Positions 1-64,000 of a stretch of 64,000 nt of DNA are shown here, in pieces; positions within the stretch are counted from its first letter, which is position 1, and the number at the start of each line of letters is the position of its first letter. The stretch is from Amphiura filiformis (lineage: Eukaryota; Echinodermata; Ophiuroidea; Amphilepidida; Amphiuridae), in contig NC_092628.1 of the NCBI RefSeq assembly GCF_039555335.1, positions 65,489,292-65,553,291 on the forward strand. Reading direction: 5' to 3'. The notes beneath the pieces were generated by a model. The model was not told the DNA's origin, did not search any database, and saw nothing but the letters and a program-made list of their open reading frames with translations. Position numbers and translations under genes: made by a program.

Positions 1-3000
1 TGGGCTAGTTTGAAATACCTTATTGGAGAGGTAAGTAATAATTGACCCAAAGGCTGATAGCATCTGATTTTACTTTCATGTCTGAAGAGAAGCAAAAATG
101 TGTCTTGCTGAACCATATTTTATTGTGTTTAAGTGTGCTCAGTGACAGTATGCCAGTAGTGAATTTCTTTGGGTTGATATAATGTCAAAGTAGCATGTCT
201 GAGAAGTACTCAATGTGAGTAATCCAAATATTGGGCCAGTAACTTTTTGATGTCACTAGAAGATCAATGTATACTTGTAAAACATACATCAGCATCATAT
301 GGCCAGGTGTATACTTATGATCTTACCAAAAGGATGCCACATACATGACTTCAGCTTGATAGTAACTGGATTTTGGGCACCTCCTTTGTGCAGAATGACA
401 TCAACATATACAACAAAAAACAAATTCACATTTTTAATATTTTAGTATTTTGTTTTAATCTGTTTCTCCCCAGGTCATGTATGGTGGTCGAGCTATAGAT
501 GACTTTGACAGGCGTATTCTCAACACTTACATGAATGAGTATATGGGAGATTTCATCTTCGACACTTTCCAACCATTCCATTTCTATCATAATGAGGAGG
601 TTGATTACTGTATACCAGAAGTTGGAGTCAAGGATAATTATATACGTAAGTTGTATTGTAGTGGCTATTTTCCAGCTCTTTGTCCATAGGTTACCTTCCC
701 TAGACTCTATTTTTATTATCAGATGATACCAAGTGATTTTTGAGGATGATTCCAAAAATGAAACTGGGTACCATCATTTGCTGGTCTTAACCAGAGAACA
801 CTAGGTGCATGTGGCCACTTTGGTAATTCCTAACATATTTTGCAAATGAAAATCACCACATTGTCAATGTACACTATTATATGCACATCCACAGTGATGT
901 AGAGTCAGTTTTCAGGTATTTAGGGAAATGCAAAACTGGTTAATTCAAATTGAAGTGTATTAGCTTGTAAAAGTGAAACAAGACTGCTATAATCATATGT
1001 GACTCTCCAGCACAACTGAGCCCTGAAGTCGCCAATCATCATTTTTGAGATATTCAACCAAAATATTATGCTTGAAATTAGCTTTAAAATGATGTATATC
1101 ATGTCTATAGTACTTGACATTTAAGTAGTGAAAATCAATAAAACAGTCAATAAATCCTTTGTTTCCTATTGTTTATTGTTAAGTTCAATGGAGCATATCT
1201 CAATAGTGGCACTGGCGACATCCGGGCTCAGTTGTGGAGGATGGTCACATATGACAATATCTGGAGCAGTAAAAAGATGTGTTATGGTTGTAAAATTCAA
1301 TTTATAGCACATTAAATTAAGTCTACACATGCCATTACATGATAGGAATTATCATTTTAAGTTGACATACTGCTTATTTCTTTTTAATATACTGCTTGAA
1401 ATGATATCATATAATGCACTGTGTATGTACGTAATTACAATGTATTTACATTGGAAACAATGATTTTGTTTTATTACAGAGGCTATAGATGAGCTACCCC
1501 TATCCAATACTCCTGAGGTATTTGGACTACATCCCAATGCAGAAATCAATTACTACACCCAGTCTGCTAGAGACATGTGGTCACAACTCGTAGAATTACA
1601 ACCACAAACAGGTATAGTACTCAATCATATTAACACTGTGTGACAGGTCAAAAATCTTCACAATGTGATAGTTATTTGTGGAAGATTTTAATAATGCACT
1701 GTGTCTGGTTTGAATGGTGAAATAAGGTCATTGTATACAACAAGACTGCAGAGCAATGAATATGCAAAATCATTGCAAGGTGTTTATGCTCAAAGTAACC
1801 AAGTTAGTGTGACAGTAAAGCATGTCAAAGTGAAGGTATAGATAGGCCAGAGAAGAATGGTTGATTGATTTCACATAATAAACAAACTGTATGTCTATTT
1901 GCATGCTAATAATTCTTTGTTGGTATCAACCCTATATAGGTGATTCTGGAGGTGGTATTAGTCGTGATGACTTCATTGCCAATGTTGCCTCTGACATTCA
2001 AAAGAAGCTACCTGAGCAGTTTGATCTGGACAAGATTCGAAAGAAATATGGTGTGGACATCACTCCTACCACAGTAGTGCTACTACAAGAGTTAGAACGC
2101 TTCAATAAGCTCATATCCGCTATGGATAAGTCATTGAAAGAACTCCAAAGGGTAGGTTTGCTTTCTACAATTGGTGACCCCTGCATGCAGTGCCGAGTAA
2201 AAATTCTTGAAATTACACAAAAACAATGAATCTGTGGTCTCTAACAGGGAGGGGTTTTGGTGCAATTTGGATAAAAATATGGTCATTATTTATTTTTATT
2301 TATATATTTATTTAGTTATTTAGTTATTTATTTTCCGTATTTCCTTGATTAGTTGCCCCCCTTCTATTAAACGCCTCCCTGCCATTTTTTGCAACCAAGA
2401 TGTTAAAAAAATGCTGACATTTCCATGCTATCATGTAGTAAGCTTACCACGGTGCACACATGATCGCTAATGGCGTCGGTAGTTGGCAAAAGTTTGATCG
2501 TAAACCCAGAAGTGAACTGGAAGTCATTGATCCTAAGTTCATAGTTCATCATTCCAGCATGATTTTAACAGGAATTATTGTTCTAAAAATTACCTCTAAT
2601 AAATGGCCCCCTTTTGGAAAATGCAACGCCCCAGGGGGCGAGGAAATACAGTATTTATTTATTTATTCATTCGCTCATTCATTCATTCTTTATTATGGAA
2701 AACTCTTTCAATATACAAAAAAAGTCCAGATAACAAACTAATCATACAAGAAAATTCTTAGAATTACAAACTGAGAAAATATGCAACATAAAATGAAAAA
2801 CACAGATTATGGAAATAAATTAGTTATAATACTTTAAATTCATGCAAACTCTCGCCCAAGGTAGAACTATTTGGGAGCATGTTCCAGAGTATTTCAGCTC
2901 TATAATGGAAAGTGTGTTTGCCAGAAGTAATACTCCACCTTGGAACAAGCAGGGTATCATCCTAGTACTTTAGGACTGAGTTGAAGTACTGTTAACAGTA

Positions 3001-6000
3001 AAGTTTTTGTGTAGAAACAAAATCCCTAAAGCAAGGTGACTGGGCAACAATTTGGTCCAGACTTCTTTATGTGATAGTAATATCACCATACAGGTCTCAA
3101 TAATATGTCACTTAGAACATACCATAATTAGTACCCAAGGATGTAAAAGTTTAATAGCCCTCATTTTGCTGAGGAAAGATATTTATTTTCATAATTATTT
3201 CATTTCATAAGAAGGTACTTGTAAAAAGCATCACAAATACAGTTCCTCATATTCAAATGCCACATATAATAACTGAAATACATAGTTTTGCATAGTTTAT
3301 ATTGTTAATTCCTACACTTTTTCATTCAGGCTTTGAAAGGTGAAGTTGGTATGAGTAATGTCCTTGACAATGTAGCCCGTGCCTTGTTTAATGGTCAGCT
3401 ACCAAATATTTGGCGACGCCTTGCTCCAGCAACCCTCAAATCACTCGGCAACTGGATGATCCACTTCATCAGAAGATTTAGCCAGTATACTACTTGGGTA
3501 AGTTGGATATTGAGGGTGCATGATTGAAAGCAGCAGCATACCTGCATACACATATTCACAACCATCTCTGTGATTCCCTATTGATTATTGCAACAAAGCA
3601 TCTAGTTTCTAGGCTAAATTGTCGTATTTTTAATGAATATTCTCAGCTTTTTAGCTTTTATTACAATGTACACACTTATACATGAAGTCACAAAAATAAT
3701 TGGCCTTATCACCCGACTTCTTTTATAAAATATTGCTGATTAAAAGAAGAAAAGAATTACAACATGTTCGTCTCCAAGTTTGGAGATCTTTTGAAAATGT
3801 GTGTCCAAATTACATGGTGATGAATAGCATTTTTACACACTTGACACATCCAAAATACAACACTTTACAAAAAGTGCCAGAGGAAACAAACATACATTTG
3901 TGGAATATCCTGTGAAAAAGATGACGAGTGACTGGACAACTCTTTTTGAGTGACATTGACATATCTGCTTTTGTTGTTTTGTTTTGCTTTTTTGCAATGT
4001 TTGTTGCAGCATATGATATCTCATGTCCAGCTGTAGTCGTTGAACCAACAACAAACAAGTTTGATACTACTTAACATTAATTTTTGTGTATGTTCCATAA
4101 CAGGTGAATGAAGCTGAACCACCAGTGATGTGGCTAAGTGGTCTGCATATACCTGAATCCTACTTGACTGCCTTAGTGCAGGCCACATGTCGTAAGAATG
4201 GATGGCCACTTGATAAGTCTACTCTCTACACAAATGTAACCAGTTATAAGACTCCTGATGAAGTCACTGAAAGAGCTCACTCTGGTACGTCAAATAATTG
4301 CATTTTGATTTTTTTTTGATAACAGCATATATATTTGATGTCTTTGATATATTTTAGGTTTTTCACAGGTGGTTTGCATTTTGTTGCTGTGAAGGGAAAG
4401 TGTACAGAGGTTCCTCACAATTGACAATATACAAAGAAATCTGCAAATTAGATGCTTGTTAATTTTGTTCAAAATTTTAATATTGGCTAACATGAAAGAG
4501 CATGAGAGAAGGCAAAGCATAGTTTACAATTTACTGATGGGTTCATAATTAATAGTCCAAATATGAAGAACCCAGTTCCCCAACTTGAAATTTTCTCTCT
4601 TTTTATTAAGAGTAAATGCCAGCAATCTGATAAATAGTGCTCAGGAAATAATAAGATCTTCATGTGTACCTGATTACATGTTTTGAGGCCTATCAGTTAT
4701 TCAAACACAATACCACCTAGTTCACATAGAGTATATAAAATGTTCACCTTAATGTTGCAGATAACGTTTAAAATACCATAATATTATACATTTTCCCTTT
4801 TTTCCCCAACTGATAGGTTGCTTCGTAACAGGATTATATCTAGAGGGTGCTGAATGGAATATGCAAGATAGTTGTTTGGCACGTCCCAGACCAAAGGTCC
4901 TCATTGAAGAGCTGCCTATTCTGAAGGTTATCCCAATTGAAGCTCATAGACTTAAACTACAGGTAAGCACACACTATATTTTCAACTGTTGACCCACAGC
5001 CTTTGAACAAATCTCACAACCAGATTGTCTATGGCCAGTGTACCAGTTTTATTTAGTAGTCTATTATGGTCTATACCATCAGCCATTCATTCCAAGACTT
5101 TAATACAGCTAAGAGAGCGAGTTGGCGCAGCGGTTGTTCCCTCGCTTTGCACCACTGAGGTCATGGGTTCAAGCCCCGGCCGTGCCCAAGGACTGTTTCT
5201 CTGGGATATCCGGTTTCCTCCTGCTTTCAAAAATTGGTGATTAGTTGTTTGGCTTGCAAAAACTTACTTCACCCAATGGAATTTGGGGAGCTGCACAGAT
5301 AATTGGTGGATATTACAATCTAAGTGCGGATAGGTTTGCGCCAGGTTCGGCAGCAACTGGCCTAGTTGATGCAATCTGATTGTGATGATTCACCATGACA
5401 GCGAAATACAGTGCTTTGAATCCTTCAAGATCTGAAAAAGGTGCTATATAAATCCAAAATTGATTTATTATTTATTTACTTACTTGGGTAACTATCCGAG
5501 AAGAACATCATCTGTCATTTCTTTGGTGGGCACTAATGTATACTATAGTCTTATAGATTGTGTGTATGTATAGAAACATTTCAGCATGCCCATATTCACA
5601 ATGTAGTGAATACATCATACCTTAGTTCTGGTTCACTTTGATTTTGACACCTCTTAGCAACCCATTGACTTTGTGTTGTGATCTTTTTTATTGTGGCTCT
5701 GAACACAGATTGCATGAACCAGTTAACTTGGCAACAAACAACTTTGACGTCAACTACGAATTGCCATTAATTTGTGTACAGAATGATTACAGCTGTAATT
5801 AACCCCAAAATAATGGTCTTTTTATAAAACCAGTGGCTCATGTAATTTGGCAGGGCACCCTATTCTATCTCCTTTCCAAGTTTAATTAAAGGCCCATTCA
5901 GTGATCCCACCGCAAGTGTAAAAAAATTCAAACAATAAGTCATTCAAATTGCCATTTGGTATTTTTGGAATGAAAAATGTGGCAAAAAATGAAAAAAAAA

Positions 6001-6482
6001 ACAGCAGTATTGATGAAGTTGAAGACCCATACAAGTACATGTAGCTAATTTATAATGTCAGTATATTAATTACAGATTCATGTAAATGCCTTATTTTGTC
6101 TTAAATATAAAGCTCTTGGCTGAACCACTAGCAGGCTATTTTAGCACATCTATGACAATGACAAAGGTGCCAAAATCTGAATTTTGATGATTTTTACAAT
6201 CGTCCGGATGAGCAAATCACTGAATGGGCCTTTAACATTAATAATTATCATTACTCTACACTAAAGCAAAGGTTTCTCAATAAACCTATTTATTGTCTTC
6301 CAGTTAAAATGTTTTTAATTTTAATTTTTCAACAGAATACATTCCGGACACCAGTGTATACAACTTCACAGAGACGTAATGCCATGGGTGTTGGACTTGT
6401 GTTTGAGGCTGACTTATCAACTACTGAACACATATCTCATTGGGTATTACAAGGAGTATGTCTGCTCCTCAACACGGACTAG
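1..6482 (+). CDS. DNAH10: Axonemal dynein heavy chain, DNAH10-like, C-terminal part (8 exons, 5' incomplete)
   Basis: Dynein heavy chains are the ATP-driven motors of cilia and flagella; DNAH10 is an inner-arm (I1/f) chain. Coding exons are 1-30, 474-645, 1480-1611, 1940-2151, 3330-3497, 4104-4284, 4817-4962 and 6336-6482. All are bounded by AG/GT and add up to 1188 bases (395 residues plus TAG) with every phase matching. The translation starts WASLKYLIGE, continues VMYGGRAIDDFDRRIL and later LWN-type dynein text such as VMWLSGLHIPESYL, FRTPVYTT and the terminal HISHWVLQGVCLLL. This covers the end of the motor ring and the C-terminal domain; the AAA+ ATPase sites lie off the left edge. YGGR, IPESYLTAL and the short C-terminus are shared by axonemal dyneins; the overall wording fits DNAH10 best from memory of the family. 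The final intron (4963-6335) holds a SINE and a TTAA-flanked element. Confidence 0.9.
2286..2332. repeat. Degenerate (ATTT)n simple repeat
   Basis: Run of TTTA/ATTT units with TTAG interruptions, directly left of the transposon at 2335. A second ATTT/ATTC run follows that transposon at about 2650-2690. Confidence 0.8.
2335..2653. mobile_element. Non-autonomous inverted-repeat element (CCGTATTT family), copy 1
   Basis: Ends read CCGTATTTCC on the left and GGAAATACAG on the right. Inside are the telltale C-rich and G-rich arms (AAACGCC near the left, CGCCCC near the right). It is alignable over its length to the element at 29019-29353: both share TTTCCATGCTATC, GTAGTAAGCTTACCA, AACCCAGAAGTGA-like text and TTTTAACAGGAATTAT. 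It lies in an intron of the DNAH10-like gene. Confidence 0.75.
5113..5485 (+). mobile_element. tRNA-derived SINE
   Basis: The head carries an RNA polymerase III promoter: an A-box-like GTTGGCGCAGCGG at about 5121 and, roughly 40 bases later, a B-box-like GGGTTCAAGCCCC at about 5165. The rest of the tRNA-like fold is degraded. A tRNA-unrelated body follows (CCGGTTTCCTCC). The tail has GGTGCTATATAAATCC and an A/T-rich simple repeat, the tail type shared by many SINEs with L2/CR1-clade LINEs. It sits in the last intron of the DNAH10-like gene in sense orientation. No clean target duplication was visible. Confidence 0.75.
5890..6231. mobile_element. TTAA-flanked MITE (AGGCCCATTCAGTGAT ends)
   Basis: Flanked on both sides by TTAA (5886-5889 and 6232-6235). 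The terminal inverted repeat is AGGCCCATTCAGTGAT at the left and ATCACTGAATGGGCCT at the right, exact over 16 bases. No coding capacity. TTAA duplication is typical of piggyBac and Kolobok transposases. It lies in the last intron of the DNAH10-like gene. Confidence 0.85.
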
Positions 6483-6526
6483 ATGAAATAAGAGTTTACT
6501 AGTCGGTATTACATGGTGAAGATTAA

Positions 6527-6713
6527 AGGTCCGTTCATACTACACCACGATCGCTTTGCGGTGCGTTGCCGCACTGCAAAATACTGCATTGCGATATCGC
6601 AATAAAGTTAAATACATTTTAACTTGGAAATGCGACAAGTTGCGGCAAAAAGTAATCGATATATCGGTAATACACCGCACCACAAAGCAATTGCAGCATA
6701 GTATGAACAGACC
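6527..6713. mobile_element. Short TTAA-flanked MITE directly after the dynein stop codon
   Basis: TTAA at 6523-6526 and 6714-6717 bracket a foldback sequence with ends GGTCCGTTCATACTA and TAGTATGAACAGACC (one mismatch in the matched 15 bases). The middle is rich in GCGATATCGC-like palindromes. It begins 44 bases after the dynein TAG, so it probably belongs to the 3'UTR. Confidence 0.8.
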
Positions 6714-7495
6714 TTAAGACAGAGGAATATGCAGAGTTTCCATAATCTTGGGAATATTTCCGACTGATTTCAATAATTTGTTACAATGAACAATGTTTTA
6801 ATGGGGTTATTCATATGCACCTGTGTAACTACTGTGTTGTCGACTGTCGAGACATGTCAAACTTCAACTGGGTTGTAGTGGATTACATTTCTATTATCAT
6901 GTACATAGGTGCTGCAGTCATCATTAATCATAATTCAATCTTAATGTCATTAGCCATTTAGGTCATGATTTGAATTGAGTAAGTCACCCTTTGTCATTTT
7001 ATTATATTTCATTATTATTATGACTTCTGCAATTTAAACAAATGCAGCAAGTTTGTGTTGACCAGCCATAGTGAGTGATTCCAAAGATGTGATAGTCATA
7101 CTTGACTTTGTTAAAGTGAATTGTGCGAAGTGTAAACACAAGCTTCCTGAATCGGTACTAGTCATAGCGTGTACTTCACACTCAATCACATTCAATTTGG
7201 CTAGTATTTGGTTAGTAAATCTACTTAATATTCTTATTATAATTAAGTTTCCATCACTCGGAAAATAAACTTTGTACGCCACTATTTACCGTCTATTTAT
7301 ACCATCATATTCTTATCTCCGTCCAAATTTGTATAGACTGAACAAAATGTCTTTGTTTCGGTCCTTAGGCAAGAGGAATATTCAACTATGAAATATGCAA
7401 AGGGTATACTGGGCTTGGTAGTCATGACTCATTGACATGGATTGAAGTATTCACCTGGATTTTATAGACCTACAAATGTAACTTAACTGTATTGT

Positions 7496-7501
7496 AATAA
7501 A
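7496..7501 (+). promoter_or_regulatory. Candidate polyadenylation signal of the DNAH10-like gene
   Basis: AATAAA about 1 kb after the dynein stop codon, in otherwise unremarkable AT-rich sequence. Further AATAAA motifs occur near 8590 and 8750, so the true 3' end is uncertain. If any of these is used, the 3'UTR includes the inverted-repeat element at 6527-6713. Confidence 0.3.
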
Positions 7502-7621
7502 GCTAAAGAGACTCTAAAAGCTCTCACATCTGAAATCAATACTGAACTATTTGGTCATAAAAAAATGAATTATAGGTTCATGTGGTTATTTATACCCAAA
7601 TACACATAACTAAAGTTTTTG

Positions 7622-7854
7622 TCAGAGAAGAACAGCACTTGTTTACGCGTTCAGAGCGTAAACACGGAAGTGGGGTTCTGATTGGCTGAATCAATCGTCT
7701 GACAATCATAGCAACAGACCGATAATCTGGTTGGCCGAATGTGAATCAAACTGTTGGTCGGCGCCCTTTTCAAGTGAACACAAAGCTCCGCGTATGTTGC
7801 TCATTAACAGGGCGCTCGCGTCAATCTGAGCAAGGGACTGCCGTTCTTCTCTGA
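7622..7854. mobile_element. MITE with TCAGAGAAGAAC ends
   Basis: Ends TCAGAGAAGAACAGCA and GCCGTTCTTCTCTGA are inverted repeats. The interior is notably GC-richer than the surroundings. No target duplication was identified with confidence. Confidence 0.7.
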
Positions 7855-7862
7855 AACCCAGT

Positions 7863-8246
7863 GTAAACACTTCACAAAAAGTAATTACCTCCCCCTTATT
7901 ATGAGGTAACTCAAAATCTATGAAACCCGATTTTCTTCTGCAAAATTTTATATCTCGTTTGTCTTAATACCCTAAAATGTGTTGCCATGTTGATCTTTTG
8001 AATGAAACAGATGCATTTGCAGCCAGTCATGTAGAGAATATAATTTTTAAAAATAGCTTTTTAATGGGACTTTTGAATCTGCATCGTTTTGCATTCAAAA
8101 GGTCACCATGACAACACATTTTTGGCTATTAAGGCAAAAGAATTTGCAGAATAAAATAAAATTTGCTTTCTGTTTGCTCTACATGGATGTTGTGACTCAT
8201 AACAAAGGAGGATAATTCTTTTTATTACTTTTTGTGTTGGGTTTAC
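7863..8246. mobile_element. Foldback MITE (GTAAAC ends)
   Basis: Left end GTAAACACTTCACAAAAAGT and right end ACTTTTTGTGTTGGGTTTAC pair as inverted repeats. Complementarity continues inward through TGTTGCCATG / CATGACAACA, so nearly the whole unit folds back on itself. Confidence 0.7.
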
Positions 8247-9269
8247 AATTAGATGAGTAACTTGCAGATCATTTTAGCAAACATGCTCCAAGTTTGTAGT
8301 GTATTTTGCTCAAGATATTTTAAACTTTGATTAAAATAATCCCTCCAACCAAATGTATATTGTCTGTCAATGATAGAAATGTCTTGATTCTTGTTTTCCG
8401 TCCATGATAGAAATGCAGATATATCAATAATACTCCGTCCATAATAGAGACATAAAATATTCTCCGTCCAAAAGGAACTAAACTACATTGTCTATTTGAA
8501 ATATTTGCAATTTATTTTCATAACATTGACAACGGTCAATTAAGAACCAAATATTACTATATATAAATGTTGCATTGTGTCATTCATAATAAATTGTGTG
8601 AAACTTTTTAAGCAAATTGAATTTGTATTGTATTAAAAAAAAGTGTATGTTCCTACATGTATGTTGAATTTTATTTATAGTATGTATTATATTGAAATGC
8701 AATGATTTATTCTAAATAAATTATCTTCATTTGATGCAAGATAATCAAAATAAAGTGGAATTTTATTCATAATGAATTTGTTGTTTAAGGTGTGATTTTA
8801 CGAGTCTTGTCACCCTTTCCCGACCCTCAAACATTGTTACAAACATAAAATAAAGAGCTTAATTTCATTATATCCTTGCTAGTTTAGGCAAATTATGCCC
8901 TTGCTAATGAGTATTTTTCAATCATTCAATTTGTTGGGTCACTGGGTAAAGAGCCAATATTTAAAAAGTGAATGTCTTAACATTTGAGTGCTATAATAGT
9001 CAATATTAATATTAAATTAGCCTTTTCAAAAGCAATTACCAGCACTTTCATTTGAAAAATCCTGGGTTTATCTCCAACCCAAGTATTAATTAGTAAATAG
9101 GGAACATGGTGGTGGTGGACTGATAGCGTTTGGAAAAAATGCCCTTTAAATGTACGTTGACAATATATAAAGCTTTACTTTTACTATTATTATCTGACAA
9201 GAGACTACTCAATTAATGCTTGATTACATTTATCTCCCTTTTTTTTAATGATAAATAAATTCACTTCAG

Positions 9270-9509
9270 CCTTTTGGAACCTCTTGGAAAAGAACAGGAA
9301 ACTATACTCTCTCCCCGTACAATGCTGAGAAATATCAATGTCTTCAGCAGTTTCCCAATGTGTTCCAAGTTACAACATTGATAGATGGGGAGAGGGCTGT
9401 ACATGTCAAGTTTGTTCCAAAACATTTCCACAATCATAACAAATTTTGCATGGAATTTCGACAAAGTGTGCCAAGTACTTTTTTCCAAGATTGTGTTACT
9501 CAAATTTAG
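9270..9509 (+). CDS. Possible orphan terminal exon, unknown protein
   Basis: After a plausible splice acceptor (TTCACTTCAG at 9260-9269) a frame stays open for 79 codons to TAG at 9507-9509. The text looks protein-like: it starts PFGTSWKRTGNYTLSPY and contains LIDGERAVHVKFVPKHF. There is no in-frame ATG near its start, so it would have to be the last exon of a spliced gene or a pseudogene fragment. I do not recognise the family and could not find a convincing upstream exon between the dynein 3' end and 9270. The reverse strand is also open here (80 codons), but its composition is less protein-like. It lies between the DNAH10-like gene and TRMT2A. Confidence 0.35.
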   Translation, partial: PFGTSWKRTGNYTLSPYNAEKYQCLQQFPNVFQVTTLIDGERAVHVKFVPKHFHNHNKFCMEFRQSVPSTFFQDCVTQI

Positions 9510-11115
9510 CAGAATTCCATCAACTTATTTTTAGTCAAATCTAGAAATTAGACATTTCACCTTTTGCTGCGATGGGTCATATATACTTTCTCTATAACTG
9601 CAACAGTGGCAAATCTGGCAAAGTAGCTTTAATATGTGAGTCAATCTGATCCAAGCAAGCTGGTGGAAACTGGTGAATGAGATACAGACAAATGTAAAAG
9701 AGCAAAAACCAATCACATTCATTATGAAAATTGGCATTAAAGAATTGTTAACTTTGCAACCATGTATGCTAAAGGATGTACAGATTTCAACTATTATCAG
9801 GGACTGTGTATGAAGGGACTAAAAACGGCTTATTGATGGCTGCTGTTATTGGATTCTCTTTCGATTACATACAGAGGGCACAACGTTCGATTTATTATTT
9901 ATTCACGTTGCCCTTCAATACCAAAAATCATCAAAATATTCCAATATTTTGTAAATGGTGCAAAATTTCCATGATTTTTATAACAAAATTTGTGTAGCAT
10001 TGAGAATCATGTGATCATTTTTGGGAAATGTAGAATGCTTAGAACAAACAAATTGAACATTTTCCTGGAATGTGTACATTCTCTTTCTGTTCTAACTTCC
10101 TACTGATTTCGATACAGAAATAATTCTTTGATGATTCATGTTAGCATTTCTAGAGTCTTTCATTTCAAGTAAATATGTGGGCTCCTTTTCGCATTGTACA
10201 ATACAAGCAACTGCTGGGATTTGTATCAGGGTCTATTGATCAACATATTATGCATGCTTGCTAAAGTAAGGATAATTAACAAGCAACTCGCATGGTACAA
10301 TGTTGGGGTACATTAAGTAGGAATCATTTCCAGTCCCTTCATACAGTCCTTGCAATATAATACATGTGATTAGCCAAAAAAAATATTTGTCTTGTGTCCC
10401 GTGGTAGTTTGAAATCTAATGCAGTATGAGTTTTTTTATTTTATCAAAGAATCAGGTGTCCAGGGGGGTTACCCCTTGAAAACTCACCAGTTTTGGTCCA
10501 TTTTGTTTTTGCCAATGGCAATATTTTGAAAATAAAATAAAAATTGTGAAATAAAATTTAATTTTTGAATGTTTCACCATCAGAAATCTAATGAATGTGG
10601 GTAACATGAGACAAATCTATATTTTTTTTGACCTTACAGCCTGGCTGGATCAGATCGTGTCACACTTCACATCATATAATTTAAACAATAGAAACAAGTA
10701 ATCTTGGTATTAACATTGAGCTTTATTTCACTTGTTACAAAAATGACTGTCTTTCAGAATGTAATGAATGTAATGAGTAGTTTTCTTGTCAAACTACAGG
10801 AAATATCTAAAAAAATCCACACCTGTTCGACGGGTCACTTTTTATTTAAAATTGATATGAACATATGACAATGTTGTCAACTTCAGTGAGCAAATTCAAA
10901 CAGATTAAGCTGAATAAAATTGCTAAACGTGACCTTGTTGCACTCCCTGAAATAAATGGCTATCCAAACAGAATGGCAGTGGCTCTGCAGCAACCCTCCC
11001 AAGTCCCTATAAATCATGTGACAAAAAAACCTCAATCACAAATTCTAGGGACAAGGCCAGCATTCATGTTAACTTTATACATTTCTTTTTATCAATATTC
11101 GGTACAATTACCAAA
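9510..11115. other. Intergenic sequence without recognisable gene
   Basis: AT-rich, no splice-bounded frame I would defend. A 105-codon frame starting at 10865 runs into the small MITE at 11116 and is not convincing. Confidence 0.5.
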
Positions 11116-11219
11116 TAGGGTGCAACTTGCTAGACTTGAGTCCAGTCCTCGTTTACAGAGTTTAGGGTTAGGGTTGGGGTAGGACAGTCTTGTAATAAGA
11201 CTAGTAGAGTTGCACCCTA
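11116..11219. mobile_element. 104-bp MITE with telomere-like core
   Basis: Ends TAGGGTGCAACT and AGTTGCACCCTA are exact inverted repeats. Further in, CTAGACTT pairs loosely with AAGACTAG. The core at about 11161-11180 contains TTTAGGGTTAGGGTTGGGGT, close to the metazoan telomere unit TTAGGG. Confidence 0.7.
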
Positions 11220-11221
11220 TA

Positions 11222-11641
11222 GACCTTTTCAAATCAGAGTTTTCTGAAGTTTGTTATGGATGACCCGGTTTACAATTGCGGGTCATCAACGCAACTATTA
11301 AGTCTGAACACAAATCCGTGTGAAAGACACGGTCAAGCGTTGGGTATGGCTTGTGCAAGAGATTGATATTTATATTGCGAAGACCACACGAAGACCAAAT
11401 CAAATGTGCCGCAGACGACAAACACTTGCATTTTTCTTTCTTTTACTGTCACATTGTGAAGTGCCAAATTTAGTTCAATACCATAAAAATATTTCTGTGA
11501 TGACTCATGTTGATTTTGGCTAAATACGTCATATTTTCACTCAAAAGGGTATGTGATTCCTCTTGATTTATTGTGCACTAATCTTACCCCCAAGCTTACT
11601 GAATAAATACTGCAGTTTTCCGATCTTGATTTGAAAAGGTC
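11222..11641. mobile_element. TA-flanked MITE (GACCTTTTCAAATC ends)
   Basis: Bounded by TA at 11220-11221 and 11642-11643, with terminal repeats GACCTTTTCAAATC and GATTTGAAAAGGTC (14 of 14). Directly abuts the preceding element. The interior has no coding frame of note. TA duplication fits Tc1/mariner-type insertion. Confidence 0.75.
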
Positions 11642-11829
11642 TATTCGGTAAATGCTCCCAATATTCAATGAAATACAGAATCTTAAAAACAAAAAGATTC
11701 CACAATTAATATATAATGTTACAGCTGTACCAATTTGTTTGTCACTAATAATTTGTAAGAAAAACTGTGGATATTATGTTTGAGGTGTTATGTAAATTTT
11801 ATTTATTACTATCAAATTTCTTAGAGAGC

Positions 11830-11946
11830 GGATAATAATTTTTTGGATCCTCCATATCCAGGAATTGAACCAGGGATCTCTTACACCAGAGTCAAAGACC
11901 TTAACTGCCAGATCACACTGCTCTCTGACAGATCCTGTCCTATAGA
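11830..11946 (-). mobile_element. tRNA-related SINE head fragment
   Basis: Read on the minus strand: an A-box-like TGGCAGTTAAGG is followed some 40 bases later by a B-box-like GGTTCAATTCC. The fold of a full tRNA (acceptor and anticodon arms) is not intact, so I call it a SINE or tRNA-derived repeat rather than a tRNA gene. Confidence 0.45.
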
Positions 11947-12381
11947 TTACAAAGAGTGTGATCTTGTGAATTTCAAATTGGGTTTGTATGATAAAGCAAT
12001 AAATGGATATCACAGCCAAAAGTTAAATGTTTGATATATGTTGAATAACATTGGTAGCAAGTTGAATATATATGAGTCAAAGCCAACTTGACGGGATATG
12101 GTAAGCGCTATTTTAAAGTTTTTAAAAAGAAATGGTGGTTAAAAGTCTACCCAGATCATGTCTTTCATTCTGACATGATTCATGAGATGTATGTTTCTCC
12201 TGTTGAGTCACATCTGTAAAAAATATTGTTTGTTTGCAGTAGTAAGCAGAAGCAAATTAGGTTCGGTTGGTAGACTGGTTTTTTAACTTCTCGTTCCCAA
12301 AATTTCTGGTAAGCGACACAATTTGTGCTATTGGATATTTCAATGAAGGAAATGACCATCATTTCACAAAATAAGATTATA

Positions 12382-12588
12382 TGTGACCTGCTACCACGAA
12401 ATCAGCGTAAAGTCGCAAGGTGTTAGTCACTCAAAACACCCTGGCTACTGCGTTGGTGTTCACTCGCCTAGGTGGCGGTAAACAAAGAACATCAACTTAG
12501 TCATACCAAATATCTTAAAACTACCAACTCAACAAAATGAGTATAAAGTCGCGGTGACTTTACGCTGATTTCGTGGTAGCAGGTCACA
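12382..12588. mobile_element. TA-flanked palindromic MITE, family 1, copy 1
   Basis: TA at 12380-12381 and 12589-12590. Ends TGTGACCTGCTACCACGAAA and TTTCGTGGTAGCAGGTCACA are perfect inverted repeats, and pairing continues to about 35 bases per arm. Same family as 23735-24008. Lies just downstream of the TRMT2A stop codon, possibly within its 3'UTR. Confidence 0.9.
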
Positions 12589-12733
12589 TATTGAGAAATA
12601 TTTTTTTAAACAAAAACAAATATTTTGAAAAATTACACCAAGATGGAGTGAAAATGCTTTAGTAGGGTTTATGGCAAACAAACAACTTTTTCAAATGCCT
12701 CAGCTTAGGGAGGAACATTACAGCATCTTCATC

Positions 12734-15700
12734 TCAACTATTAGATGGAGTGGGAACATCAGGTGCTGTTGCTGTTGATTTTAACTCCCTCTCAAACAAG
12801 ATGATGAGTTCACAATGCTTTGTGTGTGGAAATAAATCAACTGGTACTGCCTTCACGGGCCAGAATGGTAAACCTTTGTGTTTGTTGGATGTTGGCCTGC
12901 ACAAACTGCAATGATAACAAAAATAGAAATACAAACGTTTTTCATCAAATTTCAAAATGATAAAGTTGTTGTTTTCAAAACCAAAGATTGTAGCGAATTA
13001 ATTTAAGATTACCAAAATGTCTATATTTAAATAAAATATAAAGCAGGTTTTGAAGGAAATTGAGTGACTTTGTTTTACGCATGTTTGGAAGGAAATTGAG
13101 TGACTTTGTTTTTAACCATATCTTTTTTTAAAGATATGGTTCAATGTAGATATTTATACTTATTTGGGATTTTTTTTCAAAACTGGGTGATTTTCCCAAA
13201 TTCACTTCCTTTCCAAACATGCAACTTTTCATACATTTTTTCATTGTTAGCAATGCATATTGACATCAATCATAGTTCATATTCCATGGTCCCACTAATA
13301 GCTTGTGGCTTTGAATGTCATTGTATTTTCTTAGGATGCTTCTTTAAGATTTAAGTAAAGTTCTTGGTCATGTTGGACATGTAAAAGCCACAATCGTGAA
13401 CACATTTTGGAAAATCAACCAGTTCTGATAAAGACAACTCTCCAGTTAAAAAATAGAATAAAATTTGAACTGAGCTTCAAAGTTATGAATTATTATAATT
13501 AAAATAATTAAAATATTGGAATTAAGATTGAAGAGGATACTTACTCAATAAAGTTGACAATGGCATTGTGTGGGTTGCAGGACACATATACCAATCTCCT
13601 TAAATTATCACATCTCCTGATTGCCTGCAACACCTTAAAAGCTGTAACATAATTATAGAAACACAATGGATAAGCATCCTGAAACTGGGTACACTATGAG
13701 TCACATGTTGAAAAGCAAACACTTTTCTTTAAGGGTGGTCTTAACCCTGGAATTATGGAAACTTTCGGGCTTCATAGCTGCTAAATTATTAGTCTAAAGA
13801 ATATAAAAGTATACATTTTTAGACTGGAAATGACTTGCTGAATTCATCTGTGAGGTCCAATTTGGGCCAAAATGCTCATTTTTGGAGAAAATCCAAAAAA
13901 ACAGGTTTTTTGCCCCAAATTTTTTCGTGCATGCAACGTAACAAAAAAATTGTTTGGCCAAAAAAAGTTGCACCAAAAATGGTAAAAAAATGCAAAATTT
14001 TCAAAAAAATCATAAAAAAGCCTGATTTTCACCCAAATTTCAAATATTTTTGGTGAAGTTGGTCAAAATTCAAAAAAATGAAAAAACGGTCCCTAGATAT
14101 TTTTATCTAGTTTTTAAAAATTAATAAAAAAATTTTTTTGGCCAAACAATTTTTTTTTGTTACGTTACCGAAAAATTTGGGCCAAAAACCGCTTTGGGGA
14201 TTTTCTCCAAAATGAGCATTTTGGCCCAAATTGGACCTCACAGATGAATTCATCAAGTCATTTCCAGTCTACAAATGTATACTTTTATATTCTTTAGACT
14301 AATAATTTAGCAGTTATGAGGCCCAAAAGTTTTCATAATTCCAGGGTTCAGACCAACCTTAAGTAAATTCCTTAGATAAGTGCATGCTCTCTGACCTAAA
14401 AAAAAAAATATGCACTCGCATTTAGTAGGATGCTAATTTTTTAAGAATTCTGAAAATAACTTCATAACCTGAAGCCAAAAGCTGAAGAGTATGAGATCCC
14501 AAATTTGCCATCTCGACAGTCAAATTTCAGTTATCAGCATGTAGACTGATATTGGACTCTGTCAAATTGACATAAGCTGAAAAAGTTATCTTTTCAGTGT
14601 CTGGGTAGTGGGTAGAGATTTCAGGTATTTTAATGAAACACTGCATGGCATGCTTTTACCAAGGTGTACAGAGCACCATAAGTCGCAAACCACCATGTTT
14701 CCAATTCAATATATAAACAGTGAATTAAGGAACATATATATTTGAGCAGTTACAAAATATGGCAGGTCTTTGCAAATTTTAATCAGCATTGTGTTTGTCC
14801 CCTGGATGTTACACACTGATGTATTTGACCTGTCCAGACCCGTCCAGGTATTTAAAAAAAAAATTTAAACAAAAGTTTGCCAAAAAATAATTTGCTTGTC
14901 ACTTGTTTTGTATTTTTGTTGTTTTTTTGTTTGCTCTTACCAACAATTCTTACTTCACAATGTTGGGGATTTCTTAGCTTCAACATCTCCGATTTGCACA
15001 ACTCCTAGATTTAAATACCCTATTCATAAGCACCTTACCCAGTTTTTCTTAAACAATCCTTATGACCATCATTTATTCCCGTTCAAATTGATAACATATT
15101 TCATTCCAAATCTCCAGATAAGAACTTACTTTCAAAACAACAAAACAAAAAATTCTGGTGACACACATCTCAGATCAAATAATTTGTTATGCAATACATA
15201 CCTAATCCTGCCCTGGGTGGATCCACTATGCCTATCACATCTTTACAATCTTTCAAGTTATTAGTTATGCTTGGCAACACCTCCTCTGCTTTCCCACGGG
15301 AGTAAGTCACATTTGTTAAACCTTGAAGGAATAAGAAATAGCATTGGCTTCTATTAGATGTGTGTGGGTTACCATTAAAGTAACCTTTAAGTAAAGTTTA
15401 ATAACATTAATTGAAAAGAACATGATGTTGACTTTGAGTGTGTGGTGGGGGGAGAGGGGGGAGAGGGGTGAGATGTTGGATTGTGCTTTTGTAAAAATTA
15501 ATTGGGGACACACACATGAGAAAATGCTGTTCAATAGGGACACAAGTACTGCATATGCCCAGGTGAAGATGTCCACAGTTGCTGGACTGTGTTGGTAAAA
15601 TGCAAATAACATAAAAGCTTTTTAAACAATGTTTGCAGACGGGAGTAGAGGTCCATTCTGCACTGGCACAGTAAAAACACTGTAGAGTCTGCAAATATAA

Positions 15701-18700
15701 CTTATGTGTGTCTGCAGTTAGGTGAATAAAACTCAAAAGTGAGGTATAATTGCTGTCTCTTTGCCAGGGTTATGTGTGTGTAGGGTGTGTGTTTGTAATC
15801 ACCATCAATGACGGCCACACAAATGAGAAAACATAGTGTGGCAATAGACACATGGGAACCGCTGTCATCCATGCTGGAGACAATATATCTCAAATATCAA
15901 ATAGCATTAAAACACTGTAAATAGAGTATGTCCAGCACATTCTGGGAGATACTGAAAAGATGCTGCAGCCAAATAAAATTGTTTCACTTGCCCAAGATCG
16001 CAATAATTGGAGAAATGTGTGATGCGATCAAGCAAAATCTGTCGGAACTCATAAATATTAAATTTTCAGTTTCTTATAGGATAGTGAATAGCATTTGCAA
16101 AGCTGCATTTTGCAAAAAACTCCATTGAAATTGAACAACCAGTTCCAAAGATATGAGCAATTGAAGAGTTTCCAAAACAACAGGAAACAAAAGGAAATTA
16201 TTGCCTTTGTTTGGCTATATCTGAAAATCAATATTTCCGAGTTCTGACTGATTTTGCTTGATCGCATCACATATGTACATGTAATTATAAAGAAATTTCA
16301 CAAGTGACAATTTTAGGTCAGTGTTGTGTTGTTCTGTGTGAGATGGCAGCTACATGTACTTACCATTAGCCTCTGCATTGAAGACGGCATCATTAATGGC
16401 TTGCTGGTTTACCTCTATGCCAATCACTTTATTCACTTGCTGTAGACAGAAAAAAACACACACAAGCAATAAACACCATTGTCAAAGTTCGTCCGATACC
16501 AATATTTTTATAGATATCTTAAAAATCACACCTATTTTGGACAATCAAATGTTACAATTACAGTTACTACTTTGATAAAGGTTACTGTACCTTTGCCAGA
16601 GATATTCCTATGGTTCCTGTACCACAGCAGATGTCTAACACTGTACTCGTCTCATTGACTTCAGCAAATTCTGCTACAGTCTTGTAGAGAACCTCTGCTG
16701 CTTTACTGTTAACTGGAAGATAAATGACATAATGATATCATACTGTACATTTCTAATGTTGATCTTGTTTTCACTTGAGCTCAGTAAATTAGACTAGAAT
16801 GTTGTAAAGATCTCTACTGCTTTCTCTATACTCTTCATATGCATATTAAACAAACACCTTTGAATGGTGTATAGTGTGTCACACAGATGTGACTGCCTTG
16901 CAGTGATCTCCTGGCTATTTGTGAACAGGTATGTACTACATCAAATCCCTGATTGACAATTGATGCTAACTTTGTTGTTGGGTTGTTTTCTATCAAGTGT
17001 GCCAAGGCCTGTGTGTTTGTTTACATGCCAACTGGCTGGTAGCCATTGATAGCTTGCTCAATGAAAGTATATCATACGCAGGAAGAAGAATCTTGGTCAA
17101 CGATTAAGTTACCATGATAGGAATTGCTTTATCTCGTATGGAGGTAACTTGATTTTTGACCAAGATTCTGCTCGCTGCATGTCATAAGGTAAGTGTTCCT
17201 ATCAGGCTTGCAACATTCATGGATTATCTGTCCAACTAGTGCCAAAAACAAACAAACATTGTAATCCCTATATGCAAATGATGTGTGAATGTTGAATCCA
17301 TCTTGTCAGCACTTAGTTCACTAAATAGTTGACTGTTGCATGCCAACTGTACAAGCATTTGAGAAATTTAGTTTGTTTCAGATTTCACCGACTAGACTCA
17401 CAGTGTAAACTTACCTTGAAAGAATGCATCTGGAGATATTCTGAATGAGAGTCCCAGAATGTTTTCAGTAATATGAGGCTGACCAAAGATGAGATCATAC
17501 TGCTGACTTGAATCATCATCTCTACTGAAATATAACATAACATAACATAACATAAGACAGTATGAATCACTGCTATCATGATAAGAAGAGGCTGTATCAA
17601 TAACATATGACTACTTTATCTTTGTATGCTCATATACACCATTCAAAATCAAAATCAGACAATTAGGAAAACAAGGTGCAGTGGGCCTATTTTTGCAGTA
17701 AGCTAGGGGGTACAAATGGTGGACAAAACATATTTGGCACTTCATAATATGACAGTAATATGAAAAAAGTGTTTGCAATTTCTCGGCACTACTTTTGGAC
17801 AAATTGACACTTGGCAACATAAACATAGATCTCTTACACAAGACATATCCCATGCTTGATCATGTCTTTCATACAGATTTGTGTTCAGGTTAAACATTTA
17901 CGCTTGTGTTAGCATTGATAACCCGGAATAATAAACTGAGCCATCCATAAATAAATGGCAACTCTCTTTGGACAACTTTGATTTGAAAAGGTGTATGGTT
18001 TATGTTTTATTCCTGACTTGGTATTATTATGGTCTTTTGAGACAAAAAATCTGATTTTCGCTGAATTTTTCGGGAAAAAAAAAATTTAAATAAAAAAAAA
18101 AATCTGCATTTCTTTTTTTTCAAATCGTGCAATTTTACAAATGCGCGCATGAGCTTTGAGACAAACATTTTTTTTTTGCTTTAGCAGCTTAATCTACTTA
18201 CCTTGATGATGACGTCTGTTGATGTAGAAATAAAGAGGACACTGCTGCTTGTTTACCATCTCCTGATTGGAAGAAATCACTCAACTGTTGTTTCTCTTTC
18301 ACTATTTCATCCTGAAAGATTTCAACAAATCAACCAACTCAATTATGTTATAACATTGCAATTGGCATCATTAGAAAAGGATTTCGAAAAATAAACCAAC
18401 TCAAATGTGATAATATTAAAATTGGCATCATAAGGAAGGCTTTGAAAACAAAATATCAAGTTCATTGAATAAGGATGATTATATATGGGGCAACCTTGTG
18501 TGTGTTATGTTGTATGTACTTCAACTTATTGCTTGTATCTTGTGTGATAAATATATACGATCTGACAAAAAATGTGAAATATGCCGGCGATATATAAAGG
18601 TATCACACAGAAACTACAATGGGTTGGCATGACTCCATAGTACTAGTCATTGTACCTACTTGTGTTAACTGATGTGGATGCATGACAACAATGCCCAGTA

Positions 18701-21700
18701 TATCACCCGTGCTATTGGTTCTCACAGTCAGCATACGCCAATGTCCATGGTGTGTGACAGGATCAAATCCTGACAACTTGGACACGTCTCGGATGTATTG
18801 CTGAAAACACTTGACTACATTCTTGGTAGCATTGGATAAATGTAGACAGTTGGATGGTTCAACCACTGATATCTGACCTCCTGTTGGGAACAAATGTATA
18901 CACAGTTGGGTGATGAACACATTATTATAAACAGTTTGTCTACATATAAACATAACATATTCACTCAATATCAGCCCCTTGCCGCCATTGCTTTTCTCAA
19001 CAGCAGGACAGCGGCAGGAATCATTCAATTACCAGAAGACACTAACTCTTTGGTTTGATCTGATGGACAACTGGCTCAATGAACTTGTGGTTGTTCGCCG
19101 AGGCATTCAAAGCGAGGACAAGATATAATTTTTTACTTTTTACATTCAAAGTGACAACCTTCACAACCTTACCAACTCACTTACCCTTATAACTGCCTAA
19201 CCTAAAGCCAACTGTTTTCTCTGTATAAAACAACATAAAAAAATTAGAAATAGTCAATTCAAATAAACCAGTTCTTGTATACCAGTGCAAAAACATTTCG
19301 AAATCAAAAATTAAGGTTACTTCTGTTATACCCTTTTTAGATTCTTGACACTTCATTGGAGGAATACAAATCATATGACATAAAATACTTTTCTAATTCT
19401 ACTGTTATCTAATGTTCCTTCACGATGTATTTTCTTTCCTCACCTTTGCCTCCCATTAAAAACTACATTTTTCCTCCTGTAGATTAGATTGTTTTAAGTT
19501 GCATCACTGAATGACTTCCACCGTACATTCAATATGTGTATTTGGGGGATATTCCCTAACCCTTCACCACACACATAACATAGGAGTACTTGCTTCTAAT
19601 ATTAAATCCATCAAATTTTTATTTTGTTATACTTTACTCAACATGCTGAAATAATATTAGTAAACTGTCAGGAAAGGATTCTGTCTATTTTATTAAGCAG
19701 AAATGCCAAGGTAATGTGAAAGAAATTCCACTTGCAATGTTGGATGTTTAACATGGAGTTCTATGGGGACTTCATGTCTGAATATGACATGACAAAATTG
19801 CTCTGTTAACCTGACAACCACAATGTATTTGGCTGTTTCCATTTATGTGTAAGTTAGGACACATATAAACATTACAAATGTGCCAAAAAGTGGGGTTTGA
19901 ACAAAATGAACCAGTTTCATATTATAAGATCGTACATTATTACATTAGGGGTTGAAAACAACAACATATCACTATCAAAATTAAGATAGGAAAAAAGTGT
20001 TTCTAAACAAAATATTTTGCCTAACTACACCACCAAATGATCAAAATTTAATAAGCAAAATAGCCAATTTGATCATAATATCTCATAAATAACTTACTTG
20101 ATCTATAAGTGTATACTATTATCCTCATGTCAACTGCTAGCGTACATAGGTTAACCATTGATTCACAATTGGACAGCCTCATTCACACAATAAAAGAAAT
20201 CTCTGGCATTACTTTATCCTATCTTCATTTTGATGTCAGATTTTGTTTTTATCAGATTGCTTTCAAGTTTGCCATTAGTTTGCTTCAAATTCACTAGTAC
20301 CATTGTGCTTCTTCCTAAAAATGATTTTGATCTGGTTTGGCAAATCACTGATATTCCCTTGAAGAGAAAGTCTTGTTGATAGCACTCATGAATAGAATTA
20401 AACAACAAACACAAAAACAAGCGTATCAAATTTTCATTTAATATTCATGTACACACCTTCTCCACTTGGGCTGATTCCAATGGTGAACTCACATTTATTA
20501 CGATATCCATCAACCACAGGCTGGCAGGGAAAACAACAACATATCACAGTCAATGTTACACATAAAAGCACATTTCTCTTATCATATGTTGATCATCACA
20601 CTTGTAACAGCTTTATGTAATATATCTTAACATACGCTTGGTACAACACCATAATTGATGAGTTATATATGCAACTTACCGATGGCTTGATATCTTCTAG
20701 TGGACAACACATATTACCATGCTTTTCCCTAAAAATGCAAATAAACAGATGAAAAATACAACTTCTATATTGCATGTATAAGGAATTTGAACACCTGTTT
20801 CACTATACAAAGAACCCTTTATCACAAACAATAAAAGGCAGACAGAATAGGAATTAGAATCAATAGTATCATTCTTCATGTTAAAATAACATTTGAAAAC
20901 ATAAAAATTAAATGATGTTTATGTTCAAGTTTTGTTGCGATTATTCTACTGGTCTGTTATCTTTTTCATCCATGGTTATTCCTTTCACTAGCAAGTAAGT
21001 ATATCTTAGTAAGATTTGGTGTTAGAAGTTAATGGCTGGATATGATTTTGTTGTAGATCAAATAACAAAATGTATCAACACACATGTATGCCATTTGAGG
21101 CCATGCATGACAAACAAAAAAACAGCAAATGCATTGATATATGTCATTTGAACATCAACAAAATCACATCAAATCATTAACCTAATTCATAAACGTCATA
21201 AAATGAAGCTTAAACTGCCTTATAAAAAGCTAAAAATCCTGATATCAAAAGCAAAGATATTTCTCGCCAGTGGCCAAAAAACATCACCTTCAACTGAAGT
21301 GACCTGTGGTAGGCCTGTGCACTAACAGATATCAGTTGAAATCCATTCACCCCCCTCCCCCATGAAAGACATGGCCTTTATCTTCCACACAAGAGGTGTA
21401 CATTTTAAATGGGTTACCTGGATGGGTCACGCCATTTGAAATCTACACCCCCTGTGTGGAAGATAAAGGTCATGTCTTGCACAGGGAGTGTATGGATTTC
21501 AACTGGAATAGCCCATTGCTATAAAGGTCATGTCTTGCACAGGGGGTGTATGGATTTCAACTGGAATAGCCCATTGCTATAAAGGTCATGTCTTGCACAG
21601 GGGGTGTATGGATTTCAAATGGAATAGCCCATTGCCAGCAAATATTGGTTCTCTAACATCATTAAATTTAAGGACTTTCACAATGAAAGTACTAATATAC

Positions 21701-24700
21701 CCATCACATTCAGCTGATATAACAAAGAATACTTACGGTATCCAAGATGGATTCCTTATCATCAATGTCTTAGATCCAATTTGTTCTTTTGTTCTTCTGG
21801 TGAGGAATTTGAGGAATTCAACCATGCTAGTATGCTTGCTCTTTAGTTGTTCTGCATAGGTCTGTCGCCATAGCGATGTTACTGCATCGTTCAATCTACA
21901 AACAAAGAATTTAGCTTTAACTTTCATACACAGGTAACAATCTTTGTCAATTTAGAGTGTTTGGTAGCAAATTTGGTACAAATTGGAGCTAACAAAATTC
22001 TACACACGACCTTATCAATCAAATTGTCATAAAAAGATCAGGTTTTGGTGTAGCACTGGCTACATAACTGTGGACTTTCTTTATTTGAGGTGTTTATTAC
22101 ATGTACACAAACACCTGAGGTTCACACCTCTGGTCAAAACTTAGAAATTAGTGGTATTCATTGATACATATCCATTACGGTGGCACAGAGGTTCTCATCA
22201 GACAGACAATTGTTACTCTGGTTAGCCATGCAAGGTGTCCCACAATAAAGGTGCTATACTTTGATCAGCTCATAATCGGCGGGAAATGTTAGCCTTTTAT
22301 CACTACGCCGAAAAATAGATCCACATTAAGAGTAATATATAGTTGACCTGTCTGGTCTATATTGTGTGTGGTAAATAAAATAGGCAAAGTATAGGACTTT
22401 AATTAATAATTTGTGATACTTCTGACGAGTTGTCACAAGACAATTCTCGAAAGAAAACATATTGATATTAATCCGCAATGTAATAAGGCCCGCCGATTAA
22501 GAGCTGATCAAACTGTAAGATATTCACTATACCTTTTTTTCCATTCCTACATTTTATTTCAATAATTAATCAATAATTAAAAGAACAAATTTTAATAAAC
22601 GTTGAAAAAAAGCTCTTCTCCAACGTGCCTCTTTAGCTCAGTATTTGGGGTTTTTTTTAAAGATTTTTTTTCAACGTTTATGTGCACTGGCTACTCTGGG
22701 TAAAGATTAAAATTGGTTCATCCTATTAACCCAGAGAACTAAGTATAGTAATTTTCAATTCACATAAAAATATCTAAATATGCACTACAATATCAAGCCA
22801 TATCATACCTATGTTCTGCTGGCATGTCTGATTCTTTGCGTTTCTTAGCATCAGTCTCTGGCCCTTCTTCTTGCTTCCTTTTCAATGCACTCTTTGCCAT
22901 GGGATCTGCTACTGGTTTGGCTGGCTGGAAAAACAACATCAACACAAAATCATCTTAAATATCATCTCTGTAGACTATCCTGCTTGCAAATGTTCTAATA
23001 TGTTAAGCAAAATACTGTATAAATTAGGGTTTTTGCACCGTTTGTTTTTTATGGAAATTCAGTTTTGATGCCATTTACACTTGCATATTTTGTTGGTTCA
23101 CTTGAACATACTTACATTCACAGGAATTAAATATTGCACATTCAAAATAACTTGATCATATTATGATCCTCCTCCTGCAAGTCTCTGTTTGCCTTTCACT
23201 GTGCAGACATGCATTTATACATAATGTTTGTTTAATTAAATTGCCTTAATTGACCAGATTGCTTTGTCATCAATCAACACACAAAAATATGATCTATTAA
23301 AAACATAACTTCCCTCTTATTCAAATGTGAAATGTGTAAAATTGTAATGATATGGCAAGTAAGCTCTGCACATCTCTTTAAGCTAAGGCTTCTAGATATA
23401 TGTACAGTTAGCTTAATTGCCCAGTACTCACCACTGCATTCAGCACACTCTTTTTCCATGTATATCCATCCAATACTTTCAAGGCTTTTTGTTTGTCCTC
23501 CTCACAGCTTTGAGACAAAACATATTGTTTTACATAGATATTACAATGAGGGACTTATCATTTCTTCATATCAAAGCAGTGCAATCAAAATGAATATTTT
23601 ATAAAATATTATGATTGACAATTTTGTAAACTCAGATTTGCATAATGAAATGTAACTTTTAGCTCCTTCTTCTGAGGCAGTTTCAAATGTGAAGAAAACA
23701 ATTATCTACAGTAACATCTCCTTTATATTACATTTATGACCTGCTACCACGAAATCCGCCATAAGTCGCTGTGACTTTATACTCATTTTGTTGAGTTTCA
23801 AGATTTTGGGTCTGACCAAGTCTTTGTTTGACATCCTTTGTGAATTGGGGCAAAATGGGCCATTCACTAAGGATAATACTACTGGGTTGTACAGGTGCAC
23901 GTCAAACAAAGAACATCAACTTAGACTGAATATCTTGAAACTACCTACTCAATGAAATGAGTAAAAAGTCGCGGCGACTTATGGAGGATTTCGTGGTAGC
24001 AGGTCACATTTGTACACAGTTTGATGTGTTTTAGGATATTGTTTGGTAGGTATGACTATGCGTTATAAAAGGAATGATACAAAGTTGTGTGCAGTATGTA
24101 AACTGTTTGTTTGCAGTGTCCTGACCATTTCTATTGCTGCCCCCTCTTTGAATGAATAACCCACTAGTACCCAGAGAGAAAACAACATCACCACCTTGCA
24201 ATGCCTTCTTAAACCTCACCTCTTCTCTTTGTCTGTTCTTCAGTTGTCTTCTTTTCTGTCCTTGGGTCTACTTTGTAAAAAAGCATTTTATAAATCCCAT
24301 TTTTTATGTTTAGTGACTTAGTGGGCATAAAGAACAAACTTACTTGAAAGTAACAAACCCAAAGTTTCCATTTCTTCCCTTCATTGCCTTCAACTTCTTT
24401 GGGTTCAACTGCAGCTTAACAAGCATTTTCTTCAATTGCTGTGGAAATAATATAGTGTTATCACCAATTATCATCACTGTCAACTTCAACTTAATCTCAC
24501 TTGTTCCCCTCCATATAGGTGTATAATGGGAGCTGTTACATGTAGTCAAACAAATGGCAAGTGCCATTGTTTTTAGCAGCCCAATTGTGTGATATATCCT
24601 AGTGGCAGTGGATTAAATGTTAAGTGCTTTGAGCAATTTGAAAAGGTACTATTTATGCCAACATGATTTTCAGTACAACTCTGGTATACCCTGCGCACCC

Positions 24701-25405
24701 TGTGATTTAGGGAATAGGTTAGGGTTAGGATTAGGGTTAGGATTAAAATTAGGGTGGGTTAGTATTACGGTTAGGGTTATACTTGCGTACTTGTGCGCAG
24801 GGTATTCCAGAACTATTCCAATTTGTTTCTTGAAATTTCAATACAGGTTTGTGCTTCAAAAAGTGCTTTTTTAATGTGATAACATGGAAGTACATTTAGA
24901 TATTGCAACTTGATTTACTACAGCAGAAAGTCTGCAATGTTCATCATTAACAGATTTCTTTTTTATAAACAGAACGTTACTATAGATTATAACAAAACAG
25001 AAACAAAAGGATCAATTCAAAACAAAACAAGAAACTTACACTGAATCCAAAGTATCGGGGAAGATTTTTAATTTCAATCTTAAAAATTTCCGATGTGAAT
25101 TCTTCTCCCTTGGTGTAATGATATGGATCTGTGACTGGTTCACTGGCAGATTCACCTTTGACCTCAGCGTCCTCAGTAGATGTTGATGGTTCACTCTCCA
25201 CATTAGATGCTTCACTTTGAGAGATTGGTGGTGGTTTCGCTTCATCACTTTGAGAGATTGGTTGTGGTTTCGTTTCATCACGTTGACAGGCTGAGGCTGG
25301 CGATTTCACTTCACCCTCCACACCATTTCCACTGGAATTTTCCCCTGTATTTACTTCATCACCTACATCTTGATTTTTGTTCAAATCTGCGCTGGAATCA
25401 GCCAT
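12734..25405 (-). CDS. TRMT2A: tRNA (uracil-5-)-methyltransferase homolog A, complete
   Basis: Makes 5-methyluridine at position 54 of tRNA using S-adenosylmethionine. Sixteen coding exons, transcription order: 25040-25405, 24344-24438, 23432-23507, 22809-22924, 21737-21895, 20680-20728, 20457-20520, 19185-19220, 18660-18880, 18202-18311, 17415-17524, 16591-16712, 16364-16439, 15202-15321, 13545-13641, 12734-12905. All have GT-AG borders and compatible phases, total 1989 bases, 662 residues. Residues 1-100 are acidic and Ser/Pro-rich with a duplicated ISQSDEAKP-type unit. An RRM follows at about 105-180 (IKNLPRYFGF, GNFGFVTF), then a basic linker (KRKQEE, KKRK). The methyltransferase half shows YRNKCEF, FRISPDAFFQ, SAM motif I DICCGTGTIG (494-503), DPPRAGL (567-573), YVSCNP with the likely nucleophile Cys595, and HCE with the likely base Glu638. 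Length is close to the human protein (625). Confidence 0.96.
13733..14358. mobile_element. 626-bp TTAA-flanked foldback element
   Basis: TTAA at 13729-13732 and 14359-14362. Left end GGGTGGTCTTAACCCTGG pairs with right end CCAGGGTTCAGACCAACC (two mismatches). Complementarity runs on for well over 100 bases per arm (AATTATTAGTCTAAAGAATA against TATTCTTTAGACTAATAATT). The centre is A/T homopolymer-rich. It lies in the last TRMT2A intron. A decayed relative seems present at about 27010-27130. Confidence 0.85.
16014..16275. mobile_element. Foldback MITE in TRMT2A intron
   Basis: Left ATGTGTGATGCGATCAAGCA pairs with right TGCTTGATCGCATCACATAT with two changes; pairing continues through AAATCTG and CGGAACTC / GAGTTCTG. 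No target duplication was resolved. Lies between the exons at 15202-15321 and 16364-16439. Confidence 0.65.
17080..17182. repeat. About 100-bp imperfect hairpin in TRMT2A intron
   Basis: GCAGGAAGAAGAATCTTGGT and GGTAACTTG...ACCAAGATTCTGCTCGC are inverted halves around a short loop. Could be a MITE remnant. Confidence 0.5.
19605..19960. repeat. Dispersed repeat family, copy 1 (TRMT2A intron)
   Basis: Alignable in the same orientation to 58085-58420. Shared blocks include ATGCTGAAATAATA, CAGTTCTATGGG-like text, GGCTGTTTCCATTTATGTG-like text, AAACATTACAAAT and AAGATCGTACATTAT. Identity is moderate with many indels, so the copies are old. No end structure is obvious. Confidence 0.65.
21463..21636 (+). 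repeat. Three tandem 58-bp units
   Basis: Units start at 21463, 21521 and 21579, each opening ATAAAGGTCATGTCTTGCAC and closing GAATAGCCCATTGC. Units differ by one or two bases, so the duplication is recent. Reverse-complement relatives of the unit lie just upstream (about 21320-21390, GAAATCCATTCACCCCC...), suggesting an inverted-repeat element whose right arm expanded. It sits in the TRMT2A intron before the exon at 21737. Confidence 0.85.
22258..22513. mobile_element. MITE with TTTGATCAGCTC ends
   Basis: Left TTTGATCAGCTCATAATCGG and right CCGATTAAGAGCTGATCAAA are inverted repeats with one mismatch, followed inward by CGGG/CCCG. Lies in a TRMT2A intron. Confidence 0.7.
23735..24008. mobile_element. 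Palindromic MITE, family 1, copy 2
   Basis: Ends TATGACCTGCTACCACGAAA and TTTCGTGGTAGCAGGTCACA match the element at 12382-12588, and the interiors share CAAAGAACATCAACTTAG and AAATGAGT-AAAGTCGCGG. This copy carries about 70 extra internal bases. It lies in the TRMT2A intron between the exons at 23432-23507 and 24344-24438. Confidence 0.85.
24681..24810. mobile_element. 130-bp MITE carrying degenerate telomere repeats
   Basis: Ends CTGGTATACCCTGCGCAC and GTGCGCAGGGTATTCCAG pair with one mismatch; AACT flanks both sides. The core (about 24716-24778) is a run of TTAGGG and variants such as TTAGGA. It lies in the first coding intron of TRMT2A. Confidence 0.7.
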
Positions 25406-25430
25406 GTTTTGTGATGATCAGAGGAAATAT
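25406..25430 (-). other. TRMT2A: TRMT2A 5'UTR segment with upstream splice acceptor
   Basis: On the minus strand the 25 bases before the ATG are preceded by a T-rich tract ending TTTGTGTGTAG (acceptor AG at 25431-25432). The start context ACAAAACATGGC is good. This suggests that the first coding exon is not the first exon and that an untranslated exon plus the promoter lie at higher coordinates, toward RANBP1. Confidence 0.55.
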
Positions 25431-25608
25431 CTACACACAAAAAAGGAAAAGAAACAAGTATAAAACATTAATCTGTCCCATATGTCAGGCAAACAAGACT
25501 TTGATATATTAGCCATACACTGAAATTTATTTCAAATGTTGAAAGGAAAAATCAATTACTCTTTCACTTTATATCAAAATAAAATCTTAAAACTCCTAAT
25601 TATATTAA

Positions 25609-25944
25609 AGGAGGATTTCGTGATCCTAGCATCCTCCTTTTATGACATTTTTCAGTAGATATCCACGAAAAAAGCTTATTTCCAAAATTTCAGTTAATTC
25701 CGATTTTGCGTCTGTGAGTTATGCATGATTATGTGTATTACACTGAGCGACAATGTGTTGTAATTTCGTTCTGGTGCACCAGAACGAAATTCAAATTTGG
25801 CGATATTTTTGCTAAACGAATTAATCTGCAAGAAATATTTGGTAAATAAACATTATGTAGCCAGAGGTGGTATCCAGTGGTGTAAAAATCTCAACTTTTT
25901 TTGGGAAAAGTGGGGGATGAGGCTGTGGATCACGAAATGCCCCT
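25609..25944. mobile_element. TTAA-flanked MITE upstream of TRMT2A
   Basis: TTAA at 25605-25608 and 25945-25948. Ends AGGAGGATTTCGTGATCC and GGATCACGAAATGCCCCT pair with two mismatches. A short internal palindrome TTCGTTCTGGTGCACCAGAA-type sequence lies near 25770. It probably lies in the TRMT2A 5'UTR intron. Confidence 0.8.
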
Positions 25945-26178
25945 TTAATACATGTATGTGTCTATCTGGAGAAATGCAGAACTTTTAAATTAAGAAGACA
26001 TCGTTACATACTGAAATATGAGTGAGTCAAAGATACATGGTGAGCTCCATTCACTATTACTTGGTTCTATGATATCATTGTCTAGCTTAAAATTGATCTC
26101 ATTATTTGATATGTTTAATTTTCAATGGATTGACTCTGTAAGGATGCTGCTTGATGATTGGTTTTGTATCACTAACAT

Positions 26179-26456
26179 CTACAATCCCCGAAATATGTCC
26201 TTGAAACGCTTTAGGCATCTTGAATGAAATCAATAGTGTATTTTTAATGTGGATAAAAATGTTGAATATTTGGAATTAGAAGAAAGCTGGGCCATCAATT
26301 AACACTTTTCCCTTCCCCACCCCCATCATTCAATGTTGCGACACTTTGGAGACACGCTGAACACATTTGCACGTTTCAACATTGCACGGGGAGTGGGGGG
26401 ACTTATTTTCCCCTAAAGACGCTTTAATGTTTCAAGACATATTTCGGGGATTGTAG
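26179..26456. mobile_element. MITE with CTACAATCCCCGAAATATGT ends
   Basis: CTACAATCCCCGAAATATGT at the left and ACATATTTCGGGGATTGTAG at the right are exact inverted repeats of 20 bases. Pairing resumes at TTGAAAC/GTTTCAA. The centre is C- and G-rich. Confidence 0.75.
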
Positions 26457-26513
26457 GTCTAGGAGATATTTTCTGATTTGGCTTTCCTACTACTTAGCAA
26501 GTGTGACATGTGG

Positions 26514-27595
26514 CTAAACGATAGTGCAAAAAGTTTACCTTTTGCTTGCATTTTATATTCGACTTATCTTGTCACAAAAATCGTGCAATATTGTTAAAAG
26601 TGAACTCTGAGAAATCGATGTTTTAGTAAAAAAATGTCAAAATTATGCACAAAACGTCCTTATATTTTAAAACGGTAAGGCTTTCACGCTTGTAAAAGCT
26701 GTATCTGGTGCATGGTCTAAATATGCATCTTTTTGCACCAATGAATCTATAATGTCTCCTTTCAGTATCTCAAAAGTGAGATATCATATACCATGAAAAC
26801 AAACAAATATATTATTTTGTTCATGTGGAATATAATCTCTAAGCTTGGAAGTGATAAACTTATCAAGAATTATCAAGACATGTTTTGCAATTTTCAGAAA
26901 CATCTTTTCAGCGAGTGGTCCACTAGAAATGTCTCGGAATTCTTTCATGAGTTTTCTTAAGGCCAGAATAATGGGAGAGAACATGGACCTTTTCGAGCAT
27001 CATTATTTCTGAATTGTATGTCCAAAGTATATAAAACTATACATTTTTAGAAAGGAAATGAGTCAGATTTGTTCAAAAATATTGAGTTTTTTACCCCAAT
27101 TTTTTTGTGACAACTTAGAAAAAAATCCATTCGGAGTAAAAACAATTCAGTTAGCTTTTCATGAAGAGACATGAACTTAAGGAAGGTATTTTTATTTTTT
27201 TGAAAATATTGAAAATAAACATGTGAAAAAAGCAATTTTGTCACTCTATTAAGCTAAAAATATTGGACATAATGCTGTATATTTTTGTTTAAAACAAATA
27301 TTTTAAAAAAATGAGAAAACCTTCCCAAGACTTTGATGTACTCTAAACGATAGTGCAAAAAGTTTACCTTTTGCTTGCATTTTATTCGAGTTATCTTGTC
27401 ACAAAAATCGTGCAATATTGTTAAAAGTGAACTCTGAGAAATCGACGTTTTAGTAAAAAAATGTCAAAATTATCCACAAAATGTCTTATATTTTAAAACG
27501 GTAAGGCTTTCACCCTTGTAAAAGCTGTATCTGGTGCATGGTCTAAATATGCATCTTTTTGCACCAATCTATAATGTCTGCTTTCAATGCTCAAA
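26514..27595 (+). repeat. Direct duplication, about 255-bp units
   Basis: 26514-26775 and 27343-27595 are near-identical direct repeats opening CTAAACGATAGTGCAAAAAG and closing with TTTTTGCACCAAT and CTCAAAA. They differ by a few substitutions and small deletions. The 567 bases between them include a decayed relative of the 13733-14358 element. Confidence 0.85.
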
Positions 27596-28319
27596 AATTC
27601 AAAATAATTAAAAAATCTAAGTGGCATTTTCACTGCAAATTTTTGTTTTGTTTACACCACATTTTGCTGGCGTTAACAACATACCGAATACACCTTGACT
27701 ACGTTGGACATACGCGCAGAGTTGCGAAATGCGCCGCGTAATCACAATATTTCGCATTCGCGCATTACTGACTCATTATTTCCAGCCAATTTACTGTTTA
27801 AAAGCTGTCTTGAGCCATGTGACTTTTTAGAGTTGAAAAGAGTGATATAAATCAAGCAAAAATATGAGTAAATATTAGCAAGTTGTATTTTATCAGTTTC
27901 AAGTGAAAGAATACATCTTAGTGTTGATAAATATCAAGAAATCTCAAATTCGGGCATGGACGAATGTGTCTTCCATTACTCTGGCCTTAACACCCAAATG
28001 CCCTTCCATAGAACTGTCATGTGCTATGTGTTGTAGACTTTGGTACCACAATTTGGTGCACTTCCTTTCACTCTTCATCGGCAGGTGCATCAGGTGGACG
28101 CTACTTCCTCATTAGCACACCATCTTATTTGTAAAAACAGACAGAATTTTGTTCTACTTCTTCTAGGGTCAATGCCCTTTGATTGATCTCTGTGAGTTCT
28201 GGGTCATTTTGTTGCTGTAGAATTAGCTTGTCTGACTTACCAATACAACTCGGCAAGAACTACAACTGGTAGCCAGCCAAAGTTTCTGATAAATTTTTGA
28301 GATCACCCTATTGCATGCT

Positions 28320-28575
28320 TGGCGGAGTGAATACTGTACGGTATTGTTTGTACAATCCGCCTCTAATAAATGCCCTCTTCCAATTTTTCAATGAAAAATT
28401 GACAAAAATGTAAAAATGTCCATGCCATGCTGTGCGCGTAAGCTTTAAACTTGCATCAGTCATGACGGTGACAATCGCTAAATTGCATATAGACAAAACC
28501 TATTATGACTCAAACTTCTATCCAGTTTATTGCCTACTTATGGTAGAATTTCACTAATTTCATCAGAATCTTTCT
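28320..28575. mobile_element. Degenerate transposon copy related to 44815-45010
   Basis: Shares CTAATAAATGCCC, TTTTTCAATG, ATCGCTAAATTGCAT, CATCCAGTTCATTGCC-like and TAGAATTTCACTAA with 44815-45010. The style (AATAAATGCCCC) also resembles the CCGTATTT family. Confidence 0.55.
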
Positions 28576-29018
28576 TGATGATGCACTTATGCAGGGCCGG
28601 AATTACCATTGGGCCACATGGGCCTGCCCCCCCCCCCAAATTTCCATGTACATGTTCCTTTTTAGCCCCAAAACACCATGTTTTGGACCAAAATATGGTA
28701 AAATTGCACGATTTTGCACACTTCGCATGCACTGGCCCTTTACATAGCAAACTTCACCTTCATGCAGAAATTGCATTTTTTGCGCACGCGCATTCACGCA
28801 AGTAGCAAAAGCGGAACAAAACATGCTCGTCTCCCTATAAATTGTAATGCTTTTACCACCACTGTTGATAAGGGTGTGAGTGAGTCCTGGGAATTCGAGT
28901 CCCGCCCGATAATCCTATTACCCGGCAGGAAATTCCCTGCCCGGTACCAAATTTAAAAAAAAAAAAAAGTTCAAATAAATGATAAAAATTCAATTCTTTT
29001 CATATTAAGAGTTACATA

Positions 29019-29353
29019 CCGTATTTCGTCAAATAGTCGTCCCCCTCAAATAAACGCCCCCCACCACTTTTTTCAACCAAGATGTTTCAAAAATGCCAAT
29101 ATTTCCATGCTATCTTGTGTAGTAAGCTTACCAAGTTGCGCACATGGTCGATAATAGCGTCAATAATTGGCGAAAATCTGGATCAGAAACCCGGAAGTGA
29201 GCCAGAAGTCAGTGTTTCTAGTTCATAGTTCGTCGTTTTAGCTTAGTTTACCTAATGATTTTAACAGGAATTATCGTTCTAAAATTGACCTTGAATAAAC
29301 GCCCCCCCCTTGGGAAAATGTAACGCTCGGGGCGTTTATTTGACTAAATACGG
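29019..29353. mobile_element. CCGTATTT-family MITE, copy 2 (better preserved)
   Basis: TA at 29017-29018 and 29354-29355. Ends CCGTATTTCGTCAAATAG and TTATTTGACTAAATACGG pair with few mismatches, followed by AAACGCCCCCC and GGGGCGTTTA. It is alignable to 2335-2653. Confidence 0.8.
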
Positions 29354-29359
29354 TAGATA

Positions 29360-31200
29360 CTTGAACACAGTCCTGTTTTGTTGAATATACCTTTCCAGAT
29401 TGAAAATCAGCGTCATAAATAAAGCTGAAGTTGTAAGAAGTGAAACAAAAGTCATGTAGTATTTACGTACATTTTAAGCAAGTGTTTCAATGTTTTCTCT
29501 CATACGTACCGGACACAGAGCCTGACTAGCCACTCGGCACAAGACTATACCATCTGAGAAAACTACATTCAGTTTTTATGCAATCACATAGGCCCTACAC
29601 ATTTTCATTTTTGTGGTAGATCACTTATACTAGGAATTTCAATTGAATGAACACAACTTTCAAAAGCTGTATTCGATCCAACCGTGATTGTATTTCGCGT
29701 ATTTCAAATTACAACACGCCGTCGGAACCCATGACCTTGGATACAATGCTAACCAATCGGGAGTTACGCCAGCACAGTCGCACTCGCTGGCATACATCAC
29801 TTAGTGTACGCAAAAAAACATCACGATATGTCAGGCTGTGTTCATTCACATGAAATTTCCACTGTATAGCCTATTTCATGACTGATGGTAATGAACCTGG
29901 CCATTCATAATTTGGATCTGGTTAGAAATAAATAAGTCAAAAGTTATTCTTCAAGCATGCTAACTACAACTTACATGTAGAATGTATGATGATGTTTTAA
30001 AGTGGTACCCAACATACGCAGGGAACACTTTGGTAAAACAAAGACAGAGCATTTATATGAATGATGTGAAATCAAAAGGGGTATATTTGAAACAAAAAAA
30101 TATGGGAAATTTTGTCTTGAGTTGTACAGTTTAAAATTAATGTTTATAAAATAGAAAGCTTGTGAGATATAGTCAAGCCATGATCAATTCCTCAAAATTT
30201 GGCAGCACCATCAAGGGGGCTTGGGGTGCTGCTTTCAGTGCTTTCATAATTTCATTAGCCTGGTTTTTAAAGTTTTGAGGTGTTATTGTTTCATTGCTTG
30301 CTTTTATGAGTGTTAAATTAATAAATTGCAAGTCACAAGAACATGTTGATCAGCTGAATGCACAATTACAGACACTTTAGCTTTTTGTAGTACACTATGT
30401 AGTAGGCCTACAGTATGGGCAGTTATTGGTAGAAGGGGGTCTACAAAATCATTATTTCAAGTAAGTTGTGCAAATATTGAAAACAAAATTGGCATCTAAT
30501 ATAAAACAAACAAACAAAAACAAGATTATCTGAAATTTTGATAAAAGAAAATCCTTTTATTTCATATTTTACTTAATTTACTTATTTTACCTTATTTTAC
30601 CACGGTAAATTAAGATGGCGGTAAATTGCCGGTAATTTACCATGTAAATTCACCGGTAATTTACCGACTCACAACACTGACGGTACCATAGAAAATCACA
30701 TGTGAAAGTTTTAAAATCAAGCATGATATTAATCTCGATTAATGGAATCGATGCATGCAAAAATAGTTGAGTAGATATCGTAGACATAGACTTTAGTAAA
30801 TTATTAAGCTTTCTTTTCGGGTCTTATTGCCGACCAACCTGCCAGGGTCAACGAACTCTACCATTTTCAAAACAACGATCTTCTAGCCTTCGTGCGGGAG
30901 CATGGGGAGGGGAGAGGGCTAGATAATTCAGCTAAAGTTAATTTTTTATTACTTTCGTGGTCCAGTTACGCACTGGTAAATTGCGATCACATAGAAGTGA
31001 CAAGATCGCCTACTATGTGCCGCCCCTACAAACAATGCCTGGACCGGGTCAACTGAAGTTGAGTTGTTGTTGACAAAAAGTCAGTGTGTTAATTTATCAA
31101 TGTGATTGTTTATCTCTTCTGTGTGTACGACTGTACGCTTGGTGAACAGCTCGGTCTCGGACCACGGAAGTATTAAATCAAAAATTAACTTTATTAAAGT
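29360..31200. other. Gene-free stretch between TRMT2A and RANBP1
   Basis: No splice-bounded frame recognised. A cluster of GGTAAATT / AATTTACC palindromes lies at about 30600-30670. Unclassified single-ended repeats may be present. Confidence 0.4.
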
Positions 31201-31879
31201 ACTAAATACACAAGCGGCTAGAGGACGCAGGGGTAACCTTGTCAATCAGATACTTCATCTATTGTGTCTATGTGATCGAGATCGTGGATGAGGTATGGCG
31301 GCACGCTTTTATACTTTACGATTCAGCCAGGTACCTGGTAGACTGGATTCAGCAGCAGGATGTCATGACTTTATTTATTCTTTATGATTACGATTTAAAA
31401 AACAACCCGGGGGTACTCAAGTTTGGTTTTGGTAGGGACGTGCCGCTGAGATTTTGGAAGTGGACCCATAAATATACCAATTTTTCAAGAAATTTGGACC
31501 CATTGATATACCAAAAGTCAAAATTTTCGACCAAAATTGTCTTAGTTTGTACAAATTTCCCAAAATTTTGCGATAATTATAATAATAATATTAATAACAC
31601 TATAGCCAATATTATTATTTTTTATGTATGTTTTGTGATATATGAAATAAAACAAGAATGAATTATTTTAACATTGTGATAACTTTCCATGGCACACATT
31701 ATCATTACATTATAATTTTTTATTTCATTTCAAATTGTAATATTTTATATTTATTTTATTCCATGCAAGTTTATGTGCACGAGTTAAACTTGTCATTTCG
31801 CACAGTGGTGCTCTGCTATGCAGATCGATTTGCCGTCGCGTCGGTGGGATAATTGCCTATCGATTGCAGTGTTGTAGTC

Positions 31880-32015
31880 CTCGAGTACTGTCCTCGGCCT
31901 CGAGGACAGGTTTTGAGGTCCTTGATCCTCGGACATGTAGTCCTTGGCCTCGGACATGTAGTCCTTGGCCTTGGCCTCGGACCTCAAAGTTATTGGTCCT
32001 CGACAACAAGGACCC
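31880..32015 (+). repeat. Left-end minisatellite of the hAT-like element
   Basis: Irregular tandem units of about 12-21 bases built on GTCCTTGGCCTCGGACATGT, interrupted by variants. Confidence 0.8.
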
Positions 32016-32309
32016 GACAAGGACAGGCAATCATCAAAAATACAGGCAAATGTTTAAAAAGTGAAAGAGTACAATCTGCTGTTTAGTTATAAATTAAAAC
32101 TTTTTAGAAAAACATGACAATGATAGCTTTTTATTGTACCTGATTGAAATGCAAAAAAGTATGTCAATATTTTGGTGCACTCTTAACTACATGTAGGCCT
32201 ATCATCTTTGCTCTTTGCAAAACATGTACATGGAGGCCAAATATGTGGTTTTATATTAAGATTCCACTCAGCCAATATGATTCCTAAAATAGGAATATCG
32301 AATAGACAC

Positions 32310-32962
32310 AAGAGGTTCTTTAGATAAACACAGCCAAAAAGAAAGTCTCCAGTAGTTCCATCCCCATTTAATCAGATTCTGATGAGTTTATGGCAAAATA
32401 ATTTATATAATAATTGTCTATACACTCTGCTTCGAAGAGTGATACCAAATTTAATATCAAAAGTTTAATCATCGTGAGCATAGAAACATTTGTTTGGAAA
32501 TTCATGCAATTTTAAAAATGACATAGGAATTGTATCACGTAGCAGAGCTAGCGTGAGTGCCAAGAATTACGTCGCCTGAATAGGCCGGCAGGTTAAAGGT
32601 TTGCCCATGCATTTCAAAATGCAAATCAACTACCCCGCTCTTTCAATTGTGCGCAGGCAAGTGTACAATGATTCCTGTACGGGCATGCTTCAGGCCACAT
32701 AATAAGCTGATACCATGCATTGATTTTTGCGTGGTCAATTCGTAATTTGTCATTTTTAAAATTGCACGAATTTCCAAACAACGGCTCCTTTGCTCATGAT
32801 GATTAAACTTTTGATATCAAATTTGGTATCAATCTTCGCAGGAAGGTGTATAGAAAATTATTATATAAATTATTTTGCCATAAACTCATCCGAATCTGAT
32901 TAAATGGGGATGGCACTACTGGAGACTTTCTTTTTTGGCTGTGTTTATTTTAAGAAACTCAT
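32310..32962. mobile_element. About 650-bp foldback element, copy 1
   Basis: Long inverted arms: AAACACAGCCAAAAAGAAAG pairs with CTTTCTTTTTTGGCTGTGTT (one mismatch), with pairing continuing for about 200 bases (AAAGTTTAATCATC with GATGATTAAACTTT). The unpaired middle holds GTGAGTGCCAAGAATTACGT and GTGCGCAGGCAAGTGTACAA. Related to 62240-62800. Confidence 0.8.
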
Positions 32963-33210
32963 TGGACGCTACTGTAGGAGGTGTTTCGATTAATAACTGT
33001 GATCAAATGAATTTTATCTATTATTAATCTCATCAGCTACATTTTGCTGTGTTTGATCTTAAGATAGATCAGTGCCCATTTTTGGCTGCTTTGTCATATA
33101 CCACTTAACTGTCTAGCTTTTGACATTAAAATGGTATATAGATATGTGGATTGCGGATCAAACACACATAAAGTGTGTTATAGTGTAATCTTCACTACTT
33201 GTCTAGATAA

Positions 33211-34585
33211 GGGAATAACCCAAAAGTTCGATGAAGTCCTATTAACGAAAGTCCTTCCATTAGGGAGGAAGGGGAGTCGAAAAGTCAGATTACGTTTGTA
33301 AAAAAAAGTTGTAAAACATCGGTCAAAGATGATCTTTTTTAAGGATTTAATATATAGTTTTAAAATTCTAGTATTTTATTGAAATTTTACAGTGGTTGCT
33401 TCAAAATAATTTTAAATCAATATAGTGTGCAGTACTCGCAACCTGCAACTTGTAAGTTAATTTTGTAAGCAGCTGTGCCGCACTTTGATTCTTTTTTATT
33501 TGAAAATCCAGCAAGTCCTAATTAATTTTTTTGTGCCAAAAAAGGTAGAAGGAAGAAAATATTTAAAAATAAAATAGAATATTTGTTTCTTCCATAAACG
33601 TTAGGGTGCATCAAGTGCCCCTCATTTCAACCATATTTTTTGCTCCTAGTGTCAAACTGTGCCATTTAACTAGAAATCATCCCCTCCAAATTTAAATTCA
33701 ATCGGAGGTCGGGAAGGGGGTCCACCGTGAGCTTAAAGTTCGGACAGAGGCAACCAGTAAAAGTCCGGCCAGCAGCTATTGTATTATGTATACAGTTATA
33801 CACACACATTAATAGCTGCCTTTAGTGAAAGTTTTTATAGTACTTCAAATCTCAGACAATACTCAATAAAATGCAAATCCATTTGAACTAATCAAAAAGG
33901 CAGCTATTTTCAGACATATCTGAAGTCATAATAATAGCTGCCATGTGCATGTTTCTCTATTAACAGCCGTTTCTGCATGGAAAATGGGTCCATCGCGCAC
34001 TACAAGTTTGTGCATGGTAGGTGCTTTTAACATTATTATTATGACTTCAAATATGTTTGAAAATAGCTGCCTTTTTGCTTAGTTCAAATCGATTTGCTTT
34101 TTATTGAGTATTGTCTGAGATATGAAGTAATATAAAATCTTTCCCTAAAGGCAGCTATTAACCTGTATAACTGTATACATAATACAATAGCTGCCGGCCA
34201 AACTTTTCCTGGTTGCCTCTGTCCGAACATTAAGCTCACGGTGGACCCCCTTCACGACCTCCGATTGAATTTAAATTTGGAGGAGATGATTTTCTAGTTA
34301 AATGGCACAGTTTGACACTAGGAGCAAAAAATATGGTTGAAATGAGGGGCACTTGATGCACCCTAATAAACGTGATCAATATCCTAGCATTGTCGCACTG
34401 TAGAAAATAAATTTCTACAGTCCATGGTCGCACCTCCATCCACCATAGCGACGGCACTGTATCCTATGAATACAGGTTGGATTGTTAGATATTTGACACA
34501 TACGTAAGAGGGGAGGGTGGAGGGGTTAGCGTTTTAGCGAAAGGACTTTCGTTTATAGACTTCATCAAACTTTTGGATTGTTCCC
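33211..34585. mobile_element. Inverted-repeat element containing the 764-bp palindrome
   Basis: GGGAATAACCCAAAAGTT at the left pairs with AACTTTTGGATTGTTCCC-like text at the right (AAACTTTTGGATTGTTCCC), followed by GATGAAGTC/GACTTCATC and GAAAGTCCTT/AAGGACTTTC. TAA occurs just outside both ends. Confidence 0.75.
33602..34365. mobile_element. 764-bp near-perfect palindrome, hAT-like
   Basis: Flanked by an exact 8-bp duplication ATAAACGT (33594-33601 and 34366-34373). Ends TAGGGTGCATCAAGTGCCCC and GGGGCACTTGATGCACCCTA are exact inverted repeats. Complementarity extends almost to the centre near 33985 with scattered mismatches (for example AATAGCTGCC recurs in both senses in each arm). No coding capacity. 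Confidence 0.9.
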
Positions 34586-34824
34586 TAAGACTAAGAAACA
34601 AATCGATATAAATGAACAAGTTTGAAAATACAACATAGGTCTACTTGGGTTTTGTTGGTTGAAACTAGGATAACGAGCCCATTTTAGGCATGTTTATTTT
34701 ATTAAATTATAAATAGGCTTACTGTGCAGCGTTATTAAAAGTGCATATAAAATTGCCTTATGTTGACGACAATATGACCCCCCCCCCTCGATAGGGCGGT
34801 TTAGTATGGTTCATTATTATGAAA

Positions 34825-34966
34825 GTCCTTGGTCCTTGGCCTTGGCCTCGGAGACAAAAGTCCTTGGCCTCGGAGGGTTGTCCTTGGCCTCGGACACCAT
34901 GTCCTTGGCCTTGGCCTCGGCCTCGGACACCAAGTCCTTGGCCTTGGCCTCGGACATGAGGTCCTT
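34825..34966 (+). repeat. Right-end minisatellite of the hAT-like element
   Basis: Units GTCCTTGGCCTCGGACACCA and shortened versions, in the same (not inverted) orientation as the left array. The conceptual minus-strand frame reads Gly-Gln/Arg repeats and is a by-product of the array. Confidence 0.8.
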
Positions 34967-35115
34967 GACTACAACACTGATCGATTGCATTGATCATGAA
35001 TAAACGTATTAGTGATGTCACTGGCTTTAAACTTTGGTGGACAATTAATTCAATAGAATGACCCATGTTGATTGACAAGGTTACCCCTGTGTCCCCTAGC
35101 CGCTTGTCTAAATAC

Positions 35116-37350
35116 TACTATGCAGAATGAGTATGCCATTGTATGCCTAGTCCTGCCAGCAAGACTTCAGTCTTTATCATAAACATAATGACATCTACTG
35201 ACCTGAAGTCTTGCAGCTGTACATAGGGATGCACTGTACGTTTAAGAATATCCAAACTTCAAGCATCAAGAAATATACCTTGTATTTGTCAGTTTTACCT
35301 CAGAGATGCTGTAGACCCTCTCTACACAGTGAGAAACATGACAAGTAGAATGCTGCTCAATATGATAAATCCAAATCATGAAAATCAAGACATTTTGCAG
35401 AGCAATATTTTGACCACTTTTGCACTAAGTAAATTACTCCCATGAAGATTGCAGGTTTTGCCAACCCTGGGAATTTTGAACCCACTAAAAAGATGAGATC
35501 AATGTTGATCAATTCAGCATCGAAGTGGTTACGTAATTCTCTTGGTTACCGGATCACGCTACTTTGGTATGCCTTCGAGTGCCATATACTAGGTATGCTA
35601 GGTGAATTCAAATTTCCCATCAAACTGCATCATTTTACATATCAAATTAAAGCCCTTGAGTAAAGAAAGCCAAAACTGAAAACATTTTTGTCATAGCACA
35701 TTCCGTAACAAAGTTACATCTTGTCAAAGATTGACTTTCATCAAAAAGATTCTGCTAGCAAAATTCCCCAAAAGCGGCATTTAGGGGTGTTTCTAGATCT
35801 TAGTCTCATGGCGATAGCAGCTTTTTTTAATGGAACTGCTATCAAAATCCTCTAAAATTCCATGTGCGACTTGATTATCACCATAAAAAATCATATATTT
35901 GGGTCAAGTGAAGTATAGAAAACATATTTATGTAGGTTTCCTTCACCGACCTATCCTCGAAAAAAATTCAAATTTCTATGTAAATATGCATTGTGTTTGG
36001 GCCCCGGTCTCGGCGAATTGCGCTGACTAGCAAATGTGTTAACTAAGGTGTGCCTGGGATACCTACATATACTTTATGTGGTGATCATTTCGATCGTGGT
36101 TCATTACTCTAGCGCGTGATCCCGTTGACGTCATAGTAACATTACGTAACTTCGATACTGAATTACCTCAACTTTGGGAGTATAGACTAGTACAGTGGGA
36201 TTAAAATCATCCAAGCACGCCCAAACCCTGGTACAATGGGATTAAAATCGTCAGTGCATGCCCAAACTGTCCTTAGTCTTAGAGTTCCTCAGCTGCATCC
36301 TTAGAGAGCCCAAAATGAGCCCACATATTGTGATGTTTCTTATTTGTGGAAAAGATAATAATAGAGTGAACTGTAACTCTAGGTACGACGAGTTACAGTT
36401 ACTGGAACCAATTGTATGCCATGCAGCCAGGCATGTATTGTATGCTGTGTGTGCATGTGTGCATGCAGTGCACGGCCACGGCCCATCATTCATGGCATGC
36501 ATGACCGCCCTTTAGACTTAGTTTTGGCAAGTTGGCATCCAACCGCAATGCCTATAAAAAATAAATAGATGCCTTGCTGCTTTGCATGTCATTGATTGCT
36601 GGCTTTGCCCCTCTGTTTTTTGCTTACTAAGACTTACTATTGCGTCGTTGATTGAGGGATATCTACTGTAGTTAACCCAATTATGATGGCAATATCTTTG
36701 CTACGAAATTGTCTTCATGCCGTCACAGGGCGCTGCCATTTTTATTATCATAATGCAGCGAAGTTCTAAAATTCTGTGTAGCAGTCGATAGGGATTACCA
36801 GGGATTACAATCTTTTGACTAATGCTTACTGAGTATGAGTTTTCTGGCCTCGATTTCGCATCAGCGGGAATTTCTCGCTGGTAACCAGAATAAAAAGCTG
36901 TTCATGTTCATTGCCATTGCAATAAAAGATCGTCTGAACGTTGAGAATCAGGTCAGAAATTTCCTGTTGCCACATTAGGTATTTTAAGAAAATAAAGTTA
37001 GTGCGTAAATAAAGTAAAATAGAACAACAACATATTAAATGATGAAAAATATTTTAAATAAGACTAAAAATTCATCAATAACGTTTAAGAAAATATACTA
37101 CCATGATAACCCATATGTCATGCAAATGACGAGCCAAAAGCCAATTTGATATCAAGGGAGGGGGGACAGGGGCTTGGATGGTAGTTTTTTTTGCTCCACC
37201 TCAGTCAGACAAAAAAAAATTGCTCCACCTCAGAACAGAAAAAAAAAGATTTGGTTTCAAGGGTGAAAAAAAAAATTGTCACAGTTAGTGAAGAAAAATT
37301 GACCTCATATATCATTTTAGCTTTCAAATTGTAAATTTTCTCTTATTAAT
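35116..37350. other. Gene-free stretch upstream of RANBP1
   Basis: No recognisable exon. Contains a local direct repeat GGGATTAAAATC at about 36199 and 36239, and several weak frames rejected as chance. Confidence 0.4.
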
Positions 37351-37356
37351 TAATTA

Positions 37357-37471
<115 letters not shown>

Positions 37472-37506
37472 AAGACTGATTTTTTTAACTGATCCCAGAA
37501 AGTTAG

Positions 37507-37507
<1 letters not shown>

Positions 37508-37604
<97 letters not shown>
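37508..37604. repeat. (ATT)n microsatellite
   Basis: Nearly uninterrupted ATT triplets over about 97 bases, 36 bases after the tetranucleotide array. Confidence 0.95.
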
Positions 37605-37678
37605 TTTGCTCATAATTATGTTTCTTTTTAAAGAAAACTTACCCTCCGAGGCATCCCCTTTTATAGCTTTGTTTAACG

Positions 37679-38045
37679 TTTGAGCAGTGGCGGCACCAAG
37701 TAGGGGCGCTTTTGGGTGAAATTTACCCAGTCAGAACTCTTGCTCTACAGTTTGTCCACTCTGAAGTACGTACAAAGTGACAACGCGCGCGTGTACAGCG
37801 CGTTAACAGTGCGTAGTGCTGCGTCTCTGCTGCAGGTATGCGTCCGGGGTATGCGTGCCTTCAAAGTCGGCACAATTAATGTGTGCGTCCGCGTCGGTAC
37901 TTTGTACTTCAGAGTAGACTGACTGTAGTTCTCCAGTTTCCCCCAAACCCACGAAAATGTTCACTTTTTGCGATGATTTTTGTTGATTTTGCCTCAACCA
38001 CCCCCCCCCCTCGAAAAAATTCCTGTGCCGCCGCCACTGCTCAAA
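37679..38045. mobile_element. MITE with TTTGAGCAGTGGCGGCAC ends
   Basis: Left TTTGAGCAGTGGCGGCAC and right GTGCCGCCGCCACTGCTCAA are inverted repeats with a 3-base slip. An inner hairpin CACTCTGAAGTACGTACAAA / TTTGTACTTCAGAGTAGAC spans about 37755-37920. CAGTGGCGG suggests a hAT-type terminus, but no target duplication is visible. Confidence 0.65.
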
Positions 38046-38182
38046 GCAGTAATTTCAATTCAAAGGGTAATTTTTTGGGGCAAAATTGGCACGTATATAA
38101 GCTGCGCCATGCAGGGGGATGTCAGGGGGGGAATTTTTCAAAAATGACAGTAAAATGGTGCGATTTGGTGCATAGCCTTTCG

Positions 38183-38526
38183 CATAGGCGTAGATCCCGG
38201 GGGGATGGGGGGATTTTGCAAAGGGGGGGATGGTCCATACAATCATCCCCCCCAATGTTGACGCCTGATAATAGGTTTCTGACCAAATTAACCTCATATT
38301 TGCCCATTTTAGCCCCAAAAGTGCAAATTTTCGCGCGCTTCACGCGCAATCTACTTTAACACCATATTTAATCAGTTTAGCTTCAAAATAGCAAAAATTT
38401 TCGCACGCTTCTCGCGCATTTATATCATAAACTAATTCTGTCGCCAAAGGGTGCTGCATTGACTATACTTCAAGATTTTTTTCCAACTTCATCCCCCCCA
38501 ATGTCAAAAAGAAATCTACGCCACTG
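38183..38526. mobile_element. hAT-like MITE just upstream of RANBP1
   Basis: Ends CATAGGCGTAGAT and ATCTACGCCACTG, flanked by an exact 8-bp duplication GCCTTTCG (38175-38182 and 38527-38534). 254 bases separate it from the RANBP1 ATG. A relative is at 56789-57419. Confidence 0.85.
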
Positions 38527-38534
38527 GCCTTTCG

Positions 38535-38779
38535 GGGAAAAATCCTTTAAAAAAACAGCACTAAATTAAAAGCGAACCACTGTGACGTGAAACTCTGATG
38601 AAGGGATTTCCTGCATCACCAGGTCAGGGCTCGTATGATATGCGTACAATACACCGGCAACACCACGGTACAAGACGAAAACATTGCAAAGTTACACGAG
38701 AAATTCATGACAATCCACGAAATCCACAGCTATCCACTGTTCAATCAAGAAAACAATCCATTGTCATCCTTTCGTAAAT
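38535..38779 (+). promoter_or_regulatory. RANBP1: Probable RANBP1 promoter/5'UTR region
   Basis: Unique sequence between the MITE and the start codon, with TGACGTGAAAC at about 38582 (CRE-like TGACGTGA) and locally more CpG than the surroundings. No TATA box stands out. In human the homologous interval is shared with TRMT2A. Inferred from position. Confidence 0.4.
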
Positions 38780-38794
38780 ATGGCCGATGAAAAG
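38780..38794 (+). CDS. RANBP1: RANBP1 coding exon 1 (micro-exon, MADEK)
   Basis: ATGGCCGATGAAAAG followed by the donor GTAATC. It joins in phase 0 to [10 protein letters not shown] at 43231. The first coding exon of human RANBP1 is similarly tiny. Chosen because no ATG precedes the frame at 43231 and this is a good Kozak context (AATATGG) with an exact phase. Too short for ORF tools. Confidence 0.75.
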
Positions 38795-40821
38795 GTAATC
38801 ATAATAGAAAAGGTCTCTATCGATATAAAAATCATTTAAAGTACGATTTGCTTCACCTATCCTGTTTTTGACCGAGAAAATACATGAATTACTAGGCCTG
38901 TAATCTCGATAGCCTTGTCCATGATGATGGATATGCTTGTAAACACACATTGCTAAATTATAAGAGTTTTATTCTTTACTGAGGCTGAGCTGAGTAGCTG
39001 TACATACGTACATTGTTCTTGGATCTTGCGCTATACACTATAGCCAAAATAATAAATTCTCGATCATGTCTCAATTCTCATGATCATACATCATGACTGG
39101 AGCCTACTCGGGTACGCACAGTTATTTGCGCCGAGCGTACTACGCAAAGACCGGCGCAAACACACATGCACAGCTTTTGAGAATTGACCAATCACACGGT
39201 CGTTGCTAGGCAAGGTCGATGTGATGAGATGATAGCGGTGGCAAACTTGAATAACTGATTCACGTTGATTAATGTGTGTTTATTACTCCACGTTATGATT
39301 TATTAAAACAACTGTGATTTAATTCTTGTTTCTAGGAAATATATGTAAAAAAGGCAATTTGAACAGGCCTACCGCTGAAATTTTGCGTTGACTGATGTCT
39401 CATCTTTTGATCTGCTGTTCTAAATAAAAAATAATGGCGTAGCGTCGCGACACTAAATTTAAAAAGCAGCGATACAATTTAACGCGAAAAATTGCATAAA
39501 ACGCGAGATTACATGACAGTCAAGGTTCGGTCATGCAGGTCGCGCGATCGTGTTATTCTATGAAAAGTACGCTGACGCAGTTAGGTACATCCTCTCATGA
39601 TCGAGAATTTGTTATTTTGGCTATAAGGCCAAATAAAAAATAAACATGTTTCACGTCCCCTCCCGCTTCCTTTTTTGAGGTTTCTTCAATTTTTTTATTA
39701 TTTTTTGAAATTCAGTTATAACTTTTCATAAAATAGGCCTACATGTATGTCTAGGAAGTAGAGATGCTTTCTACATGTACATGTATATAGCCCTGCTTGC
39801 TAACACTTTGATAGGTATGTTCATAAAATTTTGAAGTTCAATAATTTTAGCTGAAAGTTCTTTCATTTGAAAGAGAATCAAATTACCTAAACAATAAGGG
39901 GTCAATCATGTTTCTAGTGCATATACTTTTGAAGTTACAGACAAAAATAGTGTCACCAAATTGTCCAAAATTTTGTGTGTGAAACTGTGACAGCAGGCAC
40001 ATGTACAATGTACACTACTGTATGTGACCCCAGATGACCTCCTATTCTTTACTGTAAGAAAGCTGTTTTGGATGGTCTTGATTTACACACAAATTGCTTT
40101 TTGCGCTTTAACGGCGTCCACTTGGTGGAACATAGATTGCACTATGTGATAGCTTATGAATCCATTATTATGCCAGTACCAACATAAGTCAACATCACTT
40201 AGGTTTTGGTTGTCAAAATTAATTTTTAGTAATTTTTTCCATTGAGCCCTACAGTAAAGCCATTTTTTGACTGTACAGGCACATTCCACTTCCCTATGGA
40301 CGAATAGCGCCACCTATAGTGTGTGATGTGAGCCTGACTAACTTTGAGATAATTAGAGGGGGCCTACCTCTCAGAACAACAAATACAAAGAGGCCTCCTC
40401 CTTTTCCCAGGCATTATTGTGTATGCTAAAACAGCTCTAATTATGGGTATTTACACCGATTTTGCGATAAAAAATAAAAAGCCCCCTCCTCCTCCTTTTT
40501 TTCAAAAATCCGGACGTGAAACATGTTTTTTATTTTACTTGGCCTAAAACATCACAGAAATAGATGACATCAACCATTGTCAACATGATCGCAATGTCAA
40601 TGACAATTGTGTGGACTCGCTGGACTGCATGACAGGGGTGGAATTTCGCGGGAGTCTGAGAGTCGACTCTCGCAGAGACTCCCGTAAAATCCTATTGCGA
40701 GAGTCCATGTGGACTCTCGCTGGAAATGATCGGATCAGCGAACTTACGTTTAAGTTCAACACCCCTTAAAACTCAAAGCCTGCAAAATATAAAGGAAAAG
40801 TCGCCAAAGATGCAATGACAT

Positions 40822-40852
<31 letters not shown>

Positions 40853-43800
40853 ATGACATATATGGAAGTGAGAGTATGATGACACATATATTAAAAACTT
40901 AATTTTGTTAGTTTATTTGTTAGTTTGTTTGTTTGAATGCATTTTACGTAGGCCTACATATAATACCTTTTGGACTCCGTAAGATTGTACAACGAGAATC
41001 CATTTACGGGAATCCATGGACTCTCGCAAAACTCTCTTGCGAGAATCCACTTGGACTCCTGTGGCACTTTACGAAATTCCACCCCTGCATGACCATCACT
41101 GTCATGACTGTTAATGTTATGTTTTACTTTACCCTAACACCCATAATTACCACAAAATACCACGATGAAAACCACTGCGCATGCATGAATCACACGACAT
41201 GTGTGATGTGTCTATAGCTAAAATAATAGTTTCTTGTGTGGGGATTATGCACTTTCAGTTTCCCACATGTGTGAATGGGAATTGGATTGCGCACTTTCTC
41301 AATGTTTAGCAGTCTATAATATCGAATTGATTAATTAGAATTAAACAATTCATTAATGTTAGCACTGGGTGGTAGCCATTACTGCCAGTAGACAGGAAGT
41401 CTAGAAAGTTGACCTCAACGCTGTAGTGTAGGTGGTCTTCCTGTACTTTTGAATGGGACAGCAGTAACCTTGGGCATTTTTTAGACCAAAATTTTGGATT
41501 TTTCAGATTTTTTTCTAAGTTTGTGAGAGCATTTAACAAGACTATCCGTCGATGGATTTTTATTTCCGTCGGTAGATATTTTTTAAATTAAGTTTTTCAT
41601 AACATATTAAAAAGGCGGAGACCCCTAATGTATAATAAATTAGCTAGGTAAGTTTTGAGTAACCTTGATGAAAATTATCAAAAAAGTGCCTATTCTTTTG
41701 TATGTGTACAGTACATCACCTGTCACTTGAAAGTCTTGTAACGTGTCTAATGGCGCTGCCCATGGCCACTCGATGAATTGTTTAATTCGAATTAATCAAT
41801 TCGATATTATAGACTGTTTAGTGAGCATATTTCTCCAATATTTTGAGAAGTTGACGTCGAATTTTCTATTTTAGGCCAAGTAAAAAATAAAACATGTTTC
41901 ACGTCCTGGTTTTCAAAAAAAAAAGGAGGAAGAGGGGCTTTTTATTTTCTATTTTTTATCACAAAATTGGTGTAAATACCCATACTTAGAGCTGTTTTAG
42001 CGTACAATCCGGACATACAATAATGCCTGGAAAAAGGAGGAGGCCCTTTTTTATTTGTTGTTCTGAGAGTTACACCCCTCTAATGATCACAAAACCTTCC
42101 TAAACTGTTTATTGTATATTAGCAAGGCTATAGAAAACATCCCAACTTCCTAGACATATTTTTTGAAAAGTTATATCTGAATTTAAAAAAATAAAAATTT
42201 ATTTGAGAAAACCTCAAAAAAGGAAGCGGAGGGGACGTGAAACATGTTTATTTTTTTATTTGGCCTTATATTGTTTGGCAATAATGTCTTTTGCCAATAG
42301 TATGTTTAAGGGGGTACTACACCCCTGCCCAATTTTGTGCCTATTTTTGCATTTTTCTCAAAAATTATAGCGCATTGGGTACAATTAAGATGTGTATATT
42401 ATAGGGGCAAGGACTACAACTCAGGGTTCGATTTAGAAAATAAAATTTACATGCACAACTCGGATTTTTTCCTCAAAATGGGCTGAACAGTGTTCGATTT
42501 AGAGGGGTTTTACATGCACAAATGCATGTAACTTTGGCTCTGTGCATGTAGAATTTTGCCTGTGCATGCAAAATTTTGTGTTATTCAGCCCATTTTGAGG
42601 AAAAAATCCGAGTTGTGCATGTAAATTTTATTTTCTAAATCGAACCCTGGGGCTGAATAACACAAAATTTTGCATGCACAGGCAAAATTCTACATGCACA
42701 GAGCCAAAGTTACATGCATTTGTGCATGTAAAACCCCTCTAAATCGAACACTGCTACAACTGCTGCAATGGAAATTTTATTTCAGCACAGACAACAGTTG
42801 TGGAGTTACAGTCAAAAATGAGGGAAAACCAATATTTGATCAATAAATCAATTTCTACTTGCTTTGAGTTGCTGAATTTTCAGTACAGTAGTTGTAGTCC
42901 TTGCCCCTATAATATACATATCTTACTTGTCACCAATGTGCTATAATTTTTGAGAAAAATGCAAAAATAGGCACAAAATCGGCCAGGGGTGTAGTACCCC
43001 CTTAAAGTTGCAATTTCGTGTTTTTGATCACAATTTTGTGTTTCCCTATGTCAAGGTCATGACCCAAGAGAACGTATCCTTAATATTTAGGAAGATAATC
43101 ATGAATGGCACCGCCACATGAAATTTAGGCTTTCACCTTTTTGTTTGACAGTTGCACCTAGATTTTGTAATTTCAGGAAGAGACTGAGCAAGAGGTAATT
43201 AATTCTGTGTATTTATGTTTTCTTTTTCAGCATGAAGAACCAGGCCCAAACAGCCCTGATGTTCATTTTGAGCCTCTGGTTAAGTTAGCACCTATAGATA
43301 TTAAAACACTAGAAGAAGATGAAGAAGAATTATTCAAAATGTAAGTTGCAGTTAAATTTGGATTTTTTTTTCTCATTTGCCTCTTGCAAGACTTGCATGT
43401 GTGCCAAGCTTTTTTAAGCAGCATTACAGACATGGTGCAACATTCGTATTGGCTGGCGCCTTGTCCATTTGAATTGTGATGAAGCAGCATCCAGAGACAA
43501 TCCGGCTATTCTAGTGCGATGACCTCGTTATTTTCCACCCACTGGAAGTTAAAATTCAAATATGGTCGGAAGGAAATTCTCGCAAGCGCTACGCGCTCAT
43601 TTTCGGAAAATTTTCACAGAGTTTTGATTAATAAAACCAAACAAAACATTGAAGGTCTGGATAAATTTAAAGCTATTCTAACCCCCCTATTTGAAACAGA
43701 TTTCACAGGCAATTAATAATATCATTGTTTATTGGTTACTTGGACTTGCAGGAGGGCCAAATTATTTCGATATGACTCCTCATTAGACCCACCAGAATGG

Positions 43801-46800
43801 AAGGAAAGGGGAACCGGTGATGTGAAATTACTCAAACACAAAACTGGAGACAGTAGAATACGATTGCTAATGAGAAGAGATAAGGCGTACAAAGTCTGTG
43901 CTAATCATTATGGTAAGTTGGTATGCTCTGTTATTATGTTGCAGTTAGGCTTAGTAATTGCAAATATTTAGATTGAGGCCAAAATAGTATTTTTGTTTCA
44001 AAGGTGGGTTACCTAATAATTGACAGCCTCATCCCCTAACTTTACCCCATAAAAATGCACATAACTTGGAATATTAAATGTATGGGTGATAGGGCGCAAA
44101 GTGAAGTAGAAAACTTGATGTGTTACCTTCGGATCACACCTTAAACTTTCAACATAGAGGAAAATGTAAAGCATGCTTTGTGATAGTTGAGTCCTTAAGT
44201 GTGGGTGCACTATGTGGTTGTCGTGCCCAGTTGTTGTACAAGTTGAATATGACAACTGCACTCTGCCCATGACAACCAGTGCTGGTTTCATGCTGTCATG
44301 CTGTTTTGAAATTAAGAACATGTTCAATGGTTTAAAAAGGAGGAAGATTACAGGGGTGCTTATAATTCTATTTTTACAGAAGGGCTTATTTTTTCAATAG
44401 GTAAAAGGTTTTTTCACTTCCATAACTTCCAAATCTGCTTATTTTTTACCAATAAGTAGGGAATTATGAAGTTTATATGCCCCTGGACTGAAAAACAACA
44501 ATAATATAAGTATAACATTGATAGCGGTGAAAGCTAAATAAATGTTAAGTCTTGTGCCGGGATGATTTAAGTCGGCAACTAAAGAGTTACCATTATTCTT
44601 TGACAACAAATTGATTATTAAATGTCATTTTATGTTCACAGTTCAAACTAATATGTCATTAAAACCTAGCAGTGGGAGTGACAGAGCATGGGTATGGAAT
44701 ACTCCGGCAGATTTTGCTGATGAAGAAGCTAGACCAGAAACTCTCGCTATCAGATTTGCAAATGCTGAAAGTAAGTTTGTTTGTTTTCTTTTTGTATTTA
44801 GAGCTGCACTTTGAATAAACAGTATTGTTCCTAATAAATGCCCCCCATAATTTTTTCAATGCAAAAAGTGACCAAATTGTAGAAATTTCAATGCCATATC
44901 ATATTAAAAATGTCATTTCCTGGCTTTCAATTCATGATCGCTAAATTGCATGGAAAAACTTCCATCCAGTTCATTGCCAAATTACTGTAGAATTTCACTA
45001 AGTAAATCACATACTTGAAAAAAATGCATGTTGTTTGATCGTATTCCTGTGCAGACAGCAAGATCCCAAAGGACTTTCTCCAATGCAGCTTTTCCCTACA
45101 TTGCCAACTAATTTACCATACAATTTTCATATTAATTTTCCCAACAGATGCACAGAAATTCAAGGACAAATTTGAAGAATGTCAAAAGGCTGTAACTGGT
45201 AAGTGAACGTACTTGCATGTACCGTAACCACTTTGGTATAAGCCCACCCCTCGATGGCAGATTTCACTTCAAAATTGGGGGTGGGCTTATAACCAGGTTG
45301 AATTTAAAAATAAGAACAATCTCCCCCCATTTGTTTATGCCCAATGTAACAGGAATTTCTATCATCTATGTCAATTTCTTAAAATTAGTGTGGAATGTTA
45401 TTTATCAACTGATATTTTTTTATATTTGTTCTTAAATATGAGAGCAAAGCATTGATTTGATTCAAGAACTTGGCCAAAATTTAGTACTGGGCTTATAGCT
45501 GATTGCACCCTTGTTCCCAGAATGTTTTGAAAAAAGGGGGTGGGCTTATACCCGGGTGGTTACGGTATTTTACCATTTATATCTTGGTTATTACCATTTG
45601 AAGCAGCACTGTAAATTGTTAGTTGTACAGGTAAGCTAGGATTTCAAAATTGCCCACCCATGTGTATATGGTGGTCAGTGAATAATAGAAAATAGATCTG
45701 GACAAAAGATTTATTTTTTGGTTCGGTAGGGGATGTGCAGAGATGCCAACTCTCCCGATTTAGGCCCCCAATTTTGGCCCCCGCCTCCCGATTTTGTCCA
45801 CAAATCTGCTGATTTTTTGATATTTACATTACAATAATAAATAATTATTTTGCGTGTCTGTTACCATCTGGATTTCAATAAATAGGCATGAGAATTCCCG
45901 CTTTTTGTAATCAAAATTGACCTCTCCGAGTTCAATGTGAATCCGATGTAAAAATGGGGGGTAGGGGTGGAGGACCCTCGGGTCACACATATACACGACA
46001 AATTCATCTCTTAATCGCCCTATACACACAGCTACATGGACAAAATCTCTCTTATTCTCCCTCTGTACAGCTCTTCACAGACAAATTCATCTCAATCTCC
46101 CTTTCACACGTTCAAATTCATCTCTTAATCTCCCTCCTTTACAGAAATGCGGACGATTTCATCTCTTAGTCTCCAAACACGTGAATTCTGTAAACAACTT
46201 TCCAATCAAGATGGGATACTTCAATTAGCAGGTTGGTCAATATTTTGGGGCTATGATTATTCAATTGATTAACCAAAATTGTAAATTGTTTAATTTGACA
46301 TTACATATTAAACTCAATTCTCATTAGTCAGTATGCATTAATATTGGATGCAAAAAACATGTTGATACTGCGGTACTACTGCCTTAAAAATTTGCTATGC
46401 AAAGTTTCAAATTGCTATGGTATGGTCAAAATATTATTTGAATTCAAATGAACCTCTGAAGTGTATAAAAGCCTAGGGCTTCGGCTTTGCCCCCTCGACC
46501 CACACCCCATCTCCCACCATGGAGGACGAGAGCTCAGCTCGCTACGCTTTGCAATCCTCCCTATTTTCAAAATCTCAATGTTGGCATCTCTGGATGAGCT
46601 CCAGAAACATGGCATTTACTTTTGGAAGCTGGAAGTTTTGTTTTTTTAATTTCAATATGTTTTGCTGAACATTGAATCAAGAATAAAATGTTTTACATAC
46701 TATAATTTGATTTCCATATTGTACTATAGAAGACAGTCAAGACACAGAGAAGACGCCAAACGAAAACGGTGACAAATCTGCAGATGAAGTTGCAAAGAAA

Positions 46801-46998
46801 TTAGGTGAGATGTCTGTCAAAGAATCCCAGGACCAAGCAGAAGAGAAAAAATCGGAAACTAGTGGGGAGACAAATGGGGACAAACCAGAAGAGAAAACTG
46901 AGGAGAAAACTGATGTAAAAGAAGAAAGTGTAACAACACCAAAGAAAGATGAAGAGAGTAAAGATGGTGGTACTGAAAAGACTGAATCAAAAGATTGA
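38780..46998 (+). CDS. RANBP1: Ran-binding protein 1, complete
   Basis: Binds RanGTP and helps RanGAP release GTP during nuclear transport and spindle assembly; mainly cytoplasmic. Coding exons: 38780-38794, 43231-43340, 43752-43912, 44642-44770, 45148-45198, 46145-46231, 46730-46998; total 822 bases, 273 residues, all phases matching. The Ran-binding domain spans about residues 15-155: [32 protein letters not shown] (WKERG at 58-62), [29 protein letters not shown] and KFEECQ. The tail contains [10 protein letters not shown] (205-214), in the place of the nuclear export signal, then a long Glu/Lys-rich acidic end ([11 protein letters not shown]). The protein is longer than human RANBP1 (201) because of that tail and of exon 6 (residues 156-184). 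First intron is 4.4 kb and packed with transposons. Confidence 0.95.
39041..39623. mobile_element. TA-flanked MITE in RANBP1 intron 1
   Basis: TA at 39039-39040 and 39624-39625. Ends TAGCCAAAATAATAAATTCT and GAATTTGTTATTTTGGCTA pair with one indel, followed by CTCGATCATG / CATGATCGAG. Confidence 0.8.
40634..41086. mobile_element. hAT-like MITE with 7-8 bp target duplication
   Basis: Ends AGGGGTGGAATTTCG and CGAAATTCCACCCCT (15 of 15). GCATGAC is duplicated at 40627-40633 and 41087-41093 (8 bp if TGCATGAC is counted with a shared terminal T). The interior repeats GACTCTCGC-type words. Contains a pure (ATC)n microsatellite at about 40824-40852. Confidence 0.85.
41311..41815. mobile_element. 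MITE with AGTCTATAATATCGAATTGA ends
   Basis: AGTCTATAATATCGAATTGA and TCAATTCGATATTATAGACT are inverted repeats (19-20 bases), with pairing continuing through ATTAATT and AACAATTCAT. GTTTAG occurs just outside both ends. Confidence 0.8.
42310..43001. mobile_element. TTAA-flanked MITE hosting a nested hAT-like element
   Basis: TTAA at 42306-42309 and 43002-43005. Ends GGGGGTACTACACCCCTG and CAGGGGTGTAGTACCCCC are perfect inverted repeats over 18 bases; AAATTATAGCGCATTGG / CCAATGTGCTATAATTT continue the pairing. About 352 bases before the nested insertion. Confidence 0.9.
42422..42753. mobile_element. Nested hAT-like element with interleaved inverted repeats
   Basis: Exact 8-bp duplication CTACAACT at 42414-42421 and 42754-42761. 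Ends CAGGGTTCGATTTAG and CTAAATCGAACACTG pair with one mismatch. Internally four blocks run X, Y, X-complement, Y-complement: 42422-42487, 42488-about 42591, about 42592-42649, and about 42650-42753. Confidence 0.9.
44815..45010. mobile_element. Degenerate transposon copy related to 28320-28575
   Basis: Shares CTAATAAATGCCC, ATCGCTAAATTGCAT and TAGAATTTCACTAA with 28320-28575. It lies in RANBP1 intron 4. Confidence 0.55.
45222..45565. mobile_element. TA-flanked MITE in RANBP1 intron 5
   Basis: TA at 45220-45221 and 45566-45567. Ends CCGTAACCACTTTGGTATAA and TTATACCCGGGTGGTTACGG pair with a few mismatches, then GCCCACCCC / GGGGTGGGC. Confidence 0.85.
45739..46591. mobile_element. hAT-like element containing RANBP1 exon 6
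   Basis: Ends AGAGATGCCAAC and GTTGGCATCTCT (12 of 12). Flanked by GGATGTGC (45731-45738) and GGATGAGC (46592-46599), an 8-bp duplication with one mismatch. The interior near the right end has GAGCTCAGCTCGCTACGC. No transposase frame. Exon 46145-46231 lies inside it. Confidence 0.7.
46145..46231 (+). CDS. RANBP1: RANBP1 coding exon 6, possibly transposon-derived cassette
   Basis: 87 bases between a strong acceptor (CCTCCTTTACAG) and a weak donor (GTTGGT). It enters and leaves in phase 1, so it can be skipped without shifting the frame. It encodes 29 residues, beginning [15 protein letters not shown], with no counterpart I know in vertebrate RANBP1. Its first part (TTTCATCTCTTAGTCTCC) is a variant of a tandem unit (AAATTCATCTCTTAATCTCC) repeated about four times just upstream (45998-46134). 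Confidence 0.6.
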
Positions 46999-49676
46999 TG
47001 CTTGTATGCTATTAATTATGGTTAATATTATTCTGTATTTACATGTACCTACATATTTTAACTGTGATGGTTATTTTATCCACCACAACAATCATCTTTT
47101 ATAAGATGGATAAACAGACATCTGCCTCAATCTTCAAAAATTTAGGAGAGAAAATATTTTGCCATGTTAGCATATCTAACTTGAAGGAAAATAACTTGCC
47201 CTTGGATTCCTTGTTACACGATATACATTACCGTAAACGTTTGCCTAATGGCGCACCTGGGCTCCTTTGTCTTGGGGAAAATTTCATGTACAAATAGAGA
47301 GCTCCCTCTAAAAATCCCAACAAGAATTAATGGTACCTGGCTACCTGCCCTTATTTGCTGGTGGGATTTTTATGGGAGGGCACTTTTAGTTTGTGTCTAA
47401 AATTCCAGTTATGTCAAGGGAGCCCATAGCGCCATAATGTGAACGTTAACGGTATATGCTTTTGGTAATATCTCTTTACTGAGTGTGTGTAATATGGAAT
47501 CTTTATATCACAGTACCATGCACACTTCAACAACCCTTTATCCAAGTAGAGATGTTCACAATCTTGGTCATCTTTCTGGCACTTGGTCAAGTACAGCAAC
47601 CTTTTTAGAAAAACTATAAAGTTTTATCCACAAAATGTGACTGGGCTTCATTTTTGTCCCCATCATGTAAACTTGTATGTATGTGTGTACATCTGTGTAT
47701 ATCAATTGGCCAACAATTTGTACTGAAGTAATTGCTTGTTGTTGAAGATTCAAATCATATTAGGTCTGCTGAGTGTGTATATGCAGAAAAAGTGATGTGA
47801 TTAGTCTAAATGAGTCGTATATAATAACATGTCCAAATGAAGAATGTCGTTTGTATCTCGTTCAGCAACATGAAAATGATTACCTGTATAGTATAATTAT
47901 ATCAATGTAATGAACCACAGGACCAATATTCATGGGGTTTTCAGCATTGTGAATTCAAATAAAAAGCTGACACCGATGTTGCTAGGTTGCATAACATGAA
48001 CTGCAATCAGGGCTGTATTATAACCTTTTCAACACCAGACAGTTGGGTATGTAGTTAAAGAAAGTCAACCATACTACAAAAATAACCCATTTTTTACCCT
48101 GATGTGGCAGTGACGTTACTGCAAATTTCATTGGGCACCGCTGCAAATTGCTATCATTCGCTCAAATTCTTTTACACGGTGTATGCTTCATTGATTTCTA
48201 CTAGATTTCAACAGCAAGGGACTCTAGCCTCGAATGTGAAGCTATTGGTTTGCAAATTCGTGGCTAGACTTCTTGAGTAACACCTGCTATCATAGTGCTA
48301 TGTTGCCCTCTCCCTGGTTGATAGGGTTGTTAAAGCCCTGACTTCAGTGGCAATCTTTTGTGAAAATCCATTGAGATTGAATTGACAGTTTCTAATAGCC
48401 GTTTCAATTCTGGAGAGATTTAAATGAATTTTCAGGTAAAACTGCTAGAAATAGTTGTTCAAAACTCCAGATCTGATAGCTATGGACTGAGCTTTTCATA
48501 CATAGAATCATCTGCAAATTCACGAAATTGGAAGTAATTTTTTGTACTACTTTTCATGTTTGTACTAGTACGTTTAAATGCAGCAGGGGTGTGAGAGTTA
48601 AAAGTTAAAGTCAGACTTTTATTTTGATTTTAGCTCTTTTTCTGCACTTGCCCTGCACAAAAGTAAAGGAGTTTACCATATTTCAGTTTTTCAGACTTAA
48701 TACCTGTTTTCAGACTTTTCATGTCAGTTTTAAGACTTTTGCTATCTGTGGTCACTCACACCTCTGATGTAGATACAAATGATAGCAAACAGGATGTGAA
48801 AATGCCTATAATAGAAACTTATTAACAATTATGTCAGGGTCATGAATCAAACATGATCTCCCTGTTGAGATTTTCAATTGAAACTAAATTTGTGATAATG
48901 TAACTTTTTTATGGTCAATATTGTACAAAAGTGAGGAGTGAATTATGCAAGGGGTCTCAAAATGAAAGTTTGCATTCAGATCAATTGATGAAATAAGTTA
49001 CATGGAGGCACAAGAAATTGGGAAAAGCAAGTTGCTGCAAAAACACATGTAGCATCCTCTACTAAGTTGTCTTGGACAAGAAAGTTACACAAGCACTTCT
49101 ATTTTTGTCAGATGTGTAAGATATCTTTTGGCTATCAGGATTTAGAGAAACCTGGTAATCAATGAATTCAAAATTAAGCATGAAAGGAATTGCATAAATC
49201 AGTTGAATTGTGTAATTTATATAATTGATTGCTATTGGGACTGTGGGATGTTTCATGAGCAGCTTTGTATCCATCCCTTCCTTAGGTTTAGATTATTCAT
49301 AATGCCATAGATATTGCATATGGTTTTCTTACATCCACATGATGAAAAGTGTATTTATAAGTGAACAAACCAAAAGCTAATTTTGCAAGGGAAAGAGGGT
49401 GTTCAGAATGCCAACTAAATTGAATTCCCTCATTGTGTACTCTGTGGTGTTATATATACCCACTTTCGGTTTCATTACAGATCTAGGGAAAGACGAGGTA
49501 AACTATGAAACAAATTTAACTGTTTATAGGGCTTCAATTATCTTGTGATTGGTTTTCTAATGTAAATATGGTATCTATTTATTAGTCCAGAAATAGCGAA
49601 GGAGAATACACACTCCCTTGCGCCCTGTATATTGGTGCCATAAGCAGGGAGGAGGGAAATTATGTGTCCTTCCCAA
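46999..49676. other. Downstream of RANBP1: probable 3'UTR/intergenic, no gene seen
   Basis: No convincing splice-bounded frame on either strand and few repeats. Confidence 0.4.
47958..47963 (+). promoter_or_regulatory. RANBP1: First candidate polyadenylation signal of RANBP1
   Basis: AATAAA 960 bases after the stop codon. Others occur at about 50569 and as a close pair near 52507 and 52521. The 46999-52600 interval is mostly repeat-poor, so a long 3'UTR is possible. Confidence 0.35.
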
Positions 49677-49678
49677 TA

Positions 49679-49899
49679 CAGGCTGTATCAAAATGATTGG
49701 TACCCATCAATTTTGTCGTCTAATGAAATGCCTGCATTTGCCAAATTCAACATTAGATGTTCTTGAAATGACGACAATTGATAGTTTTATGATCCTTTTA
49801 ACTGTACAAATTAGGTCGATGTTATGCTGTATTTTGAAGTGGCAGTCTTGACCATGCTCACTGGATCTTGGTGGGTACCAATCATTTTGATACACCCTG
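49679..49899. mobile_element. TA-flanked MITE (CAGGCTGTATCAAAATGATT)
   Basis: TA at 49677-49678 and 49900-49901. Ends CAGGCTGTATCAAAATGATT and AATCATTTTGATACACCCTG pair with one mismatch, continuing GGTACCCA / TGGGTACC. Fits a Tc1/mariner-type non-autonomous element. Confidence 0.85.
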
Positions 49900-51026
49900 T
49901 AGCATGTGGAAACAAACAAAAATAAGTGCATCAAATCTTATGATAAATAAACATTTGTGTCTCTCCTTTGATGCAATCACTGTCTGGCCATGCAACATCA
50001 AATTGTACATACAGTCTGCAAGTGTCACAGCTCCAAATTTACTCCAGGTAAAACACAAATACCCAAATTTTTCCTCCATGCCAGAATAAAGATAGCGATT
50101 CTCCTTCTATATCTGTGATTCGGCCATGCAAACAAGACATGGGAGGGTTCAGCTCACCAGGACTACTAAGATTCAATTTTTCAATGTTTTCTAAACGTGT
50201 CCATAAAGATGAATGGTAAATAATTCCACATTGGTATTTGTAGCAGGTGATTATTTAATTTGTTTGTAATGTGATCAATCAGACAAGTCACATGTTGCAA
50301 ATAAATATTCAATCTATTAATTATGGCTAAAGTTTTAAACACTGCATTGTGAAGAAACCTTATCTAAATTGAATTGGAAGAGTTTAGAAGTGTCCCTTAT
50401 CAAAATCAGAAGAACCTTCATAGTCATATGAACTGCATCTTGGTTTAATTATAAGTCAGTACTATACCTGTTAAGGTGACTGCACTCTCAGAAATGCATT
50501 TAATTAACAGTGCTGTAACCTTTTTTTTAATTATTCATGCAAGATGTATAAAAGTATACAATTGAAGAAATAAATTAGCCAAGTAATCTTGGTTTTTTTT
50601 ATATCAATAATTTAATATGGGCAATATTCAAAAAATTGTCATAAATCTGTTCCACCTCATTCCCTGGACTTAAGATTAGGTTGTTAGCATTTTACTTTGA
50701 AAAAATCAATATAACAGGCTAGTGTTTATGCCCCTTCAGTGAACATAGGGACTAATTCCACCCAGAAATTGTGAATTTGCCTATAATATGTTTTGTTTGT
50801 AATTTTCTCCAAAATTATTATTCTTACCCCAAATTTGGGTTTATATTTAGATTTTCTGTCTAATGTCCTTTCTAAAAATGTTTATATCTTGCACAAATAA
50901 GAAGTTACATCACATTAAATTAATGCATTTCTGGAAGTGCAGTCACCTAGAGGATCCATTACATAGCATTTCTCCAGTTTGAGGATAGGATGGGGATACC
51001 GTCGTATGAAAATATTTTAATCTATG

Positions 51027-51223
51027 GACCATTTCTTTGATTGGCACCTCCTGCCATTGATTGCACCAAGATATTGCATTATATAGGGTAGCGAAATGGC
51101 GGTCAAGAAGGGCATCACATGATTATTTCGTTATTTTATAATCACATATACCCTTCTTGACCTCGCTTTTGTTTTGTAGTATGTGATATCAACAGCAGGA
51201 AGGTGTCAATTATAGGAATGGTC
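51027..51223. mobile_element. MITE with inner hairpin
   Basis: Outer halves GGACCATTTCTTTGATTGGC and AATTATAGGAATGGTC pair imperfectly with CACCTCCTGCC / GGAAGGTG. Inside, GGTCAAGAAGGG at 51097 pairs with CCCTTCTTGACC at about 51151, with ATGATTAT-type complementarity between. Confidence 0.6.
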
Positions 51224-52660
51224 TATTTGATTCTCACTGGAGAGATGCAGCAAAGAAAAAATAAAACAAAAAGGCCAGGCTCATGGATTACATGTATCTA
51301 AAAACCTCAGGGTGTTATTTATAAAAGTAGAAAAAATCTGAGGAAAGACATGCCCACCTTGCACCGTAAAAATATATCAATGACACCCATTTGTATTTTT
51401 ATAAGAGACCAATGTTAAAATACACACAGGATTGGAAAAAATCGTGTTTGATTTCCAATAAATAAAAAGAAAATTGCATCAGCTTTTTGCTGCAACCTCA
51501 GCATACACTAACACGGGGTTTCCAAGTCATATTTGCCTGCAGACCACAGAGGGCCAAAATCATTTCAATGATTTGTGCTTGATGGCCAAATACACCTTGG
51601 TTTGCTGTACATTTCAGAGCTTAAGGTATGCATAATGTGAAAGAACCCCTGCACTAACTAGCTAAGAGGTGTATGCAGAGTGTAGATGTATTCAGCCATG
51701 TTCTACACATGACATCCTCTATGCACTGCGCATCCACCTCTGCTAAACCTTTTAACTAACTACATCCACACTGTACAGCATGTATCAAATTATGTGTTAA
51801 TAAGAAATCAAGCTGGTGCTAGCTGTAATGTACCCTATATGGCATAGGTCCCAAGTTATATATAATAACACTAGTGTTGCTTACTATCAAAATGCATCTA
51901 AAAATTGCAATATTCTTGATAATGTTGCTTCTTTCGGTTTGGACCTGAGAGTAACATTACGGTCCTCTGTGGAATGGGATGAAGGCTTTTTCAAAGGAAT
52001 TTTACAAAAGGCGAATTTGTGACAATTGGCATAGCTGATAGATCTGATGAAAATTATAGAATTTTGATTTCCCAAGCCTGAAAGGCGATATTTTGGGAAG
52101 TCGCAGATGAATAAGAATATTGTTGGGTCAGGTTGCGGTCAAACTGTATCAGCTTGGGACTGGTCCACCACAGATCCAATATCTGTGGGTCCACACAGCT
52201 AGGTTAGGGCAGGTTTATTGGAATTGGTACTGGATTTAAATTTTATTGTCTGAAGGCTTTATACCTAAAAGGCAGCCAGACCTGTCTTAACCTGTGTTCT
52301 TATCAGCTTAGTGTTTGAATGATGAATAATTTACAAAGGGAAAACTGCTTAATACTAGGCATTACCATGCTAGTATTTGGTATGTACATGTATTTATATG
52401 AAAGTGAAACACAAGCTTTGATAATTATAACTGGCACAATTAATTAGGATGTCAACTTTAGGTCACATCACTTGTATTAAACAGATGTACTCCATTGTGG
52501 CTTGAATAAAATGTTGATAATAAATCTTTTGCAACTTTTGTTTACTTGCAATATTCTTACAAAGAAAGTGTGACAAATATCAACTGAATTGAACTTGACC
52601 GTAAATTCAGGCATCAATATAGGCCAAGGTCAATAGACCTGTTTCCGGAATCCTTATGAC

Positions 52661-53222
52661 CAGTGTTCGAAATAAGCACTTATCCTCTTGTCCAAAAATC
52701 ACTGAGGACAACCATAATGAGCTATGTACTTACCCCTGGACAACCACTATATTTTGCATCCAAAACCATGATTTATACAAGTAAAATGAATTAAACTTGA
52801 CTTGTCATATTTGATTGTAATTTGTCTAGATGGATGGGCCACTGCTACTAGCACACAGTATTATATGCTATGTGGTAACTTGTATTACTAATTAATAATA
52901 ATTATTATTATTATTAACTTGTTCAGCATGTCCACTTCTGAATATTTTTAATTAACCATTTCACTGTGAGTTAACCAATGGTGCCAGTGCTTGAGGGAAG
53001 TTGAGATTCGCATTCATCAGAATGGTGAATTTTGAAACTTACACTGGTTTACCAATTTGTAGCTATGGATTTTCCAGAGCACAGAACATCAAACAAATTT
53101 GATTTTTTGCACTCAAAAATATGACGCATTTTGGAGACAACTGAAATGATTTGAGGACAAGGAGAATTCATACTTTAGTTGTCCTCGGGACAACCTCCAT
53201 TTTCCCCTTATTTCGAACACTG
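52661..53222. mobile_element. hAT-like MITE (CAGTGTTCGAAATAAG ends)
   Basis: CAGTGTTCGAAATAAG pairs with CTTATTTCGAACACTG exactly. CTTATGAC (52653-52660) and CATATGAC (53223-53230) form an 8-bp duplication with one mismatch. Confidence 0.85.
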
Positions 53223-53485
53223 CATATGACCATAGTAGAAATTTCATTGTGAATGAACTTCGCTGCCAACAGTGTGACGATTGTCCGCGTACACTGTAAT
53301 GAATGTGTCCGTACTGCGGAAGTGAATCTACTCGTAATTGGTTAGTATTTTTAGTAAGCAGCCAAGAGTCATGTGTTCTTTTTGTATTTTGAAATATGAT
53401 CGCATACAACTGTTGGCAGCTGTGTTCATATGAATGAAATTTGTACTAGAGTGGAATACATTGGTATGCTTTTACCCTTTGTTAA

Positions 53486-55113
53486 AGTGCGTATCTATTA
53501 TCTATTCCAAAAACAAGTTTAACTCCATTCGAAGAGAATAATTATTACATTACAAGTTGACACTCGTTTTTTTTTTGTTCATATTTCTCCTGAAAAAAGA
53601 CGAATTTTGTTGGGAAAATGCTGGTTTTCACAGCCCTTTTTAGCGTTCGAAGCGAAATTGATTTCCAATGCAGTAGACTGATGACGTACACTATATGAAC
53701 AGTTCACGAGCAGTACATACACATGAGCTCTCGGAGAGCTCTTTTGATGTTCATTGATGTATGTAATGCTGACCTTCATCACAAGAAATTGGGAAGGGAC
53801 AACAAAAGGTTAGTTCCTGGGCCATGGAAATTGGTTATTTGCATAATAAATACAATATTCATTATTGATATATCATGCTCAAATTCTGCTCCTACGGTGA
53901 AATTGATCTAAAATATTTTTTAATTTTATTTTTTGTCCCCCACACATCTGTGGGGCTTATGTTATCATCCAGATGGTTGCCTGCCTGGTTGTTTGTTTGG
54001 CTGTTCGGGCGGAAGCAAATTCATTAATCCACTCTGCAGCTCCAACGCAGTAATTGATCAACTTTAAACTTGGTATGGGGATAGGATGTGGTAGGCTGAC
54101 CTGCTGTATACTTTTGTGTCATGTTATTTGCACATTTTTGAATATTAATGAGCTTAAAATTTGTATATACTGCCTACGTTTTCATTAATCCATTCTGCAG
54201 CTTAAACGCAGTAACTTGGTATTGTGATGGTATATAGTGGCCTAATATGCTGTTTAGTTTTGTGGCATGTTATTTGCATATTTATGAATATTATCATCTT
54301 ATGTTATCATCCAGATGGTTGCCTGCCTGGTTTGTTTGGCTGTTCGGGCAGAAGGAAATTCATTAATCCACTCTGCAACTTAAACACAATAACCGATCAA
54401 CTTCAAACTTGGTTTGGTGATTGGATATGCTGGCCTGGTGTGCTGTATAGTTTTGTGTCATGTTATTTGCATATTAATGACTATTAATGAGCTTAAAATT
54501 TGTATACTAGTATACTGCCTACATTTTCATTAATCCATTCTGCAGCTTAAACGCAGTAACTTGGTATTGTGATGGTATATAGTGGCCTAATGTGCTGTTT
54601 AGTTTTTGTGGCATGTTATTTGCATATTTATGAATATCAATGAGCTTATTTGCATATTATTTTGATTAACAAACCTTTATTATTTACACACCTTTGTGTG
54701 GGGCCACCTTAATTATGAACCGCGTAATTTATAGTCCCAAGTATTTCTCATCAAGTTAATATACATATGAATTGTAATATCACAATTTACTAATGTAATA
54801 AAGAAGGGCCTGATTTTATCCATATGCGTAAATTTGTAATACTTGATTCAGAGTTTTTTCTGATAACAAAAACAGTATACGTTCTGTGCATTGAGAGTGT
54901 TGACGACAGACCATTCTCTCAAAGCTGGCCTTGTTCATATTTTTACGTCACTGTAGTTTCTAGGTCAAATCTGTCTCGTTCGAAGGAACTTGCCGCTTAC
55001 AGTTGGTTTTTGCGGAATATCAATTTTAAAGGACTTATTTAAAAAAAAAAAGGAGTCATTTTCATTGTCCTTATAATATTAGCTTGTCAATGATACGATG
55101 TCCGAGCAATATA
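53486..55113. mobile_element. TTAA-type element, copy 1, split by a nested insertion
   Basis: The first part (ATTCGAAGAGAATAATTATT, CATTACAAGTTG, ATTTCTCCTGAAAAA) and last part (TGTAATATCACAATT, AAATCTGTCTCGTTCGAAGG, TGGTTTTTGCGGAATATCAA) match 60244-61085 in the same order. The middle is interrupted by about 0.8 kb containing the tandem repeat at 53956-54640. TTAA occurs at 53482-53485 and 55114-55117. Confidence 0.75.
53956..54640 (+). repeat. Two 342-bp tandem units, each a doublet of about 170-bp halves
   Basis: Unit starts at 53956 and 54298 share CTTATGTTATCATCCAGATG. Each unit contains two related halves with TTCATTAATCCA-TCTGCAGCT, ACGCAGTAA and CATGTTATTTGCA. Flanked by CCCCACACA / TGTGTGGGG inverted ends at about 53936 and 54692, so it is probably the inside of a separate element. 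Confidence 0.8.
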
Positions 55114-55136
55114 TTAATTTGATTTTATTTCTTTTC

Positions 55137-55496
55137 CAAAGTTTTCGGCGACTTTGGAGAACCACTGGACCTATTCTGAAGTGTTAGGATCATTCACAGT
55201 TAATTTGAAAAAAAAAAAAAAAATTACAAAAAAATGACAGTTTGTTATCCTTAATATGCAAACCACTAACTAATGTTTACCTCTACATCTATCACATATT
55301 ATAAATGCATGGAAAAACAATGCATTTATAATGTGTGATAGATGAAGAGGTAAACATTAGTTAGTGGTTTGCATATTAAGGATAACAAACTGTAATTTTG
55401 TAATTTTTTTCCATTTTTTTTTCTTCAAATTAACTGTGAATGACCCCAACACTTCAGAATACGTCTAGTGGTTCTCCAAAGTCACCAAAAACTTTG
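55137..55496. repeat. 360-bp near-perfect palindrome
   Basis: Centre near 55316. The left arm (GACTTTGGAGAACCACTGGA, GTTTGTTATCCTTAATATGC, CACTAACTAATGTTTACCTC) is mirrored by GAGGTAAACATTAGTTAGTG, GCATATTAAGGATAACAAAC and GGTTCTCCAAAGTCACC. Only A/T homopolymers and a few bases differ. Confidence 0.85.
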
Positions 55497-56010
55497 ATTT
55501 TTTTAATGGATTTTTCCCCTGAATTTCCACCTTTGTATTTTGCATCATATCAGTGTCCTATCAGTCACGTAGGCCTTGTTATAAAGCCAAAAAATCACTT
55601 TAACGAATTATCGTTATGTACAAAAGTATATGAAACTGCATTTTTAAAAGCACATTTTCTGTGTGAAGGAAGCATATTTGTCAAAATTATAAAAACAGGT
55701 CCCAGAATGGTTTTTTTTTACATTTTTAGTCATCAAATATGTGTTGAAATTGTTGCTCAATAAATATGGAGTATAAATGCCTCCTCAAATGCAAACCTTC
55801 AGAATAGGTCTAGATGTTCTCCAAAGTCGCAAAAAACTTTGAAATTAAAAAAAAAGATTTTTGTAAATTGCATTTTTAAAAGCACATTTTATGCGTGAAG
55901 GAAGCATATTTTTCCAACTTATAAAAACACTCAGGTCCCAGAATGTGGTTTTTTTACATTTTTTCAAAGGTTGTAGTCATCAAATATGTGTTGAAATTGT
56001 TGCTAGATAC
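55440..56010 (+). repeat. Direct duplication next to the palindrome
   Basis: About 55450-55765 and 55795-56010 share CTTCAGAATA, TTCTCCAAAGTC, TGCATTTTTAAAAGCACATT, GTGAAGGAAGCATATTT, AGGTCCCAGAATG and CATCAAATATGTGTTGAAAT in the same order. Confidence 0.75.
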
Positions 56011-56788
56011 TTCTAACGTTTCAATTTGGACACACCTCAGTGACCCAGCGCCAGTTACGATGTATTGCGGGGAACCTTTACCAGCAAAATATGGAATTTA
56101 TCTAACAGAAGATTTATTTTATTTATTTATTAAAACCATATTTATATAGGGTTGCCTTCAGATAAATCTGCTATTACAGGGGCCCTGTGTCATAAAAACA
56201 ATACACATAACAATTGGTAGAATTATACATATGCCCTATACATGTAAGAATTTTTCAAAACATAAACATCAAAAAAGCATACATCAAATACATTAAAAGT
56301 CATAAAGTATTTACATTTCTTTGTTTTATACAATTTACGTAACACTTGTAGAAGTATTAAATTAATTAAGAAGACAGACATCCAAATAGGAGCATACATC
56401 AACGTCATTCATTAAAAGACATAAAAATTGTATAAGGGAGTGTTCATAAATACTTTGGTGGGGTTGGAAAATATGGGGGATCAAAAATTATTTGGGTCCT
56501 AAAAAGGGGGGGGTCAAAAAAATTCAGTCCTTAATAGTGGGGGGATCAAAAATATTTGAGGGTAAAATTCCGGGGTAAAATGTACGAGAAGGCATGTACA
56601 TTCCAAAAAAAAAATTTCCGCATGAATGTTTTAACACTTAATGTTTTAATACTTTAAAAAAAGTATTCAGTTTTGTAATCTCAAGCTACAAATCAACAAA
56701 ATGTGCGCACTTTACAATTTGGGTGTAACACTATGACTCCAATGAGTATTAACTCCAAACGGTAATATTTAGCTAATGAGTTAATGAC

Positions 56789-57419
56789 CATAGGGGTAGA
56801 TCCCGGGGAGATGGGGGGGGGGATAGGGGGAATGGTCCATACAATCATGGAAATAGTAGATTCTACTATTTCCATGATACAATCATCCCCCCAATGTTGA
56901 CGCCTGTATATGGGTTTCTATTAACCAAAATTAACCCCATATTCAGGCCTTGTCGTCTAGATTTTAAAGGCGAGTGGTCAATCACTGTTCACAAAGCTTC
57001 ACAACCTTTCTTTCGTATCCAGCGTTTAAGGCTAACTTATTACGGTAGATCGGATACAGGATACACTGGAGTGCTGAAACTTGCATGTAAATTGATACTG
57101 GATTCAATTTAGTGTCTTGGGCGAGTTTAAAATTGCTCGCTAGAAATTGAGTCTGAGCGAGCGGTGACGAGCGAGAGCGATCGCTCGCCTCAAACGGCAT
57201 GGCCTGCATATTTGGTCATTTTAAACTAAAAAGTGCCAATTTTTTTTTGCGCTTCACGCAAATTCATTCCAGTTTTGTACTATATTTCACCAGTTTAGCT
57301 TCAATATGGCAAATTTTTTTGCGCGCATTTGTCAGCAAAAGGTGCTGGATTCACTGGACTTCAAGAAATTTTCTCCAACCCCAATGTCAAAAAGAAATCT
57401 ATAGCTATCTATGCCACTG
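56789..57419. mobile_element. hAT-like MITE, relative of 38183-38526
   Basis: Starts CATAGGGGTAGATCCCGG and ends TATGCCACTG. It shares TGGTCCATACAATCAT, AATGTTGACGCCTG, CCAGTTTAGCTTCAA-like and ATGTCAAAAAGAAATCTA with the copy at 38183. TTAATGAC and CTAATGAT flank it (6 of 8). It carries an extra internal block and the micro-palindrome at 56847-56875. Confidence 0.75.
56847..56875. repeat. 29-base perfect palindrome flanked by 8-bp direct repeats
   Basis: ATGGAAATAGTAGA-T-TCTACTATTTCCAT, with ATACAATC at 56839-56846 and 56877-56884. The related element at 38183-38526 has a single ATACAATC at this spot and no palindrome. Confidence 0.9.
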
Positions 57420-58084
57420 CTAATGATGTATATTTTTGGTTTCTTTTTTAGGACATGAAGGGGGATCAAAAAATTTTTAGACCATAAAAAGTGGGATAAA
57501 AAAAAATCCACCCTTTTTAGGGGGATCAAAAAATTTTTGACGTCCGAGGTTCCAACTTTCCAACCCCCCCCCCCCCACCAAAGTATTTATGAACACTCCC
57601 TAAGTCTTTTGTCAAAAAAGTAGGACAATTTGTGAAATTTTGATTGACAAAATAGCAAGTAGAAATAGGCGTTTCCACGCTTGCAAAATCACGTCGATTT
57701 GTCGGCCTTGACGAGATTCATTAAGGCATATGCAGTTCGAAGTAGGTACCGTAATTATTTATTTGGAGTGTTTAACATACCAAGGCGAAGTTGTAGCGAA
57801 ATCGGCGCACAGCAAATTTATGAAATCTTCGTTGGCTTTTAAAAAGTGCGTGAGCTAAAATGCAATATCAAAATACAAGCCTATTTACATAATTTCCTAC
57901 AGCAGTGATCATGCTCAAATTTAAAAGAGAGTTTGGTCATTGATATGCACCATCAATTTTGAACCTATGATCAATATTGCTAGGCAAAAATTCACAGCAA
58001 ACATGGCAGACTCCTCTCATTTCTGGGCAATTAAAAAATCCATCACCCAAAGGCTTAATGTACGATTTCCTTCCAATTTTAAAT

Positions 58085-58420
58085 TTGTCATTATATACTC
58101 AAAATGCTGAAATAATACTAGTAATAATTATCGGGAATGGTTTCTGTTAATTTTTAGCTGAAATAACGAGGTAAAGTGAAAGAAACACTGCTTGTTATTT
58201 TGGCCGTTTAACACGCAGTTCTATGGGAGGACATAATAGTCATAATTCTTTGAATTATGACTTTATGTCGAACTTTGCCCTGTTTACCTACAAACACAAG
58301 AAATTTGGCTGATTCCATTTATGTGCAAGTTGTGACATGTGTAAACATTACAAATATGCCAAAAAATCAGGTTTGAAAAAAATTAACCAAATTCATATTG
58401 AAGATCGTACATTATGACTT
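58085..58420. repeat. Dispersed repeat family, copy 2
   Basis: Same-orientation relative of 19605-19960; shares ATGCTGAAATAATA, CAGTTCTATGGG, CCATTTATGTG, AAACATTACAAAT and AAGATCGTACATTAT. Confidence 0.65.
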
Positions 58421-58450
58421 TAACATGAAAAACACAGTAGTCCGGTATCT

Positions 58451-59170
58451 ACAAGGTTTTAATGTGCATCCCCAGGTTTCTACCAAACCAACTTTTTGGA
58501 AGGATTCAGAAAAAGTATAGTTTGACCTACCTGCGACATACCGTTCTTGAGTTATAAGCAAAAAGGTCAAATTTTGGGCGGTGGTCAGGGTTTTTTTTGG
58601 CCACACAGGGGCCAAAAATGAAAAATGCTCCGATTTCAACGCAAGTGGTCTCAAATTGCTCGTCATGCAAAAGGCACTGTCTAAAATGCTTCGTTATTGA
58701 CAAAATTGGCCATTAAAGGTCAATCCCCATTACAGCCTATTGACCACAACCTATGTTGTGATGTTTCCTAGGTAACGAAACATCCTACATGGTTACAACT
58801 ATTCCTTATTTGACTTATTTTTACATAACAAACAATTTGAGACCAATTTCGTTCAAATCGGAGCATTTTTAATTTTTGGCCCCTGTGTGGCCAAAAAAAC
58901 TGACCACCGAGAACAAGAACGGTATGTCGCAGGTAGGTCAAACTATACTTTTTCTGAATCCTTGCAATGAGAGGAATAATTTGGTGTGCTTGTTAACCAG
59001 ATTTGAGCAACTTTGAAATTTGACCACTGTGTTGACCTTTAACCTTGAATATGGCCGGAGTGCCGGGAAATATTTTTTGTTAACATCTTGAATGTGTTAT
59101 AGGACCATACTAGAAAGAAACTAAAAAAGTTGGTTTGGTAGAGTCCTGGGGGATGCACATTAACACCTCG
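58451..59170. mobile_element. About 720-bp foldback element
   Basis: Outer arms TTAATGTGCATCCCCAGG and CCTGGGGGATGCACATTAA pair, then CTACCAAACCAACTTTTT / AAAAAGTTGGTTTGGTAG. Inner arms ACATACCGTTCTTG / CAAGAACGGTATGT, AGGTCAAACTATACTTTTTC-type text and GGCCACACAGGGGCC / GGCCCCTGTGTGGCC also pair. Confidence 0.8.
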
Positions 59171-60243
59171 TAAAACAGAAAGTCTTTGTATCGGGGCATC
59201 GAAGAATTCCAATTTCTTATTAATTTTCTCTACCACAACTTTTTTTTGGGGGGTTGGGGCTAGAATTAAATACTCTAGGCCTACCAAACCATTTAAAAAG
59301 GATTTGCCAAGGAAAATTGCATTTTCTGAACGCCGTAAAAAGTTTGTAAAAACTGGCTAACGATGGCAGCTTGGCATAGACCGGGATATTTAAAATTTTC
59401 TTCAAAACACGAAATACAGAAGTGCTTTTTACAAAAACAATACACAGTCAGAATGAAAAATAAGGTAGCATTTCTTGAATCATGACCTTCTAGCCAAAGT
59501 AATTTCGAAAAGCAAGGTCACCATTTTTAATTTAGATATCAGTGACAACAAATGATGCAGAAAGAACCAAGTTATGAAACTGAATGCTGATGGAAGATGC
59601 AAATTCAGCTTCCCGTAGAAAACTTATGGATATGAGTATGGTTATGGGTTTGAGAAATAAAGAAATGTTATTAATCATGATGAACGCATTCTCAGTTGAA
59701 ATTGAAATTATGTAGATGTTTCTAGCAAGTAAAGTATTCAATAAGTAGTCTTAAAAAGGTATATTAGTCGCAATAAAAGTACAGTATACGTTGTTTTTGC
59801 TAGTAATGAAGCTTTATGATGTGAATTAATAGACAAGCTGCAACTGCTCTCGGTGCTTTCGCTATATGGTAATGATACTGGATATTTTAAAATTTCTTTC
59901 TCCTACTAACGGTTGTGTTGTGATGTATGGAATAAATATAAGGAAAGACTTAAATTTACAATGTTTTATGAATATGTATATAATCTGATGATCATGATAT
60001 AAGTAGTTATAATCTGATGATATAAGTTGTTCCATACGTATTGGACATGTCAGTGTATTGTTTCCAATGCAGATGTTTATTTATTTTATTTTATTTTGTC
60101 AAATTGTTACTTTTGTTGGTTTTATATTTTGTCATGCTGGTTTGAATTGATCTGTGTTATTAATTTTGTTGTACTTTTACGCATAATTGTAAATTCCTCT
60201 AAATTGTGCAATTGTTATACTAAGAACAGCATTGTTTCTTTAA
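59171..60243. other. Stretch without recognisable gene or repeat
   Basis: AT-rich, only short frames. AATAAA occurs at about 59932, without an associated exon that I can support. Confidence 0.35.
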
Positions 60244-61085
60244 AGGGCAGGTCTATTGCAAAAACAAGTTTATCTCTATTCGAAGAGAATAATTATTACA
60301 TTACAAGTTGTGCGTTTTGTGCGTATTTCTCCTGAAAAAGGAGAAATTGTGTGGGTAAAGTTCAGCCTCGTACGTGTTCTTCCCCGTTTGACGTGTACGT
60401 GTTCTCCCCCCGTTTGGCTGATGACTTAGGTAAATGAAGCGGGCACTTTATCATGCTCTCATCATACAATCACAATCACTTTGACAAGTTTAACATTAGC
60501 AACAATGAGTTGTACTATCACTTACCATAACAATATGCACACTATTGTTCTCATTTCGGGAACAAAACCCAAACAGTATTGTTACTATGTGTTTGCTTTG
60601 TAATATTTCATCCAACTGAAACTATATAGCATTGCAATATACAGGGAAATCAGATACATGAGTTTGTGGACTTAACACGGTTTATATGCTAGTCTCAGAT
60701 GAAATTCAAGCTCAAATTATGTATATATTTTTTAGGCATCTCATGATATTGATATACATATAAATTGTAATATCACAATTGTCTAATATATAAAAAAAGA
60801 AGCGGCTGATTTTATCCATATGTTTAAAAACCATTAAATTTAACAGTATACGTTTTGTCCATTGAGAGCGTTTATAGTCCCTTTTCTCACAGCGGGCACA
60901 TCTCATTTCATGACGTCACCGTTTTTCTAGGCCAAATCTGTCTCGTTCGAAGGAACTCACCGCTTAAGTTGGTTTTTGCGGAATATCAATTTTGAACGTC
61001 TTATTTTCTCAAAAAAAGGAGTCATTTTCATTGTCCTCATAATATTAGCTTGCCAATGACATGATGTTGTCCGAGCAATAGCCCT
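60244..61085. mobile_element. TTAA-flanked element, copy 2 (uninterrupted)
   Basis: TTAA at 60240-60243 and 61086-61089. Ends AGGGCAGGTCTATTGC and GCAATAGCCCT pair with a 4-base gap. Colinear with the two halves at 53486-55113. Confidence 0.8.
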
Positions 61086-61089
61086 TTAA

Positions 61090-62239
61090 AAGCATTTCTT
61101 TAAAACAGATCGCCTAGCTGAAATATGCGAACTTCAGTCAAAACATGAAGACATTTTCAGTGAATGCCCCAATTTTTGGATCCCATTCCAAAAAAAGTCC
61201 TGCTTTATGGAACCAACCCGAACAACCCCTTATCTATACTCCCGCGGGAGTGCCACTTCCGCAGGTTTTTCTACTTCTAACTTTGTCCAATTTTCTCCTC
61301 ACCCAGAAAACAAAACAAATACCCGGGACAAATACTTTTTCCTTGCCTAAATGGAGATAACTCTGTGAATGATCTGTGTTCAAGGATATCCATGTGTCCA
61401 GGCCCGTAGCAAGAGGTGGGCAAAGTGGGCAGCCCCGCCCATTTGAGCAACCCCCAGCCATATCCGATGACCCCTTGTTTATTGTGTTAACTAAAATGTC
61501 AAAACATTTTTCATCAATCTTCTTCTTTCGTATGCTGCTAACGAAGGAGATTCAGATCTCAAGTTTGCTGTTGAGCAGCCAGTCTCGTGTGGAAACATCA
61601 ACTTCAGAGGGGGCGATGAAGGTGACAAGCTTTGATGATGTGGTCTGCCCGTCTGCTCTTCCTTTCCGCACTCACAAATTGGGCTTTGGGTGTAGGCCTC
61701 ATCTATGCATACTAGCTCATACTGGCCCTGAAGCGATCCATTCCTGTTCGCAGACAGTTGAGTTTCAGTTCACCCATGCATGGCGTGGCAAATCCGAGCC
61801 AGGGCTGGATTTCGACGTACCTGGGATATAGCTCATCAGGGGCGAAGGTGACGACTGCCATCTCTACTGCCATTCATTGCCAGTCCAGTGAGTTGATGTC
61901 TCCTTGGTCTGTACCTGATGGATCAAAGCATGTGCCTCCGATATAAATGGGTGCCGCCGCGACTTCAGTCGAGGTGGCACTTCATGGAGAAAATGGTCTG
62001 GGTTCAAAGCACGCCGAGTCAAGGCCATGGTCTGCTACTTCCTCCTCAGATTGGCCGGTGGATTACCTGTTAGTACTGGCAGCTGTCCTAAATAATAGTC
62101 AATTTATGACTTAAAGTTGTTATATCGCCAAAAATTACTAATTGGTCTATATTTTTGTGCGCTCATTCCAAAAAAGACAATACTTTGGTGAAACCGGCAC
62201 CAAATGACGGGCCAAATGATTAACATTTTCACTAACCAC
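61090..62239. other. GC-richer anonymous segment, possibly old transposon
   Basis: 61600-62060 is distinctly richer in G+C than its neighbours and has interrupted frames on both strands (151 codons at 61376 on +). CAGGCCCGTAGCAAG at 61399 resembles a hAT-type end, but its partner was not found. No gene call. Confidence 0.35.
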
Positions 62240-62800
62240 AAATTTGCAATTAAAAGTTTAATCATCGTGAGCATAGGAACTGTTGTTTTGAAATTCGTGC
62301 AATTTAAAAAATGACATCGGGAGTTGTACCACGCGGCGGAACTAGCGTGAGTGCCAAGAATTACGTCGCCTGAATAGGGCCGGCAGGTTAATCGATTAAA
62401 CCACCTCTTCTCAACATCTACACATCTACACGCATTTGAGAGGTCTAAGTTCATTGTCATCAAGGTTACACATGCATGTCAAAATGCAAATCAAACACCC
62501 CGCTCTTTTAATTGTGCGCAGGCAAGTGTACAATGATTCATGTACGGGCCACATAATAAGCTGATACCATGCTTTTGCGTGGTCAATTCGTAATTTGTCA
62601 TTTTTTAAATTGCACGAATTTCCAAACAACGGTTCCTAAGCTCACGATAATTAAACTTTTGATATCAAATTTGGTATTAACCTTCGAAGGAAAGTGTATA
62701 GAAAATTATTATATAAATTATTTTGCCATAAACTCATCAGACGCTGATTAAATGGGAATGGAACTAGTGGCGACTTTTTAATTTGACTGTGTTTATTTAT
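62240..62800. mobile_element. Foldback element, copy 2 (left end truncated)
   Basis: Shares with 32310-32962 the blocks AAAGTTTAATCATCGTGAGC, GTGAGTGCCAAGAATTACGT, GTGCGCAGGCAAGTGTACAA, TGGTCAATTCGTAATTTGTC and ATTATTTTGCCATAAACTCA. It has about 85 bases in the middle (from about 62390) not present in copy 1. Confidence 0.8.
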
Positions 62801-63058
62801 TACATTTTAATGTTCATTGTAATATTTTGTACCACGGACCTACAAAACACAACTTATGTTGATGTAGATTTACATTTCTGAACTGTGTATAAAAAGTTCA
62901 CAACATTGTACAAAATAAAGGTACTGCATGCAATACAACGAAATAGTAAATATGCAACTAGGAATGGTCGCTGATGTTTAAAATGTGATGATAAGAAGCA
63001 GGTAGACTTAAGGTTAAAACATTGTAAAACCACTCTTAGTATTGAATGTTGAATATGT

Positions 63059-63198
63059 TTAAATAGCAGCACTGCCGTGTCTGTTTTTAAAACCGTTCCA
63101 AATGTCTTCAAATCCAAGTGATACTGTTGTCAACAAAGAAATTGCTGCTAGTACGCCAAATGATGCTACGAAACTTCCTGTCATATCGAACAACCAGC
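63059..63198 (-). CDS. Terminal exon of an SLC16-like (monocarboxylate transporter) gene, partial
   Basis: On the minus strand a good acceptor (TTTCTCATTCTTATAG) opens a frame entered with two bases of a split codon, 45 full codons and TAA at 63059-63061. It begins GWLFDMTGSFVASFGVLA, a hydrophobic stretch typical of the last two membrane helices of major-facilitator monocarboxylate transporters (G-WL-D-TG-Y-FY pattern), then a short polar tail ending HGSAAI. Upstream exons would lie beyond 63200, mostly outside the window. The gene is convergent with RANBP1. The family call rests on one exon, so the member is not assigned. Confidence 0.6.
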
Positions 63199-63482
63199 CT
63201 ATAAGAATGAGAAAGAAACGTCTTTAACCACCTCACGTTATAACAAAATTTATGGTTGGCAAAATCTACGAGTTTCTTTCCTTCAAAAAGAAGGAACAGA
63301 AATCAAACAAAAATATAGTAAGGCATGTAAATGCCATTATTGTCTCTGCGAAGTTGTCATGATTATGTGATGGATCAAATTGGGAGTTCAATTCATATCT
63401 TTAGTCAGTTTGGTTACAGATAAGCAATGGTTCAATCGGCATCCGAACTGGAATCTGTGTTGTTTGCTGTTAGCTTAGAGCG

Positions 63483-63647
63483 GTAATCGAGAAGTACCTC
63501 TACAACGTGCCCAAACGTCGTCTGACCTTGTGCCAAAAATCCTTCTACCCTTATGCTCCGACACTCTGGAACTACCTCCCTGAGGACATTACCCAATGTA
63601 ATTCTCTGCAGTCCTTTAACTCAGCCTTCCGGGCCCATCTTGGCTAG
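63483..63647 (+). pseudogene. C-terminal remnant of a non-LTR retrotransposon reverse-transcriptase ORF
   Basis: Frame of 54 codons to TAG containing SFYPYAPTLWNYLPEDI and SFNSAFRAHLG, the F-P-A-LWN-LP...F-L-HL pattern common at the end of CR1/L2/Rex-type LINE ORF2 proteins. A T/G-rich 3' region follows, to about 63830 with TATCAATATAAATATAAAAC. Severely 5'-truncated, as usual for LINE copies. It sits in an intron of the minus-strand transporter gene. Confidence 0.65.
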
Positions 63648-64000
63648 CCAGTTCCCTTGTTTCGTTTGGTGTTTTGTTTGTTTTTCTGTGTTTTTGGTTT
63701 AAGTTTTCTTTTATTTTTGCTGTTTTGATGTTTTGGCCTCCCTTTAATTTATTGCTTTTGCAATACTGGGCTGTGCCAGGTCTATGGGCCGAATGGTATC
63801 AATATAAATATAAAACGAGAACCAATATGAGTACCGAATCGAGAATGATTCATTGTCTTATGCCTTGGTGCTCAATTGGGCGGCCTATCGAAGGTGCTTC
63901 TGGACTATGCTGAAGGACAACTGATAACTAATGACCATCATTCTTGCTTCTAATTATGCTTTGGCATTCCCTTTGTATGTTTCCTTATTCACCGACTTAC

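Follow-up and report, generated by a model that had tools for sequence, protein, structure and literature searches.

The window analyzed in this study, a 64-kb stretch (64,000 nucleotides) of Amphiura filiformis DNA with a G+C content of 35.8%, carries RANBP1 on the plus strand and TRMT2A on the minus strand in a head-to-head arrangement. In human, the same TRMT2A/RANBP1 pair is located on 22q11.2. The genes and recognized exons are as follows:

12743-25417, minus strand: TRMT2A, head to head with RANBP1
43231-46998, plus strand: RANBP1, span of the exons recognized by homology and splice sites
43231-43340, plus strand: RANBP1 exon (homology and splice sites)
43752-43912, plus strand: RANBP1 exon (homology and splice sites)
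44642-44770, plus strand: RANBP1 exon (homology and splice sites)
45148-45198, plus strand: RANBP1 exon 5, ending in phase 1 (tblastn to human RANBP1; splice sites)
46730-46998, plus strand: last RANBP1 exon (exon 7 of the first-pass annotation), carrying an export-signal-like 10-residue pattern

The Ran-binding domain of RANBP1 was identified by Pfam (PF00638, E 1.3e-50), and the C-terminal leucine-rich pattern that follows it aligns with the human C-terminus. As in the human protein, the 10-residue pattern is taken to be an export signal, which is putative here. The search for the first RANBP1 exon covered 25301-27500 and donors scoring at least 4, and yielded one unconvincing candidate. Elsewhere in the window, a reading frame at 1882-2229 resembles the C-terminal part of what is presumably a dynein heavy chain.

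Between exon 5 and the last exon, the RANBP1 intron contains an 853-bp unit, inside which a short open stretch had been annotated as an additional exon:

45739-46591, no strand assigned: non-autonomous terminal-inverted-repeat element, hAT-like, 853 bp, in the last RANBP1 intron (inverted ends and flanking duplication)
45739-45750, plus strand: left terminal inverted repeat AGAGATGCCAAC; 13 bp if the C at 45738 is counted
46580-46591, minus strand: right terminal inverted repeat, exact reverse complement of the left; 13 bp if the G at 46592 is counted
45731-45738, no strand assigned: left copy of the 8-bp target duplication, GGATGTGC
46592-46599, no strand assigned: right copy of the 8-bp target duplication, GGATGAGC, with one mismatch to the left copy
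45752-45805, plus strand: degenerate CTCCCGATTT-like subterminal repeats at the left end, three copies, 71-81% to the first
45999-46176, plus strand: four pyrimidine-rich internal repeats like CAAATTCATCTCTTAATCTCCCT, 70-96% to the first, starting at 45999, 46082, 46113 and 46154
46145-46231, plus strand: candidate cassette exon, most likely a pseudo-exon; 87 nt (29 residues), open, phase 1/1, AG..GT

Re-measurement upheld the first-pass annotation in that exact 12-base inverted ends and an 8-bp duplication with one mismatch enclose the candidate stretch, the flanking 8-mers GGATGTGC and GGATGAGC matching at 7/8 positions outside the 12-bp ends. When exact, non-low-complexity 12-mers at most 2500 bp apart were sought with flanking 8-mers differing at one position at most, 100 dinucleotide-shuffled windows gave one pair in total. 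The same thresholds returned eight rows in the real window, which are not independent elements, several being parts of longer inverted repeats; inverted-end structures are common in this DNA. Since ends and a duplication of such quality arose only once in 100 shuffled windows, the 853-bp unit at 45739-46591 is very probably a genuine insertion, as had been proposed.

The element has no second copy detectable by blastn within the 64-kb window. Apart from the element and its internal repeats, that search returned three matches, short and weak (E 0.16-0.55), which we did not accept as copies. Its 12-mer end occurs at nine sites in the window when up to two mismatches are allowed, compared with 4.7 expected, a number reached in 7 of 100 shuffles. 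Scans for the left-end pattern in viral and prokaryote contig collections, which are poorly suited for such an element, returned nothing, and the literature retrieved for the end sequence was, by titles and abstract beginnings, not on topic. Of the four pyrimidine-rich repeats, two were recovered at three or fewer mismatches.

The superfamily of the element depends on where its ends are taken to begin. The exact inverted repeat extends one base outwards on both sides, giving 13 bp (CAGAGATGCCAAC). In this 13-bp register, the ends begin with CAG and the flanking 8-mers mismatch at 6/8 positions (2/8 match); in the 12-bp register, the ends begin with AGAG and the flanking 8-mers mismatch at 1/8. 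According to one report, Ac/Ds ends start with C/TAG and lie directly against the 8-bp duplication (PMC3260210). No single register of the 853-bp element satisfies both the C/TAG start and the 8-bp duplication. All 23 listed stop-to-stop frames of at least 25 aa over the element were scanned in Pfam, and none matched a transposase; 21 were without any family at E <=1, and the other two gave sub-cutoff hits to unrelated families (E 0.034 and 0.094). hAT membership is plausible but unproven, given that the C/TAG start and the matching duplication fall in different registers and that neither a Pfam transposase match nor a second copy in the window was obtained. "hAT-like", the label used in the first-pass annotation, is fair: the duplication size and the short ends fit it, but the C/TAG start and the duplication are not found in one register.

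It is rather unlikely, as a question separate from the use of the exon, that the insertion is real and belongs to a non-hAT superfamily that also produces 8-bp duplications. This view is favored by the AGAG start that accompanies the fitting duplication, unlike the C/TAG start given for Ac/Ds (PMC3260210), and by the loss of the duplication in the CAG register; furthermore, two other elements of the same window, at 52661-53222 (one mismatch) and 33602-34365 (exact), do fit the CAG/TAG register. Against this, a one-base coincidence would explain the register shift, and the element length, short ends, subterminal repeats and size of the duplication all fit hAT. In comparison with non-autonomous hAT elements such as maize Ds1 and hAT MITEs, the present element shares short inverted ends (here 12-13 bp), the 8-bp duplication, sub-kilobase size, subterminal repeats and the lack of a transposase match, whereas it differs in missing the C/TAG rule and the duplication in one register and in having no further copy within the window.

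The candidate at 46145-46231 is a predicted and not an observed exon. It is symmetric (phase 1/1), as previously annotated, and its 87 nt are open, so that the reading frame is kept by inclusion and skipping alike. On a consensus matrix, its acceptor scores 7.6, higher than any other acceptor of the intron, and exceeds the five acceptors of RANBP1 (6.1, 2.9, 2.6, 1.0 and -2.5) as well as the best of the acceptor candidates listed near the TRMT2A blocks (5.8). Only 4 of the 3162 forward AG sites in the window, the candidate included, score at least 7.6, and a sister acceptor at 46071 scores 6.3. The internal repeat at 46113-46135 provides the upstream part of the acceptor tract, and the repeat at 46154 sits inside the candidate itself as a 74% copy. 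The donor, CAG/GTTGGT, scores 2.8, below the four scored donors of RANBP1 (3.6, 3.9, 5.9 and 7.0). As the best donor candidates near the TRMT2A exon blocks go down to 0.7 and lower, the donor is weak for the gene and not for the window, and the earlier description of it as weak needs this restriction.

These scores bear on the possibility, tentative but to be taken seriously, that the stretch is a rare or recent transposon-derived cassette exon, through which some RANBP1 transcripts would encode 29 extra residues in the linker that joins the Ran-binding domain to the export signal. The strongest acceptor of the intron and the in-frame status of both isoforms support such use, but the donor is the weakest of the gene.

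We compared the candidate with every AG-GT pair, 40-250 nt long and on either strand, whose summed splice score reached that of the candidate (10.4). The window contains 21 such pairs, the candidate included. After removal of the candidate, of a pair involving a RANBP1 donor and of two pairs at TRMT2A exons, 17 remained. The two removed pairs at TRMT2A were:

20520-20457, minus strand: high-scoring pair at a TRMT2A exon
17478-17415, minus strand: high-scoring pair at a TRMT2A exon

Of the 17, three preserve the reading frame, and each of them is closed in all frames. Within the candidate's intron, the pair 45521-45630 (110 nt) reaches 13.2 and breaks the frame. From the lengths of the 17 pairs and the open fraction measured per length, the expected number of open pairs that keep the frame is about 0.5 per window over both strands in one fixed frame and 1.3 in any frame, where one was seen; among the 17 pairs behind the value of 0.5, donors are shared at two sites, and some pairs may be unrecognized exons. 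By the same real-sequence rate, the expectation within the last RANBP1 intron on the sense strand is about 0.006.

Shuffled sequence gave lower rates. Across 100 shuffled 64-kb strands, 3.8 pairs per strand reached the score, whereas the two real strands have 11 and 10. An open phase-1 pair was present in 6 of the 100 (0.06 per strand). With the candidate's own two scores as thresholds and phase 1 demanded, such an interval was found in 0/300 element shuffles and 0/300 intron shuffles, and the candidate ranks first by splice score among the open phase-1 intervals of 40-250 nt in the window. This rank and the rarity in shuffles again count in favor of a cassette exon, against which stands the expectation of about 0.5 such intervals per window from real pairs. 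The stretch is therefore unusual at the scale of the intron, and mildly so at that of a whole window searched for oddities. Splice scores with an open symmetric frame are weak evidence of an exon for a single candidate picked from a whole window, and transposons with pyrimidine-rich repeats provide good acceptors.

The translated forms were compared with the human protein. The form skipping the stretch aligned with human RANBP1 in one colinear block (query 10-191 of 239, 118/183 identical, 223 bits), whereas the main alignment of the form including it ended at residue 151 (103/142 identical, 213 bits). In a search of the PDB, two matches to human RANBP1 (1k5d_B) flank the stretch, namely query 7-152 to 21-165 and query 184-219 to 164-200. 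The two adjoin each other in the human protein, and the second is too weak alone (3.3 bits). The Ran-binding domain and the C-terminal export-signal region are thus shared with vertebrate RANBP1 and colinear in the skipped form, with 64% identity over 183 positions to human; the differences are a longer C-terminal tail here and the optional 29 residues, which have no human counterpart. Judged from these alignments, the gene reads as an ordinary RANBP1 without the stretch. In the literature retrieved on RANBP1 isoforms, transposable elements and TRMT2A, the titles and abstract beginnings indicated no such exon.

The coding character of the stretch was evaluated with a codon model from 694 codons of the known exons of the window, a small set that depends partly on a provisional TRMT2A sequence. 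The candidate has a log-odds of -0.45 per codon. All 61 overlapping 29-codon windows taken from the known exons, each scored by a model that excludes its own exon, lie higher (mean 0.12, lowest -0.28), as do 92% of 3000 open windows of noncoding sequence (mean -0.22). These data argue against an old coding exon and not against splicing, since a young exon would look the same. The negative codon statistics weigh against a cassette exon, but a recent exonization would likewise give poor values. The sequence MRTISSLSL within the exon was also considered as a second export signal and dropped, the pattern being present in 1849 of 4000 (46%) random open 29-codon noncoding windows.

That the stretch is an old host exon, around which the inverted ends are a coincidence or the product of later rearrangement, is most improbable. 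What speaks for it amounts to the open interval together with good splice scores. It is opposed by the single occurrence of ends with duplication in 100 shuffled windows, by the 74% copy of the element's internal repeat within the stretch, by the missing counterpart in human RANBP1, and by a codon score under that of every known-exon window.

We consider that the stretch is probably (roughly 0.62) a fortuitous pseudo-exon within a non-autonomous transposon. By this mechanism, an 853-bp cut-and-paste element, non-autonomous and probably of hAT type, would have inserted into the last RANBP1 intron, and its pyrimidine-rich internal repeats would have given rise to acceptor-like sites. One of these would, by chance, be followed 87 nt on by a mediocre donor, with the frame between them open. 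The normal RANBP1 mRNA would then join exon 5, ending at 45198, directly to the last exon, starting at 46730, and the entire element would be removed together with the intron. The ends, the duplication, the null result for a transposase and the frame compatibility of the skipped form are direct observations behind this account; from them and the foregoing comparisons, we infer that splicing does not include the stretch to a useful extent. The proposal in the first-pass annotation of a transposon-derived cassette exon in a presumably essential gene is retained as regards an open in-frame interval inside an insertion, but its use as an exon is possible and unproven.

Several findings in the literature concern the exonization of transposable elements. 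For hAT elements there is a precedent, since Ds1 is reported to give three donors and two acceptors (PMC5432752), which favors a cassette exon. On the other side, the exonization of transposable elements is reported as rare, indeed anecdotal, in the invertebrates studied, and 38-50% of exonized elements in chicken, zebrafish and Ciona are divisible by three (both from PMC2911107). As in known cassette exons of this origin (Alu exons; Ds/Ds1), an intronic element here gives acceptor-like and donor-like sites around an in-frame interval; the candidate differs in being known from sequence alone, one interval per window being not far from chance. Were it included in transcripts, the stretch would, going by PMC2911107, be among the few invertebrate-type cases in which a DNA transposon has become an in-frame exon in a core nuclear-transport gene. 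The stronger proposal, that the insertion supplied a regulated cassette exon whose longer linker tunes RANBP1 export in some cells or stages, is highly doubtful.

Other inverted-repeat structures were observed in the window. The last RANBP1 intron holds at least two, since beside the 853-bp element it contains another at 45220-45567, with 31-bp ends that are 90% complementary (TACCGTAACCAC...), starting 21 bp past exon 5; no further copy of it was found within the window. The 562-bp element at 52661-53222 has ends of canonical hAT-like form (CAGTGTTCGAAATAAG), and its 8-bp duplication carries one mismatch (CTTATGAC/CATATGAC); the 764-bp element at 33602-34365 has long inverted arms with the ends TAGGGTGCATC and an exact 8-bp duplication (ATAAACGT); both combine the two hAT characters, a C/TAG start and an adjoining 8-bp duplication. 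Upstream of the RANBP1 exon at 43231, inverted ends CAGGGTTCGATTTAG / CAGTGTTCGATTTAG are present at 42422-42753, where the flanking 8-mers on both sides are ctacaact at the outer positions (42422, 42753) and gggctgaa at the inner ones (42488, 42649), so that this is apparently one element nested in another.
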